Source: Alphaproteobacteria bacterium LSUCC0396 (lineage in GTDB: Bacteria; Pseudomonadota; Alphaproteobacteria; Puniceispirillales; Puniceispirillaceae). From it: a stretch of 64,000 nucleotides of DNA. Shown here piece after piece: positions 1-64,000 of the stretch (positions are counted from its first letter, which is position 1; each line of letters begins with the position of its first letter). The position numbers were made by a program, and so were the translations under genes. The stretch is from positions 2,163,001 to 2,227,000 of the forward strand of contig CP166131.1 in NCBI GenBank assembly GCA_041228345.1, given 5' to 3'. The notes beneath the pieces are model-generated. The model saw only the letters and a program-made list of their open reading frames with translations, was not told the DNA's origin and did not search any database.

Positions 1-23
1 ATCGAAGGTTTGGTTGAAATTCG

Positions 24-341
24 ATGGAGAATGATGACGATAAGAATGGCAATGGTCAGCTAGTCCTCGACAGCCGTACCAAAACGAAAAAGCCATCAAT
101 GTATAAAGTCATTATGCTTAATGATGATTATACGCCGATGGAATTTGTTGTGCATGTCTTGCAAAAGTTTTTCGGCCGTTCATCAGGCGAGGCAACCCAG
201 ATTATGTTGAACGTGCATCAGCGTGGTGTCGGGGTTTGCGGTGTTTATAGTTTCGAAATTGCCGAGAGCAAGGCGCAAAAAACCATTGATTATGCGCGGA
301 AGAATGATCATCCGCTGCAGTTGCAACTGGAAAAGGAATAG
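24..341 (+). CDS. clpS: ClpS, adaptor for the ClpAP protease
   Basis: A 105-aa protein of normal ClpS length. ClpS binds N-degron substrates and delivers them to the ClpA unfoldase in the cytoplasm. The sequence shows the conserved [11 protein letters not shown] stretch, which holds the N-degron pocket residues (N-D-D, T, M), and the MLNVHQRG segment with the conserved histidine; the first ~20 residues are the usual flexible acidic/polar tail. An in-frame stop at 15-17 makes ATG 24 the only reasonable start. It lies 5 bp upstream of clpA, so the two are almost certainly co-transcribed. The promoter would be outside the window. Confidence 0.97.
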
Positions 342-346
342 CTAAG

Positions 347-2644
347 ATGTTGTCACGCGAACTCGAGGAAACATTGCGCCGCGCCATGTCAAACGCGGCA
401 ACGCGTTCGCATGAATTCGCCACTTTAGAACATCTTTTATTGGCGTTAACCGAAGATAGTGACGCGTTGGAAGTATTGCATGCTTGCAATGTAGATATCG
501 AGAAGCTGGCGGCCAAGCTAGGTGAATTTATCGAGATCGAGCTGGCATCAATCGTCGATCCGAATGGCAATGTCGATGTCCAGCCAACGGCCAGTTTTCA
601 GCGGGTTATCCAGCGGGCGATCATCCACACGCAATCATCGGGGCGGGACGTTGCCACCGGTGCAAATGTGCTTGTGTCGATTTTCTCCGAGCGTGAAAGC
701 CACGCTGTCTGGTTCCTTAAATCCCTGAATATGACCCGCCTTGATGCGGTGTCCTACCTTAGCCATGGTGCCGAAAGCAGCGTGACAAAAAGCACTAGCG
801 ATGAGCAGAATGCTGAAACAGGTGGCGGTGATGAAAAAGATCCGCTGAGCCAGTTTGCGGTGAATCTGATCAGTAAGGCGGCGGCCGGCAGAATTGATCC
901 GTTGATCGGCCGTGACCGTGAATTAGATCGAACGATTCAGGTCTTATGTCGGCGCACCAAAAATAACCCGCTTTATGTGGGTGACCCCGGCGTTGGAAAA
1001 ACCGCAATCGCCGAAGGGCTTGCTTTACGCATTTATGAGGGCAATGTTCCTGAAGTGCTGTCAACGGCGGTGATCTATGCGCTGGATATGGGGCAGCTTC
1101 TTGCCGGTACCCGCTATCGTGGTGATTTCGAAGAACGGCTAAAGGCAGTGATGAAAGCCGTGGCCGATGATGTGAATGCCATTCTGTTTATTGACGAGAT
1201 TCATACGGTGATCGGTGCCGGTGCGACGTCTGGCGGGGCCATGGATGCGTCGAACCTGTTGAAACCCGCGTTACAGGAAGGCACGCTTCGCTGTATCGGA
1301 TCAACGACCTATAAGGAATATCGTGGTCATTTCGAAAAAGACCGTGCATTGGTGCGCCGGTTTCAGAAAATCGACGTTGCCGAGCCAACGATAGCCGATA
1401 CGATCAAGATTTTGAACGGATTGAAAAGCCGCTATGAAGATCATCACAAGGTACGCTTTACCGGTGCCGCATTAAAAACTGCGGTTGATCTATCGGCGCG
1501 CTATATCAATGACCGAAAATTACCGGATAAGGCCATTGACGTGATTGACGAAGCGGCCGCTGCGCAGAATCTGCTGCCGCCATCTCGCCGCCGTCAAACC
1601 ATCGGGCAAAAGGAAATTGAGGCGACCGTGGCAACGATGGCGCGGATCCCCTCGAAACATGTTAGCCGTGACGATAAGGCAGTGCTGGCCTCGCTTGAGG
1701 GTGATCTAAAGCGCATGGTGTTTGGTCAGGATGATGCGATTATCGCGCTGGCATCGGCGATAAAACTGTCACGGGCTGGTCTGCGCGATGCGGAAAAGCC
1801 GGTGGGCAATTACCTGTTTTCGGGGCCAACAGGGGTTGGTAAAACCGAAGTCGCACGCCAACTCGCCGAAGCACTTGGGATCAAACTCATGCGCTTTGAT
1901 ATGTCGGAATATATGGAGCGTCATACCGTATCGCGTCTGATCGGTGCCCCTCCGGGCTATGTCGGTTTTGATCAGGGCGGGCTGTTGACTGATGCGGTTG
2001 ATCAGACACCGCATGCGGTGCTGTTGCTCGACGAAATTGAAAAGGCACATCCTGACCTGTTTAATATTTTGTTGCAGGTCATGGATCATGGCAAATTAAC
2101 CGACAATAACGGCAAGGTTGTTGATTTCAGAAATGTGATCCTGATCATGACAACAAATGCCGGCGCGCAGGAATTATCGAAATCGGCCATTGGCTTTAAT
2201 CGCACGCATAATGAAGGTGCTGATATCGAAGCCATTGAAAAGATGTTCACGCCCGAATTTCGCAACCGGCTGGATGCGATTATTCCGTTCGCGCCGCTTG
2301 GCAAGGACGTCATCCGTTTGGTCGTTGATAAATTTATCATGCAGCTGGATGCGCAGCTTGCTGATCGGAATGTTGAGATTGAATTGAGTGCTGCGGCACT
2401 GGATTGGCTTGCCGAGCGCGGTTACGACTCAAAATATGGCGCGCGGCCGTTGGCGCGTGTGGTGCAGGAACATATCAAAAAGCCGCTGGCAGATGAGATG
2501 CTGTTTGGCGGGCTTGTTGGCGGCGGATTGGTCTTTGTTGATGTCGTCGATGATGGCCTGTCGGTAACGGTTAAGGCACCGCCACAAAAGGCGATTGCCG
2601 GTGGCCGCAAACGTGCTGCATTGCCTGCACCTCAGGATAATTAG
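347..2644 (+). CDS. clpA: ClpA, ATP-dependent Clp protease ATP-binding subunit
   Basis: A 765-aa AAA+ unfoldase of normal ClpA length that feeds substrates to ClpP. The N-terminal Clp-N repeat domain (about 1-145) is followed by an acidic linker. D1 has Walker A GDPGVGKT (212-219) and Walker B LFIDEIH. D2 has Walker A GPTGVGKT (493-500), the GYVG pore loop and Walker B LLLDEIEK. The C-terminal D2-small domain carries YGARPL. There is no ClpB-type middle coiled coil, which separates it from ClpB, and the direct clpS neighbour supports ClpA. It converges on the acetyltransferase gene, with 16 bp between the two stops. Confidence 0.97.
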   Translation: MLSRELEETLRRAMSNAATRSHEFATLEHLLLALTEDSDALEVLHACNVDIEKLAAKLGEFIEIELASIVDPNGNVDVQPTASFQRVIQRAIIHTQSSGRDVATGANVLVSIFSERESHAVWFLKSLNMTRLDAVSYLSHGAESSVTKSTSDEQNAETGGGDEKDPLSQFAVNLISKAAAGRIDPLIGRDRELDRTIQVLCRRTKNNPLYVGDPGVGKTAIAEGLALRIYEGNVPEVLSTAVIYALDMGQLLAGTRYRGDFEERLKAVMKAVADDVNAILFIDEIHTVIGAGATSGGAMDASNLLKPALQEGTLRCIGSTTYKEYRGHFEKDRALVRRFQKIDVAEPTIADTIKILNGLKSRYEDHHKVRFTGAALKTAVDLSARYINDRKLPDKAIDVIDEAAAAQNLLPPSRRRQTIGQKEIEATVATMARIPSKHVSRDDKAVLASLEGDLKRMVFGQDDAIIALASAIKLSRAGLRDAEKPVGNYLFSGPTGVGKTEVARQLAEALGIKLMRFDMSEYMERHTVSRLIGAPPGYVGFDQGGLLTDAVDQTPHAVLLLDEIEKAHPDLFNILLQVMDHGKLTDNNGKVVDFRNVILIMTTNAGAQELSKSAIGFNRTHNEGADIEAIEKMFTPEFRNRLDAIIPFAPLGKDVIRLVVDKFIMQLDAQLADRNVEIELSAAALDWLAERGYDSKYGARPLARVVQEHIKKPLADEMLFGGLVGGGLVFVDVVDDGLSVTVKAPPQKAIAGGRKRAALPAPQDN

Positions 2645-2660
2645 GGTCTCTTGGTGCTGA

Positions 2661-3806
2661 CTAGCCGGCTTTAAACGGGCTTGTCATCGCTATATGGTTC
2701 TTTTCGGCTTCGATGCCGCGTTTTTCTGATGCAAGGAAACGCGACACCGCATCACGAAACCCATCATGTGCGATATGATGCACCGAATGGGTTGTGACGG
2801 GCAGATAGCCGCGCTGGACCTTGTGAACGCCTTGGGCACCGGCCTCGACCCGTGATAGGCGGTTGGCGATAGCAAACTCGATTGCCTGATAATAACAGGC
2901 CTCGAAATGCAGATTTGGGATTTCAATATCTGCGCCCCAATTTCGTCCATAAAGCGCATCATCCCCAATGAAATTCAGCGCACCGCCGACAATCTCGCCG
3001 TTATATTCGGCCATAACCAAAAGCATACGGTCTGCCATGGTGTGACGAAGCTGGGTAAAGACGTCATGCGTCAAATACGCCCCACCCCATTTCCGGTCGA
3101 TCGTTGACAGGTAAAACCGGTAAAAATCATCGATATGATCTTGGCTGATTGCAGACCCAGTCAACGGCAGCATGGTTACACCGGCCGCGCTAAGCGCGGC
3201 GCGTTCTTTTCGAATGTTCTTGCGTTTGCGCGACGATAGACTGGCCAGAAAATCATCAAAATCGACATAGCCCCGATTACGCCAGTGAAACTGAATACTG
3301 GTGCGTTGTAACCAACCGGCGGCACCAAGAATATTGGCGTCATCACCGGGCAGAAAATTGATATGTGCAGAGGATAATTGGTATTTCTCCAGCAGGCTTA
3401 CCAAGCCCTTGGCAAGCGCAATTTTGAGGTCAGCGCGATTGTCTTTTACCAACAAACGGGGGCCGGTTGCCGGTGTAAAGGGGATAGCCGCCAGCAATTT
3501 GGGATAATAGGCACCGCCGGCGCGTTCAAACGCATTGGCCCAGCCGTGATCGAAAATATATTCGCCATATGAATGATGCTTGAGATAATTCGGCATTGCG
3601 CCGCATAATTGCCCGTCATCATTGCGCAGCAACAGATGCATTGGGTCCCAGCCGCTATCCCCGCCAACTGCGCCGCCATCTTCTAGTGCCAGCAAGAACG
3701 CATGACTTACAAACGGGTTACCGCCGCCGCCAAGTGCGTTCCATTCGCCAGCATCAATGGTCGCCATACTGGCACTTATGTGAAGATTTAACGCGCTACC
3801 ATCCAT
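2661..3806 (-). CDS. GNAT/FemAB-like acetyltransferase, COG3146 (PF04339) type
   Basis: A 381-aa protein that I recognise as the DUF482 / 'peptidoglycan biosynthesis/recognition' GNAT-like family. Typical features seen are the early NPFVSHAFLLALE segment, PNYLKHHSYGEYIFDHGWANA, a basic RKRKNIRKER helix and the C-terminal VEAGAQGVHKVQRGY stretch. No signal peptide is visible, so it is probably cytoplasmic. The substrate is not established for this family; a link to peptidoglycan or aminoacyl transfer is only a fold-based inference. It is a single gene, convergent with clpA. Confidence 0.8.
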   Translation of the reverse strand: MDGSALNLHISASMATIDAGEWNALGGGGNPFVSHAFLLALEDGGAVGGDSGWDPMHLLLRNDDGQLCGAMPNYLKHHSYGEYIFDHGWANAFERAGGAYYPKLLAAIPFTPATGPRLLVKDNRADLKIALAKGLVSLLEKYQLSSAHINFLPGDDANILGAAGWLQRTSIQFHWRNRGYVDFDDFLASLSSRKRKNIRKERAALSAAGVTMLPLTGSAISQDHIDDFYRFYLSTIDRKWGGAYLTHDVFTQLRHTMADRMLLVMAEYNGEIVGGALNFIGDDALYGRNWGADIEIPNLHFEACYYQAIEFAIANRLSRVEAGAQGVHKVQRGYLPVTTHSVHHIAHDGFRDAVSRFLASEKRGIEAEKNHIAMTSPFKAG

Positions 3807-3903
3807 GTGGCTTTAACAACAGATCTAATCGCAAAGCCACTCCATAGGATGCGGCTGGTTGGGGAAAATGCCAGTTCAAAGAATACCAGTTCAAAAACTG
3901 CGT

Positions 3904-4371
3904 TTAGGCAATTTCAAAAATGCCGTCAATTTCGACGAGACAATTCAGCGGCAGAGCATTGCTGCCAACCGCAAACCGGGCGTGGCGGCCGGCATCGCCA
4001 AAGGCGGCAACCATCAAATCAGAGGCCGCATTAACCACAACAGGCTGGCTATGGAAATCATCCGCCGAGGCGACAAACGCGCCAAGCTTGACCACCTGCA
4101 CAACCCGGTCAAGGTCGCCGTCACAAGCCACCTTTAATTGTGCCAGCAAATTGATTGCACAGATTTTGGCTTGACCTTGCGCATCCTCGACGCTGGCATC
4201 GGCGCCAACGGTTCCGGTAACGGTTAGCTTGCCATCAACAAAGGGAACCTGTCCTGAGACAAAAACCAGATTGCCGGAACGGGTAAAGGGCAAGTAATTG
4301 GCCGCAGGTGTGGGTGCATCCGGAATACTGACGCCGATCTCTTGTAACCGCTGTTCTACCTTGCTTGTCAT
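3904..4371 (-). CDS. RidA/YjgF family protein (enamine/imine deaminase-like)
   Basis: A 155-aa RidA-fold protein (COG0251). Members hydrolyse reactive enamine/imine intermediates from PLP enzymes. Seen are the N-terminal LQEIGVSIPDAP/NYLPFTRSGNL stretch, LVFVSGQVP, and the conserved arginine in HARFAVGSNALP before the final VEIDGIFEIA strand. The length and N-terminus fit the longer YjgH-like subgroup better than canonical 128-aa RidA. I chose ATG 4371 because AAAGGA lies a suitable distance upstream; a longer frame to 4431 exists without a ribosome site. Confidence 0.88.
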   Translation of the reverse strand: MTSKVEQRLQEIGVSIPDAPTPAANYLPFTRSGNLVFVSGQVPFVDGKLTVTGTVGADASVEDAQGQAKICAINLLAQLKVACDGDLDRVVQVVKLGAFVASADDFHSQPVVVNAASDLMVAAFGDAGRHARFAVGSNALPLNCLVEIDGIFEIA

Positions 4372-4532
4372 AATACGTCCTTTCACATGATGATTGTGCC
4401 GCCTGAGCATACCGCTTATCGGGCGGTTCACTGGCGTTTATGTCCTGATTGCGAAGCTGGCATAATCACTGCGGTATGGCAAGCTGGATCGGCGCGCGCA
4501 TGACAGTTTTCGGCATGATCGTTTTTGGCAAG

Positions 4533-4560
4533 AAAAAGGCCCCACGGAAATCGTGGGGCC
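4533..4560 (-). terminator. Rho-independent terminator of nrdJ
   Basis: A perfect 9-bp GC-rich stem (4538-4546 with 4552-4560) and a 5-nt loop. Read on the minus strand it is followed directly by a run of five T (complement of 4533-4537). It lies 30 bp past the nrdJ stop and in the right orientation for it. Confidence 0.92.
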
Positions 4561-4589
4561 AGGGCTGCAGGTTGCACTGCAGGGAGAGT

Positions 4590-7500
4590 TTAACTGCAGC
4601 CTGTGGTTCCGCCACAGGTGTTGCATTTCAAACAGGTTCCATTGCGGACAAGGGTAAAGTTCTGACACTCGGGACAGGCTTCGCCCTCATAGCCTTGCAT
4701 CCGGGCTTGCTGCACGAGGTCTGCTGCTTTCTGATTGCCCTTCATCACTTTGGCACCGCTGGCGACCTCGCTCGCAGTATCGCTTGCAAGTCCGATTTCG
4801 GTTGCTGTTGTTGCCGGGGCTGGCTGTTTCACCCGCATGGTTTCGGCCTGATCTTCGGGCGCGGCTGCAACAGCTGCACCACGGTCATTCGAATAGACGA
4901 CGAGCCCCTGCCGCCGGATAAAGCCGTGGCTGGTAACGCGGTTCATCAATTCGGACTGATTATCGCCAGTGCCGGTTGTGGTGACGTCCAGATCATCGAC
5001 ATTCACATGACCAAGGTCGCTGCGGTCGAGATAGGAAATGGCCAGTTCGCGGAATGTGTAATCAAGGATCGACGTCGACATCTTGATCGCATCATTGCCG
5101 GTGACGATGCCTTGTGGCTCAAACCGGGTAAAGGTATAGGCCTCGACAAATTCCTCCAGCGGCACCCCGTATTGCAGGCCGATGGAAACCGCGATGGCAA
5201 AATTATTCATCAGCGAGCGGAAGGCAGCGCCTTCTTTATGCATATCAATGAATACTTCGCCAATACGTCCATTTTCATATTCACCAGTGCGCAGATAAAC
5301 CTTATGCCCGCCAACAGTGGCCTTTTGCGTATAGCCTTTACGGCGATGCGGCAGGCGTTCGCGTTCGGCACGGATCACCCGTTCAACGACTTTTTCGATG
5401 ATTTGCGGCGCCGCTGCGGTCAGTGGCGCATCGACTGTTTCCTCGTCTTCATCGTCAATATCGTCAACCAAACCGGATGACAAAGGCTGGCTGAGTTTTG
5501 AGCCATCGCGGTAGAGTGCGTTAGCTTTCAGGCCAAGCCGCCATGATTGCATATAGGCCTCGCCACATTCCTGAACCGTTGCCGAGTTTGGCATATTGAT
5601 TGTTTTTGAAATGGCACCAGAGATAAATGGCTGTGCAGCGGCCATCATGGTGATGTGGCTTTCGACTGACAAGAAGCGTTTGCCAATACGGCCGCAGACA
5701 TTTGCGCAATCAAAGATTGGCAGATGCTCATCTTGCAGGTGTGGTGCCCCTTCAAGGGTCATCGCCCCACAAACATGAATATTAGCGGCCTCAACCTCAT
5801 CTTTGCTAAAGCCCAGATGCTCTAGCAGGTTAAAGCTGAAATCATTGAGCTGCTCGTCGGTCAGGCCGAGTTTGGTCTTGCAGAAATCAGCCCCCAATGT
5901 GAATTGATTGAATACAAATTTCACATCAAATGCACTGCCGAGACCGGCCTCAATTTTGGCGATTTCCGCATCGCCAAAGCCTTTATCCTTCAGCGCATTT
6001 ACTGACACTGACTGGCAGTTTTTCAGGCTGCCGGATCCGACCGCATAAGTGATAATGTCGTCAATCTGGCTTTGCTGATAACCAAGCCGCTGTAACGCCT
6101 CGGGAACCACGCGGTTGATGATTTTGAAATAACCACCGCCTGCAAGTTTCTTGAATTTGACGATGGCAAAGTCGGGCTCGATACCGGTGGTATCGCAATC
6201 CATCACCAGACCGATGGTGCCGGTTGGGGCAATAACAGTGGATTGGGCGTTGCGATACCCATGTTTCTTGCCAAGATCAATCGCCTTATCCCATGCTGCC
6301 TTTGCCGCAGCAGGCAGTGCCTGATCAGGGCAGGACTTGATATCAAGCGGTACTGGCAGGATTTGCAGCCCTTCATAACCACTGGTTTTGCCATGCGCGG
6401 CAAGCCGGTGATTATTCATGACCCGCAACATATGCTTGGCGTTCTTTTTATAATTCGGGAACGCGCCAACCTCACTGGCAATCTCGGCCGAGGTCGCATA
6501 GGCAATACCGGTCATGATCGCCGAGATTGAGCCACAAATCGCGCGGCCTTCAGGACTGTCATAGGAATGACCTTCGGCCATCAGCAAGCCGCCGATGTTG
6601 GCAAAGCCCAGACCAAGTGTACGGTACTCATAAGACAGCTGGGCAATTTCCTTTGATGGGAATTGGGCCATTAGAACTGAGATTTCCAGTGTTAATGTCC
6701 AGAACCGCACGCCATGTTCAAATGCCGGAATATCAAAGCTTCCGTCTTTTTTACGGAACTGCATCAGGTTCAATGACGCTAGATTACACGCCGTATCATC
6801 GAGGAACATATATTCCGAGCAAGGGTTTGACGCATTGATCCGGCCGCCTTCAGGGCAGGTGTGCCATTCATTGATCGTGGTGTCATATTGCAGGCCTGGA
6901 TCAGCGCAAGCCCACGCTGCATGGGCAATTTTTTCCCAAAGATCGGCTGCCTTAATACGCTTGGCAACGCCGCCATCACGGCGCTTGATCAATTCCCAAT
7001 CACCATTATCCAGCACCGCCTGCAAATACTCGTTGCTAACCCGCACTGAGTTGTTCGAATTTTGCCCCGCGACTGTCAGATAGGCTTCTGAATCCCAGTC
7101 AGTATCATAAGTCTTAAACTCAATATTAGTGTAGCCCTGTTGTGCAAACTGGATAACACGCTGCACATAATTTTCGGGGATCATTGATTTACGGGCAGCC
7201 AAAATCGCTTTTTTCAGCGGCTTGTTTACCTTTGGATCGAACCGTTCATTATCGGTCATGCCCTCGGTAATCTGACAGGCGGCCATCACCGCGCCCATAT
7301 GTTTTTGTGCCAGCTTTGAGCCTGCAACAAGGGCTGCGACCTTTTGCTCTTCGACAACTTTCCAATCGACATAGGCCTCGATATCCGGATGGTCGACATC
7401 GACTGTCACCATTTTCGCGGCGCGGCGGGTTGTGCCGCCTGATTTGATTGCACCAGCAGCACGGTCACCAATGCGCAAAAAGCTCATCAGACCTGACGAT

Positions 7501-8249
7501 TTGCCACCACCGGACAGGCTCTCGCCTTCACCGCGCAGGCGGCTAAAGTTAGAACCAGTGCCCGAGCCATATTTGAATAGGCGCGCTTCACGCACCCACA
7601 AATCCATGATGCCCCCTTCATTCACCAGATCATCGCTGACTGACTGGATAAAGCAGGCATGGGGCTGGGGATGCTCATAAGCACCGGTTGAACGGGTTAG
7701 CTTGCCAGTTTTGTAATCAACATAAAAATGGCCTTGGCTTGGGCCGTCGATACCGTATGCCCAATGCATTCCAGTGTTAAACCATTGTGGTGAATTCGGT
7801 GCGGCCATCTGGGTCGCCAGCATATAGCGCATCTCGTCAAAATAGGTTTGCGCATCTTCTTCGTTGGTGAAATAGCCGCCCTTCCAGCCCCAATATGTCC
7901 ATGTGCCAGCAAGCCGATCAAACACTTGTTTGGCGGACACTTCGCCCGAATAGCGTTGATCTTCGGGCAATTTGGCTAGCGCTTGCGAATCAGCTTCGCT
8001 GCGCCAGAGCCATGATGGCATCGAGGTTTCCTCAACCCGCTTCAAGGCTGCCGGAACACCCGCTTTGCGGAAGTATTTTTGCGCCAGAATATCTGTTGCT
8101 ACCTGCGAGAACTGAGCCGGAACCTCAATATTCTCGGCCTGAAACACGATTGTGCCATCTGGATTGCGAATCTCACTGGTCGCTGATCTGAATTCGATGT
8201 TCGCATAGGCGTCTTGGCCAGATGTCGTAAAACGTCTTTCAAAATGCAT
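4590..8249 (-). CDS. nrdJ: Vitamin B12-dependent (class II) ribonucleoside-diphosphate reductase
   Basis: A 1219-aa cobalamin-dependent reductase that makes deoxyribonucleotides without an oxygen-activated metal centre. It is the long alphaproteobacterial type. Seen are the active-site NPCSEYMF with nearby [10 protein letters not shown] (around residue 475), the phosphate-binding [17 protein letters not shown] region, and a C-terminal cysteine tail (CPEC...CLKC..CGGTTGC, about 1190-1219) that re-reduces the active site. The start has AAAGGAA 8-10 bases upstream. It is transcribed alone, closed by a strong terminator, and preceded by a pair of NrdR-box-like sites. Confidence 0.97.
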
Positions 8250-8343
8250 CTATCTATTCCTTTGTCGTGTGTTTTGCGTCAACTGACTGGGCTAAAAATT
8301 TTGTTTGATTACGTGGCTTTACCGCCGAATTGAGTGGGTGAAT

Positions 8344-8359
8344 CCACAACATATAGCGT
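8344..8359 (-). promoter_or_regulatory. NrdR box 1 upstream of nrdJ
   Basis: The 16-mer matches the known NrdR consensus (acaCwAtATaTwGtgt) at about 13 of 16 positions. It lies ~95 bp upstream of the nrdJ start and exactly 32 bp from a second match. NrdR represses ribonucleotide reductase genes when deoxynucleotides are ample. Paired boxes three helical turns apart are the typical arrangement. Confidence 0.72.
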
Positions 8360-8375
8360 TCGCCGAGTAATTAAA

Positions 8376-8391
8376 CTACATTATCTAGCGG
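8376..8391 (-). promoter_or_regulatory. NrdR box 2 upstream of nrdJ
   Basis: A weaker match to the NrdR consensus (about 11 of 16) that keeps the TAT-TAG core. It is spaced 32 bp from box 1, which fits the usual pairing on one face of the helix. The two sites probably flank or overlap the nrdJ promoter. Confidence 0.62.
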
Positions 8392-8748
8392 GCGATGGAC
8401 AATAGCCAAAAGAGCGGTTTGGCTAAAAATTGCCATAAAATGAACTCGATTTAAGGGTCAACTCTTCCCAGTTAAGTGTCACTCCTGATAGTAAGTATCT
8501 GATGGAGAATTGTTTTTACAGTGGCGTCATTACCAGAAATGAAGGTAGAACAATGTTAAAAAAAAATTACGTCGATCCTAAAAATATGCGCCGCTGATAA
8601 TTTCGGAATTTCGACTGAGCAAGCGCCGGGTAAGGACGTAAATAATTTCCGGCCTTGGCCGGTTGATGGCTGGACGCACTGGGTTGCTTGCGCCTATAGT
8701 GAGGCCGGTAAATTCCTAACCCTGTAAATTATGAAGGGCAGACGTTGG
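8392..8748. other. Intergenic stretch between nrdJ control region and NDUFA12 gene
   Basis: About 350 bp without a convincing gene. It holds a short open frame (8502-8597, 31 codons) with no clear ribosome site. It also holds a small perfect hairpin, CCGGCC/GGCCGG at 8649-8662, without a T run. It presumably carries the promoter of the NDUFA12 gene, but I cannot place it. Confidence 0.5.
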
Positions 8749-9105
8749 ATGGATCTGGTAACTTTGATGACGCTGAAACTGACCGCGCAGCAGGTTGGGA
8801 CTGATCAGTTTGGCAATCGTTATTATGAAGAGCGCCGGGCCCGTCCGGGCAAGCCGCCGCGCCGTTACGTCCGTTATAACGGCATTGTCGAAGCCTCAAA
8901 GGTGCCGGCTGACTGGCACGGGTGGCTGCATCACACAGAGGCATCTCCGCCGCCAGAAGGTGGTTATGGAAAACATGACTGGCAGCAAGAGCATCAGCCA
9001 AATGTCACCGGGACAACCCATGCCTATCGCCCGCAAGGCCATATGCTAAAGGGCGGTAAGCGCAAGCCGGCAACGGGTGACTATGAACCTTGGAACCCAG
9101 CCTAA
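8749..9105 (+). CDS. NDUFA12 / 17.2 kDa accessory subunit of NADH:ubiquinone oxidoreductase (complex I)
   Basis: A 118-aa soluble protein of the NDUFA12 family, an accessory subunit of complex I shared by alphaproteobacteria and mitochondria. Diagnostic stretches are VGTDQFGNRYYEER near the N-terminus and VPADWHGWLHHT in the middle, followed by a proline/glycine-rich basic tail ending GDYEPWNPA. I prefer ATG 8749, which has GAAGGG upstream; ATG 8731 in the same frame would add six residues. It precedes mlaD and a DUF2155 gene, a neighbourhood I recall from other alphaproteobacteria. Confidence 0.9.
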   Translation: MDLVTLMTLKLTAQQVGTDQFGNRYYEERRARPGKPPRRYVRYNGIVEASKVPADWHGWLHHTEASPPPEGGYGKHDWQQEHQPNVTGTTHAYRPQGHMLKGGKRKPATGDYEPWNPA

Positions 9106-9117
9106 GGCACGCGATTA

Positions 9118-9174
9118 TTTTTGGCCCGTTTATTCTTGGCCAGGTTGTTCTTGGCCAGATTGTTCTTGGTAAGG
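9118..9174. repeat. 15-bp tandem repeat in the mlaD leader
   Basis: Units at 9133-9147 and 9148-9162 differ at one base. A partial third copy starts at 9163 and a degenerate copy precedes them at 9118. The core is TTCTTGGCCAG. It is noncoding, between the NDUFA12 stop and mlaD. No function is known to me. Confidence 0.8.
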
Positions 9175-9228
9175 CTCTAGCACAGCCAGCCTATTGATTT
9201 TAAATTGAGTAGCGAGGAGACGACAGTC

Positions 9229-9681
9229 ATGCAGCGCAATACTTTGGAAACCGTTATGGGCGCCATCGTTTTGTTGGCGGCAGCTGGATTTGTTGCGCTG
9301 GCCTATGAGGCCGCTGACGTGAAAGGCAGTGGTGGCTATGAAATCGCTGCCGAATTTGGCAGCACTGGCGGGCTTTCTATTGGTGATGATGTTCGCATTT
9401 CGGGTATCAAAGTCGGGCAGATCACCGCTCAGCATCTTGACCCAATTACCTATGTTGCCAAAATTTCGATGGCGATTGATCCGGCAATAAAAATCCCAAG
9501 CGACAGCAGTGCGCGGATCACCGCAGCCTCGCTGCTGGGTGGAAATTATCTTGAGTTAATGCCGGGCGCGTCCACCGAAACCCTGGCTGCTGGCGGGGTT
9601 ATATATGATACCCGCGATCCGGTTAGCCTCAGTGACCTGCTTGGCAAGGCTGTGTTCTCATCAAATAACCCGGCGAATTAA
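9229..9681 (+). CDS. mlaD: MlaD-family lipid-transport protein (MCE domain)
   Basis: A 150-aa inner-membrane-anchored MCE-domain protein, the MlaD subunit of a phospholipid transport system between the outer and inner membranes. One N-terminal TM segment (about 8-26) is followed by a single MCE domain with GLSIGDDVRISGIKVG and the typical ASLLGGNYLEL segment. I chose ATG 9229 because GAGGAG lies 9 bases upstream; an in-frame start at 9205 lacks one. No mlaE/F/B genes are in the window, so it stands apart from its transporter partners here. Confidence 0.92.
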   Translation: MQRNTLETVMGAIVLLAAAGFVALAYEAADVKGSGGYEIAAEFGSTGGLSIGDDVRISGIKVGQITAQHLDPITYVAKISMAIDPAIKIPSDSSARITAASLLGGNYLELMPGASTETLAAGGVIYDTRDPVSLSDLLGKAVFSSNNPAN

Positions 9682-9682
9682 A

Positions 9683-10153
9683 ATGCCGATGGCAAATTGC
9701 CAAATCCAGCTGGCGACGATCGGGCGTTTAAGCGCCAGCGTTTATCAGATTATCTGGCGACTGCTTAAATCATCCCGATTTGTCGCCCCTATTCTTCTCG
9801 TGCTTTTTGCTGTTTTGAGCGCAGGGCCAGCCCGTGCGGTTACATGGATTGACGGCAGTAATGCGCGGTTGCAGGCACTTGATAAGATTACTGCACGTAT
9901 TTCGACGGTTGAAACGCCGGTTGGTGCGGCGCAATTTTTCGGCACCTTAGAGATAACGGTCAATCGCTGTGCGTTCCACCCCCCCGAGGAACCGCCAGAA
10001 AATGCGGCATTCATAACGGTTCTTGATCGTGGCTATGATGGCCGCAAGCCTCAGCTGGTTTTTTCGGGTTGGGTTTTTTCATCCAGCCCTGCTGTTTCGG
10101 CGTTAGAACATCCGGTTTATGATCTGACGCTGCTGGCCTGTTTCAACAAATAG
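9683..10153 (+). CDS. DUF2155-domain secreted protein
   Basis: A 156-aa protein with an N-terminal export signal (hydrophobic FVAPILLVLFAVLSAGPARA, cleavage after ARA). A DUF2155 domain follows, with the ITARISTVETPVGA start, the TLEITVNRC cysteine and the ENAAFITV / VFSGWVFSSSPAVSALEHPVYD core. The family has no proven function; it is probably periplasmic. The start lies one base past the mlaD stop, so the two are likely translationally coupled. It converges on aat. Confidence 0.87.
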   Translation: MPMANCQIQLATIGRLSASVYQIIWRLLKSSRFVAPILLVLFAVLSAGPARAVTWIDGSNARLQALDKITARISTVETPVGAAQFFGTLEITVNRCAFHPPEEPPENAAFITVLDRGYDGRKPQLVFSGWVFSSSPAVSALEHPVYDLTLLACFNK

Positions 10154-10179
10154 CATTGGCATGACGGCAAGGCTGGCAC

Positions 10180-10860
10180 CTAAGCAGCATGGCCTTTAAG
10201 GCTGGCGAGAAACGGGGTGATCAGCGCGCTGCTTGGTGTTTCAAAATGCAAGTCACCATCGCTGGCAAGCGCGGCGGCAAGGCGGCCTTGGAAATCTACC
10301 CGGTCAATTTCGGTCACGCCAAACTGGGTCAGATGGTCGTTGGTAAATTGGGCATCGAGCATCAAGAACCCGCCATTCCATAGCCGCGCCATCAAATGAA
10401 CAAGGGCAATTTTCGAGGCATCACGCTGGCGTGAAAACATCGACTCGCCAAAAAAAGCTGCGCGCAAGGCAACCCCGTATAGCCCGCCAATCAGGGCGCC
10501 GTTCGACCAGACTTCGATAGAATGGGCAAAACCCATCTTGTGAAGGGCGATATAGAGCTGGCGTATATCTTTATTAATCCATGTATCGGTGCGCTGATCA
10601 CTTGGTGCGGCGCAGGCATCAATCACCGCGGTGAAATCCTGATTGATTGACACCTCAAACGGCGCTTGGCGAACACGGCGTTGCAGGCGGCGCGGAATAT
10701 GCACACCCCCCCCAAGAGAGCCGTCAATCGGAATTAATGCGCGCCGGTCGGGATCGTAGAATTTAATCTCGACAGTGTCGTGACTATCAGCCATCGGAAA
10801 CAGGCCCAGCGAATAGGCCTTTATGATGGTTTCAGGCGAATAGATATAGTGATCAGCCAT
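10180..10860 (-). CDS. aat: Leucyl/phenylalanyl-tRNA--protein transferase
   Basis: A 226-aa Aat enzyme that adds Leu or Phe to N-terminal Arg/Lys of proteins, making type-2 N-degrons for ClpS/ClpA, whose genes open this window. Seen are the YSPETIIKAYSLGLFPMA start, the GGLYGVALRAAFFGESMFSR core, and LMLDAQFTNDHLTQFG. ATG 10860 has a perfect GGAGG seven bases upstream; a TTG at 10875 would place that GGAGG inside the gene. It is the last gene of aroQ-accB-accC-aat, 27 bp after accC. Confidence 0.95.
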   Translation of the reverse strand: MADHYIYSPETIIKAYSLGLFPMADSHDTVEIKFYDPDRRALIPIDGSLGGGVHIPRRLQRRVRQAPFEVSINQDFTAVIDACAAPSDQRTDTWINKDIRQLYIALHKMGFAHSIEVWSNGALIGGLYGVALRAAFFGESMFSRQRDASKIALVHLMARLWNGGFLMLDAQFTNDHLTQFGVTEIDRVDFQGRLAAALASDGDLHFETPSSALITPFLASLKGHAA

Positions 10861-10887
10861 GCAATGCCTCCGCAACGGGGCGCAAGC

Positions 10888-12231
10888 CTACTGCTCTTGC
10901 AAAAAAACTTCTTCAAGCCAGCGGATATTATAGCTTCCATTCTTGATCGCCTCGGCATCTACCAAACGTTTATGCAATGTGAGGGTGGTCGGGATTGGCT
11001 CGACAATAAACTCCTGTAAAGCGCGCCGCAGCCGTGCCAGACAATGTTCACGATCATCGCCATGGACGATCAGCTTGGCAATCAGGCTGTCATAATAGGG
11101 CGGCACCGAATAGCCGGAATAAAGGCAAGACTCGACCCGAACGCCAGGTCCGCCAGCAGCATGAAAAGCGGTGACTTTGCCGGGCGTTGGCATGAAAGTT
11201 TCGGGATGTTCGGCATTAATCCGGCATTCGATAGCATGGCCGGTAAATTTGACATCTTCTTGGCTGAAAGATAGTGGCAAGCCAGCCGCGATACGGATTT
11301 GCTCACGCACCAGATCAATCCCGGTGATTTCTTCAGTAATCGGATGCTCAACCTGCAAGCGGGTGTTCATCTCAATGAAGAAAAACTCACCATTTTCATA
11401 TAGAAATTCCATCGTGCCGACACCGAGATATCCCATCTGGCGGGTGGCTTCAGCGGCGATAGTGCCAATACGCTCGCGCTCTTCGGCGCTTAAGGCTGGT
11501 GAGGGGGCTTCTTCAAACAACTTTTGATGCCGGCGCTGCACCGAACATTCGCGCTCGCCAAGATGAACCACATTGCCATGTGAATCGGCAATAACTTGCA
11601 CCTCGATATGGCGCGGCTGGCCGAGATAACGTTCCAGATAGACTGTGTCATCACCAAAGGCAGCTTTGGCTTCGGCGCGCGCGGCTGAAAAAGCCTCGCC
11701 CAGCTGCGCGGCAGTTTCAGCAACTTTCATCCCACGGCCACCGCCGCCTGATGCGGCTTTAACCAAAAGCGGATACCCAACCTCGTCACCGACACGCGCA
11801 GCCTCGTCAAGCGTATGGACCGCGCCCGGCGATCCTGGAACCAGCGGCAAACCCGCTGCTGCTGCAGTTATTTTGGCTTCGACCTTGTCGCCCATCGCCC
11901 TGATGTGACGTGATTCAGGGCCAATAAACGTCAGGCCATGCGCCGCAACAATTTCGGCAAACTCAGCGTTTTCCGACAGGAATCCAACCCCCGGATGCAC
12001 GGCATCTGCGCCGGTAATTGCGACCGCTGATAAGATCGAGGGAATGTTCAGATAAGATTCGGCGCTGCTTGGCGGGCCGATACAAACGGACTCATCCGCA
12101 AGGCGCACAGGCATCGAGTCTGCGTCGGCAGTCGAATGAACCACCACGCTTGGAATATTCAGCTCTTTACAGGCACGAAGCACCCGCAACGCAACATCAC
12201 CACGATTGGTTATCAGGATCTTTTTGAACAT
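10888..12231 (-). CDS. accC: Biotin carboxylase subunit of acetyl-CoA carboxylase
   Basis: A 447-aa ATP-grasp enzyme that carboxylates biotin on AccB, the first half-reaction of fatty-acid synthesis. Seen are the N-terminal KILITNRGDVALRVLRA, the glycine-rich ATP loop SGGGGRGMK, and the FFIEMNTRLQVEHPITE catalytic segment with its Glu/Arg residues. Length is normal for AccC. It starts 5 bp after the accB stop with no separate ribosome site, suggesting coupling. Confidence 0.98.
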   Translation of the reverse strand: MFKKILITNRGDVALRVLRACKELNIPSVVVHSTADADSMPVRLADESVCIGPPSSAESYLNIPSILSAVAITGADAVHPGVGFLSENAEFAEIVAAHGLTFIGPESRHIRAMGDKVEAKITAAAAGLPLVPGSPGAVHTLDEAARVGDEVGYPLLVKAASGGGGRGMKVAETAAQLGEAFSAARAEAKAAFGDDTVYLERYLGQPRHIEVQVIADSHGNVVHLGERECSVQRRHQKLFEEAPSPALSAEERERIGTIAAEATRQMGYLGVGTMEFLYENGEFFFIEMNTRLQVEHPITEEITGIDLVREQIRIAAGLPLSFSQEDVKFTGHAIECRINAEHPETFMPTPGKVTAFHAAGGPGVRVESCLYSGYSVPPYYDSLIAKLIVHGDDREHCLARLRRALQEFIVEPIPTTLTLHKRLVDAEAIKNGSYNIRWLEEVFLQEQ

Positions 12232-12236
12232 GGCAA

Positions 12237-12746
12237 TTATTCAACGATCACAAGCACTTCGCCAAATTCAACTGGCTGGGCGTTTTGGACAAAGATTTTG
12301 ACGACAGTTCCGGCTTTTGGTGCGGTAATTGGGTTCATCACCTTCATTGCTTCGACAATGAACAAGGTCTGACCTGCGGTGACGCTGGCCCCTTCGGTGA
12401 TAAATGCCGGCGCGTCAGGCTCTGATGCGGTGTAAACAGTACCAACCATCGGTGAGGTAACGGCGCCTGGGTGATCGGCCGGATTGGCTGGCGCATCCGC
12501 TGCAATATCGACACTAGCAGGTGCGGCGGCAGACGCTGCTGCAACTGGCGCGGCGGCAACCGGGGCAACAGCGGCAACTGGTGCCGCCGAGGTTATCCGT
12601 GATAGCCTGATCGCAACTGCATCGCTTTCATATTCAAGCTCGGCAAGTCCAGCCTTATCCAAAATTTCGGCAAGATCTCTGACAAAAGCGGCGTCATTGT
12701 TTGAAGCGGCGGTCTTTGCCGCTGGTTTTTTAGGTGTCGTTGCCAT
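12237..12746 (-). CDS. accB: Biotin carboxyl carrier protein of acetyl-CoA carboxylase
   Basis: A 169-aa BCCP. The N-terminal domain (FVRDLAEILDKAGLAELEYE) is linked by a long Ala/Pro-rich flexible arm to the biotinyl domain. That domain contains SPMVGTVY and the biotin site EAMKVMNPI, whose Lys is the biotinylation residue. It carries the carboxyl group from AccC to the carboxyltransferase. It lies between aroQ (6 bp gap) and accC in one operon. Confidence 0.97.
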   Translation of the reverse strand: MATTPKKPAAKTAASNNDAAFVRDLAEILDKAGLAELEYESDAVAIRLSRITSAAPVAAVAPVAAAPVAAASAAAPASVDIAADAPANPADHPGAVTSPMVGTVYTASEPDAPAFITEGASVTAGQTLFIVEAMKVMNPITAPKAGTVVKIFVQNAQPVEFGEVLVIVE

Positions 12747-12752
12747 TTTTAA

Positions 12753-13202
12753 TCATGTCTCCGAAGTCAGATTGGAAATGGCGTTAATTGCCATGTAATA
12801 GGATGTGGGGCCAAAACCGGCGATTACGCCTTTGGCCACGGCCGTGATCAGCGAATTATGACGAAATGCTTCGCGGGTATGGATATTGGAGAGGTGAACC
12901 TCGATCACACCCCCCGGAAATAGCGATAATGCGTCACGCAGTGCGACTGACGTATGTGTCAGACCGGCAGCATTGATGATGATCCAATCCACCTTATCGA
13001 CGGCGTGATGGATCTTGTCGATTAGCGCGCTTTCTGAATTTGACTGGAACCAGTCGATATTCATTGATTGTTCAGCCGCTAATTGGCGGCATTTAGCTTC
13101 GATATCGGCAAGTGTTGCATCGCCATAGATGCCGGGCTCACGCATGCCGAGCATATTCAGATTTGGCCCATTAAGGACAGTGATGTTAATTGCTTTTGCC
13201 AT
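12753..13202 (-). CDS. aroQ: Type II 3-dehydroquinate dehydratase
   Basis: A 149-aa type II enzyme of the shikimate pathway. Seen are the N-terminal VLNGPNLNMLGMREPGIYG (with the conserved Asn, Arg and active Tyr), QSNSESALIDKIH, the INAAGLTHTSVALRDAL segment and EVHLSNIHTREAFRH with the catalytic His. Length is normal. It heads the aroQ-accB-accC-aat gene run. Confidence 0.97.
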   Translation of the reverse strand: MAKAINITVLNGPNLNMLGMREPGIYGDATLADIEAKCRQLAAEQSMNIDWFQSNSESALIDKIHHAVDKVDWIIINAAGLTHTSVALRDALSLFPGGVIEVHLSNIHTREAFRHNSLITAVAKGVIAGFGPTSYYMAINAISNLTSET

Positions 13203-13245
13203 TGTGCGGTCAGTTTACCCTTACTTCGCCAGCCACGCAAATAGC

Positions 13246-13971
13246 CTAGCCTTGCTTGCCACGTTCCTGATCAATCAGTCTCTGTAATTCTTCGCTGCTG
13301 ATGGCACCCGGAACCACGTTATCACCAATGACGAGTCCGGGTGTGCCATTGATATTCAAAGCAGCCGCGGCGCGTCGTGTGCGTCCAATAATAGCGGTTG
13401 TTTCAGGACTGTCCATATCTTGCTGCAACTGATTAAGGTTGATCCCGGCTTTACCTGCCGCCGCCATGATCGCATCGTCGCTGACCTGCCCGCGATAGGT
13501 CATCATTTCAGTGTGAAACGGCGCAAATTTTCCTTGTTTCTGGGCGGCAATACCGGCCTTTGCCGCGGTAACGGACGTTTGGCTTAGGATAGGAAATTCC
13601 TTGATAACCATCCGCACATCGTCGTTTTTACTTAGCACTTGTTGAACTGAAGCGAACATACGTTTGCAATAGCCGCAATTATAATCGGAAAATTCATAGA
13701 CAATGATGCTGCCGTCAGGGTTGCCCATTACCGGATCACCGGCATCATCCCGCACCGCCATAATGCCAGCTTGTAGTCTTTTGGCTTCCTCGCGGGCGGC
13801 CAGCGCGACCAGCGCATCACGCAGCAATTCGGGATTATCCTTGATGAATTGTTCGATCATTTGCTGCGTCTGGGCGCGCTCTTCGGCATCAAGGCCTGCC
13901 CTTACCGGCGTGTGCAAGATTGTGATCATCACCACGGATACGGCGATGGTCGAGGCAAGGAAACGTATCAT
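13246..13971 (-). CDS. DsbA-family thiol:disulfide oxidoreductase, secreted (ScsC/Com1-like)
   Basis: A 241-aa protein with an N-terminal signal (to about ARA, residue 25). A helical N-terminal segment (AQTQQMIEQFIKDNPELLRDAL) follows, as in ScsC/Com1-type proteins. The thioredoxin fold has the active-site CGYC within YNCGYCKRMF and the cis-proline loop GTPGLV. It acts in the periplasm in disulfide formation or isomerisation. AAAGGA lies upstream of ATG 13971. It follows the M48 protease gene by ~107 bp on the same strand, so the pair may share a transcript. Confidence 0.92.
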   Translation of the reverse strand: MIRFLASTIAVSVVMITILHTPVRAGLDAEERAQTQQMIEQFIKDNPELLRDALVALAAREEAKRLQAGIMAVRDDAGDPVMGNPDGSIIVYEFSDYNCGYCKRMFASVQQVLSKNDDVRMVIKEFPILSQTSVTAAKAGIAAQKQGKFAPFHTEMMTYRGQVSDDAIMAAAGKAGINLNQLQQDMDSPETTAIIGRTRRAAAALNINGTPGLVIGDNVVPGAISSEELQRLIDQERGKQG

Positions 13972-14078
13972 TCAGATTATCCTTTCACAGCGGGGCCAGA
14001 GCTTTGGGCGGGCATTCCCGCCAACGGCAAATCGGTCACGCAACCTTATATCGGATTAATCATGTTAATGCAAAGCCA

Positions 14079-15410
14079 TCAGCGGGTCGCTTTGCCAAAG
14101 CGGAACAGGATGTCATTGGCTCGATTACGGATATCGCTTGCCAGATCGTCACGCGCCAAAACGCGTTTTGCCATCCGTACCGCCTGTTGCTCATCGTCAA
14201 GCAGGATAGCCTCTTCTGCCAGCGTCAGATCGGCAGCAGCAATATCCCCACTTCGCCCATAGGCAATGGCCAATTGCCGCCGGACAAAAGCCCATTTCGG
14301 TTCACCGTCTTTTGCCGCACTAATCGCTTCGATGGCGCGGGGCAGGCGTGACCTATCATTTGTCGCAATGAGCGCGCGCCCAAGACTCACCAGAATTTGC
14401 GGGCTTTCAGGCCGTAGGGCCAAGGCTGCCTCATAGGCGTTGGCGGCGGCATTGGCATCCGCCATCGATAACAGGATATCGCCTTGAAACTCATGATAAA
14501 ACGCATCATCGGGATAGGCGGCAGTCAGCTGATCCATCAGGGTCTTTGCTGCCTGCAAATCGCCGCGCCGATATTGTGCAATGGCGCGGCTGTAGCGTGC
14601 GTCAGCGGTATCTTCCTCACCGTCACGGCGCAAAATGGCGAGTGCAGGTTCACTATAGGCGCGAATCTTGGTGATCAGGCGCTGCATCAATTGCTGGGCC
14701 TCAGTCGCTAGGGGCGCTGCATAGTGGCCGGCCTGACGGGCGTGATCTTGATAGACGCCAAGGCGCTGGGCTGAGTCTGGGTGGGTCTGATAATATTGAC
14801 TTTGCCGGTTTTCCGGCAATGCGCGCTGGGCCGCCATGCGGCGCATCATTTGCTCAAGCCCGGCCGAGCTAATGCCCGCGGCCTCAAGATAATCTAGCCC
14901 CAACTCATCAGCGACAGCCTCATCAAAACGGAATGATTGCAACATCTGACGTTTGGCCTGATCGGTGCCGCCAACCATCACCCCGACCGCCGCATCATTC
15001 GGTGCCCCGCCTGCCGCCAGCGCAATCGCTGCAATCGCCGCCAGCGCGCCAGCGGTGCCTGCATCCCTTAGTGCCGCATCACGGCGCGGCACATGACCAG
15101 CCTTTAAATGGCCAAGCTCATGCGCAATGACCCCCAGAATTTCGTCGGCAGATCGTGCGTTCAATAACAGGCCAGAATGGACATAGATCATCTGTTCGCC
15201 AGCCACAAACGCGTTGTAGCTGCTGTCGATAACAATCCGGATATCAACGCTATTGGGGGCAAAACCGGCCGCCTTTACCAGCGGTGCAGCAAGCGATTGA
15301 AGGCCCGTTTCAAGTTCGGTATCGCGGATTAATCCGGCCTGTGCGATCTGCGTCATGACCGCTAAAAACGCCGATGAAAGGGTCAGCCGGATGAGTGATT
15401 GAAGTTTCAT
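14079..15410 (-). CDS. Secreted M48 zinc metalloprotease with TPR repeats (BepA-like)
   Basis: A 443-aa periplasmic M48 peptidase. The signal peptide (to QAG, about residue 26) precedes an M48 domain with HELGH at 97-101 and the third zinc ligand Glu in FDEAVADELGLDYL. A C-terminal TPR region follows (about 250-440; ARYSRAIAQYRRGDLQAA, FYHEFQGDIL, AANAYEAALALRPESPQILVSLGRAL). The layout matches BepA/YfgC, which works on outer-membrane protein assembly quality control; the same role here is an inference. It is divergent from the aminotransferase gene. Confidence 0.93.
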   Translation of the reverse strand: MKLQSLIRLTLSSAFLAVMTQIAQAGLIRDTELETGLQSLAAPLVKAAGFAPNSVDIRIVIDSSYNAFVAGEQMIYVHSGLLLNARSADEILGVIAHELGHLKAGHVPRRDAALRDAGTAGALAAIAAIALAAGGAPNDAAVGVMVGGTDQAKRQMLQSFRFDEAVADELGLDYLEAAGISSAGLEQMMRRMAAQRALPENRQSQYYQTHPDSAQRLGVYQDHARQAGHYAAPLATEAQQLMQRLITKIRAYSEPALAILRRDGEEDTADARYSRAIAQYRRGDLQAAKTLMDQLTAAYPDDAFYHEFQGDILLSMADANAAANAYEAALALRPESPQILVSLGRALIATNDRSRLPRAIEAISAAKDGEPKWAFVRRQLAIAYGRSGDIAAADLTLAEEAILLDDEQQAVRMAKRVLARDDLASDIRNRANDILFRFGKATR

Positions 15411-15553
15411 GCTGTTAATTTTCCGACAAAATAATGGCCTGTTTAAGACAGCTCTGCTATAGACCTCTGCCTAAAGCGTGCTTTTCGCAGGCTTATTCAT
15501 CTGCTGCCTTGGCGTAAAGATCCGATCATGGCACGAATTCACCGGAATGAACA

Positions 15554-16717
15554 ATGGCCATAAAAATCAGTCAAGCCCGTGAAATCCCCGCTTTCCTCGC
15601 CATGCAGGTTATGAAACGTGCGAACGAGATGCAGGCCGATGGGGTCGATCTTGTCCATCTTGAAATTGGGCAGCCTTCAACCCCGCCACCTGCCGCCGTT
15701 TTAAAGGCATTGGAGGCATCATTACCGCAGACATCATCGCATGGCTATTCGGTCGGAATGGGATTGCCTAGCCTGCGTCAACGGATTTCGGTGCATTATC
15801 AGGACTGGTATAAAATGCCGGTGGATTGGCAGCGTATTGCGATCACGCCGGGATCATCACTTGGCTTTGCCATTGCCTTTTTATCGGCCTTTGACAAGGG
15901 TGACCGTATTGCGATTGCCACACCCGGATATCCTGCTTATCTGAACCTGATGCTGGCGCTCGGGATCACGCCACAATTGCTGCCAGCCCGCGCCGCGCAG
16001 AACTGGATGCCTGATTTGGATGCGCTGGTTGAAAGCGGTGATATTCCTGATGGGCTGTTGCTTGCCAGCCCGGCCAATCCAACCGGTGTTGTGATGCGCG
16101 ATGATGAATTGGAGGCTGTTTTCCGCTGGTGTGAAACGCATGGTGTGCGCCTGATTATGGATGAAATCTATCACGGTCTGAGTTTTGGCGCGCGAACCCA
16201 AACTGCGTTGGCCTATAGCAACAGCGCGATTATCATTAATTCATTTTCAAAATATTTCTGTATGACTGGCTGGCGACTAGGCTGGATGGTTTTGCCCGAA
16301 GATCTGGTGCCAACGGCCGAAATATTGGCGCAGAATATGTATATATCGGCGGCGACGATCAATCAGCTTGGGGCGATTGCCGCTTTTGACTGTTATGACG
16401 AGCTGGATCAGCATATTCTGCGCTATGAAGAAAATCGTGATCTTCTTTATCGGGGATTGCCTGCCGAGTTTCTTGGCAATCACGCGCCATCTAACGGCGC
16501 CTTTTATCTTTATGCCGATGTCAGCGCCTTTACCAATGACTCCATTGCCTTTGCCGATCGGATTCTGGCGGAAACCGGCGTTGCCATCACTCCGGGTGTT
16601 GATTTCGATGGGGTTGAAGGCCGCACGCATTTAAGGCTGTCTTATGCTGGTGCCACCAAAGATATCAAACGGGCGGTAAAACGGCTAAATGGCTGGCTGG
16701 CAATCCAGCATCGCTAG
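15554..16717 (+). CDS. Class I/II PLP-dependent aminotransferase
   Basis: A 387-aa fold-type I aminotransferase. Seen are the LEIGQPSTPPP start, the ASPANPTG motif (171-178), Asp203 in MDEIYHGL, and the PLP lysine K233 in SFSKYFCMTGWRLGW, followed by the RLS arginine near the end (THLRLSYAG). The substrate cannot be read from the sequence; this subgroup is often annotated as an aspartate/aromatic-type transaminase. It is a single gene between two divergent or convergent neighbours. Confidence 0.93.
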   Translation: MAIKISQAREIPAFLAMQVMKRANEMQADGVDLVHLEIGQPSTPPPAAVLKALEASLPQTSSHGYSVGMGLPSLRQRISVHYQDWYKMPVDWQRIAITPGSSLGFAIAFLSAFDKGDRIAIATPGYPAYLNLMLALGITPQLLPARAAQNWMPDLDALVESGDIPDGLLLASPANPTGVVMRDDELEAVFRWCETHGVRLIMDEIYHGLSFGARTQTALAYSNSAIIINSFSKYFCMTGWRLGWMVLPEDLVPTAEILAQNMYISAATINQLGAIAAFDCYDELDQHILRYEENRDLLYRGLPAEFLGNHAPSNGAFYLYADVSAFTNDSIAFADRILAETGVAITPGVDFDGVEGRTHLRLSYAGATKDIKRAVKRLNGWLAIQHR

Positions 16718-16789
16718 CGGCCAGTAAATAACCGGCCGCCAGCTGAATTTATGCAGTTTCAGGCATTATGCGTTGCTGGCTGTGCCTTT

Positions 16790-19450
16790 TTAGCTGCGTG
16801 ACCACCACCCACGACGCGGTGACTTTGGCTCATCGCTGCCGATTTCAACGACATCCATCGGGGCTGAACTGATCGCCTCTCTTGCCGATGCCGCGGTACC
16901 AGCCTTTGCAGTATCTGGCGTGTCTTTCGCGGTGGCATTATCAGCCATTTTGTCGGCCGCTTTGCTGGCTGCTTTGACAGGTGCCTTCTTAGCCGCTTTA
17001 CGGGTTGGCTTTTTGGCGGCTGTTTTAACAGCTGCATCATCATCACCTGCGGTGTCCTCAGCCTTTGGCTTGCGGCCACGGGCTGGCTTTTTTGCCGGCG
17101 CTTTTGCCGCTGTTTCGGCGGCAACGGCTTCGCCAATAGGTTCAGCCCCACCACTGGTGTCAGCTGTTTCCATAGCAGCCTTTTGTGCTTTACCAGCTGG
17201 TTTTTTCCGGCTGCGCGATGCCTTCTTTGCCGGCGTGCTTGCGGTTACATCAATTGTGGTGGCCGCGCCCGAATTTGACTCAGACGTATTTGACTCGCCC
17301 ATATTTGGGTTGAGGCTATCGCCACCGGCGGCGATGCCGGCCGTTTCACCATCAACAGCGGCCAGATTGGCAGGCTCAGCCTTGGCGACTTTGCGGCCGC
17401 GTCCCCGGCCACGGCCCGTTTTGGACTTTGGTGCCCCATTATCTGCGGTGCCAGTTTCGCTATTGGCATCGGCATGATCGGTCGAGCTGCTCGCATTGGA
17501 ATTTTTTGCGTCGGCCTCATTGTCATTGGCCTGCTGATCAGATGGTTGGCCATCCTCACCATTGCGCCGCCGCCGCCGCCGTCCGCCGCGCCGTCCGCGC
17601 CGCCGACGTTTTGTATTGCCGTCCTCGCTGCCGTTTTCGTCATTATCCGGATGCGACGCGGTGCTTTTTTCGGTTTCGCTGCCAGCGCCCGTATCAGCCC
17701 CGGTATCAGCCCCGGTATCAGCCCCGGTATCAGCCCCCGTATCAGCGCCCGTACCAGCCCCAGTATCAGTGCCCGAATTATTGTTTTGCGCTTTGTTATT
17801 TTGACGTTGCGGCTGGCGGGATGGCTGTTTAGCCGATGATTTACCCTGCCATCCAACGCGATCAGCTCGGTATTCTGGTGCAATCAGGCTGTCATCTGAT
17901 AGCAATATAACGGTCAAGCCAAAGCGGGTTTCAATTTCGGCAACCGCGCTGCGTTTATGGTTTAAGATGAACAGCACTACATCACGATGCGCGGTGATAT
18001 GCAGTTCATCCATCTTGCCTTTTTGGGCTTCTTCTTCGATTGACCGCAGCAATTGCAGGGCAGCTGTATCAATTGATCGCACCCGGCCGGTGCCCTCGCA
18101 ATGGGGGCAAAGATTGCTGATCGACTCGTTAATACTCAACCGCAGACGCTGACGTGACATCTCCAGCAGGCCAAAATGACTGATCGAGCCGATTTGGATA
18201 CGGGCGCGGTCATTGCGCATCGCATCTTTCATCCGGCGTTCGACGGCGTGCTGGTTGCGGGTTTCTTCCATATCGATAAAATCGACAACGATCAATCCAG
18301 ATAGGTCACGAAGACGAAGCTGGCGGCCCAATTCATCGGCCGCTTCAAGATTGGTTTTCAACGCGGTTTCTTCGATGTTCCGCTCGCGGGTCGATTTGCC
18401 CGAGTTCACATCAATTGCGACCAAGGCTTCGGTCTGGTTGATCACAAGATAGCCACCCGATTTCAACGTGACTTGCGGGCTGTGAATAGTGTCCATCTGA
18501 TTTTCAACATTAAAATGTTGGAAAATCGGCTGGGTGCCTTCATATTTCTGCACTTTTTTCAGATGGCTAGGGATCAGCATTTTCATCTGATTGCGGGCGA
18601 TCTTATAGGCATCCTCACCCTCAACAAGCACTTCATCAACTTCGCTTGTGTAAAGGTCGCGGATTGACCGTTTGATCAGATCGCCTTCTTCATGGATCAG
18701 GCAGGGTGCTTGTGATTCCAATGTGCGGTTGCGGATATCATCCCATAATTTTGACAAATAGTTGAAATCACGGGCAATTTCGGTTTTGGTACGTTTTGCA
18801 CCGGCGGTGCGCACGATCACTGCCATGCCAGATTGAATGTCTAACCCGCCAACAACAGTCTTTAGCCGCTTACGATCTGCCACATTGGTGATTTTCCGGC
18901 TGACGCCGCCACCGCGGTTATTGTTCGGCATCAATACGCAATAACGGCCAGCCAGCGACAGATACGTCGTCAGCGCCGCGCCTTTATTGCCGCGCTCTTC
19001 TTTGACCACTTGCACAAGCATGATCTGTTTGCGGGAAATTACTTCCTGAATCTTATAGCGTTTTACCTGCCGTTTTGGCCGAATATCATCTTCGTCGGCA
19101 CCTTCACCGCCAAGCGTTTCTGGCGCACCATCAGCCTTGGCCTCGACGCTGTCATCGTCGTTTTCGGCGCGGTCAGCCTCGATCAGTGCTTCGCGGTCTT
19201 CAACCGGAATGCGGTAATAATCTGGATGTATTTCGCTAAACGCCAGAAAACCTTGGCGATTGCCGCCATATTCAACAAAGGCTGCCTGCAGTGACGGTTC
19301 AACCCGTGTGACCCGTGCTAGATAGACATTTCCCTTTAGTTGTTTCCGGTTTTCTGTTTCATAATCAAAGTCTTCAATGCGTGTTCCGCTTAGCAGCACC
19401 ACCCGGGTTTCTTCGGCTTGGCGTGCATCTATTAACAGGCGTTTTGTCAT
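16790..19450 (-). CDS. rne: Ribonuclease E
   Basis: An 886-aa RNase E, the endonuclease and scaffold of the RNA degradosome. The S1 domain (about 38-170) is interrupted by an acidic insert (95-125). Catalytic aspartates are D347 (AIDVNSG) and D390 (VVDFID), and the zinc-link is CPHC at 448-451. The C-terminal half is disordered: an in-frame four-residue TGAD repeat, an Arg-rich RRRRGRRGG block likely to bind RNA, and Lys/Ala-rich segments (KKPARGRKPK). It ends RGWWSRS. The long low-complexity tail is usual for alphaproteobacterial RNase E. Confidence 0.97.
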   Translation of the reverse strand: MTKRLLIDARQAEETRVVLLSGTRIEDFDYETENRKQLKGNVYLARVTRVEPSLQAAFVEYGGNRQGFLAFSEIHPDYYRIPVEDREALIEADRAENDDDSVEAKADGAPETLGGEGADEDDIRPKRQVKRYKIQEVISRKQIMLVQVVKEERGNKGAALTTYLSLAGRYCVLMPNNNRGGGVSRKITNVADRKRLKTVVGGLDIQSGMAVIVRTAGAKRTKTEIARDFNYLSKLWDDIRNRTLESQAPCLIHEEGDLIKRSIRDLYTSEVDEVLVEGEDAYKIARNQMKMLIPSHLKKVQKYEGTQPIFQHFNVENQMDTIHSPQVTLKSGGYLVINQTEALVAIDVNSGKSTRERNIEETALKTNLEAADELGRQLRLRDLSGLIVVDFIDMEETRNQHAVERRMKDAMRNDRARIQIGSISHFGLLEMSRQRLRLSINESISNLCPHCEGTGRVRSIDTAALQLLRSIEEEAQKGKMDELHITAHRDVVLFILNHKRSAVAEIETRFGLTVILLSDDSLIAPEYRADRVGWQGKSSAKQPSRQPQRQNNKAQNNNSGTDTGAGTGADTGADTGADTGADTGADTGAGSETEKSTASHPDNDENGSEDGNTKRRRRGRRGGRRRRRRNGEDGQPSDQQANDNEADAKNSNASSSTDHADANSETGTADNGAPKSKTGRGRGRGRKVAKAEPANLAAVDGETAGIAAGGDSLNPNMGESNTSESNSGAATTIDVTASTPAKKASRSRKKPAGKAQKAAMETADTSGGAEPIGEAVAAETAAKAPAKKPARGRKPKAEDTAGDDDAAVKTAAKKPTRKAAKKAPVKAASKAADKMADNATAKDTPDTAKAGTAASAREAISSAPMDVVEIGSDEPKSPRRGWWSRS
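17692..17775 (-). repeat. 12-bp tandem repeat in rne coding for (TGAD)n
   Basis: About seven imperfect 12-bp units, core GGTATCAGCCCC on the plus strand. They encode a Thr-Gly-Ala-Asp repeat in the disordered C-terminal part of RNase E. The length is a multiple of three, so copy-number changes would keep the frame. Confidence 0.9.
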
Positions 19451-19483
19451 TTATTTGTCTTTCCCCGGCCATCTCTGTCCGGC

Positions 19484-19502
19484 CGTCATCTTCTGACGGC
19501 AG
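19484..19502 (-). other. Hairpin in the rne 5' leader
   Basis: A perfect 7-bp stem GCCGTCA/TGACGGC with a 5-nt loop, 34-52 bp upstream of the rne start. RNase E often controls its own mRNA through leader hairpins. That role here is an inference from position only. Confidence 0.45.
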
Positions 19503-20001
19503 GGAAATCAGGCATGGCAGGCATTGTATATCCGGATCAAATCCGCGCGCACGACCACCCAAAAAGCTGTCGCCGTTTTGGCTGCTTTGGTCATATGGTC
19601 GGTTTAGCTGTATCATTTGGAATGATCCGGTGGTTTCAAATGGCGTCGTCGGCGCCTAATCATGCGGCTCGCTGGGGGTCAGTGACGTGGCTCGTCAATT
19701 AAAATTTCTTTAAATCACGGCTCGGCAAAGATAGTCGCGGCAGACATTATCAGGCGAATAATTCAGTTTCAGCTTCGGCGGGCAAAGTGTCGTTTCATCC
19801 CCTGTTGATCGCGCATTGGCGCAAATCGAGGCAGGTAAACAGCTCCTACTCACCGAACTAATAACTCTTATATACCCGCAAAAGCTTTTTTGCCAACAAA
19901 GTAATGCCGTTTTAATAATTAGAATGAATTTGCCTTTGATCACAGCATAGCATGGGCTAGGTTCCAGCAGGGGCGATGCGCGATAGCAAAGAAGGCCGGA
20001 C
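19503..20001. other. Divergent intergenic region between rne and the amidase gene
   Basis: About 500 bp with no credible gene; frames here are short and lack ribosome sites. It must contain the rne promoter (leftward) and the amidase promoter (rightward). I see no tRNA and no recognisable structured RNA in it. Confidence 0.5.
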
Positions 20002-21360
20002 ATGGTAACAATGGCACCAATAAACACCATTATCGCAAGGGTTGCCGCCCTTGGCCGTTTGGTCGTTTTATCGGTGATGATGTTGCTATGTGCGGCAAGC
20101 GGTCAGGCATTTGCCGAAAATTCTGTGACTGGAATGCGGCTCGGCGCAATCAAGATTGATGATCGTGACGGCCTGCGGCTGGTTATCGAGACAAAGTCAC
20201 CGATCAAAGCGCGGCTGTTATTGCTGCAATCACCCTATCGGCTGGTCATTGATATGCCGGAAACCAGTTGGAACGTCGCGCAATTGGCACCGCGCGGCAA
20301 TCTGGATGTAACACCGGGCAAAGCCTATCGTTTCGGTAATCCGCAGCCTGATATTGGTCGATTGGTAATCGAGTTAGCAAAACCGGCGGCACCGGTGCGC
20401 GCCTTTTCCCTGCCGCCGTTGGGCGGCGGTAATCGGTTTGTCATTGATTTGCTTGATACCGGTAAAACCGCCTTTTTGGTGGCGTCATCCGCATTGGAAA
20501 AGAATCCGAATATTGATTTGTCCGAAAGCGCGACTAATCAGAATTTGGCAAGGGATGACGATAATGTTCGCCTAGCAAAACCGCTGTCGATGCCGTTGCC
20601 AAAGTCGAAACCGTCTCGGGCCGCGGGGAAAACGGCGCCAGCGCAATTGGCGGCGCCAAAGCCACGCCCGCGGAAATGGGTTGTGTTTATCGATGCCGGA
20701 CATGGCGGCAAGGATCCGGGCGCAATTGGCAAGGCTGGTACGCAAGAAAAGGCGATCACGCTGGCGGCGGCGCGCGAACTTGCTAGACAATTGACCGCTA
20801 CCGGCAAGATAACGCCAATTTTGGCGCGGGATGATGACCGTTATTTGCGACTTCGCCAGCGCATCCGTCTAGCCCGCCAGAATCAGGCTGATTTGTTTAT
20901 CTCGCTCCATGCAGACTCGGCACGCACATCATCGGCACGCGGCATCTCCGTCTTTACCCTGTCAGATAACGCGTCAGACAAGGAAGCAGCGGCATTGGCG
21001 CGTCAGGAAAATAGCGCTGATCTGATTGGCGGCCCGGATTTGTCGGCTGAAGACCCAGATGCGGCTGGTGCGCTTGTTCGGATGTTCCAGCGCGAGTCGA
21101 TGAACCAATCGGCGCGTTTCGCCGCGGCCATTCTAGCGCAAATTCGGGATCTGCCCGGCGGTGACAAGCGTGGGCATCGCTTTGCCGGTTTTGCTGTTTT
21201 AAAAGCACCTGATATGCCGTCGGTTTTGGTCGAGATGGGATTTTTGTCAAACCGGAATGATGAAGCCAATCTTAAAAGAGATTCGTACCGGAAGGATTTA
21301 TCAAGGCGGCTAACCCGGGCCATCTTGGCCTATCTTGGCGAATATGGGCCTAAAATATGA
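20002..21360 (+). CDS. amiC: N-acetylmuramoyl-L-alanine amidase with AMIN domain (AmiC-like)
   Basis: A 452-aa periplasmic amidase that cuts the stem peptide from MurNAc during cell separation. The signal peptide ends near GQAFA (about 39). An AMIN domain follows (about 45-150; LRLVIETKSP, YRLVIDMPE). After a basic/proline linker comes the Amidase_3 catalytic domain with zinc ligands in VVFIDAGHGGKDPGAIG, a Glu in QEKAITL, ISLHADS and the catalytic Glu in VLVEMGFLSN. AAGG lies just upstream of ATG 20002. It precedes the PBP1A gene on the same strand; both remodel the cell wall. Confidence 0.95.
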   Translation: MVTMAPINTIIARVAALGRLVVLSVMMLLCAASGQAFAENSVTGMRLGAIKIDDRDGLRLVIETKSPIKARLLLLQSPYRLVIDMPETSWNVAQLAPRGNLDVTPGKAYRFGNPQPDIGRLVIELAKPAAPVRAFSLPPLGGGNRFVIDLLDTGKTAFLVASSALEKNPNIDLSESATNQNLARDDDNVRLAKPLSMPLPKSKPSRAAGKTAPAQLAAPKPRPRKWVVFIDAGHGGKDPGAIGKAGTQEKAITLAAARELARQLTATGKITPILARDDDRYLRLRQRIRLARQNQADLFISLHADSARTSSARGISVFTLSDNASDKEAAALARQENSADLIGGPDLSAEDPDAAGALVRMFQRESMNQSARFAAAILAQIRDLPGGDKRGHRFAGFAVLKAPDMPSVLVEMGFLSNRNDEANLKRDSYRKDLSRRLTRAILAYLGEYGPKI

Positions 21361-21508
21361 AATGCGCCTAACCTTAAAGGGCGGTGTGGGCTGTTGTATG
21401 AACTTTAATCAAGAATGGTGTAAAAAATTGATAAACAAACCGGCATCAAATTGATAAAATCTCGTCTCTGCCATATCTGCGCCAAATTTCGGCTCTAACA
21501 TTAAAGCC

Positions 21509-23959
21509 ATGTTAAGATTCGTCTCGATCGTATTATCTCTTGTATTCCTGATGTCCATGCTCGTCGGAGCAGGCATAATTTGGGTATTCTGGACCTATGG
21601 GAAAGATTTGCCCGACTATCAGCAGCTGGCCAATTACGAGCCACCTGTTGTGACCCGCGTTCACGCGGGCAATGGGGCTCTTTTAGCCGAATATGCCAGT
21701 GAAAAGCGGCTCTTCGTGCCGGTTGAGGCGATCCCGCCACGGCTAGTTCATGCCTTTATTTCGGCTGAGGATAAGGCTTTTTACAGCCATTTCGGCATTG
21801 ACCTTCGTGCGTTGGCGCGTGCGGTCGTGACCAATATCTTGAATTATGGCAGTGGCCGCCGGCCAGTCGGCGCCTCGACAATTACCCAACAGGTTACCAA
21901 AAATTTTCTGCTGACCAATGAGGTTTCGATTGATCGAAAAATCAAAGAAGCAATCCTGTCGCTTCGCATGGAGCGGGCCTTTAGCAAAGACCAGATCTTG
22001 TCTTTATATCTGAACGAAATCTATCTTGGTCGGGGCAGTTACGGGGTTGCGGCGGCGGCACTTAGCTATTTCGACAAATCACTTGGACAATTGGATTTGC
22101 ATGAAATTGCCTATCTTGCTGCCTTGCCAAAAGCGCCAAATAATTACCATCCGGTGCGTAATCTTCGGGCTGCTACAATTCGGCGAAACTGGGTGTTGGA
22201 TGAAATGCAGCAGAATGGCTATATCACCCAAGACGAAGCTGATAGAACCAAGGCAATGCCGCTGGAAATGAGGGGGCAAAGCGGGTTTGATGCGGCCGAA
22301 GCCCCGTATTTTACCGAAGAGGTGCGCCGCCAGCTAATCCGCCAGTTTGGTGAGACATCGCTTTATGATGGCGGTTTATCGGTGCGGACAACACTGGATC
22401 CTTTTCTGCAGCAGATTGCCGATAATGCGCTTGAACGAGGGCTTGAGGCGCTTGACCGGCGGCAGGGGTGGCGTGGCCCGCTGGGGGTGATGCAAGCTGG
22501 CGCTGATATTGATAAAGTGCTTGCCGATCAGACCTCGAAATTACGCCCTAATCATTACGCCGCGCTGGTTACCAAGGTTGATCGGCGACGTGCGGAAATC
22601 TATGTCAATGGGCGGCCGGCCGTCATCCCTTTTGAGCTTGCTTTTTGGGCCTATCCGCCGCGCCGTGATGACGGGGTGCGGCCGCCGCCGCTTCGTGACC
22701 TCCGTCGTGCCCTCTCGAAAGGCGATATCGTTATTGTTCAGCCGCCCGGCTTTACGCCGGACCTGATCCGCGACGACTTTCAGCCAGCGCCTGATCATTT
22801 TGCACTTGGTCAACGCCCGGATGTGGAGGGTGCGATTGTTGCGCTTGATCCGCATACTGGTCGGCTGTTGGCGATGAGCGGGGGCTATAATTACGCCGAA
22901 TCAGAATTTAACCGTGCGGTTCAGGCGATGCGCCAACCCGGATCGGCGTTCAAGCCTTTTGTTTATCTGGCGGCGCTGGATGCAGGCTACAGCCCGACCA
23001 CCCGCATTCTCGATGCGCCATTGGTTGTCGATCAGGGGCCGGACAAGCCAAAATGGAAGCCGGCGAATTACACAAAGCGGTTTTACGGCCCATCGATCAT
23101 GCGGGTCGGGATAGAAAAATCACGAAACCTGATGACGGCGCGATTGGCCATGACAATCGGTATGGACCGTGTTCAAGATTATGCGAAACGCTTTGGCCTG
23201 AACGATAATTTGCCGCCGTTTTTATCAATGTCGCTGGGCGCTGGTGAGACCACTTTGCTGCGGCTGACGGCGGCCTATGGCATGTTGGTGAATGGCGGCA
23301 AGAAAATCACCCCAAGCCTGATTGATCGGATTCAAGACCGGAATGGCAAAACCGTTTATCGGCACGATGCGCGGCAATGCACGTCTTGTCTGGCACCAGA
23401 TGGCTGGTCAAATCAGTCAATTCCAGCATTGCCGGATGCGCGTGAACAGCTTACCGACCCTGCATCGGCGTTCCAGATGGTGTCGATGCTTGAAGGTGTG
23501 ATTAAACGCGGAACCGGCAGTTCGATCAATGATCTGGAGCTGGCCGTTGCGGGCAAGACTGGCACCACCAACGACAATACAAATGGCTGGTTTATCGGCT
23601 TTACCCCGGATCTGGCGATTGGCGTCTTCATCGGCTATGACCTGCCGCGGCCGCTTGGCAAGCGTGAGACCGGCTCAAGTGTGGCGGTACCGGTTTTTGG
23701 TGATTTTGTAATGCGCTCGCAAATCGGCAAGCCGGTAATTCCGTTCCGGCGGCCAAATAATATTCAGGTTATTCCGGTTCATGCCGAGAGCGGTGAGCGT
23801 GTTCTGCCAAAGGATCAACAGGCCATTCTGGAAATCTTCAAACCCGGGCAAAGGCCGGGCGGGGTTCTGATCGATGTGGCGCCCGGCATGACTGGTGAGG
23901 CTAGTTCAACCGGCCAGACAATCCCAACGCAAGAGATATACACAAAAGGTCTGTATTAA
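21509..23959 (+). CDS. mrcA: Penicillin-binding protein 1A, bifunctional peptidoglycan synthase
   Basis: An 816-aa class A PBP. A TM anchor (about 8-28) precedes the GT51 glycosyltransferase, with catalytic Glu87 in EDKAFYSHFG and GASTITQQ (121-128). An OB-like linker domain (about 310-430) leads to the transpeptidase with S479xxK482 (GSAFKPF), SRN (KSRNLM) and K683TG (GKTGTTND). Length and the ODD-like linker fit PBP1A. It polymerises and cross-links peptidoglycan in the periplasm. Confidence 0.96.
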   Translation: MLRFVSIVLSLVFLMSMLVGAGIIWVFWTYGKDLPDYQQLANYEPPVVTRVHAGNGALLAEYASEKRLFVPVEAIPPRLVHAFISAEDKAFYSHFGIDLRALARAVVTNILNYGSGRRPVGASTITQQVTKNFLLTNEVSIDRKIKEAILSLRMERAFSKDQILSLYLNEIYLGRGSYGVAAAALSYFDKSLGQLDLHEIAYLAALPKAPNNYHPVRNLRAATIRRNWVLDEMQQNGYITQDEADRTKAMPLEMRGQSGFDAAEAPYFTEEVRRQLIRQFGETSLYDGGLSVRTTLDPFLQQIADNALERGLEALDRRQGWRGPLGVMQAGADIDKVLADQTSKLRPNHYAALVTKVDRRRAEIYVNGRPAVIPFELAFWAYPPRRDDGVRPPPLRDLRRALSKGDIVIVQPPGFTPDLIRDDFQPAPDHFALGQRPDVEGAIVALDPHTGRLLAMSGGYNYAESEFNRAVQAMRQPGSAFKPFVYLAALDAGYSPTTRILDAPLVVDQGPDKPKWKPANYTKRFYGPSIMRVGIEKSRNLMTARLAMTIGMDRVQDYAKRFGLNDNLPPFLSMSLGAGETTLLRLTAAYGMLVNGGKKITPSLIDRIQDRNGKTVYRHDARQCTSCLAPDGWSNQSIPALPDAREQLTDPASAFQMVSMLEGVIKRGTGSSINDLELAVAGKTGTTNDNTNGWFIGFTPDLAIGVFIGYDLPRPLGKRETGSSVAVPVFGDFVMRSQIGKPVIPFRRPNNIQVIPVHAESGERVLPKDQQAILEIFKPGQRPGGVLIDVAPGMTGEASSTGQTIPTQEIYTKGLY

Positions 23960-24097
23960 TCCTTTATCGCTGCGATTTGTGATGCGGCGATAAATGCTGG
24001 TGGCGTGCCGGTCATAATTGGGGACTTGCCACAGCCCCCTTCAGCGCGTTAGGAACAAGCGTTATTAATTTCCATTTCTACGCTGGATCGTCACGTC

Positions 24098-25204
24098 ATG
24101 CAGGCCGAAACCGCAGCAAAAATCGACATCATCAAAACGGCAATCGATCTGTTACGCAAACACGTCAAATATGATGACGCCAAGGCGCGTCTTACCAGTC
24201 TTGAGGCGGTAATCTCGGATGGTGATTTCTGGAACGATCAGGCCAGTGCGCAGGAGACAATGCGCGAGAAAAATCGGCTTGAGCGTCAATTATCGGTGAT
24301 TGATAGCTTGCAATCTGAGATGGATGACGCCGTTGAATTGCTGGAGCTTGGGGCAGCCGAGGGTGATAACGAAATCGTCATTGACGCCGAGGACACCTTG
24401 AGCAAACTGGTGGCCGTTGCCGAAAAACGCCAGCTAGAAAGCCTGCTATCGGGCGAGGCTGATGGTAATGACTGCTTTATCGAGGTTCATGCCGGGGCTG
24501 GTGGGACTGAGGCGCAGGATTGGGCGTTAATGCTGATGCGGATGTATAGCCGCTGGAGTGAGGCGCGTGGCTTTAAGCTGCAGATTATCGAAGAGAGTGC
24601 CGGTGAAGAGGCTGGCATTAAGTCGGTCACCATGCGAATTGAGGGTGAGAACGCCTATGGCTGGATGAAAACCGAGTCAGGCGTGCATCGTCTGGTGCGA
24701 ATCTCTCCTTATGATAGTTCGGCGCGCCGTCATACCAGCTTTGCCAGTGTTTGGGTCTATCCCGTTGTCGATGATAATATCGAAATCGAGATTGAAGATA
24801 AGGACTTGCGGATTGATACTTACCGCGCATCCGGTGCTGGCGGCCAGCATGTCAATAAAACAGACTCGGCGATCCGGATAACCCATTTGCCAACAAATAT
24901 TGTTGTGCAATGCCAAAATGATCGCTCGCAGCATCGTAACCGTGCCACCGCATTCACTATGTTAAAGGCGCGTTTATATGAGTTGGAGCTGCAGCGCCGT
25001 GAAGATGCGGCAAATGATGCGGCGTCAAGCAAAACTGATATTGGCTGGGGAAATCAGATCCGGTCTTATGTCTTGCATCCTTACCAAATGGTAAAAGACC
25101 TTCGCACCAACGTTGAAAAAGGTAATGCACAAGGCGTTCTTGATGGTGATCTGGACGATTTCATCGAAGCCAGCCTTGCGGCACGTGTTGGTAATCAGCG
25201 GTAG
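24098..25204 (+). CDS. prfB: Peptide chain release factor 2
   Basis: A 368-aa RF2 that terminates translation at UGA and UAA. The catalytic GGQ is at 248-250 (GAGGQHVNKTDSAIR). The stop-recognition tripeptide is SPY (203-205) rather than the SPF of E. coli. The gene reads through in one frame: the segment matching the E. coli frameshift site (RKHVKYDDAK) has no in-frame TGA, so no programmed frameshift is needed. It overlaps the convergent DUF455 gene by 10 bp. Confidence 0.97.
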   Translation: MQAETAAKIDIIKTAIDLLRKHVKYDDAKARLTSLEAVISDGDFWNDQASAQETMREKNRLERQLSVIDSLQSEMDDAVELLELGAAEGDNEIVIDAEDTLSKLVAVAEKRQLESLLSGEADGNDCFIEVHAGAGGTEAQDWALMLMRMYSRWSEARGFKLQIIEESAGEEAGIKSVTMRIEGENAYGWMKTESGVHRLVRISPYDSSARRHTSFASVWVYPVVDDNIEIEIEDKDLRIDTYRASGAGGQHVNKTDSAIRITHLPTNIVVQCQNDRSQHRNRATAFTMLKARLYELELQRREDAANDAASSKTDIGWGNQIRSYVLHPYQMVKDLRTNVEKGNAQGVLDGDLDDFIEASLAARVGNQR

Positions 25205-26049
25205 GCGTCGTGGCGTCTTGATGGTGATGCTACCAGATCATCACGCACCGCAAGGGGGCCATAAAATGCCGCAGAAAACCGCGCCGCATTGCGCGCCGCA
25301 ATGTTAAAGGGCGGCTTCAGGTCACCATGAAAATAGCGTTTTACCAAATTATGCCATGTGCTGACCGGATCAAGACGATCTAGGCCGCATACATAATCAA
25401 ACCAGCGTTTCCCAACTGAAACATGGGTTATTTCGTCAGTCATGATGATGTTAAGCGCCGCCGCAGTTTCGGCGTCACCAACTGCTTGCAAACGCTCGAT
25501 CATGGTCGGGGTGACATCAAGACCGCGCGCCTCAAGCACTAGCGGCGCGATTGCGAGCCGCGCAAGAAGGTCATGTTTGGTTGCATCGGCCGCCTGCCAC
25601 AACCCATCATGGGCGGCAAGATCGCCATAAGCGGCATCGAGATCGGCCAGCCGGTCGCTGAGCATCAGAAAATGCCGTGCCTCATCATCAGCAACCCCAA
25701 GCCAGTCGTGATAGAAATCAAGCGGCAAGGGTGCCGCGGTAAAACGGCTTGCCATATCCAGTGCCAAATCAACGGCATTTAATTCGATATGCGCGATCGC
25801 GTGAAGCAGCGCAATCCGGCCGGGTGCCGATTGTGTAATGCGGCGGCGCGGTACCTCGCGCGGTGGGCGTAATAGCGGGCGGACAGGTCGGCCGGGGCGA
25901 TCTGGTGGCATCTGCCTGCCAAGTGGCAGTGCGTGGGCCGTCCAGGCAGCAACGAGGTCACGGGTTGCCCCAGCCTTTTGCCGCGCATCCTTGATCGTGA
26001 TGACCTCGGATATCGCGCCGTTTAGCGTTTTACCGGTGGTATCTGGCAT
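25195..26049 (-). CDS. Ferritin-like DUF455 protein
   Basis: A 284-aa protein of COG2833/DUF455, a four-helix ferritin-like fold. Candidate di-iron ligands are the Glu in HAIAHIELNAVDLAL, Glu/His in DDEARHF, Glu in LEARGLD and Glu/His in MTDEITHVSVGKRW. The family has been likened to tRNA-modifying MiaE-type enzymes, but its activity is not established. It overlaps the 3' end of prfB and lies 2 bp downstream of the peroxiredoxin gene, so it is probably its operon partner. Confidence 0.88.
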   Translation of the reverse strand: MPDTTGKTLNGAISEVITIKDARQKAGATRDLVAAWTAHALPLGRQMPPDRPGRPVRPLLRPPREVPRRRITQSAPGRIALLHAIAHIELNAVDLALDMASRFTAAPLPLDFYHDWLGVADDEARHFLMLSDRLADLDAAYGDLAAHDGLWQAADATKHDLLARLAIAPLVLEARGLDVTPTMIERLQAVGDAETAAALNIIMTDEITHVSVGKRWFDYVCGLDRLDPVSTWHNLVKRYFHGDLKPPFNIAARNAARFSAAFYGPLAVRDDLVASPSRRHDAYR

Positions 26050-26051
26050 GA

Positions 26052-26510
26052 TTACAGCGCTTTCAACCTCTCCAGAACCTCGCCAGCGTGACCGTCAACC
26101 TTTACCTTTGGCCATACAGCGGCAACTTTGCCTTCTGCATCAATGATAAAGCTAGCCCGCTGGATGCCCATATAGGTTTTGCCATACATTGATTTTTCAA
26201 CCCAGACGCCAAATTCTTCACAAAAACACGTTTCATTATCAGCCCCCAAAAGGCAGGTTAGATTGTATTTTGCGCGAAATTTTGCCTGTTTTGCCGCGGT
26301 GTCCTTTGAAACGCCGATTACAATTGCATTTTCCGCAGTGAATTCTTGCTGAAACGCGGAAAATTGTTGGGCTTCTTTGGTGCAGCCAGACGTATCAGCG
26401 CGTGGAAAGAAAAACACGACCACTTTTTTGCCACCTTGTTCGGCTATCGAAAAACGGTCGGTATCGGTTGGAATTGATAGGGTGGGGGCAAGATCGCCAA
26501 TCGCAAGCAT
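26052..26510 (-). CDS. bcp: Thioredoxin-dependent peroxiredoxin (Bcp/PrxQ)
   Basis: A 152-aa peroxiredoxin that reduces hydroperoxides. The peroxidatic Cys43 lies in PRADTSGCT, the standard PxxxTxxC motif. The LLGADNETCFCEEFGVW segment carries further cysteines, though the usual PrxQ resolving Cys five residues after the first is absent here (Glu at 46, Gln at 48). I chose ATG 26510, with AGGA upstream; an in-frame start at 26540 adds residues not typical of the family. Co-transcription with the downstream DUF455 gene is likely. Confidence 0.93.
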   Translation of the reverse strand: MLAIGDLAPTLSIPTDTDRFSIAEQGGKKVVVFFFPRADTSGCTKEAQQFSAFQQEFTAENAIVIGVSKDTAAKQAKFRAKYNLTCLLGADNETCFCEEFGVWVEKSMYGKTYMGIQRASFIIDAEGKVAAVWPKVKVDGHAGEVLERLKAL

Positions 26511-26670
26511 GAAGTGTCCTAACCATCTCTGTGACGCCAAGGATAAGGCGCGGTTTGTTTGGTGTTTAAAATGTTACAAATGATAGATAATATTTTTATT
26601 GAAGATCGCAAGACAGCCCGGTTTTAGCATGATAAACAAGATCAAATTTTAAAGCGTTAAAGGATACGGC

Positions 26671-29600
26671 GTGTTTGCTGTTCGACATATCACGGTAACG
26701 GGCGTTTTCAAGACCTTTATCGTCACTGTTTTGGTGATGGCGACGGTGATTTTTGGTGCTGGTTACCTTTATGTAAATGAGGCAGGAGGATTGCGCCGGC
26801 TGCTTGAAAGCGAGCTAACCCATATGGTTGGCAACGGGTCGGTAACTGTTGGTGGTGCGCGGCTTAAACTGTCACTGTCGCGCCAGCCCCTTCACCTCGC
26901 AGCTGAAGACATCGTTCTTAAACTCGAGCGCGATCAGATTGATTTGCCAAGCGCTGACATAAGGTTTGGCCTGACAAGCCTGTTTGGTGGTGGGCCAGAA
27001 ACAGTTTTGCTGCGCGGGATCAAACTTGATCTGGTGAAAAAATCATCGGGCTGGTCAGGGTCACCGGCGATAATCTTCATCGATCAATTAGCGAAAAAGT
27101 CAGGTCAAATCAGCCAAAATTTGCCGCAATCAGGCGCCATTGAAAACCGCTTGGGTGGGTTGAAATTGATTGCGATTGAAACTGACCGCCTGTCGCTATC
27201 GGATGAGAGTGGTCGCCTGCCAAAATTGATGTTTGCTGATATTCATATTGATGTGACATCGGGCGAAAATGACGAGGTAAGGGGCAGCTTGCGCGCGCGA
27301 CGGCTTAATACTGAGGGTGATGACGCGGGTAATTTCACCCTGTCATTTGATGGCTGGCCGGGCAGCGAACATCTGGCTTTTGATATGAGCGCATCGCAGC
27401 TACAAACGGCTGACATAAGTGGCTATATCGAAAAGTTACCAGCGGCGTTAAGCCAGATTGGTAATCTATCAGGGCATCTTGGCCTTGAGATGAAAGACGG
27501 CCAAGTGACCAAGCTGAACGCTGATGTGGCGCTTCAAGATGGTACGTTAGGCATCCCCGGCGTTGGCCGTGATGCAGCGTTTGACACGGCTGAGCTGGTA
27601 TTTTCCTACATTTTATCAAGCGATAGCTTAACCATCAGCAAGGCGGCGTTAAATTTTGCCGATGAACGGCGATTATCCTTTGATGGCATGGTAAGGCGGT
27701 TTCATCAGCCATCAGCTGCGGTAAAAGGGGTCATTGAAGCCAATAATCTACCTTTGGAATCACTTTTTGGTGTCTGGCCGGAAACGGTCGCACCAGATTT
27801 AAAACAATCACTGAAACAGCGTTTCAATGCCGGCCAATTCAAAGTAGTCAAGGCCGAGTTTGATGGTGAATACAGATCCCAAACAAGCGCCTTGCAGCTA
27901 TCTGGTCTGACACTGGAAAGCCAGTTTTCTGGCGTTCGTGCAAATCTTTCCAGAGGCCAATATCAACGCATTGTCTCGACCGTTAGCGGTGCGCTCGGCA
28001 TGAAAATTGGTGACGGTGGCAGGGTTGAGAATGTCGTTGTTGATCTTGACATGAAAGATGGGTCGATACTGCTTGCCGATTACGGCGGTTCGGTCAGTTT
28101 GCCATCGGGCCAGTTAAAATCTGTGCTTCGCGGTAATGTCGTCACCCTTGAAAATTTGGCGTTTGATTTGGCGAATGCTGGAAAATTTGATGTTGGTGGT
28201 AAGCTTGAGATTGGCGATGATTGGTCACTTCGCGACTTAGAGCTTTCGCTCAATGTGCCTGATATGGATGCAGTCTTGTTTTCTGCCATTTGGCCGCGCT
28301 GGGCAGCGCCAAATACACGTACATGGATCAGCCAGAATATTCCGTCAGGCCGTATTCATCAGGCAAAACTATTGCTTGCCGCCGATCTTGGGGCGCCTGA
28401 AGGCGTGCGTAAGGTCTATGATGTCGAGGGCGATCTGAAATTACGCAATGCAGGCCTGATCTGGGCACGCGGTGCCACCCCTTTCTCGAATGTTGACGCC
28501 GACCTTTACTGGGATAACGATCGTTTTACCGCGAGTATTTTAAAGGGTCGTATCAACGATGTTGCGGTGCAGCGGGGACGGGTTGTTATTGAACCAGTGC
28601 TTGAAAATATTTCGAAAGATGCAGTGATTAGCTTGAATGCCAAAGGTGGAGCCAGCACCGTTATGACGCTGGCTCGTGAAGCGGGTCTTGCCAAATATGG
28701 CAGCTTTGATTTCAGTCAAATCCAAGCCGATGGCGAGGCAGAATTTTCCATGGAGGCAGCTGTGCCACTGGGCCGACCCTCAAATCTGGCAAGTCGGATT
28801 CAGCTACTTGATGCCACTATCAGCAATGGCTCGATCCAGAATTTGCCAAATCAGATGAATGTTGAGGATGCGGAACTTGTGATAAATATTTCGCCAAACA
28901 ACAGTCAGGTCAGCGGTACTGCGGTTGTTTATGGCGCGCCAAGCGAATTCAACCTCGCCATCGATCACCAGAAAAATCATGTCAATCTGTTAGGGCAAAC
29001 GCCGCCATCACCATTCCTTGCTGCAGCGATGGCAAAACTGTTTGACGTTGATATTGGCGGTGCGATTGGCGGTAAAATTGCCTATTCAGGTGATCCATCG
29101 ATGGGCGAGGCAAAAATCGGGCTGACCGTCGATCTTGGGAATGCCTCAATCAATCTACCGGAACTGGACTGGGCAAAATTGCCGGCCGAGGATGGACGCG
29201 CAACGTTTATGATTACGCTGCGTGGTGGTCAAATTGCATCATTGCAAAATCTTGATATGGCAGCTGGCAGCCTGTCGGCGCAAGGGCAGGTAATATTCGG
29301 CTCAACTGGTCAGGTGCAGGCAGCGTTGTTTGATCGTGTTGCCTGGCCGGGCAATGATATTCGCGATCTAATCATTGAACGCAACGGACAGGATTTGTGG
29401 AAAGTCGGCGCGACGGCAAGACTTGTGAACCTAGTGCCGCTTCGCCGGAACGAGGGGGTCAGCGGGGGCAGGTCGCTGATTTTCGATTTTACCGCTGATC
29501 AGATCGTTGTTGATAATGCGATCAGCCTGTCTGGCCAGCTATCTGGTAGGCGGGGCGGTGATGGCGTCGGAACAGCCAATTTTCTGGGCACAATGCTTGC

Positions 29601-30378
29601 TCATGACAAGCCATTGATTACCCAAGCAAATTTGATCATGCAGTTTGGTGCGGGCGCCGAGCAGATTAAAGGAACCGGTCTTATCGGTGGTGGCGAGGTT
29701 GAATTATCGTTTGATGGACAGGTTGACGCCGGGCCTGAGCTGGAGATTTTTTCCGACAATGCGGGCCGGGTGCTGTCTGGATTGGGTGTTACTGATGTGG
29801 TTCGCGGCGGCAAGATGCGTCTCAAAAACACATTTAACACTGATGGTTTCAAATCTTACAATACCGAAATTGACCTTGTGAAATTCCGAGTTGTTGAAGC
29901 GCCGCGGGCATTACGTGCATTCTCTGTTCTCAGTCTTGCCGGTCTTTATTCGCTTGTTCAAGGGGACGGAACGGCCTTTCGAAAGGGCCAAGCCATTCTT
30001 GAAACGCGCGGGCCAGAGGTCAAAATTGTGAAGATGCGCGCGAGTGGTGAGGCAGTCGGGGTCACGATGCTTGGCCGTTATAATCGCGTCAGCAAAAAGG
30101 TTGATGTAAGCGGTAACTTGGTGCCGGTAAATCAAATCAGCAAAATTCTGGGTGATTTGCCTATCTTGGGTGGGCTTATCACTGGTGCTGACAAAAGCGG
30201 GGTGTTTGTAACTCAATTTAAGGTCACCGGTACATCCGATGATCTGAAAACGTTGGTCGATCCCGTAACGTCAGTGACCCCGGGTGTTTTGCGTGACCTG
30301 TTTTCGCCAAACTGGCTAAATCGTGAGGAAGAGCGCCTATTTGGTAATGATAACCCTAGCGCAAATCCGGCGCAGTAG
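26671..30378 (+). CDS. Giant AsmA-like / DUF3971 membrane-anchored protein (YhdP/TamB type)
   Basis: A 1235-aa protein with one N-terminal TM segment (about 14-36) and a long beta-rich periplasmic part. It has the DUF3971 region and the AsmA-like C-terminal domain (LNTDGFKSYNTEIDLVKFRVVEAP; FKVTGTSDDLKTLVDPVTS). Relatives such as YhdP and TamB form hydrophobic grooves that move phospholipids to the outer membrane; the same role here is inferred. The start is GTG with AAAGGA six bases upstream. It is transcribed alone and convergent with tyrS. Confidence 0.9.
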   Translation: MFAVRHITVTGVFKTFIVTVLVMATVIFGAGYLYVNEAGGLRRLLESELTHMVGNGSVTVGGARLKLSLSRQPLHLAAEDIVLKLERDQIDLPSADIRFGLTSLFGGGPETVLLRGIKLDLVKKSSGWSGSPAIIFIDQLAKKSGQISQNLPQSGAIENRLGGLKLIAIETDRLSLSDESGRLPKLMFADIHIDVTSGENDEVRGSLRARRLNTEGDDAGNFTLSFDGWPGSEHLAFDMSASQLQTADISGYIEKLPAALSQIGNLSGHLGLEMKDGQVTKLNADVALQDGTLGIPGVGRDAAFDTAELVFSYILSSDSLTISKAALNFADERRLSFDGMVRRFHQPSAAVKGVIEANNLPLESLFGVWPETVAPDLKQSLKQRFNAGQFKVVKAEFDGEYRSQTSALQLSGLTLESQFSGVRANLSRGQYQRIVSTVSGALGMKIGDGGRVENVVVDLDMKDGSILLADYGGSVSLPSGQLKSVLRGNVVTLENLAFDLANAGKFDVGGKLEIGDDWSLRDLELSLNVPDMDAVLFSAIWPRWAAPNTRTWISQNIPSGRIHQAKLLLAADLGAPEGVRKVYDVEGDLKLRNAGLIWARGATPFSNVDADLYWDNDRFTASILKGRINDVAVQRGRVVIEPVLENISKDAVISLNAKGGASTVMTLAREAGLAKYGSFDFSQIQADGEAEFSMEAAVPLGRPSNLASRIQLLDATISNGSIQNLPNQMNVEDAELVINISPNNSQVSGTAVVYGAPSEFNLAIDHQKNHVNLLGQTPPSPFLAAAMAKLFDVDIGGAIGGKIAYSGDPSMGEAKIGLTVDLGNASINLPELDWAKLPAEDGRATFMITLRGGQIASLQNLDMAAGSLSAQGQVIFGSTGQVQAALFDRVAWPGNDIRDLIIERNGQDLWKVGATARLVNLVPLRRNEGVSGGRSLIFDFTADQIVVDNAISLSGQLSGRRGGDGVGTANFLGTMLAHDKPLITQANLIMQFGAGAEQIKGTGLIGGGEVELSFDGQVDAGPELEIFSDNAGRVLSGLGVTDVVRGGKMRLKNTFNTDGFKSYNTEIDLVKFRVVEAPRALRAFSVLSLAGLYSLVQGDGTAFRKGQAILETRGPEVKIVKMRASGEAVGVTMLGRYNRVSKKVDVSGNLVPVNQISKILGDLPILGGLITGADKSGVFVTQFKVTGTSDDLKTLVDPVTSVTPGVLRDLFSPNWLNREEERLFGNDNPSANPAQ

Positions 30379-30436
30379 TCGGCGATCAGAATAGGCCTTT
30401 TTGCGGATCACGTAATCGTGGCGAAAGACGCTGATT

Positions 30437-31684
30437 TTAGGACGCTAGGACCAGCAGGGCGTGACGCTTCTTACCGGCGGAAATTTTTGCCCTACCATCA
30501 TTGAAATCTGCAAGGCTTAGTGCTGCGTCTTCATCGGTGATCGGCTGGTCGTTCACCCGTGCGCCGCCACCTCTGATCAACCGTCTGGCCTCGCCGTTAG
30601 ATTTGGCAAACCCAACCATGTTTAACGCCGAGATAACGCTGAGGTTGGCGGCATCATCATTGCTGATGGTAACTTGATGCAATCCATCGCCCATGCCTTT
30701 GTCGCCAAATGTGGTTTGCGCTGTGGCCTTGGCATTTTCAGCCGCCATGGCGCCGTGGCAAAGCCGCGTTGCTTCATCGGCAAGAATAATTTTTGCCTCA
30801 TTGATATCCGCACCTTCAAGCGCGCCAAGCCGGCGGACTTCATCCATGGGCAATTCGGTAAACAGGCCAAGGAAGCGCTCAACGTCCGAATCTTCAGTGT
30901 TGCGCCAGAATTGCCAGAAATCAAAACTTGACAGCTTGCCGTCATTCAACCAGATCGCGCCATTGGCCGATTTGCCCATCTTGGCACCTGACGATGTGGT
31001 GATCAGCGGCGAGGTCAGGCCATAGATTTCCTGCCCGTCGACGCGGCGCGTTAAATCAATGCCGGTGACAATATTGCCCCATTGATCGGATCCGCCCATC
31101 TGCAGTTGACAGCCGTAACGACGACGCAGTTCAAGAAAATCATAGGCCTGTAAAATCGCATAATTAAATTCTAGGAACGATAATGGCTGTTCGCGTTCAA
31201 GGCGCAGCTTTACCGACTCCATGCCCATCATGCGGTTAATCGAAAAATGCGGCCCATAATCGCGCAGGAACCGGATATAGTGAAGGCTGTCCAGCCAATC
31301 GGCATTATCGACCATCAATGCGTCGGAAGGGCCGTCACCAAAGTTTAGGTATTTTTCAAAGACGCTTTTAATACCGTTTTTATTAACCTCGATATCCTGA
31401 TCAGATAATAGCGGGCGCGCCGTGTCTTTACCTGACGGGTCGCCAACCTTGGTGGTCCCGCCGCCCATAACAACAATAGGTTTATGGCCGCATTGCTGCA
31501 GAATACGAAGCATCATTATCTGCACAAGCGAGCCAACATGGAGACTGTCAGCAGTGCAGTCAAAGCCGATATAGGTCGGAATGCTATGTTCGGCTGCCAG
31601 CGCGTCAAGCGCCTCAATATCAGTGGCCTGATGAATGTAGCCACGTTCGCTAAATTGCCGGATTAAGCTAGATTTATAGTTCAT
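30437..31684 (-). CDS. tyrS: Tyrosyl-tRNA synthetase
   Basis: A 415-aa class I synthetase. The HIGH-equivalent is HVGS (49-52, in [10 protein letters not shown]) and the KMSKS-equivalent is KMGKS (235-239). The tyrosine pocket shows YIGFD and [13 protein letters not shown]-terminal S4 RNA-binding domain (about 350-415; [15 protein letters not shown]) completes the normal TyrRS layout. Confidence 0.98.
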
Positions 31685-31783
31685 ATTCGATCCAGATTAT
31701 GAAAATTTCAAGACCAGCGCAGAGTAGACATCGATAGAATAGACACCATTATAAACATTAGGCGCTGATATTTGGTCTTACAA

Positions 31784-32446
31784 TTAGGCCAGCGGATCAA
31801 AATCCGGCTCGACCAGCGCCGTGTCAAGATAGGTGCCAACGCGTTCGATCATCTGATCAAGATGGTTGGTGAAAAAATGATTGGCGCCAGGCACAAAATC
31901 AATATCAATTTTTACACCCTTTTGGATGGATAGCCGATCGACGAGCTTGTGCACTGCATCTGGCGGTACTTGCTCGTCCTGTTCACCGTGAACGATCAGA
32001 CCGGATGCCGGGCAGGGTGCCAGAAATGAAAAATCATGAGTTAGGGCTGGCGGCGTTACGGAAATAAAGCCCCTGATTTCCGGGCGGCGCATCATCAGTT
32101 GCATACCAATCCACGCACCAAAGGAAAATCCGGCAATCCAGCATTGGCGTGACGCTGGATTTTGCGCCTGCAACCAATCCATTGCGGTGGCGGCATCGGA
32201 TAATTCGCCTTCGCCATTGTCATATTCGCCCTGCGAACGGCCGACACCCCGAAAATTAAACCGAAATACAGCAAAGCCGCGCGCCTGAAAATGCTTGTAC
32301 AGCGAATAGGTGACGCGATTGTTCATGGTACCGCCCTTATCGGGCTCTGGATGAAGAATTAGCGCGGTTGGTGCATCTGGCACCTCACTCGGCATATAGC
32401 GACATTCCAACCGACCGTCTGGGCCGTTAATGATGACCTCGGGCAT
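31784..32446 (-). CDS. Alpha/beta hydrolase (COG2945-like)
   Basis: A 220-aa small alpha/beta hydrolase. Seen are LILHPEPDKGGTMNNRV after strand one, RFNFRGVGRSQGEY, the nucleophile elbow GFSFGAW (Ser), a late Asp in HGEQDEQVPPD and a His in GANHFF, giving a complete triad. There is no signal peptide, so it is cytoplasmic; the substrate is unknown. ATG 32446 is chosen because GGAAAA precedes it, though the frame opens at 32458. It is divergent from cysE. Confidence 0.87.
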   Translation of the reverse strand: MPEVIINGPDGRLECRYMPSEVPDAPTALILHPEPDKGGTMNNRVTYSLYKHFQARGFAVFRFNFRGVGRSQGEYDNGEGELSDAATAMDWLQAQNPASRQCWIAGFSFGAWIGMQLMMRRPEIRGFISVTPPALTHDFSFLAPCPASGLIVHGEQDEQVPPDAVHKLVDRLSIQKGVKIDIDFVPGANHFFTNHLDQMIERVGTYLDTALVEPDFDPLA

Positions 32447-32568
32447 ATCTTTTTCCATTCAACTTGCACTATCGTAAACACGGCTTATATCTTAATATGT
32501 GGGTCGCGCCAAGCGAGGTTTATCATCTAAATGCCTGCCCATGCGTGATTTGTGTATTTGCGAGTGGA

Positions 32569-32627
32569 GGAAAACTGCTCGCTGCCGACGATCTTGGCGA
32601 TAAAGTGGATCGCCAAACCAGTTTTCC
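32569..32627 (+). ncRNA. Structured 5' leader of cysE (candidate cis-regulatory RNA)
   Basis: A perfect 9-bp outer stem (GGAAAACTG 32569-32577 with CAGTTTTCC 32619-32627) encloses a perfect 8-bp hairpin (TTGGCGAT 32594-32601 with ATCGCCAA 32609-32616, 7-nt loop). A 16-nt bulge lies on the 5' side. It lies 29 bp before the cysE start. I do not recognise it as any known riboswitch class. A role in sensing sulfur metabolites is a guess from the downstream gene. Confidence 0.5.
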
Positions 32628-32655
32628 CGACAAAGCCAATATTGGACTAAAACTT

Positions 32656-33405
32656 ATGTTTGCAAATTTACGCCGTGACCTAGATGCCATTATGGAACGT
32701 GATCCAGCTGCCAGTAATCGTCTGGCGGCGGTATTTCTTTATCCAAGTTTCCAAGTCATGCTGGCCTATCGCTTGTCGCATAAACTATGGAAAATGCGGC
32801 TCCGGTTTATTGCGCGGCTGATCATGCAGGTTGCGCGGGTGCTGACGGGTATTGAAATTCATCCGGGCGCAAGAATTGGCCCGGGGTTTTTTGTTGACCA
32901 TGGTATGGGAACCGTTATCGGGGAAACCGCTGAAATTGGCAGTGATGTGACGCTGTATCACGATGTGACACTTGGCGGGGTTATGCCAGCAATCGATTCC
33001 GAAAAGCAGCGCGACGCCAAACGGCACCCGACCTTGGGTGATTACGTAATTGTTGGTGCCGGTGCGCAAATCCTAGGGCCGATTACCGTTCAACGCTGTG
33101 CGCGGGTTGGTGGTAACTCGGTAGTAACAAAGGATGTGCCAGAGGCGGCAACAGTTGTCGGGGTGCCCGCACGCCAGATGAGTAAGACGTCGGTGAAGAC
33201 GGATGTTGATGCCGGCTTCATGGCCTATGCGGTGAATTATGGTCTTGATCTTGATCCGCGTGAGCGCACGATCCGCGCCCTTGTTGATGAGGTGCAAAGC
33301 CAGCGCGCCCGTTTAGAAGATCTCGAAGCACAATTGGCGCGCGCTGCGACGCCGGCTGCCGCAAAAAAAGCAGCTGTCAAAACCAAACCGAAATCGATCA
33401 GCTAG
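32656..33405 (+). CDS. cysE: Serine O-acetyltransferase
   Basis: A 249-aa CysE that makes O-acetylserine, the cysteine precursor. The N-terminal helical part has DAIMERDPAASNRLAAVFLYPSF. The left-handed beta-helix has IHPGARIGPGFFVDHGMGTVIGE (catalytic His/Asp region) and hexapeptide repeats to VVGVPARQM. A C-terminal tail of about 60 residues is coiled-coil plus Ala/Lys-rich. The family normally begins MFxxL..D.DAI, so ATG 32656 is chosen, although the frame stays open to 32464 across the structured leader. It heads a sulfur gene run (desulfurase, ferredoxin, mnmA). Confidence 0.94.
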   Translation: MFANLRRDLDAIMERDPAASNRLAAVFLYPSFQVMLAYRLSHKLWKMRLRFIARLIMQVARVLTGIEIHPGARIGPGFFVDHGMGTVIGETAEIGSDVTLYHDVTLGGVMPAIDSEKQRDAKRHPTLGDYVIVGAGAQILGPITVQRCARVGGNSVVTKDVPEAATVVGVPARQMSKTSVKTDVDAGFMAYAVNYGLDLDPRERTIRALVDEVQSQRARLEDLEAQLARAATPAAAKKAAVKTKPKSIS

Positions 33406-33432
33406 CCATAGGTTGAGAGACGGTCATTTGTG

Positions 33433-34539
33433 ATGCGCAAAACGTCAATCTATCTCGATAATAACGCAACGACGCCGCTTCGCGCCGGTGCGGTTGCGGC
33501 GATGAATGAGGCGATGGGGCCGCCGGCAAACCCGTCATCGGTTCACAGCTTTGGCCGCAATGCCAGATTGATTGTTGAAAAAGCCCGCGAGGCGGTGGCG
33601 ATGCTGGCCGGGTGCCGTTCGGCCGATGTGGTGTTTACCAGTGGCGGTACCGAGGCGAATAATCTTGTTCTCGCGCAGTATGATCATGTGATTACCAGCA
33701 CCATTGAACATGATTCCGTGCGTCATGCACATGATCATTGTCACCAGATTACGGTTGATCACAACGGGTTGGTTGGTCTTGATGCGCTGGCAGCTGCCAT
33801 CGCGCATATTGACGATGCCATAAGGCCAAATACACTGATTTCGATCATGGCGGCCAATAACGAAACCGGGGTTATTCAGCCCATCGCCGAGATTGCCGAA
33901 ATGGCACGCCGTGCCAATATCGCCTTTCATAGCGATATGGTGCAGATGTTTAGCAAGCGCCATATTGAGTTTACCGCGTCTAACATCAGCTATGCAAGTC
34001 TTTCGGCGCATAAGATTGGTGGGCCTGCCGGTGTTGGCGCGTTACTGGTGCGCCCGGGAAGCCGGTTATCCAGCCTGCTTCGTGGCGGCGGTCAGGAACA
34101 GGGGCGGCGGGCTGGAACCGAAAACCTTGTTGGTATTGCTGGTTTTGGCGGTGCGGCAGACGAGGCGCTTGGCGATATTGGCCATTACCAGAAAATGGCA
34201 AAATGGCGTGATGATTTTGAGGCGCGTATGCTTGCTGAACGCGGCGGTATTCAGGTTTTTGGGCGAGGTGCGCCACGGCTTGGTAATACCAGTTCAATAG
34301 CCGCAGCAGGTAAATCGGCCGAAACAATGGTGATGGCGTTTGATATTGCCGGCGTTGCAATCAGTGCTGGTGCCGCCTGCTCTTCGGGCAAGGTCAAATC
34401 CAGTCATGTGTTGGAGTCGATGGGGGCAGGGCCGCGTGCTGGCGAGGCTATTCGCATATCTGGCGGCTGGGCAACTTGTAAAAACGACTTTGAAACGCTT
34501 GCAGATGTGTTTTTGCAACTGTACAAGCAACCCGCATAG
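33433..34539 (+). CDS. Cysteine desulfurase (class V aminotransferase, NifS/IscS-like)
   Basis: A 368-aa PLP enzyme that takes sulfur from cysteine for Fe-S clusters and tRNA thiolation. Seen are YLDNNATTPLR, TSGGTEANN, NNETGVIQPI, the PLP lysine in SLSAHKIGGPAGVG, and the catalytic cysteine in GAACSSGKVKSSHVL. It lies between cysE and a 2Fe-2S ferredoxin, with mnmA next, so it is a good sulfur donor candidate for MnmA. The start could also be the GTG three bases upstream. Confidence 0.94.
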   Translation: MRKTSIYLDNNATTPLRAGAVAAMNEAMGPPANPSSVHSFGRNARLIVEKAREAVAMLAGCRSADVVFTSGGTEANNLVLAQYDHVITSTIEHDSVRHAHDHCHQITVDHNGLVGLDALAAAIAHIDDAIRPNTLISIMAANNETGVIQPIAEIAEMARRANIAFHSDMVQMFSKRHIEFTASNISYASLSAHKIGGPAGVGALLVRPGSRLSSLLRGGGQEQGRRAGTENLVGIAGFGGAADEALGDIGHYQKMAKWRDDFEARMLAERGGIQVFGRGAPRLGNTSSIAAAGKSAETMVMAFDIAGVAISAGAACSSGKVKSSHVLESMGAGPRAGEAIRISGGWATCKNDFETLADVFLQLYKQPA

Positions 34540-34629
34540 TCGGGCTTGGCAGGGTCACAATAGCCACCTTAATAGCTGGCACGAATGCAGAAAATCGATG
34601 ATGATCGACGAAATAAGGAGTCGTCTAAA

Positions 34630-34944
34630 ATGCCGAATATCATTTTCACCAAGCCAGATGGCTCGGAACATAATGTGACTGTCGATAATGGCGTCACCGT
34701 AATGGAAGCGGGACGCGATGCCGGATTGGGCATCGAGGGCACTTGTGGTGGCTGTTTGTCATGTGCGACTTGTCATGTCATTGTTGATGCTGACTGGTTT
34801 GCCAAAACCGGTGCGCCCGGCGAAGATGAAATGGATATGCTCGATCTGGCATTTGGTCTTGCCCAAACATCGAGACTTGGTTGTCAGATTGAGATGTCAG
34901 ATGCGCTTGATGGTTTGCGCGTCACAATTCCTGAGGATATGTAG
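34630..34944 (+). CDS. fdx: 2Fe-2S ferredoxin (adrenodoxin type)
   Basis: A 104-aa electron carrier with a C39-x5-C45-x2-C48 ... C85 cluster motif ([16 protein letters not shown] and RLGCQ), typical of adrenodoxin/Isc ferredoxins. An extra Cys42 sits inside the motif. AAGGAG lies nine bases before ATG 34630. It lies between a cysteine desulfurase and mnmA, suggesting a role in Fe-S or sulfur-transfer chemistry. Confidence 0.95.
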
Positions 34945-34952
34945 AACTGATC

Positions 34953-36161
34953 ATGGCGGTTCAGGTGGCAGAAAATAAGACCAAGGACGGCATTGCGGCT
35001 GGTCTGAACGCGCTTGGGTTTGCCAAGCCGCCTGCCGAAACTAGGGTCGTTGTCGCCATGTCGGGTGGGGTTGACTCATCCGTAACGGCTGCTTTGCTGC
35101 ATGAACAGGGCTTTGATGTGATTGGCATTACGTTGCAGCTTTATGATCATGGCGTCGCGGTTCAGGCAAAAGGCGCGTGCTGCGCAGGGGTTGATATCCA
35201 TGATGCGCGTACAGTTGCGGCACGCCTTGGCATTCCGCATTATGTGCTTGATTATGAAAGCCGCTTCCATGATCAGGTCATGCAGGATTTCGCCGATAGC
35301 TATCTTCGCGGTGAAACGCCGATCCCTTGTGTGCGCTGTAACCAGACGGTGAAATTTACCGATTTGCTGAAAACGGCGCGTGATCTTGAGGCTGATTGTC
35401 TTGCCACTGGCCATTATGTGCAACGGGTGGATGGCGGTAACGGTCCACGCCTTTTGCGCGGTGCTGATCCGGCCAAGGATCAATCCTACTTTTTGTTTGC
35501 CACGACGACTGAACAGCTGGATTACCTGCGGTTTCCGCTTGGCGGGTTTGATAAGGATGAAACCCGCAATTTGGCGCGGAAATTTGGTCTTGCCGTCTCG
35601 GAAAAGCCCGATAGTCAGGATATCTGCTTTGTGCCAAATGGGCGTTATGGCGATGTTGTGCGCCGGTTGCGGCCGGGCGCGGTTGATGCGGGTGACATCG
35701 TACATATTGATGGCACTGTGCTTGGCCGTCATAACGGGGTGATTGATTACACGATCGGCCAACGCCGCGGCCTAGGTATTGGCGGGCGCGCGGGTGCTGA
35801 TGAGGCTGAAGGCCCGCTTTATGTTGTGGCGATTAATGCCGAGGCCAATCAGGTCGTCGTCGGCCCGCAAAAGGCGCTTGCTTGCGCTGAGGTGCATCTT
35901 GGCGAGGTGAATTGGATCAATGGGGCGCCGGCTGATGATAAGGCGGTGCTGGCGCGGTTGCGAAATACTGCGCCTGCCATGCCAGCGCGGGTATTTTGCA
36001 GCGATGACGGCACGGTTGTGGTTCGCCTTGATGATGCGCAATTTGGCATTGCTGCCGGGCAGGCTGCTGCGCTTTATGATGGCGATAATCCAGACCAACT
36101 GCTTGGTGGCGGCTGGATCGCAAACGCGCCGCTGATTGCGTGCTTTAATCAGGGCCAGTAA
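34953..36161 (+). CDS. mnmA: tRNA-specific 2-thiouridylase
   Basis: A 402-aa enzyme that thiolates U34 of Glu, Gln and Lys tRNAs. The PP-loop SGGVDSS is at 37-43. Catalytic cysteines lie in [12 protein letters not shown] and [10 protein letters not shown]. The family motifs [15 protein letters not shown] and [11 protein letters not shown] are present. It starts 8 bp after the ferredoxin stop, in the same operon as the desulfurase that probably supplies its sulfur. Confidence 0.98.
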
Positions 36162-36276
36162 TCGATCGGGGCCAGTAGTCGCTGCATCATCAGCCCCCTA
36201 AATTATCCTGATTTTTTTGGTGGGCGTGGGTCTCACGCCTAACATTTTTCGCCCTAATGCCGTTTTTATCGGCGTG

Positions 36277-36492
36277 ATGATGAATGACCTTTTGCAAATT
36301 CAAAAAGATTTGGGTGCGCCGCCGCGTGAATCCCGCCGGCACCGTGCGTCCGATGATGACATGGAAACAAACGAAGACGGCTATGATCCAAAAGATTGGC
36401 TTGCTATGCCGGTGAACCATTGCCGTTATCACAAGGGGTATACGACCAATCACTGGTTAAGTGTGTTTCGAGCGATTAATGCAACCGGCTAG
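36277..36492 (+). CDS. Small hypothetical protein
   Basis: A possible 71-aa protein between mnmA and the sigma-54 promoter at 36603. It is hydrophilic and ends with a Trp/His/Tyr-rich segment (DWLAMPVNHCRYHKGYTTNHW). I see no clear ribosome site. The opposite strand also has an open frame (36190-36453), but its residue make-up looks less like a protein. Function unknown. Confidence 0.42.
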   Translation: MMNDLLQIQKDLGAPPRESRRHRASDDDMETNEDGYDPKDWLAMPVNHCRYHKGYTTNHWLSVFRAINATG

Positions 36493-36602
36493 CCTTGCAA
36501 TTGACGAAACCTCTCTCAAAGTCGATTAGCCCAAAGTAGATTGGTGACCATTCAAAAGCTGGCTCTTAAGATAATTGTCATGCAGTGTGGGCATTAAGAG
36601 CT

Positions 36603-36618
36603 TGGCAGAGCTTTTGCA
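36603..36618 (+). promoter_or_regulatory. Sigma-54 (-24/-12) promoter for the coiled-coil gene at 36679
   Basis: TGGCAG-N5-TTGCA with exactly 10 bases between GG and GC, as in the RpoN consensus TGGCACR-N4-TTGCW. It lies about 60 bp upstream of the start codon. Confidence 0.78.
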
Positions 36619-36678
36619 ATCCCATCGCAAAATTCAACGGGGATACAGTTAATCTAAATTATTTGAGGGTAAGCGTTG

Positions 36679-37287
36679 ATGGGGCAGCAGGTCTTGGTTA
36701 CGAAATTAAAAGAACAGATTGAAGCGGCAAAACGCGATCTTGCGCAAATGCAGCCGGTAATCCTGTCTGTAGATTTTGATGATCAGCAAGCCAAAGACCC
36801 TGCCGCTTTGCGCGGTATCGATACAGCTGCAAGTCCAGCTATTGCTGGGCAAGCCCCAATGACAAATGACAATGCTATTTTAAGCGCAGTCCCGCCGCTT
36901 GATGGTACCGGTAATGACGGTCAAATTCGGGACAGTGATCAAAGCCGTCTCCGCACAGCCGATGCTGGTTTTCAATTTTTTCATCGTAGCAAGACAGCTG
37001 ACCCTTCAAGCCAATCAGTGCGTGATGATCTGCCGAATGGGGATATGCGCCAGCGCCTCGATAGGCTGGAGGCCGAAATTGCGCAAAACCGTAAACATAT
37101 CCATGAATTGATTAAATTACTCTCATCCCTCGATATGTCCGCCTTAGCGGCAAAAAAATTACCATCACAAAAACGGTTTCAGCGTCGCCATAGCTATTGG
37201 CTGTTGATTGCAATGCTAGTGTTTGGCTGGTTTATCCTCAGCCCAGCGGGCCATGATTTAGTCACTTATCTCTTTATGATGCAGTAA
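36679..37287 (+). CDS. Coiled-coil, C-terminally membrane-anchored protein A (flagellar regulon)
   Basis: A 202-aa protein of unknown function. The N-terminal helix is KLKEQIEAAKRDL. A disordered Gln/Asp/Pro-rich middle leads to a coiled coil (RLDRLEAEIAQNRKHIHELIKLLS, about 118-145) and one C-terminal TM segment (about 173-197) near the end. GAGGG lies upstream of ATG 36679. The layout and motifs match the protein encoded at 38467-39084, so the two look like paralogues. A sigma-54 promoter precedes it, placing it in the flagellar regulon. Confidence 0.72.
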   Translation: MGQQVLVTKLKEQIEAAKRDLAQMQPVILSVDFDDQQAKDPAALRGIDTAASPAIAGQAPMTNDNAILSAVPPLDGTGNDGQIRDSDQSRLRTADAGFQFFHRSKTADPSSQSVRDDLPNGDMRQRLDRLEAEIAQNRKHIHELIKLLSSLDMSALAAKKLPSQKRFQRRHSYWLLIAMLVFGWFILSPAGHDLVTYLFMMQ

Positions 37288-37289
37288 GT

Positions 37290-37298
37290 TTATCCACA
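37290..37298 (+). promoter_or_regulatory. DnaA box (TTATCCACA)
   Basis: A perfect copy of the strong DnaA-binding 9-mer, in the 111-bp gap before the gene at 37399. A second perfect copy in the same orientation lies 67 bp downstream. Confidence 0.6.
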
Positions 37299-37356
37299 GC
37301 CTTAATCTGCCACTAAGCTACCGCTTATGTTGACAAAAACATTGGATTAACCTAAC

Positions 37357-37365
37357 TTATCCACA
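37357..37365 (+). promoter_or_regulatory. DnaA box (TTATCCACA)
   Basis: A second perfect DnaA 9-mer, followed by an AT-rich stretch (TTATTTTATTGTGTTAA) and lying 33 bp before the start at 37399. It could regulate that gene or be part of a replication-related site. Confidence 0.6.
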
Positions 37366-37398
37366 GTTATTTTATTGTGTTAAGGTGAAGTTTACCCG

Positions 37399-37755
37399 AT
37401 GGCATCCCACCCAAATTTATCAACAGCACCGCGCCAGTTATCGTTGGACCTTGATGATATGCCATCTTCTGAAACCGGAAACGCGGGCGTAAAACGGTCG
37501 GTCGTTTTTCCGAAAAACATCCAGATTTATAGCGTGCCAGATTTTCAGCGGCGGGTCTCACAACTGTTTGAACCGCTGAATATCAATATTGAATTCAGGG
37601 TGACGCGGCAAAACCGGTTGGAAATGTGCTGGTCATTCCCGCAAGAGGCTGTTCAGTATGATCATCGTGATGCACGCCAGAAAACGGCGCTCTCACCCGA
37701 GGAAAACGCAGCTTTTGAAACGTTAGTTTTGTCGTTTGCTGGCGCCAGCCACTAG
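37399..37755 (+). CDS. Hypothetical protein downstream of DnaA boxes
   Basis: A 118-aa soluble protein that I do not recognise. It opens with a polar segment (RQLSLDLDDMP), then FPKNIQIYSVPDFQRRVSQLF, a strand-like INIEFRVTRQNRLEMCWSFP and a short helical tail. There is no signal peptide or TM segment. Two perfect DnaA boxes lie immediately upstream, suggesting control by DnaA. It converges on fliL. Confidence 0.62.
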   Translation: MASHPNLSTAPRQLSLDLDDMPSSETGNAGVKRSVVFPKNIQIYSVPDFQRRVSQLFEPLNINIEFRVTRQNRLEMCWSFPQEAVQYDHRDARQKTALSPEENAAFETLVLSFAGASH

Positions 37756-37831
37756 ATATCAAAATGGTGTGATGCCAACCCCGACATGTAATACCGACAG
37801 GTAATGTTGGTGATATGAGTTGTTGGCGATA

Positions 37832-38452
37832 TCAGGTGCCGCTAAGCACAAATTTTATAAAATGCAAATCGGTAATGGCTGAGGGGGCGGTTGGGGTCTG
37901 CCCATCGACCACAAGCCGCACCTCGCTCAATAAAGCCTTTGCCAGCTTGTTGCGTTTTGCGACGGTATTAACATCATCAAGCGTCTGCTCTGACAGTTTA
38001 AAATTGATCGCTGACCGCATTTTTGGATTGAAGGTTTCCAATTGCTTCATAACTTTTTCGCTGGCCAACGTATTCCCATAAGTGGCGATAGCAATTTCAA
38101 CGGTAAGCAACCCCTTGCCATTTGACAGATTGGCAACAAATGGCAGCGGAAAGCTGTAATAGCTGTAGCGCGCGAAATCAAAGGTACCATCTGGCAGCAT
38201 TGTCGCATCTTCCGGCACTGCTGGTGCCGCATCATCGCCGTTACCTGCACCGGCTTTATCGGCGTCGGCTTTGGCTTTTGCATTTTTCATGATGGTGTAT
38301 ATGTCATCCGGGCGAGGCTCGGGCGTGGTCAGCGTCATATAGCCGATCATGAACAAGACCAGTACCAACAAGATGCAGCTACCGATCATCAGCGGTAAAA
38401 AAAGCCGGTGCTGACTTCCTGATTTTGATTTTGCGATACTGTCTTCAGCCAT
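37832..38452 (-). CDS. fliL: FliL-like flagellar basal-body-associated protein
   Basis: A 206-aa inner-membrane protein with one N-terminal TM segment (about 17-41). A charged Ala/Asp linker precedes a periplasmic domain that matches FliL: YYSFPLPFVANLSNGKGLLTVEIAIATY, then KLAKALLSEV and the final ITDLHFIKFVLSG. FliL surrounds the stator and supports motor torque. It lies 14 bp after the coiled-coil gene at 38467-39084 and shares its sigma-54 promoter. Confidence 0.85.
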   Translation of the reverse strand: MAEDSIAKSKSGSQHRLFLPLMIGSCILLVLVLFMIGYMTLTTPEPRPDDIYTIMKNAKAKADADKAGAGNGDDAAPAVPEDATMLPDGTFDFARYSYYSFPLPFVANLSNGKGLLTVEIAIATYGNTLASEKVMKQLETFNPKMRSAINFKLSEQTLDDVNTVAKRNKLAKALLSEVRLVVDGQTPTAPSAITDLHFIKFVLSGT

Positions 38453-38466
38453 AAACTCAGTCCAAT

Positions 38467-39084
38467 CTAGCCACTAAAGCTTTGGAGGATTTTGAAAATC
38501 CATCCTGCAAGGGTTAGGCTTGATACATCGAAATTCTCAGTTGCAACGAAATAGACAAGACCGATCACAAGCCCGGCCAGCACGGCTGCAACGATCATGA
38601 TGCTCGGTTTGAAATGGTGGCGGCGCGGGGTGGCGGCATCTGCAATAGGCGTTTTCGCAGCCTGATTTGACGGGTCTTGAAAGCGCGAAACCTCGCGAAT
38701 TTTTTGCAGCAATATGTGCAGGTCGCGCTGGTTTTCAGCCAATTTTGCCTCGAGCCGGGCAATGCGTTCATCCAAGGCGGCGGCGCTGCTCATCGGCGGT
38801 GTTATGCCAGCTGCTGATTGATCGGTGTTTTGCGTGGCGCCAATGCCGGATTGTCCGTGTGTGCCGCGGGCATTCTGGCTGGTTTCAGCGTTATTCGCTT
38901 TGATGTTTGGCCCCATATTTGGTTCATGCATTGAGGTGGCAGTGTCGTCGGCCTTTGGCTGGGGCGCCGTTGGCTGGGTGGGCGTGTCTTGTGGCAATGG
39001 TGCTTCACGTGATGGCGCTCCAAGGCCGCTGGCAAGGGCGGATTTGGCCGCCTCGATTTGCGCCTTTAAGCTGGGGTTTGCCAT
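38467..39084 (-). CDS. Coiled-coil, C-terminally membrane-anchored protein B (flagellar regulon)
   Basis: A 205-aa protein of unknown function and a likely paralogue of the 36679-37287 product. It has the same N-terminal LKAQIEAAKSAL helix, a Pro/Gln/Thr-rich disordered middle, a coiled coil LDERIARLEAKLAENQRDLHILLQKI (about 110-136) and one TM segment (about 164-184). It is translated just upstream of fliL. I chose ATG 39084 over a TTG at 39108; AAGG lies upstream. A role at the flagellar base is inferred from context. Confidence 0.75.
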   Translation of the reverse strand: MANPSLKAQIEAAKSALASGLGAPSREAPLPQDTPTQPTAPQPKADDTATSMHEPNMGPNIKANNAETSQNARGTHGQSGIGATQNTDQSAAGITPPMSSAAALDERIARLEAKLAENQRDLHILLQKIREVSRFQDPSNQAAKTPIADAATPRRHHFKPSIMIVAAVLAGLVIGLVYFVATENFDVSSLTLAGWIFKILQSFSG

Positions 39085-39170
39085 CACTCTATTGCCTTCA
39101 TTTATCAAGAGATTTCATGCCGATGCCGCGCTGAAACGGCGGTTTATCAGCATTGTCTTGCCTATCGTTA

Positions 39171-39186
39171 AGCATTTTTAATGCCA
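39171..39186 (-). promoter_or_regulatory. Sigma-54 promoter for the coiled-coil/fliL operon
   Basis: On the minus strand, TGGCAT-N5-ATGCT with 10 bases between GG and GC. It lies ~90 bp upstream of the first gene of the operon. Confidence 0.7.
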
Positions 39187-39203
39187 AGCTGTGTGTTTGG
39201 CGG

Positions 39204-39716
39204 TTAGTAGCTTTTAACCGCGGCATCCCCAAACCGGTATCCAATGATCGCGCAGTGCCTCACTTCACGGAAATTCGCCAACTCCGAATTGATAATTTGT
39301 GTCCATGTATCTTGCCCAAGCCGGTCAAGCAGCCGGCTGCCAATTTTCTGCACAATGCGGCGGCACGATCCTGATTGCGCTGGTTTGATACCATTATGTT
39401 CCTGTCCGCAAACAGCGTCGCTATTGCCAATAATCTCTGATTTGCTGTTTAGCCAGTGAATCGAGATGCCCTGAACTGTGCGGGTTTGTCGGTTGCTAAG
39501 CTGCATTTCCAGCTCATAAGACACAACCGACATACCATTTTCATCGACGCCAAACACCAGATTGATCGTACATGGCTCAATATTGCCATTGATATGGCTA
39601 TTCGCATGTACCGGGGGCATGCTAATCAACAAAGACAGAAACAAGCCTGCAACGCCAATCCCAAGCGCCATTCGTGTCAGATTATGCCCGATATTGGTCA
39701 GTCTTGTTAAAAACAT
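39204..39716 (-). CDS. Hypothetical secreted protein
   Basis: A 170-aa protein with an N-terminal signal (hydrophobic core ALGIGVAGLFLSLLISMPPVHA, cleavage after HA near 38). The mature part has four cysteines (EPCTINL, AVCGQEH, GSCRRIV, RHCAIIG), which could form two disulfides. No family is recognised. GAGG lies seven bases before the start. It lies between sigma-54 promoters of the flagellar regulon, but its own promoter is not visible. Confidence 0.68.
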   Translation of the reverse strand: MFLTRLTNIGHNLTRMALGIGVAGLFLSLLISMPPVHANSHINGNIEPCTINLVFGVDENGMSVVSYELEMQLSNRQTRTVQGISIHWLNSKSEIIGNSDAVCGQEHNGIKPAQSGSCRRIVQKIGSRLLDRLGQDTWTQIINSELANFREVRHCAIIGYRFGDAAVKSY

Positions 39717-39738
39717 GGCATTACCTCACATTTGCAAT

Positions 39739-39754
39739 TGGCATGGTTTCTGCA
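39739..39754 (+). promoter_or_regulatory. Sigma-54 promoter for the small coiled-coil gene at 39873
   Basis: TGGCAT-N5-CTGCA with correct 10-base GG-GC spacing, about 120 bp upstream of the start codon. Confidence 0.68.
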
Positions 39755-39872
39755 AGGGTTGTATCGCAGATTTCGATTGCTTAAATTTAGCAAAAGATAA
39801 TGTAATGATCCACCGCTGACGATTGTCAGGTCATCGCGGTGATCATCAGGTTTGATAATGAGGATGGGTAAA

Positions 39873-40061
39873 ATGGCAGAAGAAGAGGTCAACGAAGCCG
39901 ATCTAAGCGGTCGTCTTGCCACGGTTCTTGAAGAAATTCGCGACGTTATGGAAAAGCGCAAACAGCGCATTGAAGAGCTTCGTCAAGAAATTACTGAGAT
40001 TGAAAATGACAATGATGACCTCGAAAAAACGATTGCTGAATTGTTGGACAGCTTTGGCTAG
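39873..40061 (+). CDS. Small all-coiled-coil protein (flagellar regulon)
   Basis: A 62-aa acidic protein, almost entirely one heptad-repeat helix (LEEIRDVMEKRKQRIEELRQ ... ENDNDDLEKTIAELLDSFG). GAGG lies nine bases before ATG 39873; in-frame starts at 39852 and 39858 are less well placed. A sigma-54 promoter precedes it. Its last 4 bp overlap the end of the convergent gene at 40058. The function is unknown; a chaperone or structural spacer for the flagellum is possible. Confidence 0.68.
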   Translation: MAEEEVNEADLSGRLATVLEEIRDVMEKRKQRIEELRQEITEIENDNDDLEKTIAELLDSFG

Positions 40062-40243
40062 GACGTCTCGTTGTCGATTACTGCATGGCCTTGAATAGCC
40101 ATCGCCCCCAAAGCTTCCGTTAGGTCAGGATGTGCCGCAATGAATTTGCGGAGCTTTTCATCCGCAATCGCTTCCGCTGCATCGTTTGACGCAGCCTCGA
40201 TTTCCATCACGCCGTCGATTATCCATTGAACTTTAACTATCAT
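40058..40243 (-). CDS. Small hypothetical protein, third gene of a tight operon
   Basis: A 61-aa protein with a strand-like start (IVKVQWIIDGVMEIEAAS) followed by helices (DAAEAIADEKLRKFIAAHP) and a final AIQGHAVID. GGAG lies seven bases upstream of ATG 40243. The start lies inside the end of the Sel1 gene (11-bp overlap), so the two are translationally coupled. No family recognised. Confidence 0.62.
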   Translation of the reverse strand: MIVKVQWIIDGVMEIEAASNDAAEAIADEKLRKFIAAHPDLTEALGAMAIQGHAVIDNETS

Positions 40244-40910
40244 TCTTGTCTCCTTTGCGCTGAGTCTGCAGAGGTTTGAAGTTATACTTTTCAAAGAGGC
40301 GTTGGGATTTTATCTGAAGATCAACAAGGTTTTTAGTGTCAATTTGTGACTCGGAATCGTCACGCGCATCCGTTGTTTCAGGAAGGTTCAAAGCTACCGC
40401 GATCGAATACCAGATGTAAGCGTTTTCATAATCGGGTTCGGCCATAATTGTTAAGTGATAGTTGGCCAGTTGTGAAATTGCAGTCAAGTCTTTGTTTTCA
40501 ATTCGTTTTTGTAATGCGTCTGCAACCCGATTGCGGACCTCGTCGGTGGTTTTTGGGGGCAGTAGATCAACGATATCATTGGCAAGATCTTCTGCATCTT
40601 CAATGCCACCAAGCTGGGCCTGCCATGACCAGTAGAGTGCCTCAACATAATTGCGGGGGCGTCCTTTTCCAGCATTGAGTAGGACCGCCAGATTGTACTG
40701 AGCATCATAGCGCGGTAAATTCGCTTGAGCCTCAAATAGCGTGATGGCGTGCGCATAATTACCGTTTTTGACCGCCTTTACAGCTTCTTTAAAGGCTCTG
40801 TTTTCTAAAAGTGTTTCTGGGTTGGTTGCTACCGCTACTGGGGCAAGCAGCGCACTAGCACTTAAAAAAAGACTCAAGATAGCAATTTTAGTAGTGGTGT
40901 GACGGGTCAT
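40233..40910 (-). CDS. Secreted Sel1/TPR-like repeat protein
   Basis: A 225-aa protein with a signal peptide (to VAVA, about 28). Sel1-like alpha-helical repeats follow (EAVKAVKNGNYAHAITLFEAQA, YDAQYNLAVLLNAGKGRPRNYVEALYWSWQAQL, AYIWYSIAVAL). Such repeats mediate protein contacts in the periplasm; the MotX/Sel1-type proteins of polar flagella are a tempting comparison, but I cannot show homology. Its ATG overlaps the stop of the upstream gene by one base (TAATG), and its end overlaps the next start. Confidence 0.78.
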   Translation of the reverse strand: MTRHTTTKIAILSLFLSASALLAPVAVATNPETLLENRAFKEAVKAVKNGNYAHAITLFEAQANLPRYDAQYNLAVLLNAGKGRPRNYVEALYWSWQAQLGGIEDAEDLANDIVDLLPPKTTDEVRNRVADALQKRIENKDLTAISQLANYHLTIMAEPDYENAYIWYSIAVALNLPETTDARDDSESQIDTKNLVDLQIKSQRLFEKYNFKPLQTQRKGDKNDS

Positions 40911-41296
40911 TATCGCCCCGCCATCATCACCAACTGAAGATAAAGTACACGTACTTTGAATTTTGAGTCTGGCCTTTTTTCATATACAACTATTCGTGGT
41001 CTGTCTGAATTCTGGCGCTGAAATTCAATCGTCATATTTGTTGGCAAGAAGACACCATGTGCCTCTAATGTGCCAGATGGATCCTGATCAAAAGCGCTTT
41101 GAAATTCTGAATCAATCCAGGTGCGGGCAAGTGCCTTGCCCAAAATGTCAGGTAAAAATTCACGAACTTCTTCCCGGTCTGTGAAATGCCTCTCACCGTC
41201 ATAAAGCGAAAATATCTTTTTATCTGCTCTCGAAGAGCGTACCGCAGGCAATTTTTTTGCAACTGGAACCAGTGATGTATTTTGTGCTTTTGACAT
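40910..41296 (-). CDS. Protein with nitrile-hydratase-leader-like (NHLP) segment
   Basis: A 128-aa protein. A basic, probably flexible N-terminus (to about 45) is followed by a segment that reads like the nitrile hydratase alpha / NHLP leader pattern: LARTWIDSEFQSAFDQDPSG, then an AHGVFLPTNMTIEFQ strand and RIVVYEKRP. It lacks the nitrile hydratase metal-site cysteines and an obvious Gly-Gly peptide cleavage site. I chose ATG 41296; AAGG lies upstream. It is first of three overlapping genes. The function is unknown; the resemblance is from memory of the family pattern. Confidence 0.6.
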   Translation of the reverse strand: MSKAQNTSLVPVAKKLPAVRSSRADKKIFSLYDGERHFTDREEVREFLPDILGKALARTWIDSEFQSAFDQDPSGTLEAHGVFLPTNMTIEFQRQNSDRPRIVVYEKRPDSKFKVRVLYLQLVMMAGR

Positions 41297-41438
41297 TTTT
41301 TGCCTTTGCCTTCCACATTCATAATATGCGGCATTAGCAACGGCCAAACAAGCCGAAATTTAAGAAGTTAGTTTTGAACGGCTTGGCGAAGCACTCACAC
41401 TTACAATAATTTACAAGTAACATTGACAGTTCAGTCTT

Positions 41439-41454
41439 TGGCACAAAATTTGCT
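41439..41454 (+). promoter_or_regulatory. Sigma-54 promoter for the rod/hook-family gene at 41486
   Basis: TGGCACA-N4-TTGCT, a full match to the RpoN consensus, with the predicted start of transcription about 20 bp before the start codon. Confidence 0.85.
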
Positions 41455-41485
41455 GCCAGTGGGTAGTTTAACAAAGTTAGGTTTG

Positions 41486-42295
41486 ATGCCCATGATTTCG
41501 GTAATTCGTAATGGTATGGATGTTGCGATCCAGAATCTGAACATAACTTCAAACAACATCGCAAATGCGCGGACGACTGGCTATAAAAGGCGGGACGCAA
41601 ATTTCACAGATGTGTACAGCACTGCAATTTCGACTTCGACAGGTGATAGGCTTGGTATCGGTGCAAAATCGGCAGATATTCGAATGAGTCAGATGCAGGG
41701 TGTTTTGCAAAAAACAAATGGCGTTCTTGATCTTGCGATAGAAGGTGAGGGGCTGTTTGCGCTGCGTGATGAGTCAAATCCAGAGGCAAACCTTTTTACC
41801 CGCGATGGTTCTTTTCAGATGACCAAGGATGGCCTTTTGGTTAACCGCGATGGTTATAGTCTATTGTCTGCAAATAACACACCAATTACCATTCCAACCG
41901 AGGCAACAGGCATTGTTACGGCGAATGGATTTCAATCTTTTGGCGGCAGGAGGCAGCTAAGCTCTCTAGCGATCCGGCAAGACGGAAATATTGAGGCATC
42001 ATATGGTGGCTCAAACATCGCATTGATCGCCAAGGTTGGCCTTGCATCATTTGCAGACCCTAACCGCCTCAAACCAGCGGGCGCCAATCTGTTCCGAAGC
42101 AGCCGCGAGTCCGGGGCTGGCGATATTGGTGAAGCGAAAACAGATGGCAGAGGGAAAATACACTCTGGCGCACTGGAAATGGCAAACACTAACATCACGG
42201 AAGAACTTTCGAATATGATCCGGGCTCAGCAAGCCTTCTCAGGTTCTTCGCGGTTGCTTCAATCAGAAGCTGAAATGGTGAAGCGGTTTATCTAA
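41486..42295 (+). CDS. Flagellar hook/rod-family protein (FlgF/FlgG-like), extra copy
   Basis: A 269-aa axial protein of the FlgE/F/G family. The N-terminal helix has IQNLNITSNNIANARTTGYKRRDANF. The mid region is VLDLAIEGEGLFAL and TRDGSF. The C-terminus is SGALEMANTNITEELSNMIRAQQAF...SEAEMVKRFI. Cluster copies of flgF and flgG exist at 58496 and 59331, so this is a third family member, expressed from its own sigma-54 promoter. I chose ATG 41486 (AGG seven bases upstream); ATG 41492 is also possible. Confidence 0.85.
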   Translation: MPMISVIRNGMDVAIQNLNITSNNIANARTTGYKRRDANFTDVYSTAISTSTGDRLGIGAKSADIRMSQMQGVLQKTNGVLDLAIEGEGLFALRDESNPEANLFTRDGSFQMTKDGLLVNRDGYSLLSANNTPITIPTEATGIVTANGFQSFGGRRQLSSLAIRQDGNIEASYGGSNIALIAKVGLASFADPNRLKPAGANLFRSSRESGAGDIGEAKTDGRGKIHSGALEMANTNITEELSNMIRAQQAFSGSSRLLQSEAEMVKRFI

Positions 42296-42303
42296 TTTTT
42301 TTG

Positions 42304-42717
42304 TTATTTCAGCTTGAGCGTCCAAGTCAGGTTCGTAATAGAGGCGTCGATTGAACCGTCGATCACTAAACAACCTTCGTGGTCTATTACAAGCATCTTA
42401 TCTAGCTCAATTTTTGCTGTAACATGCCGGTCTGCAGTTTGGATCAGATGCTTAATAAGCCCATCGAAATGATTTTTTGGAAGGCCAACATCCACTTCAA
42501 TCACCGTCCGATCCAGAGGAATATGTAATTTACCAGACATACCAGCCTTGGTTTTGCTCGGTTTGATGTTCATAGCACACGAGCCGCGGGCAATCGTGAT
42601 TAGGGAAAAGTTAATGCATAGGTTTTCGGCATTTGTTCCTGATTGAATCTGGAAATTTGCACTGCGAACCCGCATTTCAATATGATTGATTTTCTCAAAA
42701 TTATTTATGTTCATCAT
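42304..42717 (-). CDS. Hypothetical protein at the end of the flhAFG-fliA operon
   Basis: A 137-aa soluble protein, beta-rich by appearance (NFQIQSGTNAENLCINFSLITI; KLHIPLDRTVIEVDVGLP; LVIDGSIDASITNLTWTLKLK). No signal, TM segment or recognised family. Its ATG lies five bases past the fliA stop, so it is the last gene of the operon and probably has a flagellar or chemotaxis role. It converges on the rod-family gene, 8 bp apart. Confidence 0.66.
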   Translation of the reverse strand: MMNINNFEKINHIEMRVRSANFQIQSGTNAENLCINFSLITIARGSCAMNIKPSKTKAGMSGKLHIPLDRTVIEVDVGLPKNHFDGLIKHLIQTADRHVTAKIELDKMLVIDHEGCLVIDGSIDASITNLTWTLKLK

Positions 42718-42722
42718 CGCTT

Positions 42723-43442
42723 TTAAGATTGAAGCTTTTTCAGGGACTCACGAAGATTGGCGATGGCTGACTTTTTGATTTGCGACACACGGCCACTGGA
42801 GACTTCAAGAACTTCAGCGATTTCCATCACATTAAGTTCCTCAACGTAATAGAGCTGGATCACAAGCGCTTCATTACCTGATAGCTGTTGCAATGAAATT
42901 TTCAAGAGCTCTTTTAGGTCTTTGTCATTCAGCATGTCTTCTGGTGACTGGTCATCAGAGGTAAACCAAGTTGAGTATTGATCGTAAGCATTATCAAGAG
43001 AGTCGAGTGTATTTGCCTGAAAAGCCCGCTCCCATTCTCTGTATTCATTCAGGCTTATCTGCATTTCAGCACTAATCTCTTCTGCTGTTGGTTGCCTAAA
43101 CAACTTGCCTTGAAGCTTGGTAACGGACTTGTTATACCGTTTTTTCATTTTTATTGTTGTTCGGCAAAGGTTGGATGCCTTTCGAAGATGGTCGATGATA
43201 TCGCCTTTAATTCTTATCGAAGCATATGTGGCAAAGGTTGCTCCCTCTTTTTTTGTATATTGTTGTGCCGCATTGACTAGAGCTGCATATCCAATTTGGA
43301 TAACATCTTCAATTTCAACGGCGTGGCTGGCTCTGCCGTGAATGTGCCAGGCAATTTTTTTTACCAGGTTGCTATGTGATTTGATTACGTCTTCGATATC
43401 TATTTTCTGATCAGCGTAATGGTCACGTTTCGTTGAACTCAT
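42723..43442 (-). CDS. fliA: Flagellar sigma factor FliA (sigma-28)
   Basis: A 239-aa group 3 sigma factor. Region 2 shows HSNLVKKIAWHIHGR, DVIQIGYAALVNAAQQY and FATYASIRIKGDIIDHLRK. Region 3 has RQPTAEEISAEMQISLNEY. Region 4 has LSGNEALVIQLYYVEELNVMEIAEVLEVSSGRVSQI. It directs late flagellar gene expression and is held by FlgM, encoded at 50782. Its start overlaps the flhG stop by 4 bp (ATGA). Confidence 0.94.
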   Translation of the reverse strand: MSSTKRDHYADQKIDIEDVIKSHSNLVKKIAWHIHGRASHAVEIEDVIQIGYAALVNAAQQYTKKEGATFATYASIRIKGDIIDHLRKASNLCRTTIKMKKRYNKSVTKLQGKLFRQPTAEEISAEMQISLNEYREWERAFQANTLDSLDNAYDQYSTWFTSDDQSPEDMLNDKDLKELLKISLQQLSGNEALVIQLYYVEELNVMEIAEVLEVSSGRVSQIKKSAIANLRESLKKLQS

Positions 43443-44227
43443 TTTCCACCTACATTGTCAAAAAATTTAAGTTTATCTGTTTTCGGAATAGGCGTTTTTA
43501 TTAAAAGCTTAGAGACTTCGCGAAAAGCTGTGGAAGCTGTAGAATTTGGCTGGCCAATTCCTACCGGCGTTCGCGTCGCTACAGCATGTTTTATGTTTTT
43601 CGAATAAGGTATCATGCCAGAGTAATGCAAATTTACGTCCAAAAATCGCATCGCGATTTCGCGAAATTTTTCGAAGCTTCTTTTGGCCATAGCTTTGCTG
43701 TCAGCCATATTCACGATGACGGCGAAATTTTTAACACCAGTCTCTAAATTTGCAGCTTTGATAAGGGCATAAGCATCAAGAAAGCTTGTTGGCTCTTCGA
43801 TCAGGACAACTGCTACGATATCTGACGCGCTGGCAAAAAATAGGGTGCTGTCTGCCGCTCCGGCGGGACAGTCTACAATCAAATAGTCAATATTTCTGTC
43901 CAAATTCGAGATACCAGACAAAATTTGGTGTCGCCGCTGGTTATCTAAATTCAGAAGTTCAATAAGGCCGGATCCACCTGAAAGAATGCTCACTCCATCT
44001 TTGAAATTGGTGATGCTGTCTTCCATTGAGCATTTTTTATCAAGAAAGTCTGCAACTGATTTTGACGGTTTTGTGCCAAGCAAAACATGGGTATTTGCAA
44101 GACCAAAATCGGCATCGAATAAAAGAATATCCTTGCCGGTTTGCCCAAGCGCGACGGCAAGGCTCACAGCTGTATTGGTTTTTCCAACCCCACCTTTGCC
44201 ACTTGTTATTGCAATTGAAAGCGTCAT
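43439..44227 (-). CDS. flhG: FlhG (FleN), MinD-like ATPase controlling flagellar number
   Basis: A 262-aa ParA/MinD-type ATPase. The deviant Walker A is SGKGGVGKTNTAVSLA; the next motifs are LLFDADFGLANTHVLLG and YLIVDCPAGAADSTLFFASASD. It limits flagellar number and works with FlhF on polar placement. There is no clear N-terminal DQAxxLR-type FlhF-binding motif: the protein starts directly at the ATPase strand (MTLSIAITSGKGG). It lies between flhF and fliA in one operon. Confidence 0.92.
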   Translation of the reverse strand: MTLSIAITSGKGGVGKTNTAVSLAVALGQTGKDILLFDADFGLANTHVLLGTKPSKSVADFLDKKCSMEDSITNFKDGVSILSGGSGLIELLNLDNQRRHQILSGISNLDRNIDYLIVDCPAGAADSTLFFASASDIVAVVLIEEPTSFLDAYALIKAANLETGVKNFAVIVNMADSKAMAKRSFEKFREIAMRFLDVNLHYSGMIPYSKNIKHAVATRTPVGIGQPNSTASTAFREVSKLLIKTPIPKTDKLKFFDNVGGK

Positions 44228-44229
44228 TT

Positions 44230-45375
44230 TTATACTGCTAATCCTTTGCTGGAGGACCGAGGTTCGAATTTATAATCAAAGTTTTCCGAGAGATATTGCA
44301 TTAGCACACCCTCCGTTGCAAACAATGGGGCATCGACAATCGAACGTGAAGCAGAAAATAACCCAATTTTTGCATTAACAGTCGCGAAAGATGAGAATTC
44401 AGCGGCGCTCAGATCGCATTCATCAAGTTTTGTTAGGGCCACCATCGGCGCTAGGCTCTTTGTCTCATCTATTGTTTTTTCTATCATATTTGCACTTGTG
44501 CTGGCGGGAACTGTTAGAATGATGCCGATATTCTGTTTGCCAACGCCGGTAATAATTTCAGCCAACTTTTTGCTTGCCTGAATAACTGGCAGGTCAATAT
44601 CGACAACCATCACTTCCGTGCTTTTGATCTGGTTGAAATCGGCAGCAGATGTATCAAGCCCAATTGTAAAGGCCTGGCTGTTAAGAAGTCTGCAAAAATT
44701 TTGCAGTTGACCGTTTGGGCGGTGCCCACCAGTAGCCATCTCTGCGGTTATAATATCTTTTTGCTGATAGGTCTCTTTTAGATAGGCAGTTAATTTACCA
44801 GCCATCGTTGTGCGACCGGTGCCCGATTTTCCCAAGATAAAAATAAATTTCTTCGCTAATAAGGAGACAGCATCATGATGAGTAAGATGGGCGGATAAGT
44901 CAGATAGGAACCTGTTACAGCCGTTATGAAAATTCTCTCCAAGATAAGAAGTTTTAAAATCATCAAGTACCTTTGGTGAGAAGCCAGCCTTTTGAAGCGT
45001 AACGCGGCTATTTGATGACAAATCCTGATTTATACCATCAAGGTTGGTGATAAAAAGTCCGTCGAGCATCCCCTGAAGTTGGACCAATTGCTTTTGCAAA
45101 TTTTGTATTTCCTTGGCGTTTGGCAGAGTTGTTGCTGTCTCGATTTTCTCGGCATTTTTGTTGCGCGTACTGAGCATCTTGTCCGACAGGATTCGAGAGA
45201 ACTCATTTTTATCATGCGGCTGAGGTTGACTGGGTAGTGCGCCTGAAGCGGCCTCCATAACAACCTTTCCGTTGATTTTGGATGTCGACAAAATGACGGC
45301 GTCAGGCCCAAGTTTATTTATAATCTCGTCCATGGCTGCTGCCGTATCCATTGCTTGAACTGTTAATTTTGACAT
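44230..45375 (-). CDS. flhF: FlhF, SRP-type GTPase for flagellar placement, with degenerate G motifs
   Basis: A 381-aa protein in the flhF position. The N-terminal B domain has LTVQAMDTAAAMDEIINKLGPDAVILSTSKINGK's typical pattern. The NG domain has a G1 loop GKSGTGRTT in which the invariant P-loop Lys (GKT) is Arg. The G2 region is MATGGHRPNGQLQ, and G3 reads VMVVDIDLP, not DTAGR. G4 TKLDE is intact. FlhF normally uses GTP-dependent dimerisation to recruit the first flagellar parts to the pole; here GTP hydrolysis is probably weak or lost. It is flanked by flhA and flhG, so the identity is secure by context. Confidence 0.85.
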   Translation of the reverse strand: MSKLTVQAMDTAAAMDEIINKLGPDAVILSTSKINGKVVMEAASGALPSQPQPHDKNEFSRILSDKMLSTRNKNAEKIETATTLPNAKEIQNLQKQLVQLQGMLDGLFITNLDGINQDLSSNSRVTLQKAGFSPKVLDDFKTSYLGENFHNGCNRFLSDLSAHLTHHDAVSLLAKKFIFILGKSGTGRTTMAGKLTAYLKETYQQKDIITAEMATGGHRPNGQLQNFCRLLNSQAFTIGLDTSAADFNQIKSTEVMVVDIDLPVIQASKKLAEIITGVGKQNIGIILTVPASTSANMIEKTIDETKSLAPMVALTKLDECDLSAAEFSSFATVNAKIGLFSASRSIVDAPLFATEGVLMQYLSENFDYKFEPRSSSKGLAV

Positions 45376-45410
45376 CAGTTACAATCCTTTTTAAATGCGG
45401 TTGCCGAACC

Positions 45411-47534
45411 TTATTGATCTTGAACTTCTAGTTTTGGGTCAGCGTCATTGCTAATCGTTGCAATCACATTGATTTTTCGGTTGTCCGGTAATTCGGTGAA
45501 ACCAAAGACAAATAAATCATCAATATGCTGTCTTAGTAATATCGATAATTGCCGTCTAATTTGAGGGGCAACTATCAGGACTGATTGACGACCGTCCGCC
45601 AAAGATTTTTCACTGGCTTGCGAAATGGATTTTATTAACCTTTGCGCAAGATTTGCATCTAGCAAAAGGTTCCCATCCCCACTCTGACTTGACATTGAGA
45701 TGAGCATGTGCTCAAGGTCTGAGCTGAGTGTGATAACGGGCAAGGCTTGATTTAAAGGGGCAATTTGTTGGATTAACAAGCCTGCTAAATTTGGACGCAT
45801 GGCTTCTGCAACTTCCACAACACTCATACTTTTGCCAGACATATTTGCCAGCGTTTCAAGAATTTTACGGAGGTCGCTTATCGGTACACGCTCTCTCAAA
45901 AGTTCACATAAAATTCCAGTGAGCGTGTGAAGCGGTATTAATTTGGGGACTACAGACTCAACAAGACTTGGTGAAGTCTGGGATAAATTATCTAGTAGTT
46001 TCTGGACATCGTCCTGCCCAATTAATTCGGCAGCAAATTTATACATGATCTGGGATAAATGCGTGGCAAGAACGGACTCAGGCTCAACAACCACATAACC
46101 ATTACCCTCAGCCTCAGACTCCTTATGACGCTCAATCCATACAGCGTCCATGTTAAAGCTTGGGTCTTTAACATCAATTCCCGATATTTTAATCTTGGTG
46201 TTGTCACCAGGAATTGCCATTTTGCGATTTGGGTAAATTACATCCTCGCCAACAATCGTTTGTCCCACGCGGATACGATATTCATTCGCGCTCAACGACA
46301 TATCATCACGCACCCGGACTGCTGGCATCACGAAGCCGAGTGCTTTTGAGACCTGTTTTCTGACACTGGTTATGCGGTTGACCAAAGGCCCACCAGTATC
46401 CTCATCGACCATTTCGATTAGACCATAGCCCAGTTGGACTGATAACGTAGAATTATCAGTGATATCGGTCAGGTCAATTTGATCTGGTTTTTTCTCTGGT
46501 TTCTCATCCTCAATTAAGCTGCTCTCATCTGCTTCTATCTGGCTGATCTTTTCTCTTTTCCGCATGATATAGCCGGCTACTGCAGCGATCGCGGCTGCAA
46601 ATAGGAATAGCGTATTGGGCATACCGGGAACCAAGCCCATCAAAAGCAAAACAGCAGAAACAGGCATCCATGCGCGAGACAGCGAGATTTGGTTGCCTAT
46701 GTGTGAAGCCATATTCTCAGTCGATGATACACGTGTAACAATTATGGCTGTGGCAATCGCCAACATCAGCGAAGGTATTTGGGCAACGAGGCCATCACCG
46801 ACTGACAACAGAATATAGGTTTCCGCCGCCTGACCAATTCCAAGGTCATGCTGTGTTACACCAATTGTCAAACCACCTATAATGTTGATTGCGAGAATCA
46901 AGATGCCAGCAATTGCATCACCTTTCACAAATTTTGATGCGCCATCCATCGCCCCATAAAAATCGGCTTCGCGGGAAATTTCTGCACGTCTCTCCTTTGC
47001 TTCTTCGTTTGTGAGCACTCCAGCATTGAGATCGGCGTCAATCGCCATTTGTTTGCCGGGCATGGCATCAAGCGTAAAGCGCGCCGAAACTTCTGATACG
47101 CGCCCAGCACCTTTGGTGATTACCACTAAATTGATTATAACAAGGATAACAAATACGAAAATACCAACGGCATAATTACCGGCGATTACAAATTGGCCAA
47201 ATGCATTGATCACTTGTCCAGCGGCTTCAGGACCTTCTTGGCCGTTACCAAGAATAATCCTCGTAGAGGCCACATTCAGGCCAAGCCGGAGCACGGTTGC
47301 GATGAGAAGCAAGCTTGGAAAACTTGAAAAATCCAATGGTCGGTATGCGTGGAGCGCCACCATCAGCACAAGAATAGACAAAAGAATATTGGATACAAAA
47401 AACGTATCGAGCAGGAACGTCGGTAATGGCAACACCATCATTGCAACTAAAGCAAGAATACCCGTTGAGAGTATGAGCGCCGAGATCGTCGAACTCATTC
47501 CTGACATTCCAAATTTTTGCAGTGTCATAATCAT
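45411..47534 (-). CDS. flhA: FlhA, flagellar type III export gate component
   Basis: A 707-aa inner-membrane protein that forms the cytoplasmic ring of the export gate. An N-terminal block of about eight TM segments includes RLGLNVASTRIIL and the conserved FHIPEP loop MPGKQMAIDADLNAG ... READFYGAMDGASKFVKGDA. A soluble C-terminal domain follows (from about 350). ATG 47534 is used; the frame also opens at 47573 and an ATG lies at 47528, none with a strong ribosome site. It is first in the flhA-flhF-flhG-fliA operon. Confidence 0.95.
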   Translation of the reverse strand: MIMTLQKFGMSGMSSTISALILSTGILALVAMMVLPLPTFLLDTFFVSNILLSILVLMVALHAYRPLDFSSFPSLLLIATVLRLGLNVASTRIILGNGQEGPEAAGQVINAFGQFVIAGNYAVGIFVFVILVIINLVVITKGAGRVSEVSARFTLDAMPGKQMAIDADLNAGVLTNEEAKERRAEISREADFYGAMDGASKFVKGDAIAGILILAINIIGGLTIGVTQHDLGIGQAAETYILLSVGDGLVAQIPSLMLAIATAIIVTRVSSTENMASHIGNQISLSRAWMPVSAVLLLMGLVPGMPNTLFLFAAAIAAVAGYIMRKREKISQIEADESSLIEDEKPEKKPDQIDLTDITDNSTLSVQLGYGLIEMVDEDTGGPLVNRITSVRKQVSKALGFVMPAVRVRDDMSLSANEYRIRVGQTIVGEDVIYPNRKMAIPGDNTKIKISGIDVKDPSFNMDAVWIERHKESEAEGNGYVVVEPESVLATHLSQIMYKFAAELIGQDDVQKLLDNLSQTSPSLVESVVPKLIPLHTLTGILCELLRERVPISDLRKILETLANMSGKSMSVVEVAEAMRPNLAGLLIQQIAPLNQALPVITLSSDLEHMLISMSSQSGDGNLLLDANLAQRLIKSISQASEKSLADGRQSVLIVAPQIRRQLSILLRQHIDDLFVFGFTELPDNRKINVIATISNDADPKLEVQDQ

Positions 47535-47693
47535 GACAGTCTTTTCACACCGTTGTTGCAATTGGGTAGGCATTGGACGGTGTCTTGCCCATGGCTAACC
47601 CGATTAATCTAAAAAAATCAAAAAAAAACAATTTATTATCTTTCTAAATATGAAATTTCGTCGCTGTTACAGAACCTCAATGTCTGATTTAGA

Positions 47694-47709
47694 GGCAATT
47701 TCCATGCCA
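47694..47709 (-). promoter_or_regulatory. Sigma-54 promoter for flhA-flhF-flhG-fliA
   Basis: On the minus strand, TGGCATG-N4-TTGCC with correct GG-N10-GC spacing. It lies 160 bp upstream of flhA. The leader between them includes long T runs (minus strand, around 47610-47630). Confidence 0.82.
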
Positions 47710-47842
47710 GTTTTGAGATTGAGTGCTTCAACTCTGGTCAAAATCGGTCTGGTTTGCTGTTTTCTGGCAAATGTAGAAGTAAGCAAGAATTTTGAAACCA
47801 GATAAACGGAGAGGGCGCTTTGATTTCTTTTTAAGGCTTAAT

Positions 47843-47858
47843 TGGCATGGAAGATGCA
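47843..47858 (+). promoter_or_regulatory. Sigma-54 promoter for flgP-flgT-LysM-flgA-flgM-flgN
   Basis: TGGCATG-N4-ATGCA with correct spacing, about 50 bp upstream of flgP. It is divergent from the flhA promoter within a 374-bp gap that holds nothing else I can identify. Confidence 0.76.
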
Positions 47859-47908
47859 TAGATGATGCCAACCAACTGAAGGACTTGCGTGCATCTCAGG
47901 AGCTTTTT

Positions 47909-48412
47909 ATGAGTAAAGTATCTTTGACCATCGTGACTTTGACCACAGGTATGGCATTTTTGACTGGCTGCCAGCACCTAACCAAACAGCCTGTTGTCGA
48001 CAAGATGGCTACTGTCGAAGCATCTCAAACTCAAACGCTGGTCAATATCAAAGATGTGTTGGACTCAAACTCCGAAACCATCCCAACGCTCACCGCTGTT
48101 GGGTATGCAGTGACATCAACGCAACCGGGCCGCAATGAAGCTCAAAAGCGATTGATGGCAATTCGTTCCGCGCGAATGGCGGCGATGCGTGATCTGGCCG
48201 AGCAAATTCATGGTTTGAAGGTTGACTCAAGTACGACGGTGATTGATCTGATTGTTCAAAATGACACGTTCCGGGGTGTGGTTAATGGTACAATCAGGGG
48301 TGCGCGTACGGTCAGAATTAATCCAACTGGCACTGATACGTATGAGGTTGTTCTCGAAATTGACCGGGAAACGATCGCCTATCTTCTAAAGACAGCGCGG
48401 GTAGCGGCTTGA
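47909..48412 (+). CDS. flgP: FlgP-like lipoprotein (flagellar outer-membrane/H-ring component)
   Basis: A 167-aa lipoprotein (LPP20-type) with lipobox LTGC, Cys21. The mature domain contains TAVGYAVTSTQPGRNEAQKRLMAIRSARMAAMRDLAEQI and RGARTV-NPTGTDTYEVVLEID, which match the FlgP pattern. FlgP forms an outer-membrane-associated ring around the basal body in Vibrio and Campylobacter. AGGAG precedes ATG 47909. It is followed 4 bp later by flgT. Confidence 0.84.
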   Translation: MSKVSLTIVTLTTGMAFLTGCQHLTKQPVVDKMATVEASQTQTLVNIKDVLDSNSETIPTLTAVGYAVTSTQPGRNEAQKRLMAIRSARMAAMRDLAEQIHGLKVDSSTTVIDLIVQNDTFRGVVNGTIRGARTVRINPTGTDTYEVVLEIDRETIAYLLKTARVAA

Positions 48413-48416
48413 ACCG

Positions 48417-49547
48417 ATGATTAAAAGAAGCTCGTTTCTGACATTTTTGTGTTTATTTTTTCTTTGTACGCAGATTGCCGAAGCCAGTAAGAAAGATATT
48501 GAAATTGTTACAGCAACGGGACGCGCAGCAATTATTTCTGAGGAGCATATTGACGATACCAGAGCGCGTGCCCTGGAAGATGCTCTTTACAGTGCAGCTC
48601 TGTTAGGCGGAGCTGAGATCGATGGTTTCAGCTCGGTTCAGGCCGGAACGCAGTTGGATGATCATTTTGTGGTGAGGCCATCCAGTAAGATTGTCGATTA
48701 TGACGTTGTTGACGAGCAAATTGATGATCTGCATTACACTGTCACAATTGAAGCAGCAGTTGGTGAACTGAAAAAAGTTGATTGCCAAAACCGTCTGCTT
48801 AACAATGTTACTATGTTTGCCCCGATGTTTCGGGTGGATGAGACAATCCCAGCCTGGCTCTCACAACAGCCAGCCGGCTTAATTAAAGATTTGTATGAAC
48901 AGCTAAAAAGAAAATCTAATTTTGAATTGGTGAATAGAAGTGATTTGCGGCTGGATCCAAAAGAGCTGACCCGTGACCAAAACTTCAGCTATAAGGCATT
49001 AACATCTGGTGCAATCAGGGTTGCCGATGGTGACTTTGCCGTTTCAACAACAATCACTTTGAAAAGGGTTGCGAAAAATACAAGTTTTCAGCAGGAGCAT
49101 TTTGCTGAGGTCACAATTGAAAGTACCATTTTTGTCGATAGTGATTATCGCCTCACTCAAATGATTAATCATCAGCTGCAGGTCCCCATTCGTAAAATCT
49201 TACCTACGCGATTTATGAGTGATTTAGCATCACCTAATCAAGCAAAAATTCGGCAAGAACTATCACGCATTATGTCTGAGCATGCAGCTGAATTATCATC
49301 CGCTATTGTGTGCACACCCCTTTCTGCAACGATGGTTTCCAAAGAAGATGGAATGCACATTCCAATCGGTTCTCGCCAGGGACTTCAGGAAAATCGGCTT
49401 GCTTTTGTGTCAAATAAAGCGGTGCCGTGGACCGTTTTAAGGGTTGTCAAAACCAATACCAATAGTGCAGTTCTCAAGCCATTGAACCGGCAGCGCTCAC
49501 CTGCCCAATTAAGTGGGCAAAGAGTTTTGTTTTTGGAGTTTAACTGA
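48417..49547 (+). CDS. flgT: FlgT-like flagellar H-ring protein
   Basis: A 376-aa periplasmic protein with a signal peptide (to EASA-like AEAS, about 23). The FlgT N-terminal domain pattern is clear (TATGRAAIISEEHIDDTRARALEDALYSAALLGGAEI). The middle domain follows, and the end has a C-terminal beta domain (IGSRQGLQENRLAFV). FlgT builds the H ring that reinforces Na+-driven polar motors in Vibrio. It lies between flgP and a LysM gene, with a one-base overlap to the latter. Confidence 0.85.
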   Translation: MIKRSSFLTFLCLFFLCTQIAEASKKDIEIVTATGRAAIISEEHIDDTRARALEDALYSAALLGGAEIDGFSSVQAGTQLDDHFVVRPSSKIVDYDVVDEQIDDLHYTVTIEAAVGELKKVDCQNRLLNNVTMFAPMFRVDETIPAWLSQQPAGLIKDLYEQLKRKSNFELVNRSDLRLDPKELTRDQNFSYKALTSGAIRVADGDFAVSTTITLKRVAKNTSFQQEHFAEVTIESTIFVDSDYRLTQMINHQLQVPIRKILPTRFMSDLASPNQAKIRQELSRIMSEHAAELSSAIVCTPLSATMVSKEDGMHIPIGSRQGLQENRLAFVSNKAVPWTVLRVVKTNTNSAVLKPLNRQRSPAQLSGQRVLFLEFN

Positions 49548-49984
49548 TGCGTATGTTTGTTATGATGTTTTTAGCGTCAATACTTAGCATTCACGCGGCG
49601 CAAGCCGTCGAGCCAATCGTTGTACTTAGCTATGGTGACATAAGGGGGAACAGTTCAACGCAGGATGAATACGGCGCGCATCCGATGCGGATGGATCCTG
49701 ATGCTTTTCAAACACATCAAGTCGTTGAGGCGGAGACCTTGGGCCATATTATGGCTCAATATTATGCTGGAAGCGGATTGAATATGAAATTTGTCGAGCT
49801 TGCAATATTACAAGTTAACCCCAAGGCCTTCGTCCGCGGCAACCCAAATTTTCTATTCGCTGGAAAAACGCTTCACCTTCCATCTGTCAACCAGATTAAA
49901 GCTTTGGTTACAAAAGAAAAATCTACAACACGAAGCTCATCGCAAAATGGGAATCAAAATGAGATTTTCTTCTTTGGTGGTTAG
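49547..49984 (+). CDS. Secreted LysM-like protein in the flgPT cluster
   Basis: A 145-aa protein with a signal peptide (to AAQA, about 20). A LysM/FimV-like segment follows (HQVVEAETLGHIMAQYYAGSGLN, FVELAILQVNPKAFVRGNPNFLFAGKTLHLPS) and then a Ser/Gln-rich tail. LysM domains bind peptidoglycan, so it could fix the H ring to the wall; that is inferred. Its ATG overlaps the flgT stop and its end overlaps flgA by 26 bp. Confidence 0.78.
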   Translation: MRMFVMMFLASILSIHAAQAVEPIVVLSYGDIRGNSSTQDEYGAHPMRMDPDAFQTHQVVEAETLGHIMAQYYAGSGLNMKFVELAILQVNPKAFVRGNPNFLFAGKTLHLPSVNQIKALVTKEKSTTRSSSQNGNQNEIFFFGG

Positions 49985-50738
49985 AAAAACCTTTATATCT
50001 GCAGTTTTAGTTGTTGCTGTTTGTGGAACGTGGCCTCCTGCTTTGGCTAGTGAGATGATAAGTGGTGCCGATATAAAGCGTAAAATACAGTCATTTCTGG
50101 CGGCAAGAAATTACGTTGGTACCCCAGCAATTTCAGAAACAAGATTATTTCCAAGTTGCGCCTCTGATATCAAGGTCGCGCCGATGTTTGATAGTCTGAA
50201 GACATTAGAGCTGTCTTGCGCTGAACCGGGAGGATTTAAGATTGCGATCCGAACAAATGCCACCAGTGTTCGCAAAAGCTTGGAGGCAAGAGCAACTGGA
50301 TATGCTGTTGAACATGACGGTGGTTCTTTGCCAGAAAAAGACAAAATTGCCAAGGGGCATATGCTTTTGGTTGTTTCGCGAAGCGTTCAAAAAGGCGAAA
50401 TACTGACCGAAGATGATGTTCGCCTAAAACAAGCTGGTACACAAAAGTTCTTGGGTTATTTTACCAAAACCAGCGATGTTATAGGCAGAAAATTGAAAAA
50501 GGCCTTGAGCGTTAATCAGGTTCTACTGAGCCGCCATCTCGAAATTGACTGGGATATTCGAAAAGGGCAAAAGATAATTATGCAATCAAACACCGGACCT
50601 GTTACTGTGCTAACCTCTGGTATTGCTATAAATAACGCTCAGATCGGCGAGCTTATGAAGGTGGAAAACCAGCAGAGCGGCAAAATTGTTGAGGGTGTTG
50701 TTGTTTCCAGAAAAAAAATTAGAATTTTGACTAAATAA
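49959..50738 (+). CDS. flgA: FlgA, P-ring assembly chaperone
   Basis: A 259-aa periplasmic chaperone for FlgI. The signal peptide ends about ALASE (30). The SAF-like domain has ARATGYAVEHDGG-type strand, MLLVVSRSVQKGEILTEDDVRLKQ, VIGRKLKKALSVNQVLLSRHLE and the C-terminal VSRKKIRIL. I chose ATG 49959; ATG 49947 in the same frame is possible, and the frame opens further upstream inside the LysM gene. It is followed by flgM. Confidence 0.9.
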   Translation: MRFSSLVVRKTFISAVLVVAVCGTWPPALASEMISGADIKRKIQSFLAARNYVGTPAISETRLFPSCASDIKVAPMFDSLKTLELSCAEPGGFKIAIRTNATSVRKSLEARATGYAVEHDGGSLPEKDKIAKGHMLLVVSRSVQKGEILTEDDVRLKQAGTQKFLGYFTKTSDVIGRKLKKALSVNQVLLSRHLEIDWDIRKGQKIIMQSNTGPVTVLTSGIAINNAQIGELMKVENQQSGKIVEGVVVSRKKIRILTK

Positions 50739-50781
50739 TTTAAATGTCCTGTCGTAGAAGTAGTATCGGAGGTCTAACAAG

Positions 50782-51078
50782 ATGGTAGAAATCGTAAAAA
50801 ATGCTGCAACCCGGTTAGAAATGCGGGCGGCCGTCAATAACGGTTCTCGCGCATTGAAGCCTGCACAAAATAGTGGGTCTGTTGAGAATGTTGGTGACAG
50901 CGTCAAGCTCAACTCTTTAGATAGTCAGTCTGCTGTAAAAGAAATGGCATCAGCTGCACCTATCGACAAAGCAAATGTGAACCGGATCAAAGAAGCGATC
51001 AAGCGTGGAGAATATCCCATCGATCTTGACCGTGTCTCAGATGCTTTGATGGAGGCTTACAAAGAAATGAAAACCTAA
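50782..51078 (+). CDS. flgM: FlgM, anti-sigma-28 factor
   Basis: A 98-aa protein, disordered in its N-terminal half. The conserved C-terminal FlgM segment (APIDKANVNRIKEAIKRGEY, then DLDRVSDALMEA) binds FliA. It blocks late gene transcription until it is exported through the finished hook. GGAGG lies upstream. It sits in the flgP-to-flgN operon, so it is at least partly sigma-54 dependent. Confidence 0.93.
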   Translation: MVEIVKNAATRLEMRAAVNNGSRALKPAQNSGSVENVGDSVKLNSLDSQSAVKEMASAAPIDKANVNRIKEAIKRGEYPIDLDRVSDALMEAYKEMKT

Positions 51079-51092
51079 GGGAGGCGGGGAAA

Positions 51093-51383
51093 TTGACCCC
51101 AAATACCGAAGTTGTGGAACTGTTGCGGCGTGTCGAGGACTTAATCGATGCGCTAGAAGTGCGTGGCATCACCTCATCAAAATTCTATGATTTGTGCTCC
51201 GAAATAGATGCATGTTTAAAATCTTTGCCGGCTGAGAAAACCCTGCAAGCTATGGATAGCGATGATACGAAAAGCCGTTTATCGTCTCTGATCAATCGAC
51301 TGAAAAAGCTAGAAATCTTTGCGGGCGCTCAAGCCGGCATTACCACTAACCTCACAGACTACATTGCGAATACTGGCAAATAA
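51093..51383 (+). CDS. flgN: FlgN-like flagellar chaperone (probable)
   Basis: A 96-aa helical protein (VVELLRRVEDLIDALEVRG, DLCSEIDACLKSL, RLSSLINRLKKLEIFAGAQAGI). The helical content, size and place directly after flgM fit FlgN, the export chaperone for FlgK/FlgL. FlgN diverges strongly, so sequence alone does not prove it. The start is TTG 51093 with GGAGG nine bases upstream; no ATG is available. Confidence 0.62.
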   Translation: MTPNTEVVELLRRVEDLIDALEVRGITSSKFYDLCSEIDACLKSLPAEKTLQAMDSDDTKSRLSSLINRLKKLEIFAGAQAGITTNLTDYIANTGK

Positions 51384-51475
51384 GCCGCCGAGCATTCCGG
51401 TATAGCTTGGCAATTTAATGTTTGGCTCATAGAATGCGGTAGAACTTTTAATGGTACAATCCGCATGGCGAGTAA

Positions 51476-51919
51476 ATGTCATATCTAATTCTATTATCTG
51501 AGAACCCCGCGTTCATTGTGATCATAACTATATTTGCGCTTCTCATTTTGTTTTTGGGATTTGTCGGGCTAAACTTGTTAATCAAACTTAATCGGTTGGA
51601 ATCACTTACGAAAAATATCCGCAATGATAGCTCTGATACGGCTGAAGGGCTAATAAATTTTAGTCTCCGCTGGGATGAATGGACCAAAAACTTTGAAAAA
51701 TTTGTGGCGAGAAACGCCCAAAACACTGCGCTTATCGAACAAATACGCTCTGAGCAAGAGGTGTTAACCAAGTCTCTTGGGAATGATAACAAACTTTCTA
51801 AAGCGATTGAGCTTGCTCGATCTGGCGCAACTGCAGATGAAATAACATATCAGGCTGGTATCGGCGCTGATGAGGCTGCTGCTGTGGTAAAATTTCACGG
51901 CCCAAAACAAGTCGATTAA
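51476..51919 (+). CDS. DUF2802-like membrane-anchored protein
   Basis: A 147-aa protein with one N-terminal TM segment (about 12-34). A helical middle leads to a C-terminal segment resembling DUF2802 (KAIELARSGATADEITYQAGIGADEAAAVVKFH). Such proteins are often found beside chemotaxis or flagellar genes; their role is not known. No sigma-54 promoter is visible just upstream. Confidence 0.7.
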   Translation: MSYLILLSENPAFIVIITIFALLILFLGFVGLNLLIKLNRLESLTKNIRNDSSDTAEGLINFSLRWDEWTKNFEKFVARNAQNTALIEQIRSEQEVLTKSLGNDNKLSKAIELARSGATADEITYQAGIGADEAAAVVKFHGPKQVD

Positions 51920-51930
51920 CTCTCATTGAG

Positions 51931-52287
51931 CTACATCTTGAAAACAGATTTTTTGCAGACTGTGCTCTGATATTTTGCGCCGAATGTTGCGGTTACGGCG
52001 CCAGTTTTGCGGTTGATTTTTATCCGCATATTGGCTGATTCCAACTTAGTTGTTTCGGCGGTAATCTCTGTAATGTATGCCTCTTTCTCACCACTCGAGC
52101 TTATGATTTTTGCGTGGCTCCCCGTTTCTGCCTTATTTAGGACGATGGCTTTGATGTTGAAGAGGCTTCCAGAACATTCATATTTCTCGTGCCTAAACCG
52201 TTCGGGGAAACAGGACCATAAAGAAGCAGATAGCAGCAAAAGGACTGTTGTCTGCACCAGAATAGCCGAGTTTATCTTTTTATACAT
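51931..52287 (-). CDS. Hypothetical secreted protein (possible lipoprotein)
   Basis: A 118-aa protein with an N-terminal hydrophobic signal (ILVQTTVLLLLSASLWSC). The Cys could be lipidated, though the Trp at -2 is unusual for a lipobox. The mature part is beta-rich with two more cysteines (KYECSG, STVCKKS). It is downstream of the gene at 52320 by 32 bp and probably shares its sigma-54 promoter. No family recognised. Confidence 0.62.
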   Translation of the reverse strand: MYKKINSAILVQTTVLLLLSASLWSCFPERFRHEKYECSGSLFNIKAIVLNKAETGSHAKIISSSGEKEAYITEITAETTKLESANMRIKINRKTGAVTATFGAKYQSTVCKKSVFKM

Positions 52288-52319
52288 AATTTGGCTTTTC
52301 TATGCCTGCGCAGGTAACA

Positions 52320-52961
52320 TCAGATTTTTGTTTCGTCAGAGTTTGTGTCGGGGGCGTCAGCATTTTTTTCAATAGTTTCTGCTTCCGTTGACGCGCTAGC
52401 CTGATTTTCATTTTGCTCATCAGTGTCAGCGCCACCTTCTACCTCGGACCCTTCAATCGGGTTGCCTTCTTCGTCAACAATAATTGCTTTGCCTGACGAT
52501 ATTAATCTGGCTGAATCTTCGGCTTTTGCGTTGATGACAGTTCCTTTGAAAAAGCGGACGCCATTCACCTCACCTGGTTCGATCATGCGAAGAGAACACC
52601 AGTCATCGGAGTTGGACTCTTCTGTATGTCGTTCCTCGTCGATTTCAAAATCGACCTCTGCTGTGCTTTCATCAGGTGGCGCAAGTGTAAGGTCAGGTGG
52701 GCTTTCCATCGCATCATCACTGATAAAAGCTTTTAGGCTTATAACCTTTTGCCTTAAAATATAGACACGCGCTGCCAGTAAGCCGAGCCGTTTCAATTCG
52801 TCGGTCTCAACATCAAGGGCGCTTTGGATAAATTTATTCATCTCCTCAATCGGTTGATAAGAAAATTTTTCTATCAAAGCGTTGCGAACTTTGATCGTTT
52901 CTGGTGCCAATTTAGTTGCTGCTGACAAGTTAGTCGGCGCGCCGATTATTGCATCGTTCAT
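52320..52961 (-). CDS. Hypothetical acidic-tail protein under sigma-54 control
   Basis: A 213-aa cytoplasmic-type protein. A helical N-terminal half (TIKVRNALIEKFSYQPIEEMNKFIQSALDVETDEL) is followed by a short beta module (MIEPGEVNGVRFFKGTVINAKAEDSARLISSGKAIIVDEEG). The strongly acidic, Glu/Asn/Ala-rich tail (about 165-213) is disordered. GAGG lies upstream of the start. A sigma-54 promoter overlapping that of flgB drives it, so it is probably part of the flagellar regulon. No family recognised. Confidence 0.7.
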   Translation of the reverse strand: MNDAIIGAPTNLSAATKLAPETIKVRNALIEKFSYQPIEEMNKFIQSALDVETDELKRLGLLAARVYILRQKVISLKAFISDDAMESPPDLTLAPPDESTAEVDFEIDEERHTEESNSDDWCSLRMIEPGEVNGVRFFKGTVINAKAEDSARLISSGKAIIVDEEGNPIEGSEVEGGADTDEQNENQASASTEAETIEKNADAPDTNSDETKI

Positions 52962-52982
52962 TTTTTAGCCTCTTTTCCACTT

Positions 52983-52998
52983 TGGCATCCTATTTGCA
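52983..52998 (+). promoter_or_regulatory. Sigma-54 promoter for flgBCDEF
   Basis: TGGCATC-N4-TTGCA, correct spacing, about 65 bp before the flgB ATG. It shares its -12 element with an opposite promoter at 52995-53010. Confidence 0.83.
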
Positions 52999-53010
52999 AA
53001 TTCCACACCA
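52995..53010 (-). promoter_or_regulatory. Sigma-54 promoter for the genes at 52320-52961 and 51931-52287
   Basis: On the minus strand, TGGTGTG-N4-TTGCA with 10 bases between GG and GC. Its -12 GC dinucleotide is the same base pairs as that of the flgB promoter (palindromic TTTGCAAA). Confidence 0.66.
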
Positions 53011-53063
53011 AGTTTACCCAATTGTGGACGGAAACCTCTAGTTACTTTGGACCAGCCTGTTAC

Positions 53064-53453
53064 ATGAATAAGATTGCTTCACATCTAGATTTCCATGCTC
53101 AGGCGCTGATGCTGCGATCCCGCCGTAATGAAATATTAGCATCTAACATTGCGAATGCGGCAACCCCTAATTTTAAAGCGCGTGACTTGAGCTTCGACGA
53201 TCTTATGAAAAAGCACGCATCTGGCAGTGGACCTTTGAAAATAACGCACAACCAACACCTTGACTCAGCAATTAGCGTTGGGAGCAAACGTATTTTGTTC
53301 CGTGACCCAATAAACCCTTCAATGGATGGTAACACGGTTGAGCTAGCTGTTGAACAAATGGAATTTTCTGAGAATGTGACCCGTTATCAAACAACACTGA
53401 CCTTTTTAAATAACCGTATTGCTGGGTTAATGAGCGCAATTAGGGGTGAATGA
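53064..53453 (+). CDS. flgB: FlgB, proximal rod protein
   Basis: A 129-aa proximal rod subunit. It has the N-terminal family helix (LMLRSRRNEILASNIANAATPNFKARDLSF) and the C-terminal helix (VELAVEQMEFSENVTRYQTTLTFLNNRIAGL). I chose ATG 53064, which follows the predicted transcription start comfortably; a TTG at 53022 lies too close to it. It opens the flgBCDEF run and overlaps flgC. Confidence 0.94.
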   Translation: MNKIASHLDFHAQALMLRSRRNEILASNIANAATPNFKARDLSFDDLMKKHASGSGPLKITHNQHLDSAISVGSKRILFRDPINPSMDGNTVELAVEQMEFSENVTRYQTTLTFLNNRIAGLMSAIRGE

Positions 53454-53869
53454 TGTCAGAGATTAAAAACATTTTTGATATTTCTGGCCGTGCAATGGCT
53501 TCCCAGTTGGTTCGGTTAAATACGGTTGCAAGTAATCTTGCAAATGCTGGAACGATCTCAGGATCAAAAGAAGAGGCATACCGTTCACTAAAGCCTGTTT
53601 TTGCGACACAGTTTTCAAACGCAATTGAGAAAAACGGCGTATCGACAGTTGACGTTGTGGGTATTGAGGCCATTACGCGCGATCCAGAACGTGTTTTTAT
53701 GCCAAATCATCCGTCAGCTGATGGAGATGGTTACGTCTACCGAGCTGCGGTGGACGAAAATGAAGAAATGATCGAGATGGTAGAAGCAAGTCGTCAATAC
53801 CAAAATAATGTTGAAGTGATTTCTACTCTACGTGGCCTGATGATGCGAACCATCAACATGGGTAAGTAA
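53453..53869 (+). CDS. flgC: FlgC, proximal rod protein
   Basis: A 138-aa rod subunit. It has the start FDISGRAMASQLVRLNTVASNLANAGT, the middle VFMPNHPSADGDGYV and the C-terminal MIEMVEASRQYQNNVEVISTLRGLMMRTI, all typical of FlgC. ATG 53453 (or the ATG three bases earlier) overlaps the flgB stop, so the two are coupled; AGGGG lies just upstream. Confidence 0.95.
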   Translation: MSEIKNIFDISGRAMASQLVRLNTVASNLANAGTISGSKEEAYRSLKPVFATQFSNAIEKNGVSTVDVVGIEAITRDPERVFMPNHPSADGDGYVYRAAVDENEEMIEMVEASRQYQNNVEVISTLRGLMMRTINMGK

Positions 53870-53891
53870 AGGTTAGTTGGGAGACTAAACA

Positions 53892-54581
53892 ATGAGTTCC
53901 ATTGATAATAATAATAGTTCATTGAATTCAATTCTTGATAAACTGGGTATCAACCAGTCAAAGGAAGCGAAAAAGTCGTCCGATACCCTTGGTCAGGATG
54001 ATTTTTTGAGGCTGATGACAACGCAGTTGCAAAACCAGGACCCTTTCAAGCCCACTGACAATACTGAGATGATTGCACAGATGGCGCAATTTTCGATGGT
54101 TACGGGGCAAACAGAAATGAACGAAAGCATCAAGGCTATTTCTGGCCAATTGTCAGAATTCCGGATTGCAACCGCCGCTAATATGCTGGGTCATTCGGTT
54201 TTGGTCTCGGGTAATAAAGCTTACCCTGATCCAGAAGGTACAGTTTCAGGGGCAATCGATGTCCCCGCTGTGTCAACAAATACAAGTATCTTGTACAAAT
54301 CGATAAATGGTGAAATTTTGCACACGGAAGAATTGGGTCCCCAGCAAGCTGGCTTGCTAGGCTTCCGGTGGGAAAACATCCCACAGAATGTCCTTGAAGA
54401 GAATGAATACATTACTGTGGAAGCTTTTGCTGATACGGGAGCTGGACTGCGGTCTGTTGGTTCATCGGTGTTCAGCGAAGTCTTGGCCGCGTCGGCGGGA
54501 AGTTCAAGCGAAGGCGTGGTCTATGACGTTCGAGGATATGGCGACGTCAAGGCTAATGATGTCAAACGCTTCAAGAACTAA
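53892..54581 (+). CDS. flgD: FlgD, hook-cap scaffolding protein
   Basis: A 229-aa protein that caps the growing hook. The N-terminal signature is strong (LGQDDFLRLMTTQLQNQDPFKPTDNTEMI, AQFSMVTGQTEMNESI). The FlgD Ig/Tudor-like domain follows (SVLVSGNKAYPDPEGTVSGAIDVP, LGFRWENIPQN). GGGAG lies upstream of the ATG. Confidence 0.95.
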   Translation: MSSIDNNNSSLNSILDKLGINQSKEAKKSSDTLGQDDFLRLMTTQLQNQDPFKPTDNTEMIAQMAQFSMVTGQTEMNESIKAISGQLSEFRIATAANMLGHSVLVSGNKAYPDPEGTVSGAIDVPAVSTNTSILYKSINGEILHTEELGPQQAGLLGFRWENIPQNVLEENEYITVEAFADTGAGLRSVGSSVFSEVLAASAGSSSEGVVYDVRGYGDVKANDVKRFKN

Positions 54582-54639
54582 CTCAGTTGAAATAACAAAA
54601 TAAATTTTATGATGCGACCTGCATTAGGAGTCTAGCTAA

Positions 54640-57600
54640 ATGTCTTTTTATACCGCACTGACTGGTTTGAATGGTTCAAGCGCAGATATCTCTGCAACAT
54701 CAAACAACATCGCGAACGTTGGAACGACTGGCTTTAAGCGTAGCCGCGCTGAATTTGGTGATATTTTTGCCACTTCACCGTTGCAAAATGCTTCATCTTC
54801 GATTGGTTCAGGCGCAATTTTGAAAGGTATTAAGCAGCAATTTACGCAGGGTAACATCTCGTCGTCATTGAATGCGCTCGATCTCGCGATTTCGGGGCAA
54901 GGTTTTTTTACCTTGAAGCCGTCTTTGACCTCAGCACAAAAAGTTTACACGCGTAATGGATCTTTGAATGTTGATAATGACCGTTATGTTGTTGATTCAG
55001 CTGGACAGTATCTTTTAGTTTACCCAGTGAACGATGACGGCTCGGTCACGGCAAAGGACTTGGATAGTGCACTTCCATTGCAGTTACCTGTAACATCGGG
55101 TGATCCCCAAGCAACAAGTAATATTTCTTTGGGTGTGAACGTGCCGGCGGCAGCTGATGTTGTGCCGGATAGGCCCGCATTTGCAGACGGCTATACTTTT
55201 AACCCGGCGGATCCAAATACGTTTACCAACTCAACATCAATTACAATCTTTGATGATTTGGGTAACCCAACCATTGCGACGATGTATTTTATTAAGACGC
55301 AGTCGGCCTCTGCAGAAGACCCAACAAACAAATATGATACAAGGTTGGTTATCAACGATACGGTGATTGATCCCGACCTCGTACCCTCAGTAGATGATGC
55401 GGGTAATCAGATTTTTATCGATAGATTTGGTATGCAAACCACAAAAATCCCAGATGACAACTACTTCATCGAAGGTAAAGGGTCGGCTCTTTATAAAAGG
55501 GATGCCCTGCAGACATTGGTGGATTCTCAACCAGCAAAATTGACGGGTGAGGCTACAGAATTTGACTTTGGCGAAGAGGGTGACAGACTGGTAAAAATTG
55601 TCACTGATCCTATTCAGTTCAACTCAACTAGAGAGAGCGGTGACGCTGATAGTCGCGTTTATTGGGGTAAAAACTTTCTTACAGTCAACGTAGACAACGG
55701 TGACCAGCCAGTAAATATTGACCTTCGTCCTGGCGAGTATAATGCTACGCAACTGGCGGCTGAGGTCGAACGCGCAATTAATGCTGCTTATGGTGATGAT
55801 AGCAAAATCCAAATCGTTCAAAATGTTGACGATACACTCAGTATTAACTTGTTCAAGCTCAACGCAGATGGATCATCAACCGGTTTAACAACCGCCATTT
55901 CAGTTGATTTGCTAAGTGCTAGCTATGTGTCAGACGTTGAGGGCATCGTTTTGACAGGCGCATCTCCGGATTTTACCCGAGATCAGTTTCTAGCTCACTC
56001 ACAAGCACGACTAAACACAGCACTAAATAATTACGCATCAACCACTGCCGGTGCAAGTGCGCTAGGGGTTACTAACCAAATGTTTGGGCGCGCTGTTGGC
56101 ACAAAAATGGATGCTGTGCTTAAGTCGACGCAAATTGTTAACCTTAAACACGCGGTGTCAACTGCTGCCACCCCAGCCGCAGGAAATACAACTCTCACTG
56201 ACAAATTCATGGTCTATTCGTATCAGGGAAAAACGCCAAGTTTGAGTGTATACGAAAATAAAACTCAGGTGAATGCTGGCACAGCCAATCCTGCATATAC
56301 CGTAAAGTTTGATGCAACGCAGAACACCATGACGATTAATTTTGGTGCCACCACACCTCCAATTACGAATAATGGAAAAATTAGAATTGCTGGGAATTTT
56401 TTGGCAGCTGATGCAACTGCAGCTTCGCACATCAATGGTAGAGAATTTACCGTTACTAATGTGGATACGACGACAGACGCAGCCAATAAAACGGTCACGA
56501 TTAACACCACTGGACTGTCTTTCCCTGATGATGGATTTACTCTCACCGAAGCAAATATTTACGTCATGAGTAACCAGTCAGAAAAAGTAGAAGCTTTTTT
56601 TGAGGGTGCTTCAAATGTTTATGAAGGTGCAAAGGTTAACTTTAGCAGCCAAAAAATTGTAATTCGTGAAATTGGTGATGCTAACAAGCATGCATATAGA
56701 AACACCGATATTACTGCATTAGGCGGTCTCTATGCTAATGGCATCATTCAGGTTGACAGCGGCCAATTCAATATTACGCAGGCAGTTGGCGCTCAAACAC
56801 TGGGCTCTCTTGACGTTCTTGGGCTTCAAACAGCTGGCATTACAGATGCTAATGCTTCTGCAGCTACCAGCGGTTTAACAACAACCACGGACTGGGTTGA
56901 TGAAAAGGCTCCTGCAATCAAAATAAACTATAATGAGAACACGCAAAAACTTGAGTTCACAGTTGATCGAACGGTCTTAGGTACTGGAACTGAGAGTAAC
57001 TTTAATTCATTCTCAATTTTTGGCTCAACAAATGCTGACTCAACAAATAATTTAGGTGTTCCAACCCAGGATGATGCATCTACGGTTCTTATTCGCGGTG
57101 GTGAGGTTTTGAGAACTGAACCATTCGTTGCAGATGGTGAAGAGATACAACTTAATGATAAGCGTTATGGTGTTTCGGTTAACTATAACAGTGACACCTC
57201 TAGTTTCACTTTTGCCAGCGGATCTACTGGTGAGCTCATTGAGGCTAATGGTGCTCTGGGTGTTACTACTCAACAAAAAGCATCCTCAATTGAAGTTGGT
57301 CGCTATTCTCTCTCAACCACTGATGGTTCTGTAATCGATACGACGGCGCATTTCAGTGGTGACAATCACCTGATGTCAGTTGGCACATCTAAAAATGACG
57401 TAATTTTATCTGCAGGGCGGGGCCTTGCATCATCGCCAGCGATCTCTATTGGTGACGCTGCAAACGAAGATTTAACTAGTGTATTCAGGTTAAGTAATGC
57501 CGGCGGTGAAAATACGTTCAACGTCTCTGTAAACGGCATTAGTGGTGTTATTGAAATTCCAACAGGTTTTTATGTTGGCACCACATTGGCCGAAGCACTA

Positions 57601-58449
57601 GAAAATCGAATTAATCAAATTCAAGACCCTGTTACGGGTGATACTGTAGGCGGTGTTAAAGTTAAATATGACTCTACATCAAACAACTTCACCTTTACAA
57701 CAGGAACAACCGGTAACACTTCTACGATTAAGGTAAAAGGTGCGGCAAGGTTTGGCCTTGATGATGTGGCCTTGGGTGTGGGTTCAGTGCCACAAATTTA
57801 CAACCTTGTCCAAGCAACCAATTCTGATGGTGTTGCACTTTATGTTGACGCATCAGGCAATGTTGTGACTACGCCGCCCGCTAATTTGGTTGAAGGTTAT
57901 TACCCCCTTTACATCGATGAGGGTGAACTGACATTTGATAATGGCGGTCGAATTGTGAGCCCTAAAAACCTTGTTCATTATGAGCGTCAGGAAGAAGGAT
58001 TTTCAATCGCTCTTGACATTGACTTTGGTCAATCTACTCAGTTTGCTCAGCCCTTTTCGGTACTGAATGTGGAGCAGGATGGTTTTACATCTGGTCGACT
58101 TGATGGTCTTGAGATTGATGCATCTGGAACAATTCGTGCAAACTATACAAATGGCCAGAACAACCCACTTGGAAAAATTGTTCTAGCGAACTTCAATAAC
58201 CAAAACGGTTTGAAGCAGATTGGTAACGCGACTTATGTTGAAACCGCTGTGTCTGGTGAAGCACAGGTTGGTGAGGCTGGTTCTGAGGGATACGGTAACA
58301 TTTTGTCAGGTTCGTTGGAGCGTTCAAATGTTGATATCACTGAAGAGCTTGTGAATTTGATCACAGCGCAACGAAACTTTCAGGCATCAGCTAAAGCTAT
58401 TGAAACAACCACTACTCTGACACAGACAATCATTAATATTCGTATGTAA
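54640..58449 (+). CDS. flgE: FlgE, very large flagellar hook protein
   Basis: A 1269-aa hook protein, about three times the usual ~400 aa. The N-terminal D0 helix (MSFYTALTGLNGSSADISATSNNIANVGTTGFKRS motif) and the first ~280 residues are standard. The C-terminal part (FSVLNVEQDGFTSGRLDGLEIDASG ... GSLERSNVDITEELVNLITAQRNFQASAKAIE) is also standard. In between lies a long Thr/Ser/Asn-rich beta-type insert (about 300-1130), with no cysteines seen. TAGGAG precedes the ATG. The extra domains should protrude from the hook surface. Confidence 0.94.
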   Translation: MSFYTALTGLNGSSADISATSNNIANVGTTGFKRSRAEFGDIFATSPLQNASSSIGSGAILKGIKQQFTQGNISSSLNALDLAISGQGFFTLKPSLTSAQKVYTRNGSLNVDNDRYVVDSAGQYLLVYPVNDDGSVTAKDLDSALPLQLPVTSGDPQATSNISLGVNVPAAADVVPDRPAFADGYTFNPADPNTFTNSTSITIFDDLGNPTIATMYFIKTQSASAEDPTNKYDTRLVINDTVIDPDLVPSVDDAGNQIFIDRFGMQTTKIPDDNYFIEGKGSALYKRDALQTLVDSQPAKLTGEATEFDFGEEGDRLVKIVTDPIQFNSTRESGDADSRVYWGKNFLTVNVDNGDQPVNIDLRPGEYNATQLAAEVERAINAAYGDDSKIQIVQNVDDTLSINLFKLNADGSSTGLTTAISVDLLSASYVSDVEGIVLTGASPDFTRDQFLAHSQARLNTALNNYASTTAGASALGVTNQMFGRAVGTKMDAVLKSTQIVNLKHAVSTAATPAAGNTTLTDKFMVYSYQGKTPSLSVYENKTQVNAGTANPAYTVKFDATQNTMTINFGATTPPITNNGKIRIAGNFLAADATAASHINGREFTVTNVDTTTDAANKTVTINTTGLSFPDDGFTLTEANIYVMSNQSEKVEAFFEGASNVYEGAKVNFSSQKIVIREIGDANKHAYRNTDITALGGLYANGIIQVDSGQFNITQAVGAQTLGSLDVLGLQTAGITDANASAATSGLTTTTDWVDEKAPAIKINYNENTQKLEFTVDRTVLGTGTESNFNSFSIFGSTNADSTNNLGVPTQDDASTVLIRGGEVLRTEPFVADGEEIQLNDKRYGVSVNYNSDTSSFTFASGSTGELIEANGALGVTTQQKASSIEVGRYSLSTTDGSVIDTTAHFSGDNHLMSVGTSKNDVILSAGRGLASSPAISIGDAANEDLTSVFRLSNAGGENTFNVSVNGISGVIEIPTGFYVGTTLAEALENRINQIQDPVTGDTVGGVKVKYDSTSNNFTFTTGTTGNTSTIKVKGAARFGLDDVALGVGSVPQIYNLVQATNSDGVALYVDASGNVVTTPPANLVEGYYPLYIDEGELTFDNGGRIVSPKNLVHYERQEEGFSIALDIDFGQSTQFAQPFSVLNVEQDGFTSGRLDGLEIDASGTIRANYTNGQNNPLGKIVLANFNNQNGLKQIGNATYVETAVSGEAQVGEAGSEGYGNILSGSLERSNVDITEELVNLITAQRNFQASAKAIETTTTLTQTIINIRM

Positions 58450-58495
58450 ATTCTGGCCACAGCGCTGATATCAAACTGCCAAGGATCTCATTTTA

Positions 58496-59266
58496 ATGGA
58501 TAAATTGATACATACGGCATTAAATTCACTAAATTCAGCGCGCATCAGGCAGAATGTGAGTTCTCAGAACCTATCAAATGCGCAAGTCCCCGGTTTTCGA
58601 GGAGATGAAATTGGTGGCAGATTTGGGTCAATTTTTCTTGAATCGGATTCAACATTAAGCACTCGTGTCTTCACAAAAAGAAGTGAAGCCGGTTTGTTTT
58701 CCGATCAGCAAGGCGAATTACGACAAACAGGACAGCCAAGCGATGTGGCAATTGTTGGCGATGGCTATTTCCTTATCGAAGGGAAAAGTGGTGAACTTGC
58801 TATGAGTAGGAGAGGTGACCTAACAATTGCACTCGATAAAACCCTTCGAAATGGCGCCGACGAGGTCGTTTTGGACACCAGCCTGACGCCCATAATTATG
58901 CCGCCGTTTAAGAAACTCTCTATTAGTGAAAGTGGGCAAATTTATATTCAACCCGTCGGTGCTCCCGACGGCACTAGAGTTTTGGTCAATCAAATTGCCT
59001 TGACTTCTGGTCAAGATATTGAGTTGGGGAAAGACACAGACGGCGCTATAAGACCGAAAGGTGACTTTGTGAGGGAGCAATTTAACCCTGATCAGAACGT
59101 GCGGCTGAAACAGGGCTACCTTGAAACTAGTAACGTGAGTGTTTTTGACGAGTTGATTAACAATGTCGAAATCCAAAAGCAGTATCAGTTAAATGTCAAA
59201 CTTATATCACTTGCAAAGGAGTTGGACGAAGCTGGATCTGCCCTCATGAGGCTGCCAAACAACTAA
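58496..59266 (+). CDS. flgF: FlgF, proximal rod protein
   Basis: A 256-aa rod protein. It has the N-terminal LNSARIRQNVSSQNLSNAQVPGFRGDE and the middle GQPSDVAIVGDGYFLIEG, MSRRGDLTI. The C-terminus (RLKQGYLETSNVSVFDELINNVEIQKQYQLNVKLI) is divergent but recognisable. It follows flgE and precedes flgG, as in many flagellar clusters. Confidence 0.9.
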   Translation: MDKLIHTALNSLNSARIRQNVSSQNLSNAQVPGFRGDEIGGRFGSIFLESDSTLSTRVFTKRSEAGLFSDQQGELRQTGQPSDVAIVGDGYFLIEGKSGELAMSRRGDLTIALDKTLRNGADEVVLDTSLTPIIMPPFKKLSISESGQIYIQPVGAPDGTRVLVNQIALTSGQDIELGKDTDGAIRPKGDFVREQFNPDQNVRLKQGYLETSNVSVFDELINNVEIQKQYQLNVKLISLAKELDEAGSALMRLPNN

Positions 59267-59273
59267 ATGATGT

Positions 59274-59289
59274 TGGCATGATTATTGCT
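59274..59289 (+). promoter_or_regulatory. Sigma-54 promoter for flgGHIJK
   Basis: TGGCATG-N4-TTGCT, a full consensus match, about 45 bp before the flgG start. It gives the distal-rod/ring genes a promoter separate from flgB. Confidence 0.85.
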
Positions 59290-59330
59290 GATTGTAAGTT
59301 CCATCCGTGTAACCTGGAGCTGCAAATCAT

Positions 59331-60119
59331 ATGTCTACTTTCGCAATGCATGTCGCCAAAACTGGCCTCAATTCACAACAAATTAAAATGCAAGTTATCG
59401 CAAATAATCTTGCAAACGTGAATACTACTGGGTTCAAAGCGGACAGAACAAATTTTGAGTCATTACTTTACCAGGTTCTGCGTGGTGCTGGCGAAAATAC
59501 ATCTGAAAATACCAGCCTTGCATCTGGTCTATCGGTAGGAACTGGAACCAGGCTTTTAAACACCAGTAAAATTCACTCACAAGGTAGCTTGATTAACACT
59601 GGCAATTCGCTTGACTTGTCAGTGGAGGGTGATGGATTTTTCCAAGTTCTTCTGCCTGATGGAAAGATTGGCTATACGCGCAACGGGGCATTTATGCGAA
59701 ACGCCGAGGGAACGGTCGTTACCGCAAGTGGTTACCCGCTTCAGCCAGAAATTCAAATTCCAGCCGATGCTGCAACTATTACAGTTGCCTCTGATGGCAT
59801 AGTTACGGTTCAAGTTCCTGGTGATGTAGATGCCCAGGAAGTGGGTCAAATAACTTTGGCAGATTTCTCTAACCGTCAAGGATTGCAGCCAAATGGCGAG
59901 AGTATGCTAATTGAGACGCCAGCTAGTGGAGCTCCAATTATTGCTAATCCATTTGCAGAGGGTATGGGCCGTCTGGTTCAAGGCTCTTTGGAGAGTTCAA
60001 ATGTGAATGTTGTCCAAGAGCTTGTTGATATGATTGAAACACAGCGTGCCTATGAGGTGAGCTCAAAAACGATCACATCAGTTGATGAGATGATGCGCTT
60101 TATTGCCCAGAACATCTAA
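59331..60119 (+). CDS. flgG: FlgG, distal rod protein
   Basis: A 262-aa distal rod protein of normal length. It has the N-terminal AKTGLNSQQIKMQVIANNLANVNTTGFKADR motif, the middle NSLDLSVEGDGFFQVLLPDG, YTRNGAF, the Gly/Ser-rich VGTGTR segment and the C-terminal QGSLESSNVNVVQELVDMIETQRAYEVSSKTI. It is first gene of flgGHIJK. Confidence 0.97.
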   Translation: MSTFAMHVAKTGLNSQQIKMQVIANNLANVNTTGFKADRTNFESLLYQVLRGAGENTSENTSLASGLSVGTGTRLLNTSKIHSQGSLINTGNSLDLSVEGDGFFQVLLPDGKIGYTRNGAFMRNAEGTVVTASGYPLQPEIQIPADAATITVASDGIVTVQVPGDVDAQEVGQITLADFSNRQGLQPNGESMLIETPASGAPIIANPFAEGMGRLVQGSLESSNVNVVQELVDMIETQRAYEVSSKTITSVDEMMRFIAQNI

Positions 60120-60149
60120 TTTTACCAGTACGAGCAGGTGCATTATCAA

Positions 60150-60848
60150 ATGACAACATCCACCGTCAAATTTGCAGCAACTTTGTTATTTTTAGGAATG
60201 ACGGGCTGTTCGTCATATGAATCAAAGATTGACAATCAGGCCTTTGCACCCATTGACCCTCCTGTGCAACTGACCGAGCCTAAACCTGCAAATGGGGCAA
60301 TCTTTCACTCGTCTCAGAATGGGCTTTTTGCAACAGATCAACGTGCAAGGCGTGTTGGGGATATACTGACTGTTAGCTTTAATGAGACTTATTCTGCCAC
60401 TAAGGCTCAAACGGCCAGTTCAACAAAAGCAGATAATTTTGCTGTAACACTCCCAACTGGGTTACCAAATATACTCACCGGTGGTTTTGACAAAGATGCT
60501 GCTGGAAATGGCGCTGGTCTCTCCGCAGGAACGGCACGCAGTTTTGCAGGCGCTGGCAATGCAGTTCAGTCTAACTCATTCTCAGGTCTTTTGTCGGTGA
60601 CTGTTGTCCGAGTTTTTGAGAATGGCAATATGGAAGTCGCTGGGCAGAAAGAGCTGATGCTTAATAATGGAAATGAATATGTTCGAGTTCGTGGTGTTGT
60701 TCGCCCTGAGGATGTCACCGCAAATAACATAGTTTCGTCAAATCGTCTTGCTGATGCACAAATCCGTTACACCGGATCTGGACAACTCGCTGACTCGTCG
60801 AAACAAGGTTGGCTTAGCGAATTTATGCGCACTGTTTCGCCGTTTTAA
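60150..60848 (+). CDS. flgH: FlgH, flagellar L-ring lipoprotein
   Basis: A 232-aa outer-membrane lipoprotein with lipobox GMTGC (Cys20). The FlgH core includes [52 protein letters not shown] and [21 protein letters not shown] 60150 gives a proper signal peptide; a GTG 12 bases upstream is the alternative. It overlaps none of its neighbours and precedes flgI. Confidence 0.95.
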
Positions 60849-60852
60849 AAGG

Positions 60853-61995
60853 ATGAGTGAATTGCTCCGTAGATTTTATATTTTTGGAATGTTGATGTGT
60901 TCAAGCCTGATTTTTTTGACGGGGTTTGCAAAAGCTGATCGTCTAAAAGATATGACGTCAATTGCAGGCGTAAGATCAAATCAACTAGTTGGCTACGGAC
61001 TCGTGGTTGGATTGGCAGGCACCGGTGACGGTAATGCTGTTCTCACGCAACAAGCGATGCAGTCAATGATCAGTCAATTTGGGGTCGTCACGAATGCATC
61101 TGACATGAATGGTAAAAATGCAGCTTCCGTAATTGTGACGGCCGACCTTCCAGCATTCATCAAGCCTGGACAAAAGTTGGATGTTGTTGTTTCAACGGTT
61201 GGGCAAGCAAAATCACTGCGTGGAGGCACCCTTTTAATGACGCCCTTGCTTGGCGCAGATGGCGAAACCTATGCAATAGCTCAAGGCAATTTGATGGTAG
61301 GTGGGCTTGGTGTTGCTGGCGGTGACGGCTCATCTTTGACGGTAAATGTTCCAACCGTTGGGCGTATTCCAGGCGGCGGATCAGTTGAGCGTATGATTGA
61401 AAGCACTTTTTTGGAGAGTGAAAACCTTTTACTTAATCTGCATCAGGGTGATTTTAGTACTAGTACTCGTGTCGCTGAAGCGATCAATGAAATTTTTGGA
61501 GAGGGTGTTGCGGTAGCGCTAGACTCCACGTCGATCAAAGTGCGCTCTCCAATAAACCCTGCCGAAAAAGTTTCATTTGTAAGCTTATTGGAGAACATTC
61601 AGGTAGATCCTGATCGGCCAAAGGCCAAAGTCGTCGTGAATGCCCGAACGGGCACGATTGTTATTGGTGGTGATGTTCGGGTTTTGCCGGCGGCCGTTAC
61701 GCATGGCTCGCTAACAGTGAGAGTGAAAGAGGATAAAGAAGTCACGCAAACACAGGCGCTAGCTGTTGCAGACGGCGTGGCGGCTGCGGTGCCAGGTGAA
61801 GCTGTCGTGACGCCGGATACAACGATTGAAGCGACTGAGGAGCTTGCGAGAGCATTTGTTTTTGACCCAGGTGTAGAACTGTCCTCAATCGTAGACGCAT
61901 TGAACGCTGTTGGTGGAACACCGTCCGATTTAGTTGCGATTCTAGAGGCTTTGCGTGAGGCGGGCTCGCTACGGGCCGAGCTAATTATCATATAG
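60853..61995 (+). CDS. flgI: FlgI, flagellar P-ring protein
   Basis: A 380-aa periplasmic ring protein with a signal peptide (ending near AKA, about 25). The family motifs [50 protein letters not shown] and the C-terminal [22 protein letters not shown] are present. ATG 60853 is directly beside AAAAGG. The TTG at 60862 has better ribosome-site spacing and may be the true start. Confidence 0.96.
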
Positions 61996-62006
61996 GAGTG
62001 CTAAAA

Positions 62007-62309
62007 TTGGAAGCTCTTACAACAGTAAGCCCCAAAGTAACTGCCTCTCTGCTGCAAAAACATCAGGTGCCGAGTGATCTGCGCGATGTCGCAGAGCAGT
62101 TTGAAGCTCTATTTATTCAACAAATCCTGAAACAAGGCCGCGCAGCGAAGTTGGCTGATGATATCATGGGTGGTGAGGCTGTTGACACATATACGAGTAT
62201 GCTGGATCAAGAGCGCGCTGAACAACTATCAAAAACAGTTAATCTTGGCATTGCAGAAGCGCTCGTATCACAGTTTAAGCATTTAACTCCAACTGCATCT
62301 GATAAATAG
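62007..62309 (+). CDS. flgJ: FlgJ-type rod-capping protein, N-terminal domain only
   Basis: A 100-aa protein matching only the rod-capping N-terminal part of FlgJ (LRDVAEQFEALFIQQILKQGR, DTYTSMLDQERAEQLSKTVNLGIAEAL). It lacks the glucosaminidase domain of gammaproteobacterial FlgJ; such short forms are common in alphaproteobacteria. The start is TTG 62007 with AGGAG eight bases upstream; GTG 61998 is too close to it. Confidence 0.88.
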   Translation: MEALTTVSPKVTASLLQKHQVPSDLRDVAEQFEALFIQQILKQGRAAKLADDIMGGEAVDTYTSMLDQERAEQLSKTVNLGIAEALVSQFKHLTPTASDK

Positions 62310-62322
62310 TTGGTAGGTCTGT

Positions 62323-64000
62323 ATGTCTAGTTTATTTGATGTTGGCAAAAGTGGGATCCAGAGTTACCGCCAGGCATTGGCGGTAACTGGCCAGAATATT
62401 GCTAACATAAATACGGATGGCTATAAACGCAGAGAGGCTGGTCTTGAAGAGGTTTCAGGAAGCCAAGGGGGCATTACGAGCCTATCTAATCAATCCGGGC
62501 TTGGTGTTCGCGTTGCTGATATCAGGCGGTCATTTGATAGTTTCCTTCTTTCAAAAGCGAATAGCACTAAATCTACTTTTGAAAAAGCTAGTGTTTTTCT
62601 TGATAACCTTAGGCAAATAGAAAACACATTATTACCGGGTAAGGGAGGACTGGATGAGCAAATTGGCCGGTTTTTTTCTGCTCTATCTGATGTTGCTGGC
62701 TCACCGACTGATATAGCGTCACGTACAGTTGCAATTGAAGTTGGAAAGTCACTTGCCGCGTCATTTAATGGCCTTGCGATACAGCTCGTCCAATTTCAGG
62801 AAGCCACGATCGGGCAAACTGAAGCTGGTGTGAAAGAGTTGGCATTAATGGCAAAAGAATTAGCGTCAATAAATTCGAAAATATTATCTTCTGGGCAAAG
62901 TGGTCAGACTCCAAATGCATTATTGGACCTCAGAGACAAAACCATTAGTGAAATGTCATCCCTGGCTGTGTTGTCGGTTGATTATTCAAGTCTTGGTGTT
63001 GCAACCGTCAGCCTTGGCTCAAGTGGCATGGGGCCAACATTAGTCAGCGGTAGTAGCCACAGCAATCTTGGCTATACAAAATCCTTTGGCAAAATTCAGG
63101 TAACTGTTGGAGATGGTGCAGTCTTGCGTCCAACCAGTCAAGTTGAGGGAGGTCTGCTGTCTGGCGCTTTGGACTCTTATGCCCTAATCGAAGAAATTAA
63201 AACTGACATTGATAATTTGGCATTCCTGATTTCGAGTGAGGTTAACGGCCAGCATGGTCGGGGTACTGATCTCAGTGGGAGGCCAGGGCAAGCAGTTTTT
63301 TCAACCTTTGGGTTGGATGCTGAATTGAGTCCATCTGCCAGTACTGATTTGCGGGTTCAAATTGAGGTAACGAAGCCACTGGAACTTCCGTCAGGCACTA
63401 TGACAGTGCAGTACAATAAGTCTTCCGAATTGTGGACATTACGGGGTGAGGGGCTCGCAGCACCCATTTCTGGTAAGGAGCAAATAAAGGCGGACGGTTT
63501 TACAATTAACATCACGGGTGCTGCAAAAAATGGAGATTATTTTGAGGTCAGACGAGCAGTTTCTGCAGCCGCAAATATCAAATTTTTACTAACAAAACCG
63601 CAGGAAATTGCCGCCTCTGGACTCCTTACTGTTGAGCCCTCAATTAAAAATTCCAGCGAAGCCCGGCTCGATGCCCAGCTTTTGTTGGGGGCAAAGGCCG
63701 ACGAGCCTCTGGAAGTTGGAAAAATCCTAAAAAATTCCCTATCACCCATTCAGGCTACAGACTTTATCGCAACGGGATTAGCAGCCGTGATACCCGCTGG
63801 TACGCCCACCGCAAAAATTGCTTCATTTTCTAAACAATCGACGGCTGAGTTCCAGCTGCAGGATTTGGTAATAAAGAATTTGCAGCAGCTCTCTTTTCAA
63901 CGCGCTGGCTCGGCAAGTGATGGTCCACACAGTTTTGACATTAGATATGTAACAGCTCACCCAAATGCGACATCAAATGCGACCTGGAAGGACCTGAATG
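62323..64000 (+). CDS. flgK: FlgK, hook-filament junction protein (cut by the window end)
   Basis: The first 559 codons of flgK; the frame is open to the end of the window. The N-terminus is typical (SGIQSYRQALAVTGQNIANINTDGYKRRE, then VRVADIRRSFDSFLLSKANS and the NALLDLRDKTISEMSSLA segment). The part seen is already longer than whole FlgK proteins of ~540 aa, and the C-terminal helix is still missing, so the full protein is large. It joins hook and filament. Confidence 0.93.
   Translation, partial: MSSLFDVGKSGIQSYRQALAVTGQNIANINTDGYKRREAGLEEVSGSQGGITSLSNQSGLGVRVADIRRSFDSFLLSKANSTKSTFEKASVFLDNLRQIENTLLPGKGGLDEQIGRFFSALSDVAGSPTDIASRTVAIEVGKSLAASFNGLAIQLVQFQEATIGQTEAGVKELALMAKELASINSKILSSGQSGQTPNALLDLRDKTISEMSSLAVLSVDYSSLGVATVSLGSSGMGPTLVSGSSHSNLGYTKSFGKIQVTVGDGAVLRPTSQVEGGLLSGALDSYALIEEIKTDIDNLAFLISSEVNGQHGRGTDLSGRPGQAVFSTFGLDAELSPSASTDLRVQIEVTKPLELPSGTMTVQYNKSSELWTLRGEGLAAPISGKEQIKADGFTINITGAAKNGDYFEVRRAVSAAANIKFLLTKPQEIAASGLLTVEPSIKNSSEARLDAQLLLGAKADEPLEVGKILKNSLSPIQATDFIATGLAAVIPAGTPTAKIASFSKQSTAEFQLQDLVIKNLQQLSFQRAGSASDGPHSFDIRYVTAHPNATSNATWKDLN

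Follow-up and report, generated by a model that had tools for sequence, protein, structure and literature searches.

FlhF of the Puniceispirillales has lost its switch motifs order-wide and is probably a pseudo-GTPase scaffold

Results

The flhF locus and its product

The window, meaning the whole stretch of 64,000 nucleotides analysed here (contig CP166131.1 of Alphaproteobacteria bacterium LSUCC0396, order Puniceispirillales), carries a flagellar cluster in which flhF is placed between flhA and flhG–fliA, with flhG named from a sub-cut-off match to a MinD-type ATPase model together with its position (Table 1). The cluster also encodes an LPP20 lipoprotein and a protein with a FlgT N-terminal domain. 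Parts of the FlgP/FlgT type are known mainly from Vibrio, and here LPP20- and FlgT-type proteins occur in an alphaproteobacterium. Hook proteins are usually much smaller than the FlgE-type protein of this cluster.

Table 1. Features of the flhF locus and of the surrounding flagellar cluster, in window positions
Feature	Coordinates	Strand	Evidence or remark
fliA, flagellar sigma factor	42723–43442	−	TIGR02479 209.2 bits, over cut-off
flhG/fleN, MinD-type ATPase, canonical P-loop, without DQAxxLR helix	43439–44227	−	TIGR01969 122 bits, under cut-off 201.75; name from position
flhF, N-terminal domain, linker and degenerate NG domain without G2/G3 motifs, 381 aa	44230–45375	−	ORF, ATG start, profile matches
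G4 TKLDE, residues 315–319	44419–44433	−	alignment
Asp259, first residue of G3, kept; TAGR lost	44599–44601	−	Asp in 46/46 order rows, 143/143 other class rows
G1/P-loop GKSGTGRT, residues 182–189	44809–44832	−	sequence and alignment
Arg188, codon CGC, in place of P-loop Lys	44812–44814	−	sequence
N-terminal FliG-interacting domain (FID/B domain), residues 1–46	45238–45375	−	match to 9en1
flhA, upstream neighbour of flhF	45411–47573	−	TIGR01398 816.4 bits, over cut-off
LPP20 lipoprotein	47792–48412	+	
FlgT N-terminal domain protein	48417–49547	+	
145-aa protein, signal-peptide-like N-terminus	49547–49984	+	FimV/HubP N-terminal core TIGR03505, 37.7 bits, cut-off 43.45
FlgE-type hook protein, 1269 aa	54640–58449	+	

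By sequence comparison, the product of the gene is FlhF by descent and position: it lies between flhA and flhG–fliA, begins with an N-terminal FliG-interacting domain (FID), and continues, by profile, into an NG domain of the SRP-GTPase fold. With a profile built from eleven relatives, the best solved structures were FlhF NG domains (8r9r, E 7.6e-16; 2px0, E 2.5e-13), and 9en1, the N-terminal domain of FlhF, was matched as well (E 5e-6); the window FlhF as a single sequence matches 9en1 weakly (E 0.03). When the NG domains of the order were aligned with those of the class using hhalign, the match reached 99.2% probability (E 3.5e-19) over 244 columns. The predicted structure of the window FlhF, made from an alignment of two rows, is poor overall (pLDDT 36.5), with the FID appearing as beta-alpha-beta-beta at a pLDDT of about 60.

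Against the NCBIfam FlhF model TIGR03499 the protein scores 58 bits, below the curated cut-off of 174. Since just 3 of the 385 genomes in our class sample reach that cut-off (among matches up to E 1e-30), it is a poor test for FlhF in this class. The Pfam SRP54 cut-off of 22.7 bits is likewise not reached (18.7 bits). The genome is a single contig of 2.59 Mb with three TIGR03499 matches, namely the window FlhF, FtsY and Ffh, the last two each above their own family cut-off, and with one match to the FID among the matches listed. The first-pass annotation had named a second, canonical flhF elsewhere in the genome as grounds for refuting its reading; none was found genome-wide, either with TIGR03499 or, among the matches listed, with the FID.

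Loss of G2 and G3 throughout the order

The P-loop of the window FlhF reads GKSGTGRTT (residues 182–190), so that residue 188 is Arg, encoded by CGC, where SRP-type GTPases have Lys. The G2 stretch contains neither DTxR nor RIGAxEQL, and G3 reads VVDIDLP, in which the Asp is retained and the rest is lost. Of the SRP-type GTPase motifs, the P-loop Lys, G2 DTxR and G3 DTAGR are thus missing and G4 TKxD is present. These results are in accordance with the first-pass annotation, which had reported Arg for the invariant Lys, lost G2 and G3 motifs and a preserved G4 TKLDE, with the refinement that Asp259 alone survives of G3. The same Arg is found in a 97% identical protein from a Candidatus Puniceispirillum assembly (L034) and in all ten tree rows of the window's genus, and a sequencing error at this codon is ruled out by its being common to the genus.

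An alignment of related FlhF proteins had been proposed as a check, and we placed 46 FlhF rows of the order, taken from genomes of the same genus, family and order, in a common alignment with 143 other alphaproteobacterial rows. The latter come from surveys of 385 genomes of the class, of which 29 had TIGR03499 matches at E 1e-30 and at least 182 had FID matches. Dropped from the counts were one locus with a split frame (L010), four truncated loci (L032, L103, L138, L220), duplicates (L003, L028, L034), identical copies among the class loci, and the pieces L240–L243 from an assembly that is 7% contaminated; L024 was kept despite its partial N-terminus, two rows discussed below (L200 and L225) are counted within the 143, and the fusion proteins described further on are not among the 46. 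Among the dropped pieces, L242 and L243 are more divergent FlhF sequences with the loops GPSLSGKTL and GDEGAGKTL.

Within the P-loop, Gly182 and Gly187 are found in every row of both sets (46/46 and 143/143), Gly185 in 46/46 order and 139/143 class rows, and Thr189 in all 46 order rows, including every one of the 19 that carry Arg188. The G4 Asp is equally well kept (46/46 versus 142/143), and in the order each of the G4 residues K, L, D and E is invariant, preceded by T in 43 rows and by S in 3. Its Lys is present in only 22/143 class rows, where Arg takes that place in 108; judged from this alignment, the guanine motif appears, if anything, better preserved in the order than in the rest of the class. 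The switch motifs are a different matter: the G2 Asp occurs in 0/46 order versus 142/143 class rows, the G2 Arg/Lys column in 12/46 (in a loosely aligned stretch) versus 138/143, the G3 Thr/Ser in 0/46 versus 127/143 and the G3 Gly in 1/46 versus 116/143. The loss of G2 and G3 is thereby found in all 46 rows of the order, and switch-less FlhF is an order-wide state, no curiosity of one genome. Residues invariant specifically in the order include Asn232 and Glu319.

Since the rows of the order that keep the P-loop Lys also lack the switches, the loss of G2 and G3 is most simply read as older than the change from Lys to Arg, with the switches lost in the ancestor of the order rows. Because two proteins from outside the order (L200, genome G230, and L225, genome G089) show like losses, having neither the G2 Arg nor the G3 Thr and retaining Lys, the switch-less state may even predate the order, and these two proteins and the order possibly represent one switch-less lineage.

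We consider it probable, though far from certain, that these proteins are FlhF whose SRP-type GTPase domain became a pseudo-GTPase scaffold, with a guanine nucleotide perhaps permanently bound. That the nucleotide would have been retained as a structural element is suggested by the P-loop backbone, Asp259 and G4, which are invariant. The first-pass annotation had proposed a nucleotide-free scaffold, which corresponds to a class I pseudo-GTPase with an empty pocket, the fold alone being used. Arg in 19 of the 46 rows and the complete absence of the G2 Asp speak for it, and a related family has dispensed with the G domain altogether (see below). However, an empty pocket should drift, and the P-loop glycines, Thr189, Asp259 and the G4 KLDE are fixed in all 46 rows, with the G4 Lys being commoner in the order than in the class. 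For that reason we keep the scaffold part of the earlier proposal, in that the domain lacks G2 and G3 and is yet maintained, and favour its nucleotide-free part less, the empty pocket being a less likely reading.

Lys to Arg at residue 188

On our alignment the Lys-to-Arg change is a partial event, unlike the loss of G2 and G3 common to all 46 rows. The FlhF tree, which has a number of open forks and some long branches placed together, shows at least two changes at residue 188 inside the order, most simply explained by Arg having arisen twice, in a 17-row clade to which the window's genus belongs and in two of the three rows of family f3. In the class set Arg188 was seen once in 143 rows against 142 with Lys (27/46 Lys in the order), where the class rows were drawn among the FID matches listed and Arg could be commoner in the weakest FID hits or in second copies. 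Every occurrence of Arg188, in the order or the class, is accompanied by damaged G2 and G3; in L212, the sole Arg row from elsewhere in the class, the G2 Asp is retained and the G2 Arg and G3 Thr are gone. Five different Arg codons are used across the 19 Arg rows and L212, so that the codon drifts while the residue stays constant.

Replacement of the P-loop Lys by Arg usually weakens nucleotide binding, which counts against a nucleotide being retained. The first-pass annotation had suggested, as an alternative, that the first lysine of the loop compensates. This is not borne out, as that lysine is present in just 2 of the 19 Arg rows. A partner residue covarying with Arg188 was also sought and rejected: most of the 22 columns that best separate Arg from Lys rows follow the clade and fail within family f3, the exceptions being Ser/Thr123 and Asp/Asn241, which differ between the Arg and Lys rows of f3 too.

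Selection and co-occurrence with flagellar genes

Pairwise dN/dS (omega) was computed in ten pairs, some with a member in common. Omega lies between 0 and 0.09 for the FID, and for the N and G domains together between 0.04 and 0.14 in six of the seven Arg-lineage pairs, at 0.26 in the seventh, nearly identical pair (L004/L005), and between 0.07 and 0.21 in the three Lys-lineage pairs; the linker ranges from 0.12 to 0.68 and FlhG from 0.02 to 0.20. Purifying selection acts on the degenerate NG domain.

Among 72 genomes of the order that are at least 80% complete, FlhA (E up to 1e-60) occurs together with an FlhF or a FID-bearing protein (E up to 1e-18) in 51, neither occurs in 20, and FlhF occurs alone in one (G018), in which FlhF lies close to a contig end and FlhA has no match. 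The 20 genomes with neither protein are scattered over several genera and reflect either repeated loss of flagella or incomplete assemblies. The window's genome has one FliG match, over cut-off. In genome G010, flhF (L010) is split into two overlapping frames of 253 and 126 aa, each counted from its first Met, through a frameshift or an assembly error.

A decaying gene on its way to being lost would explain the genomes without FlhA and FlhF, the split frame in G010, the window FlhF scores under the family cut-offs, and the omega values of 0.26 (N and G domains) and 0.68 (linker) for the window and its closest relative, a pair with few changes. The remaining pairs have low omega, the gene co-occurs with FlhA, and Arg188 is held through synonymous change, all of which make decay very improbable. 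From these comparisons, flhF of the order looks functional and tied to flagella.

FlhG and polar landmarks

The activator helix of FlhG bears a DQAxxLR motif (described in the available text of PMC12826062). Picking FlhG-type ORFs by their GKGG P-loop, we saw no DQAxxLR in any such ORF examined from the class or the order, with the proviso that this pattern may miss variants. Loss of the activator helix as the specific cause of the switch-less state is therefore rejected, the motif being equally absent from the FlhG-type ORFs of the class. Because DQAxxLR is absent from the ORFs examined and G4 carries Arg in 108/143 class rows, the textbook FlhF–FlhG switch may not apply to the Alphaproteobacteria at large. 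The FlhG-type N-termini of L200 and L225 resemble those of the order, and in genome G189 a 615-aa ORF (L214) reads as a natural FlhF–FlhG fusion, with FlhF at the front.

A working but unusual GTPase, in which Arg188 substitutes for Lys and other residues stand in for G2 and G3, would account for the strong constraint on the NG domain and for order-specific invariants such as Asn232 and Glu319. We nevertheless regard it as improbable, since the G2 Asp and the G3 Thr/Ser are absent in all 46 rows and the FlhG-type ORFs examined lack the activator helix motif.

PopZ as a common landmark was rejected: PF10691, which we take to be its family, was found in only 4 of the 72 order genomes, in three over cut-off, and the window's genome is not one of the four. 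The landmark search in the window's genome returned only a short FimV-like N-terminal piece, the 145-aa protein of Table 1, which sits inside the flagellar cluster, lacks a cytoplasmic region and has no Pfam match. The main texts of SAR116 papers, searched for flagella and motility, yielded only a count by gene category and, for strain HIMB100, the statement 'motility unknown'.

A family in which a predicted membrane anchor takes the place of the NG domain

In family f2, the flhF locus encodes a protein of 341–361 aa (seven sequences) that consists of the FID, a charged middle, one hydrophobic helix and a tail, with the NG domain absent. The charged middle reads like a coiled coil, and hydropathy computation finds the helix, with basic residues before it, in 7/7. 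The order flhA–fusion–flhG–fliA is readable at six of the seven loci, the seventh contig ending after the fusion gene, and was confirmed with NCBIfam in the single-contig genome G037. When ten f2 genomes were searched with the FlhF model, seven had one match reaching the first 50 positions, which is the fusion protein, while the other three had neither such a match nor FlhA; further matches in these genomes were read as ffh, ftsY and chance P-loops.

Against Pfam DUF3426 (cut-off 27.7 bits) the tails of three proteins score 20.7 to 26.1 bits, and in the genome search five of eight f2 proteins pass the cut-off. By hhalign, the helix and tail match the zinc-ribbon/DUF3426 proteins of the order at 99.25% probability (E 5e-20, 154 columns). 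These separate proteins carry a zinc ribbon and DUF3426 (by Pfam in two, by eye in the others), the combination known from ZitP (PMC5182063); at the N-terminus of the fusion no zinc ribbon was matched in three proteins, and the FID stands there instead. Omega is 0 to 0.05 for the FID (four computable pairs) and 0.11 to 0.47 for the helix and tail, and the FID is the most constrained part of the f2 protein.

In the FlhA tree, six f2 rows form one clade (100/100) that groups at 99/99 with some f1 lineages; the remaining f1 rows, and then f3 and f4, lie outside, with the node of f1 and f2 at 88/85. Since f2 is nested among lineages of the order, the exchange of the NG domain for the anchor most simply occurred once, from an ancestor already without switches. 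With the G domain gone, the nucleotide cannot be indispensable in f2.

Discussion

The window FlhF resembles canonical FlhF of Shewanella, Pseudomonas and Bacillus in its FID, its NG domain (by profile), its G4 TKLDE, its position beside flhA and flhG and its single copy in the genome. Unlike canonical FlhF, it lacks the G2 DTxR and the G3 TAGR and has Arg for the P-loop Lys, and its partner FlhG lacks the DQAxxLR that the accessible part of PMC12826062 describes. With other alphaproteobacterial FlhF, the order shares the FID and NG domain, the G3 Asp and, at the loci examined, FlhG-type ORFs without DQAxxLR; those proteins have the G2 Asp and the P-loop Lys (142/143 each) and mostly a G4 Arg, whereas the order has KLDE and no switches.

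Under the pseudo-GTPase reading, FlhF of the order would recruit FliG through its N-terminal domain, with the G domain acting as a static docking module in which a guanine nucleotide is probably held as a structural cofactor and not cycled. Once switching no longer depended on the P-loop Lys, that Lys could be replaced. In f2, direct anchoring of the tether in the membrane would take over from docking through the G domain.

This division of labour can be compared with studied systems. According to the available text of PMC11236974, the first 60 residues of Shewanella FlhF are necessary and sufficient for FliG binding, whereas HubP, the polar landmark, is bound by the NG domain with or without added GDP or GTP. 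The accessible part of PMC12713375 describes P. aeruginosa FlhF constructs without B, N or G that did not restore motility, although a B+N construct yields flagella, with about 65% of cells having a non-polar one; the G domain carries polar localisation, the flagellum being misplaced without it, and FliG binding is reported to be under the control of GTP. On the basis of the two studies, docking through the G domain could outlast the loss of hydrolysis. The failed constructs, the misplaced flagellum and the reported role of GTP in P. aeruginosa count against the pseudo-GTPase reading.

Septins offer a further parallel, in that hydrolysis has been lost repeatedly, the nucleotide is structural in some, and pocket decay falls into three classes, as set out in the available text of PMC10731463. 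The invariant pocket of the order would suggest, by analogy, a bound guanine nucleotide as in class II or III septin pseudo-GTPases. Septins are eukaryotic filament proteins outside the SRP GTPases, several with a measured nucleotide state, whereas FlhF is read here from sequence. The f2 fusion has its nearest likeness in ZitP of Caulobacter, for which the accessible text of PMC5182063 gives a cytoplasmic N-terminal domain, one transmembrane helix and DUF3426, a layout that the fusion appears to share, and a zitP motility defect that is suppressed by mutation of fliG; in place of the zinc finger of ZitP, the fusion has the FID of FlhF and a long charged stretch. A full-text search of open-access papers, with subscription papers mostly outside its reach, found none that joins FlhF with SAR116, DUF3426 or pseudoGTPase.

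More tentatively, and with confidence a little short of even, we propose that flagellar site selection in the order works without any GTPase switch, and that FlhF was reduced stepwise: the switch motifs would have been lost in the common ancestor, Lys would have changed to Arg along two branches, and one family would have traded its GTPase domain for a membrane anchor that is akin to ZitP-like proteins found in the order, leaving the 45-residue FliG tether as the sole indispensable part. The apparent replacement of the GTPase domain by a membrane anchor in one branch suggests that the switch is less important than the tethering of a motor protein.

FlhF is described as a molecular switch, and the need for GTP hydrolysis varies between species. 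In this order strong selection keeps the FliG-binding tether in place at its locus while the switch motifs, or the GTPase domain itself, vanish. FlhF of the order therefore separates tethering from switching and provides natural proteins for testing that separation. If the reading is true, it would document the evolution of a bacterial pseudo-GTPase of the SRP family in which the intermediate and end states are both extant.
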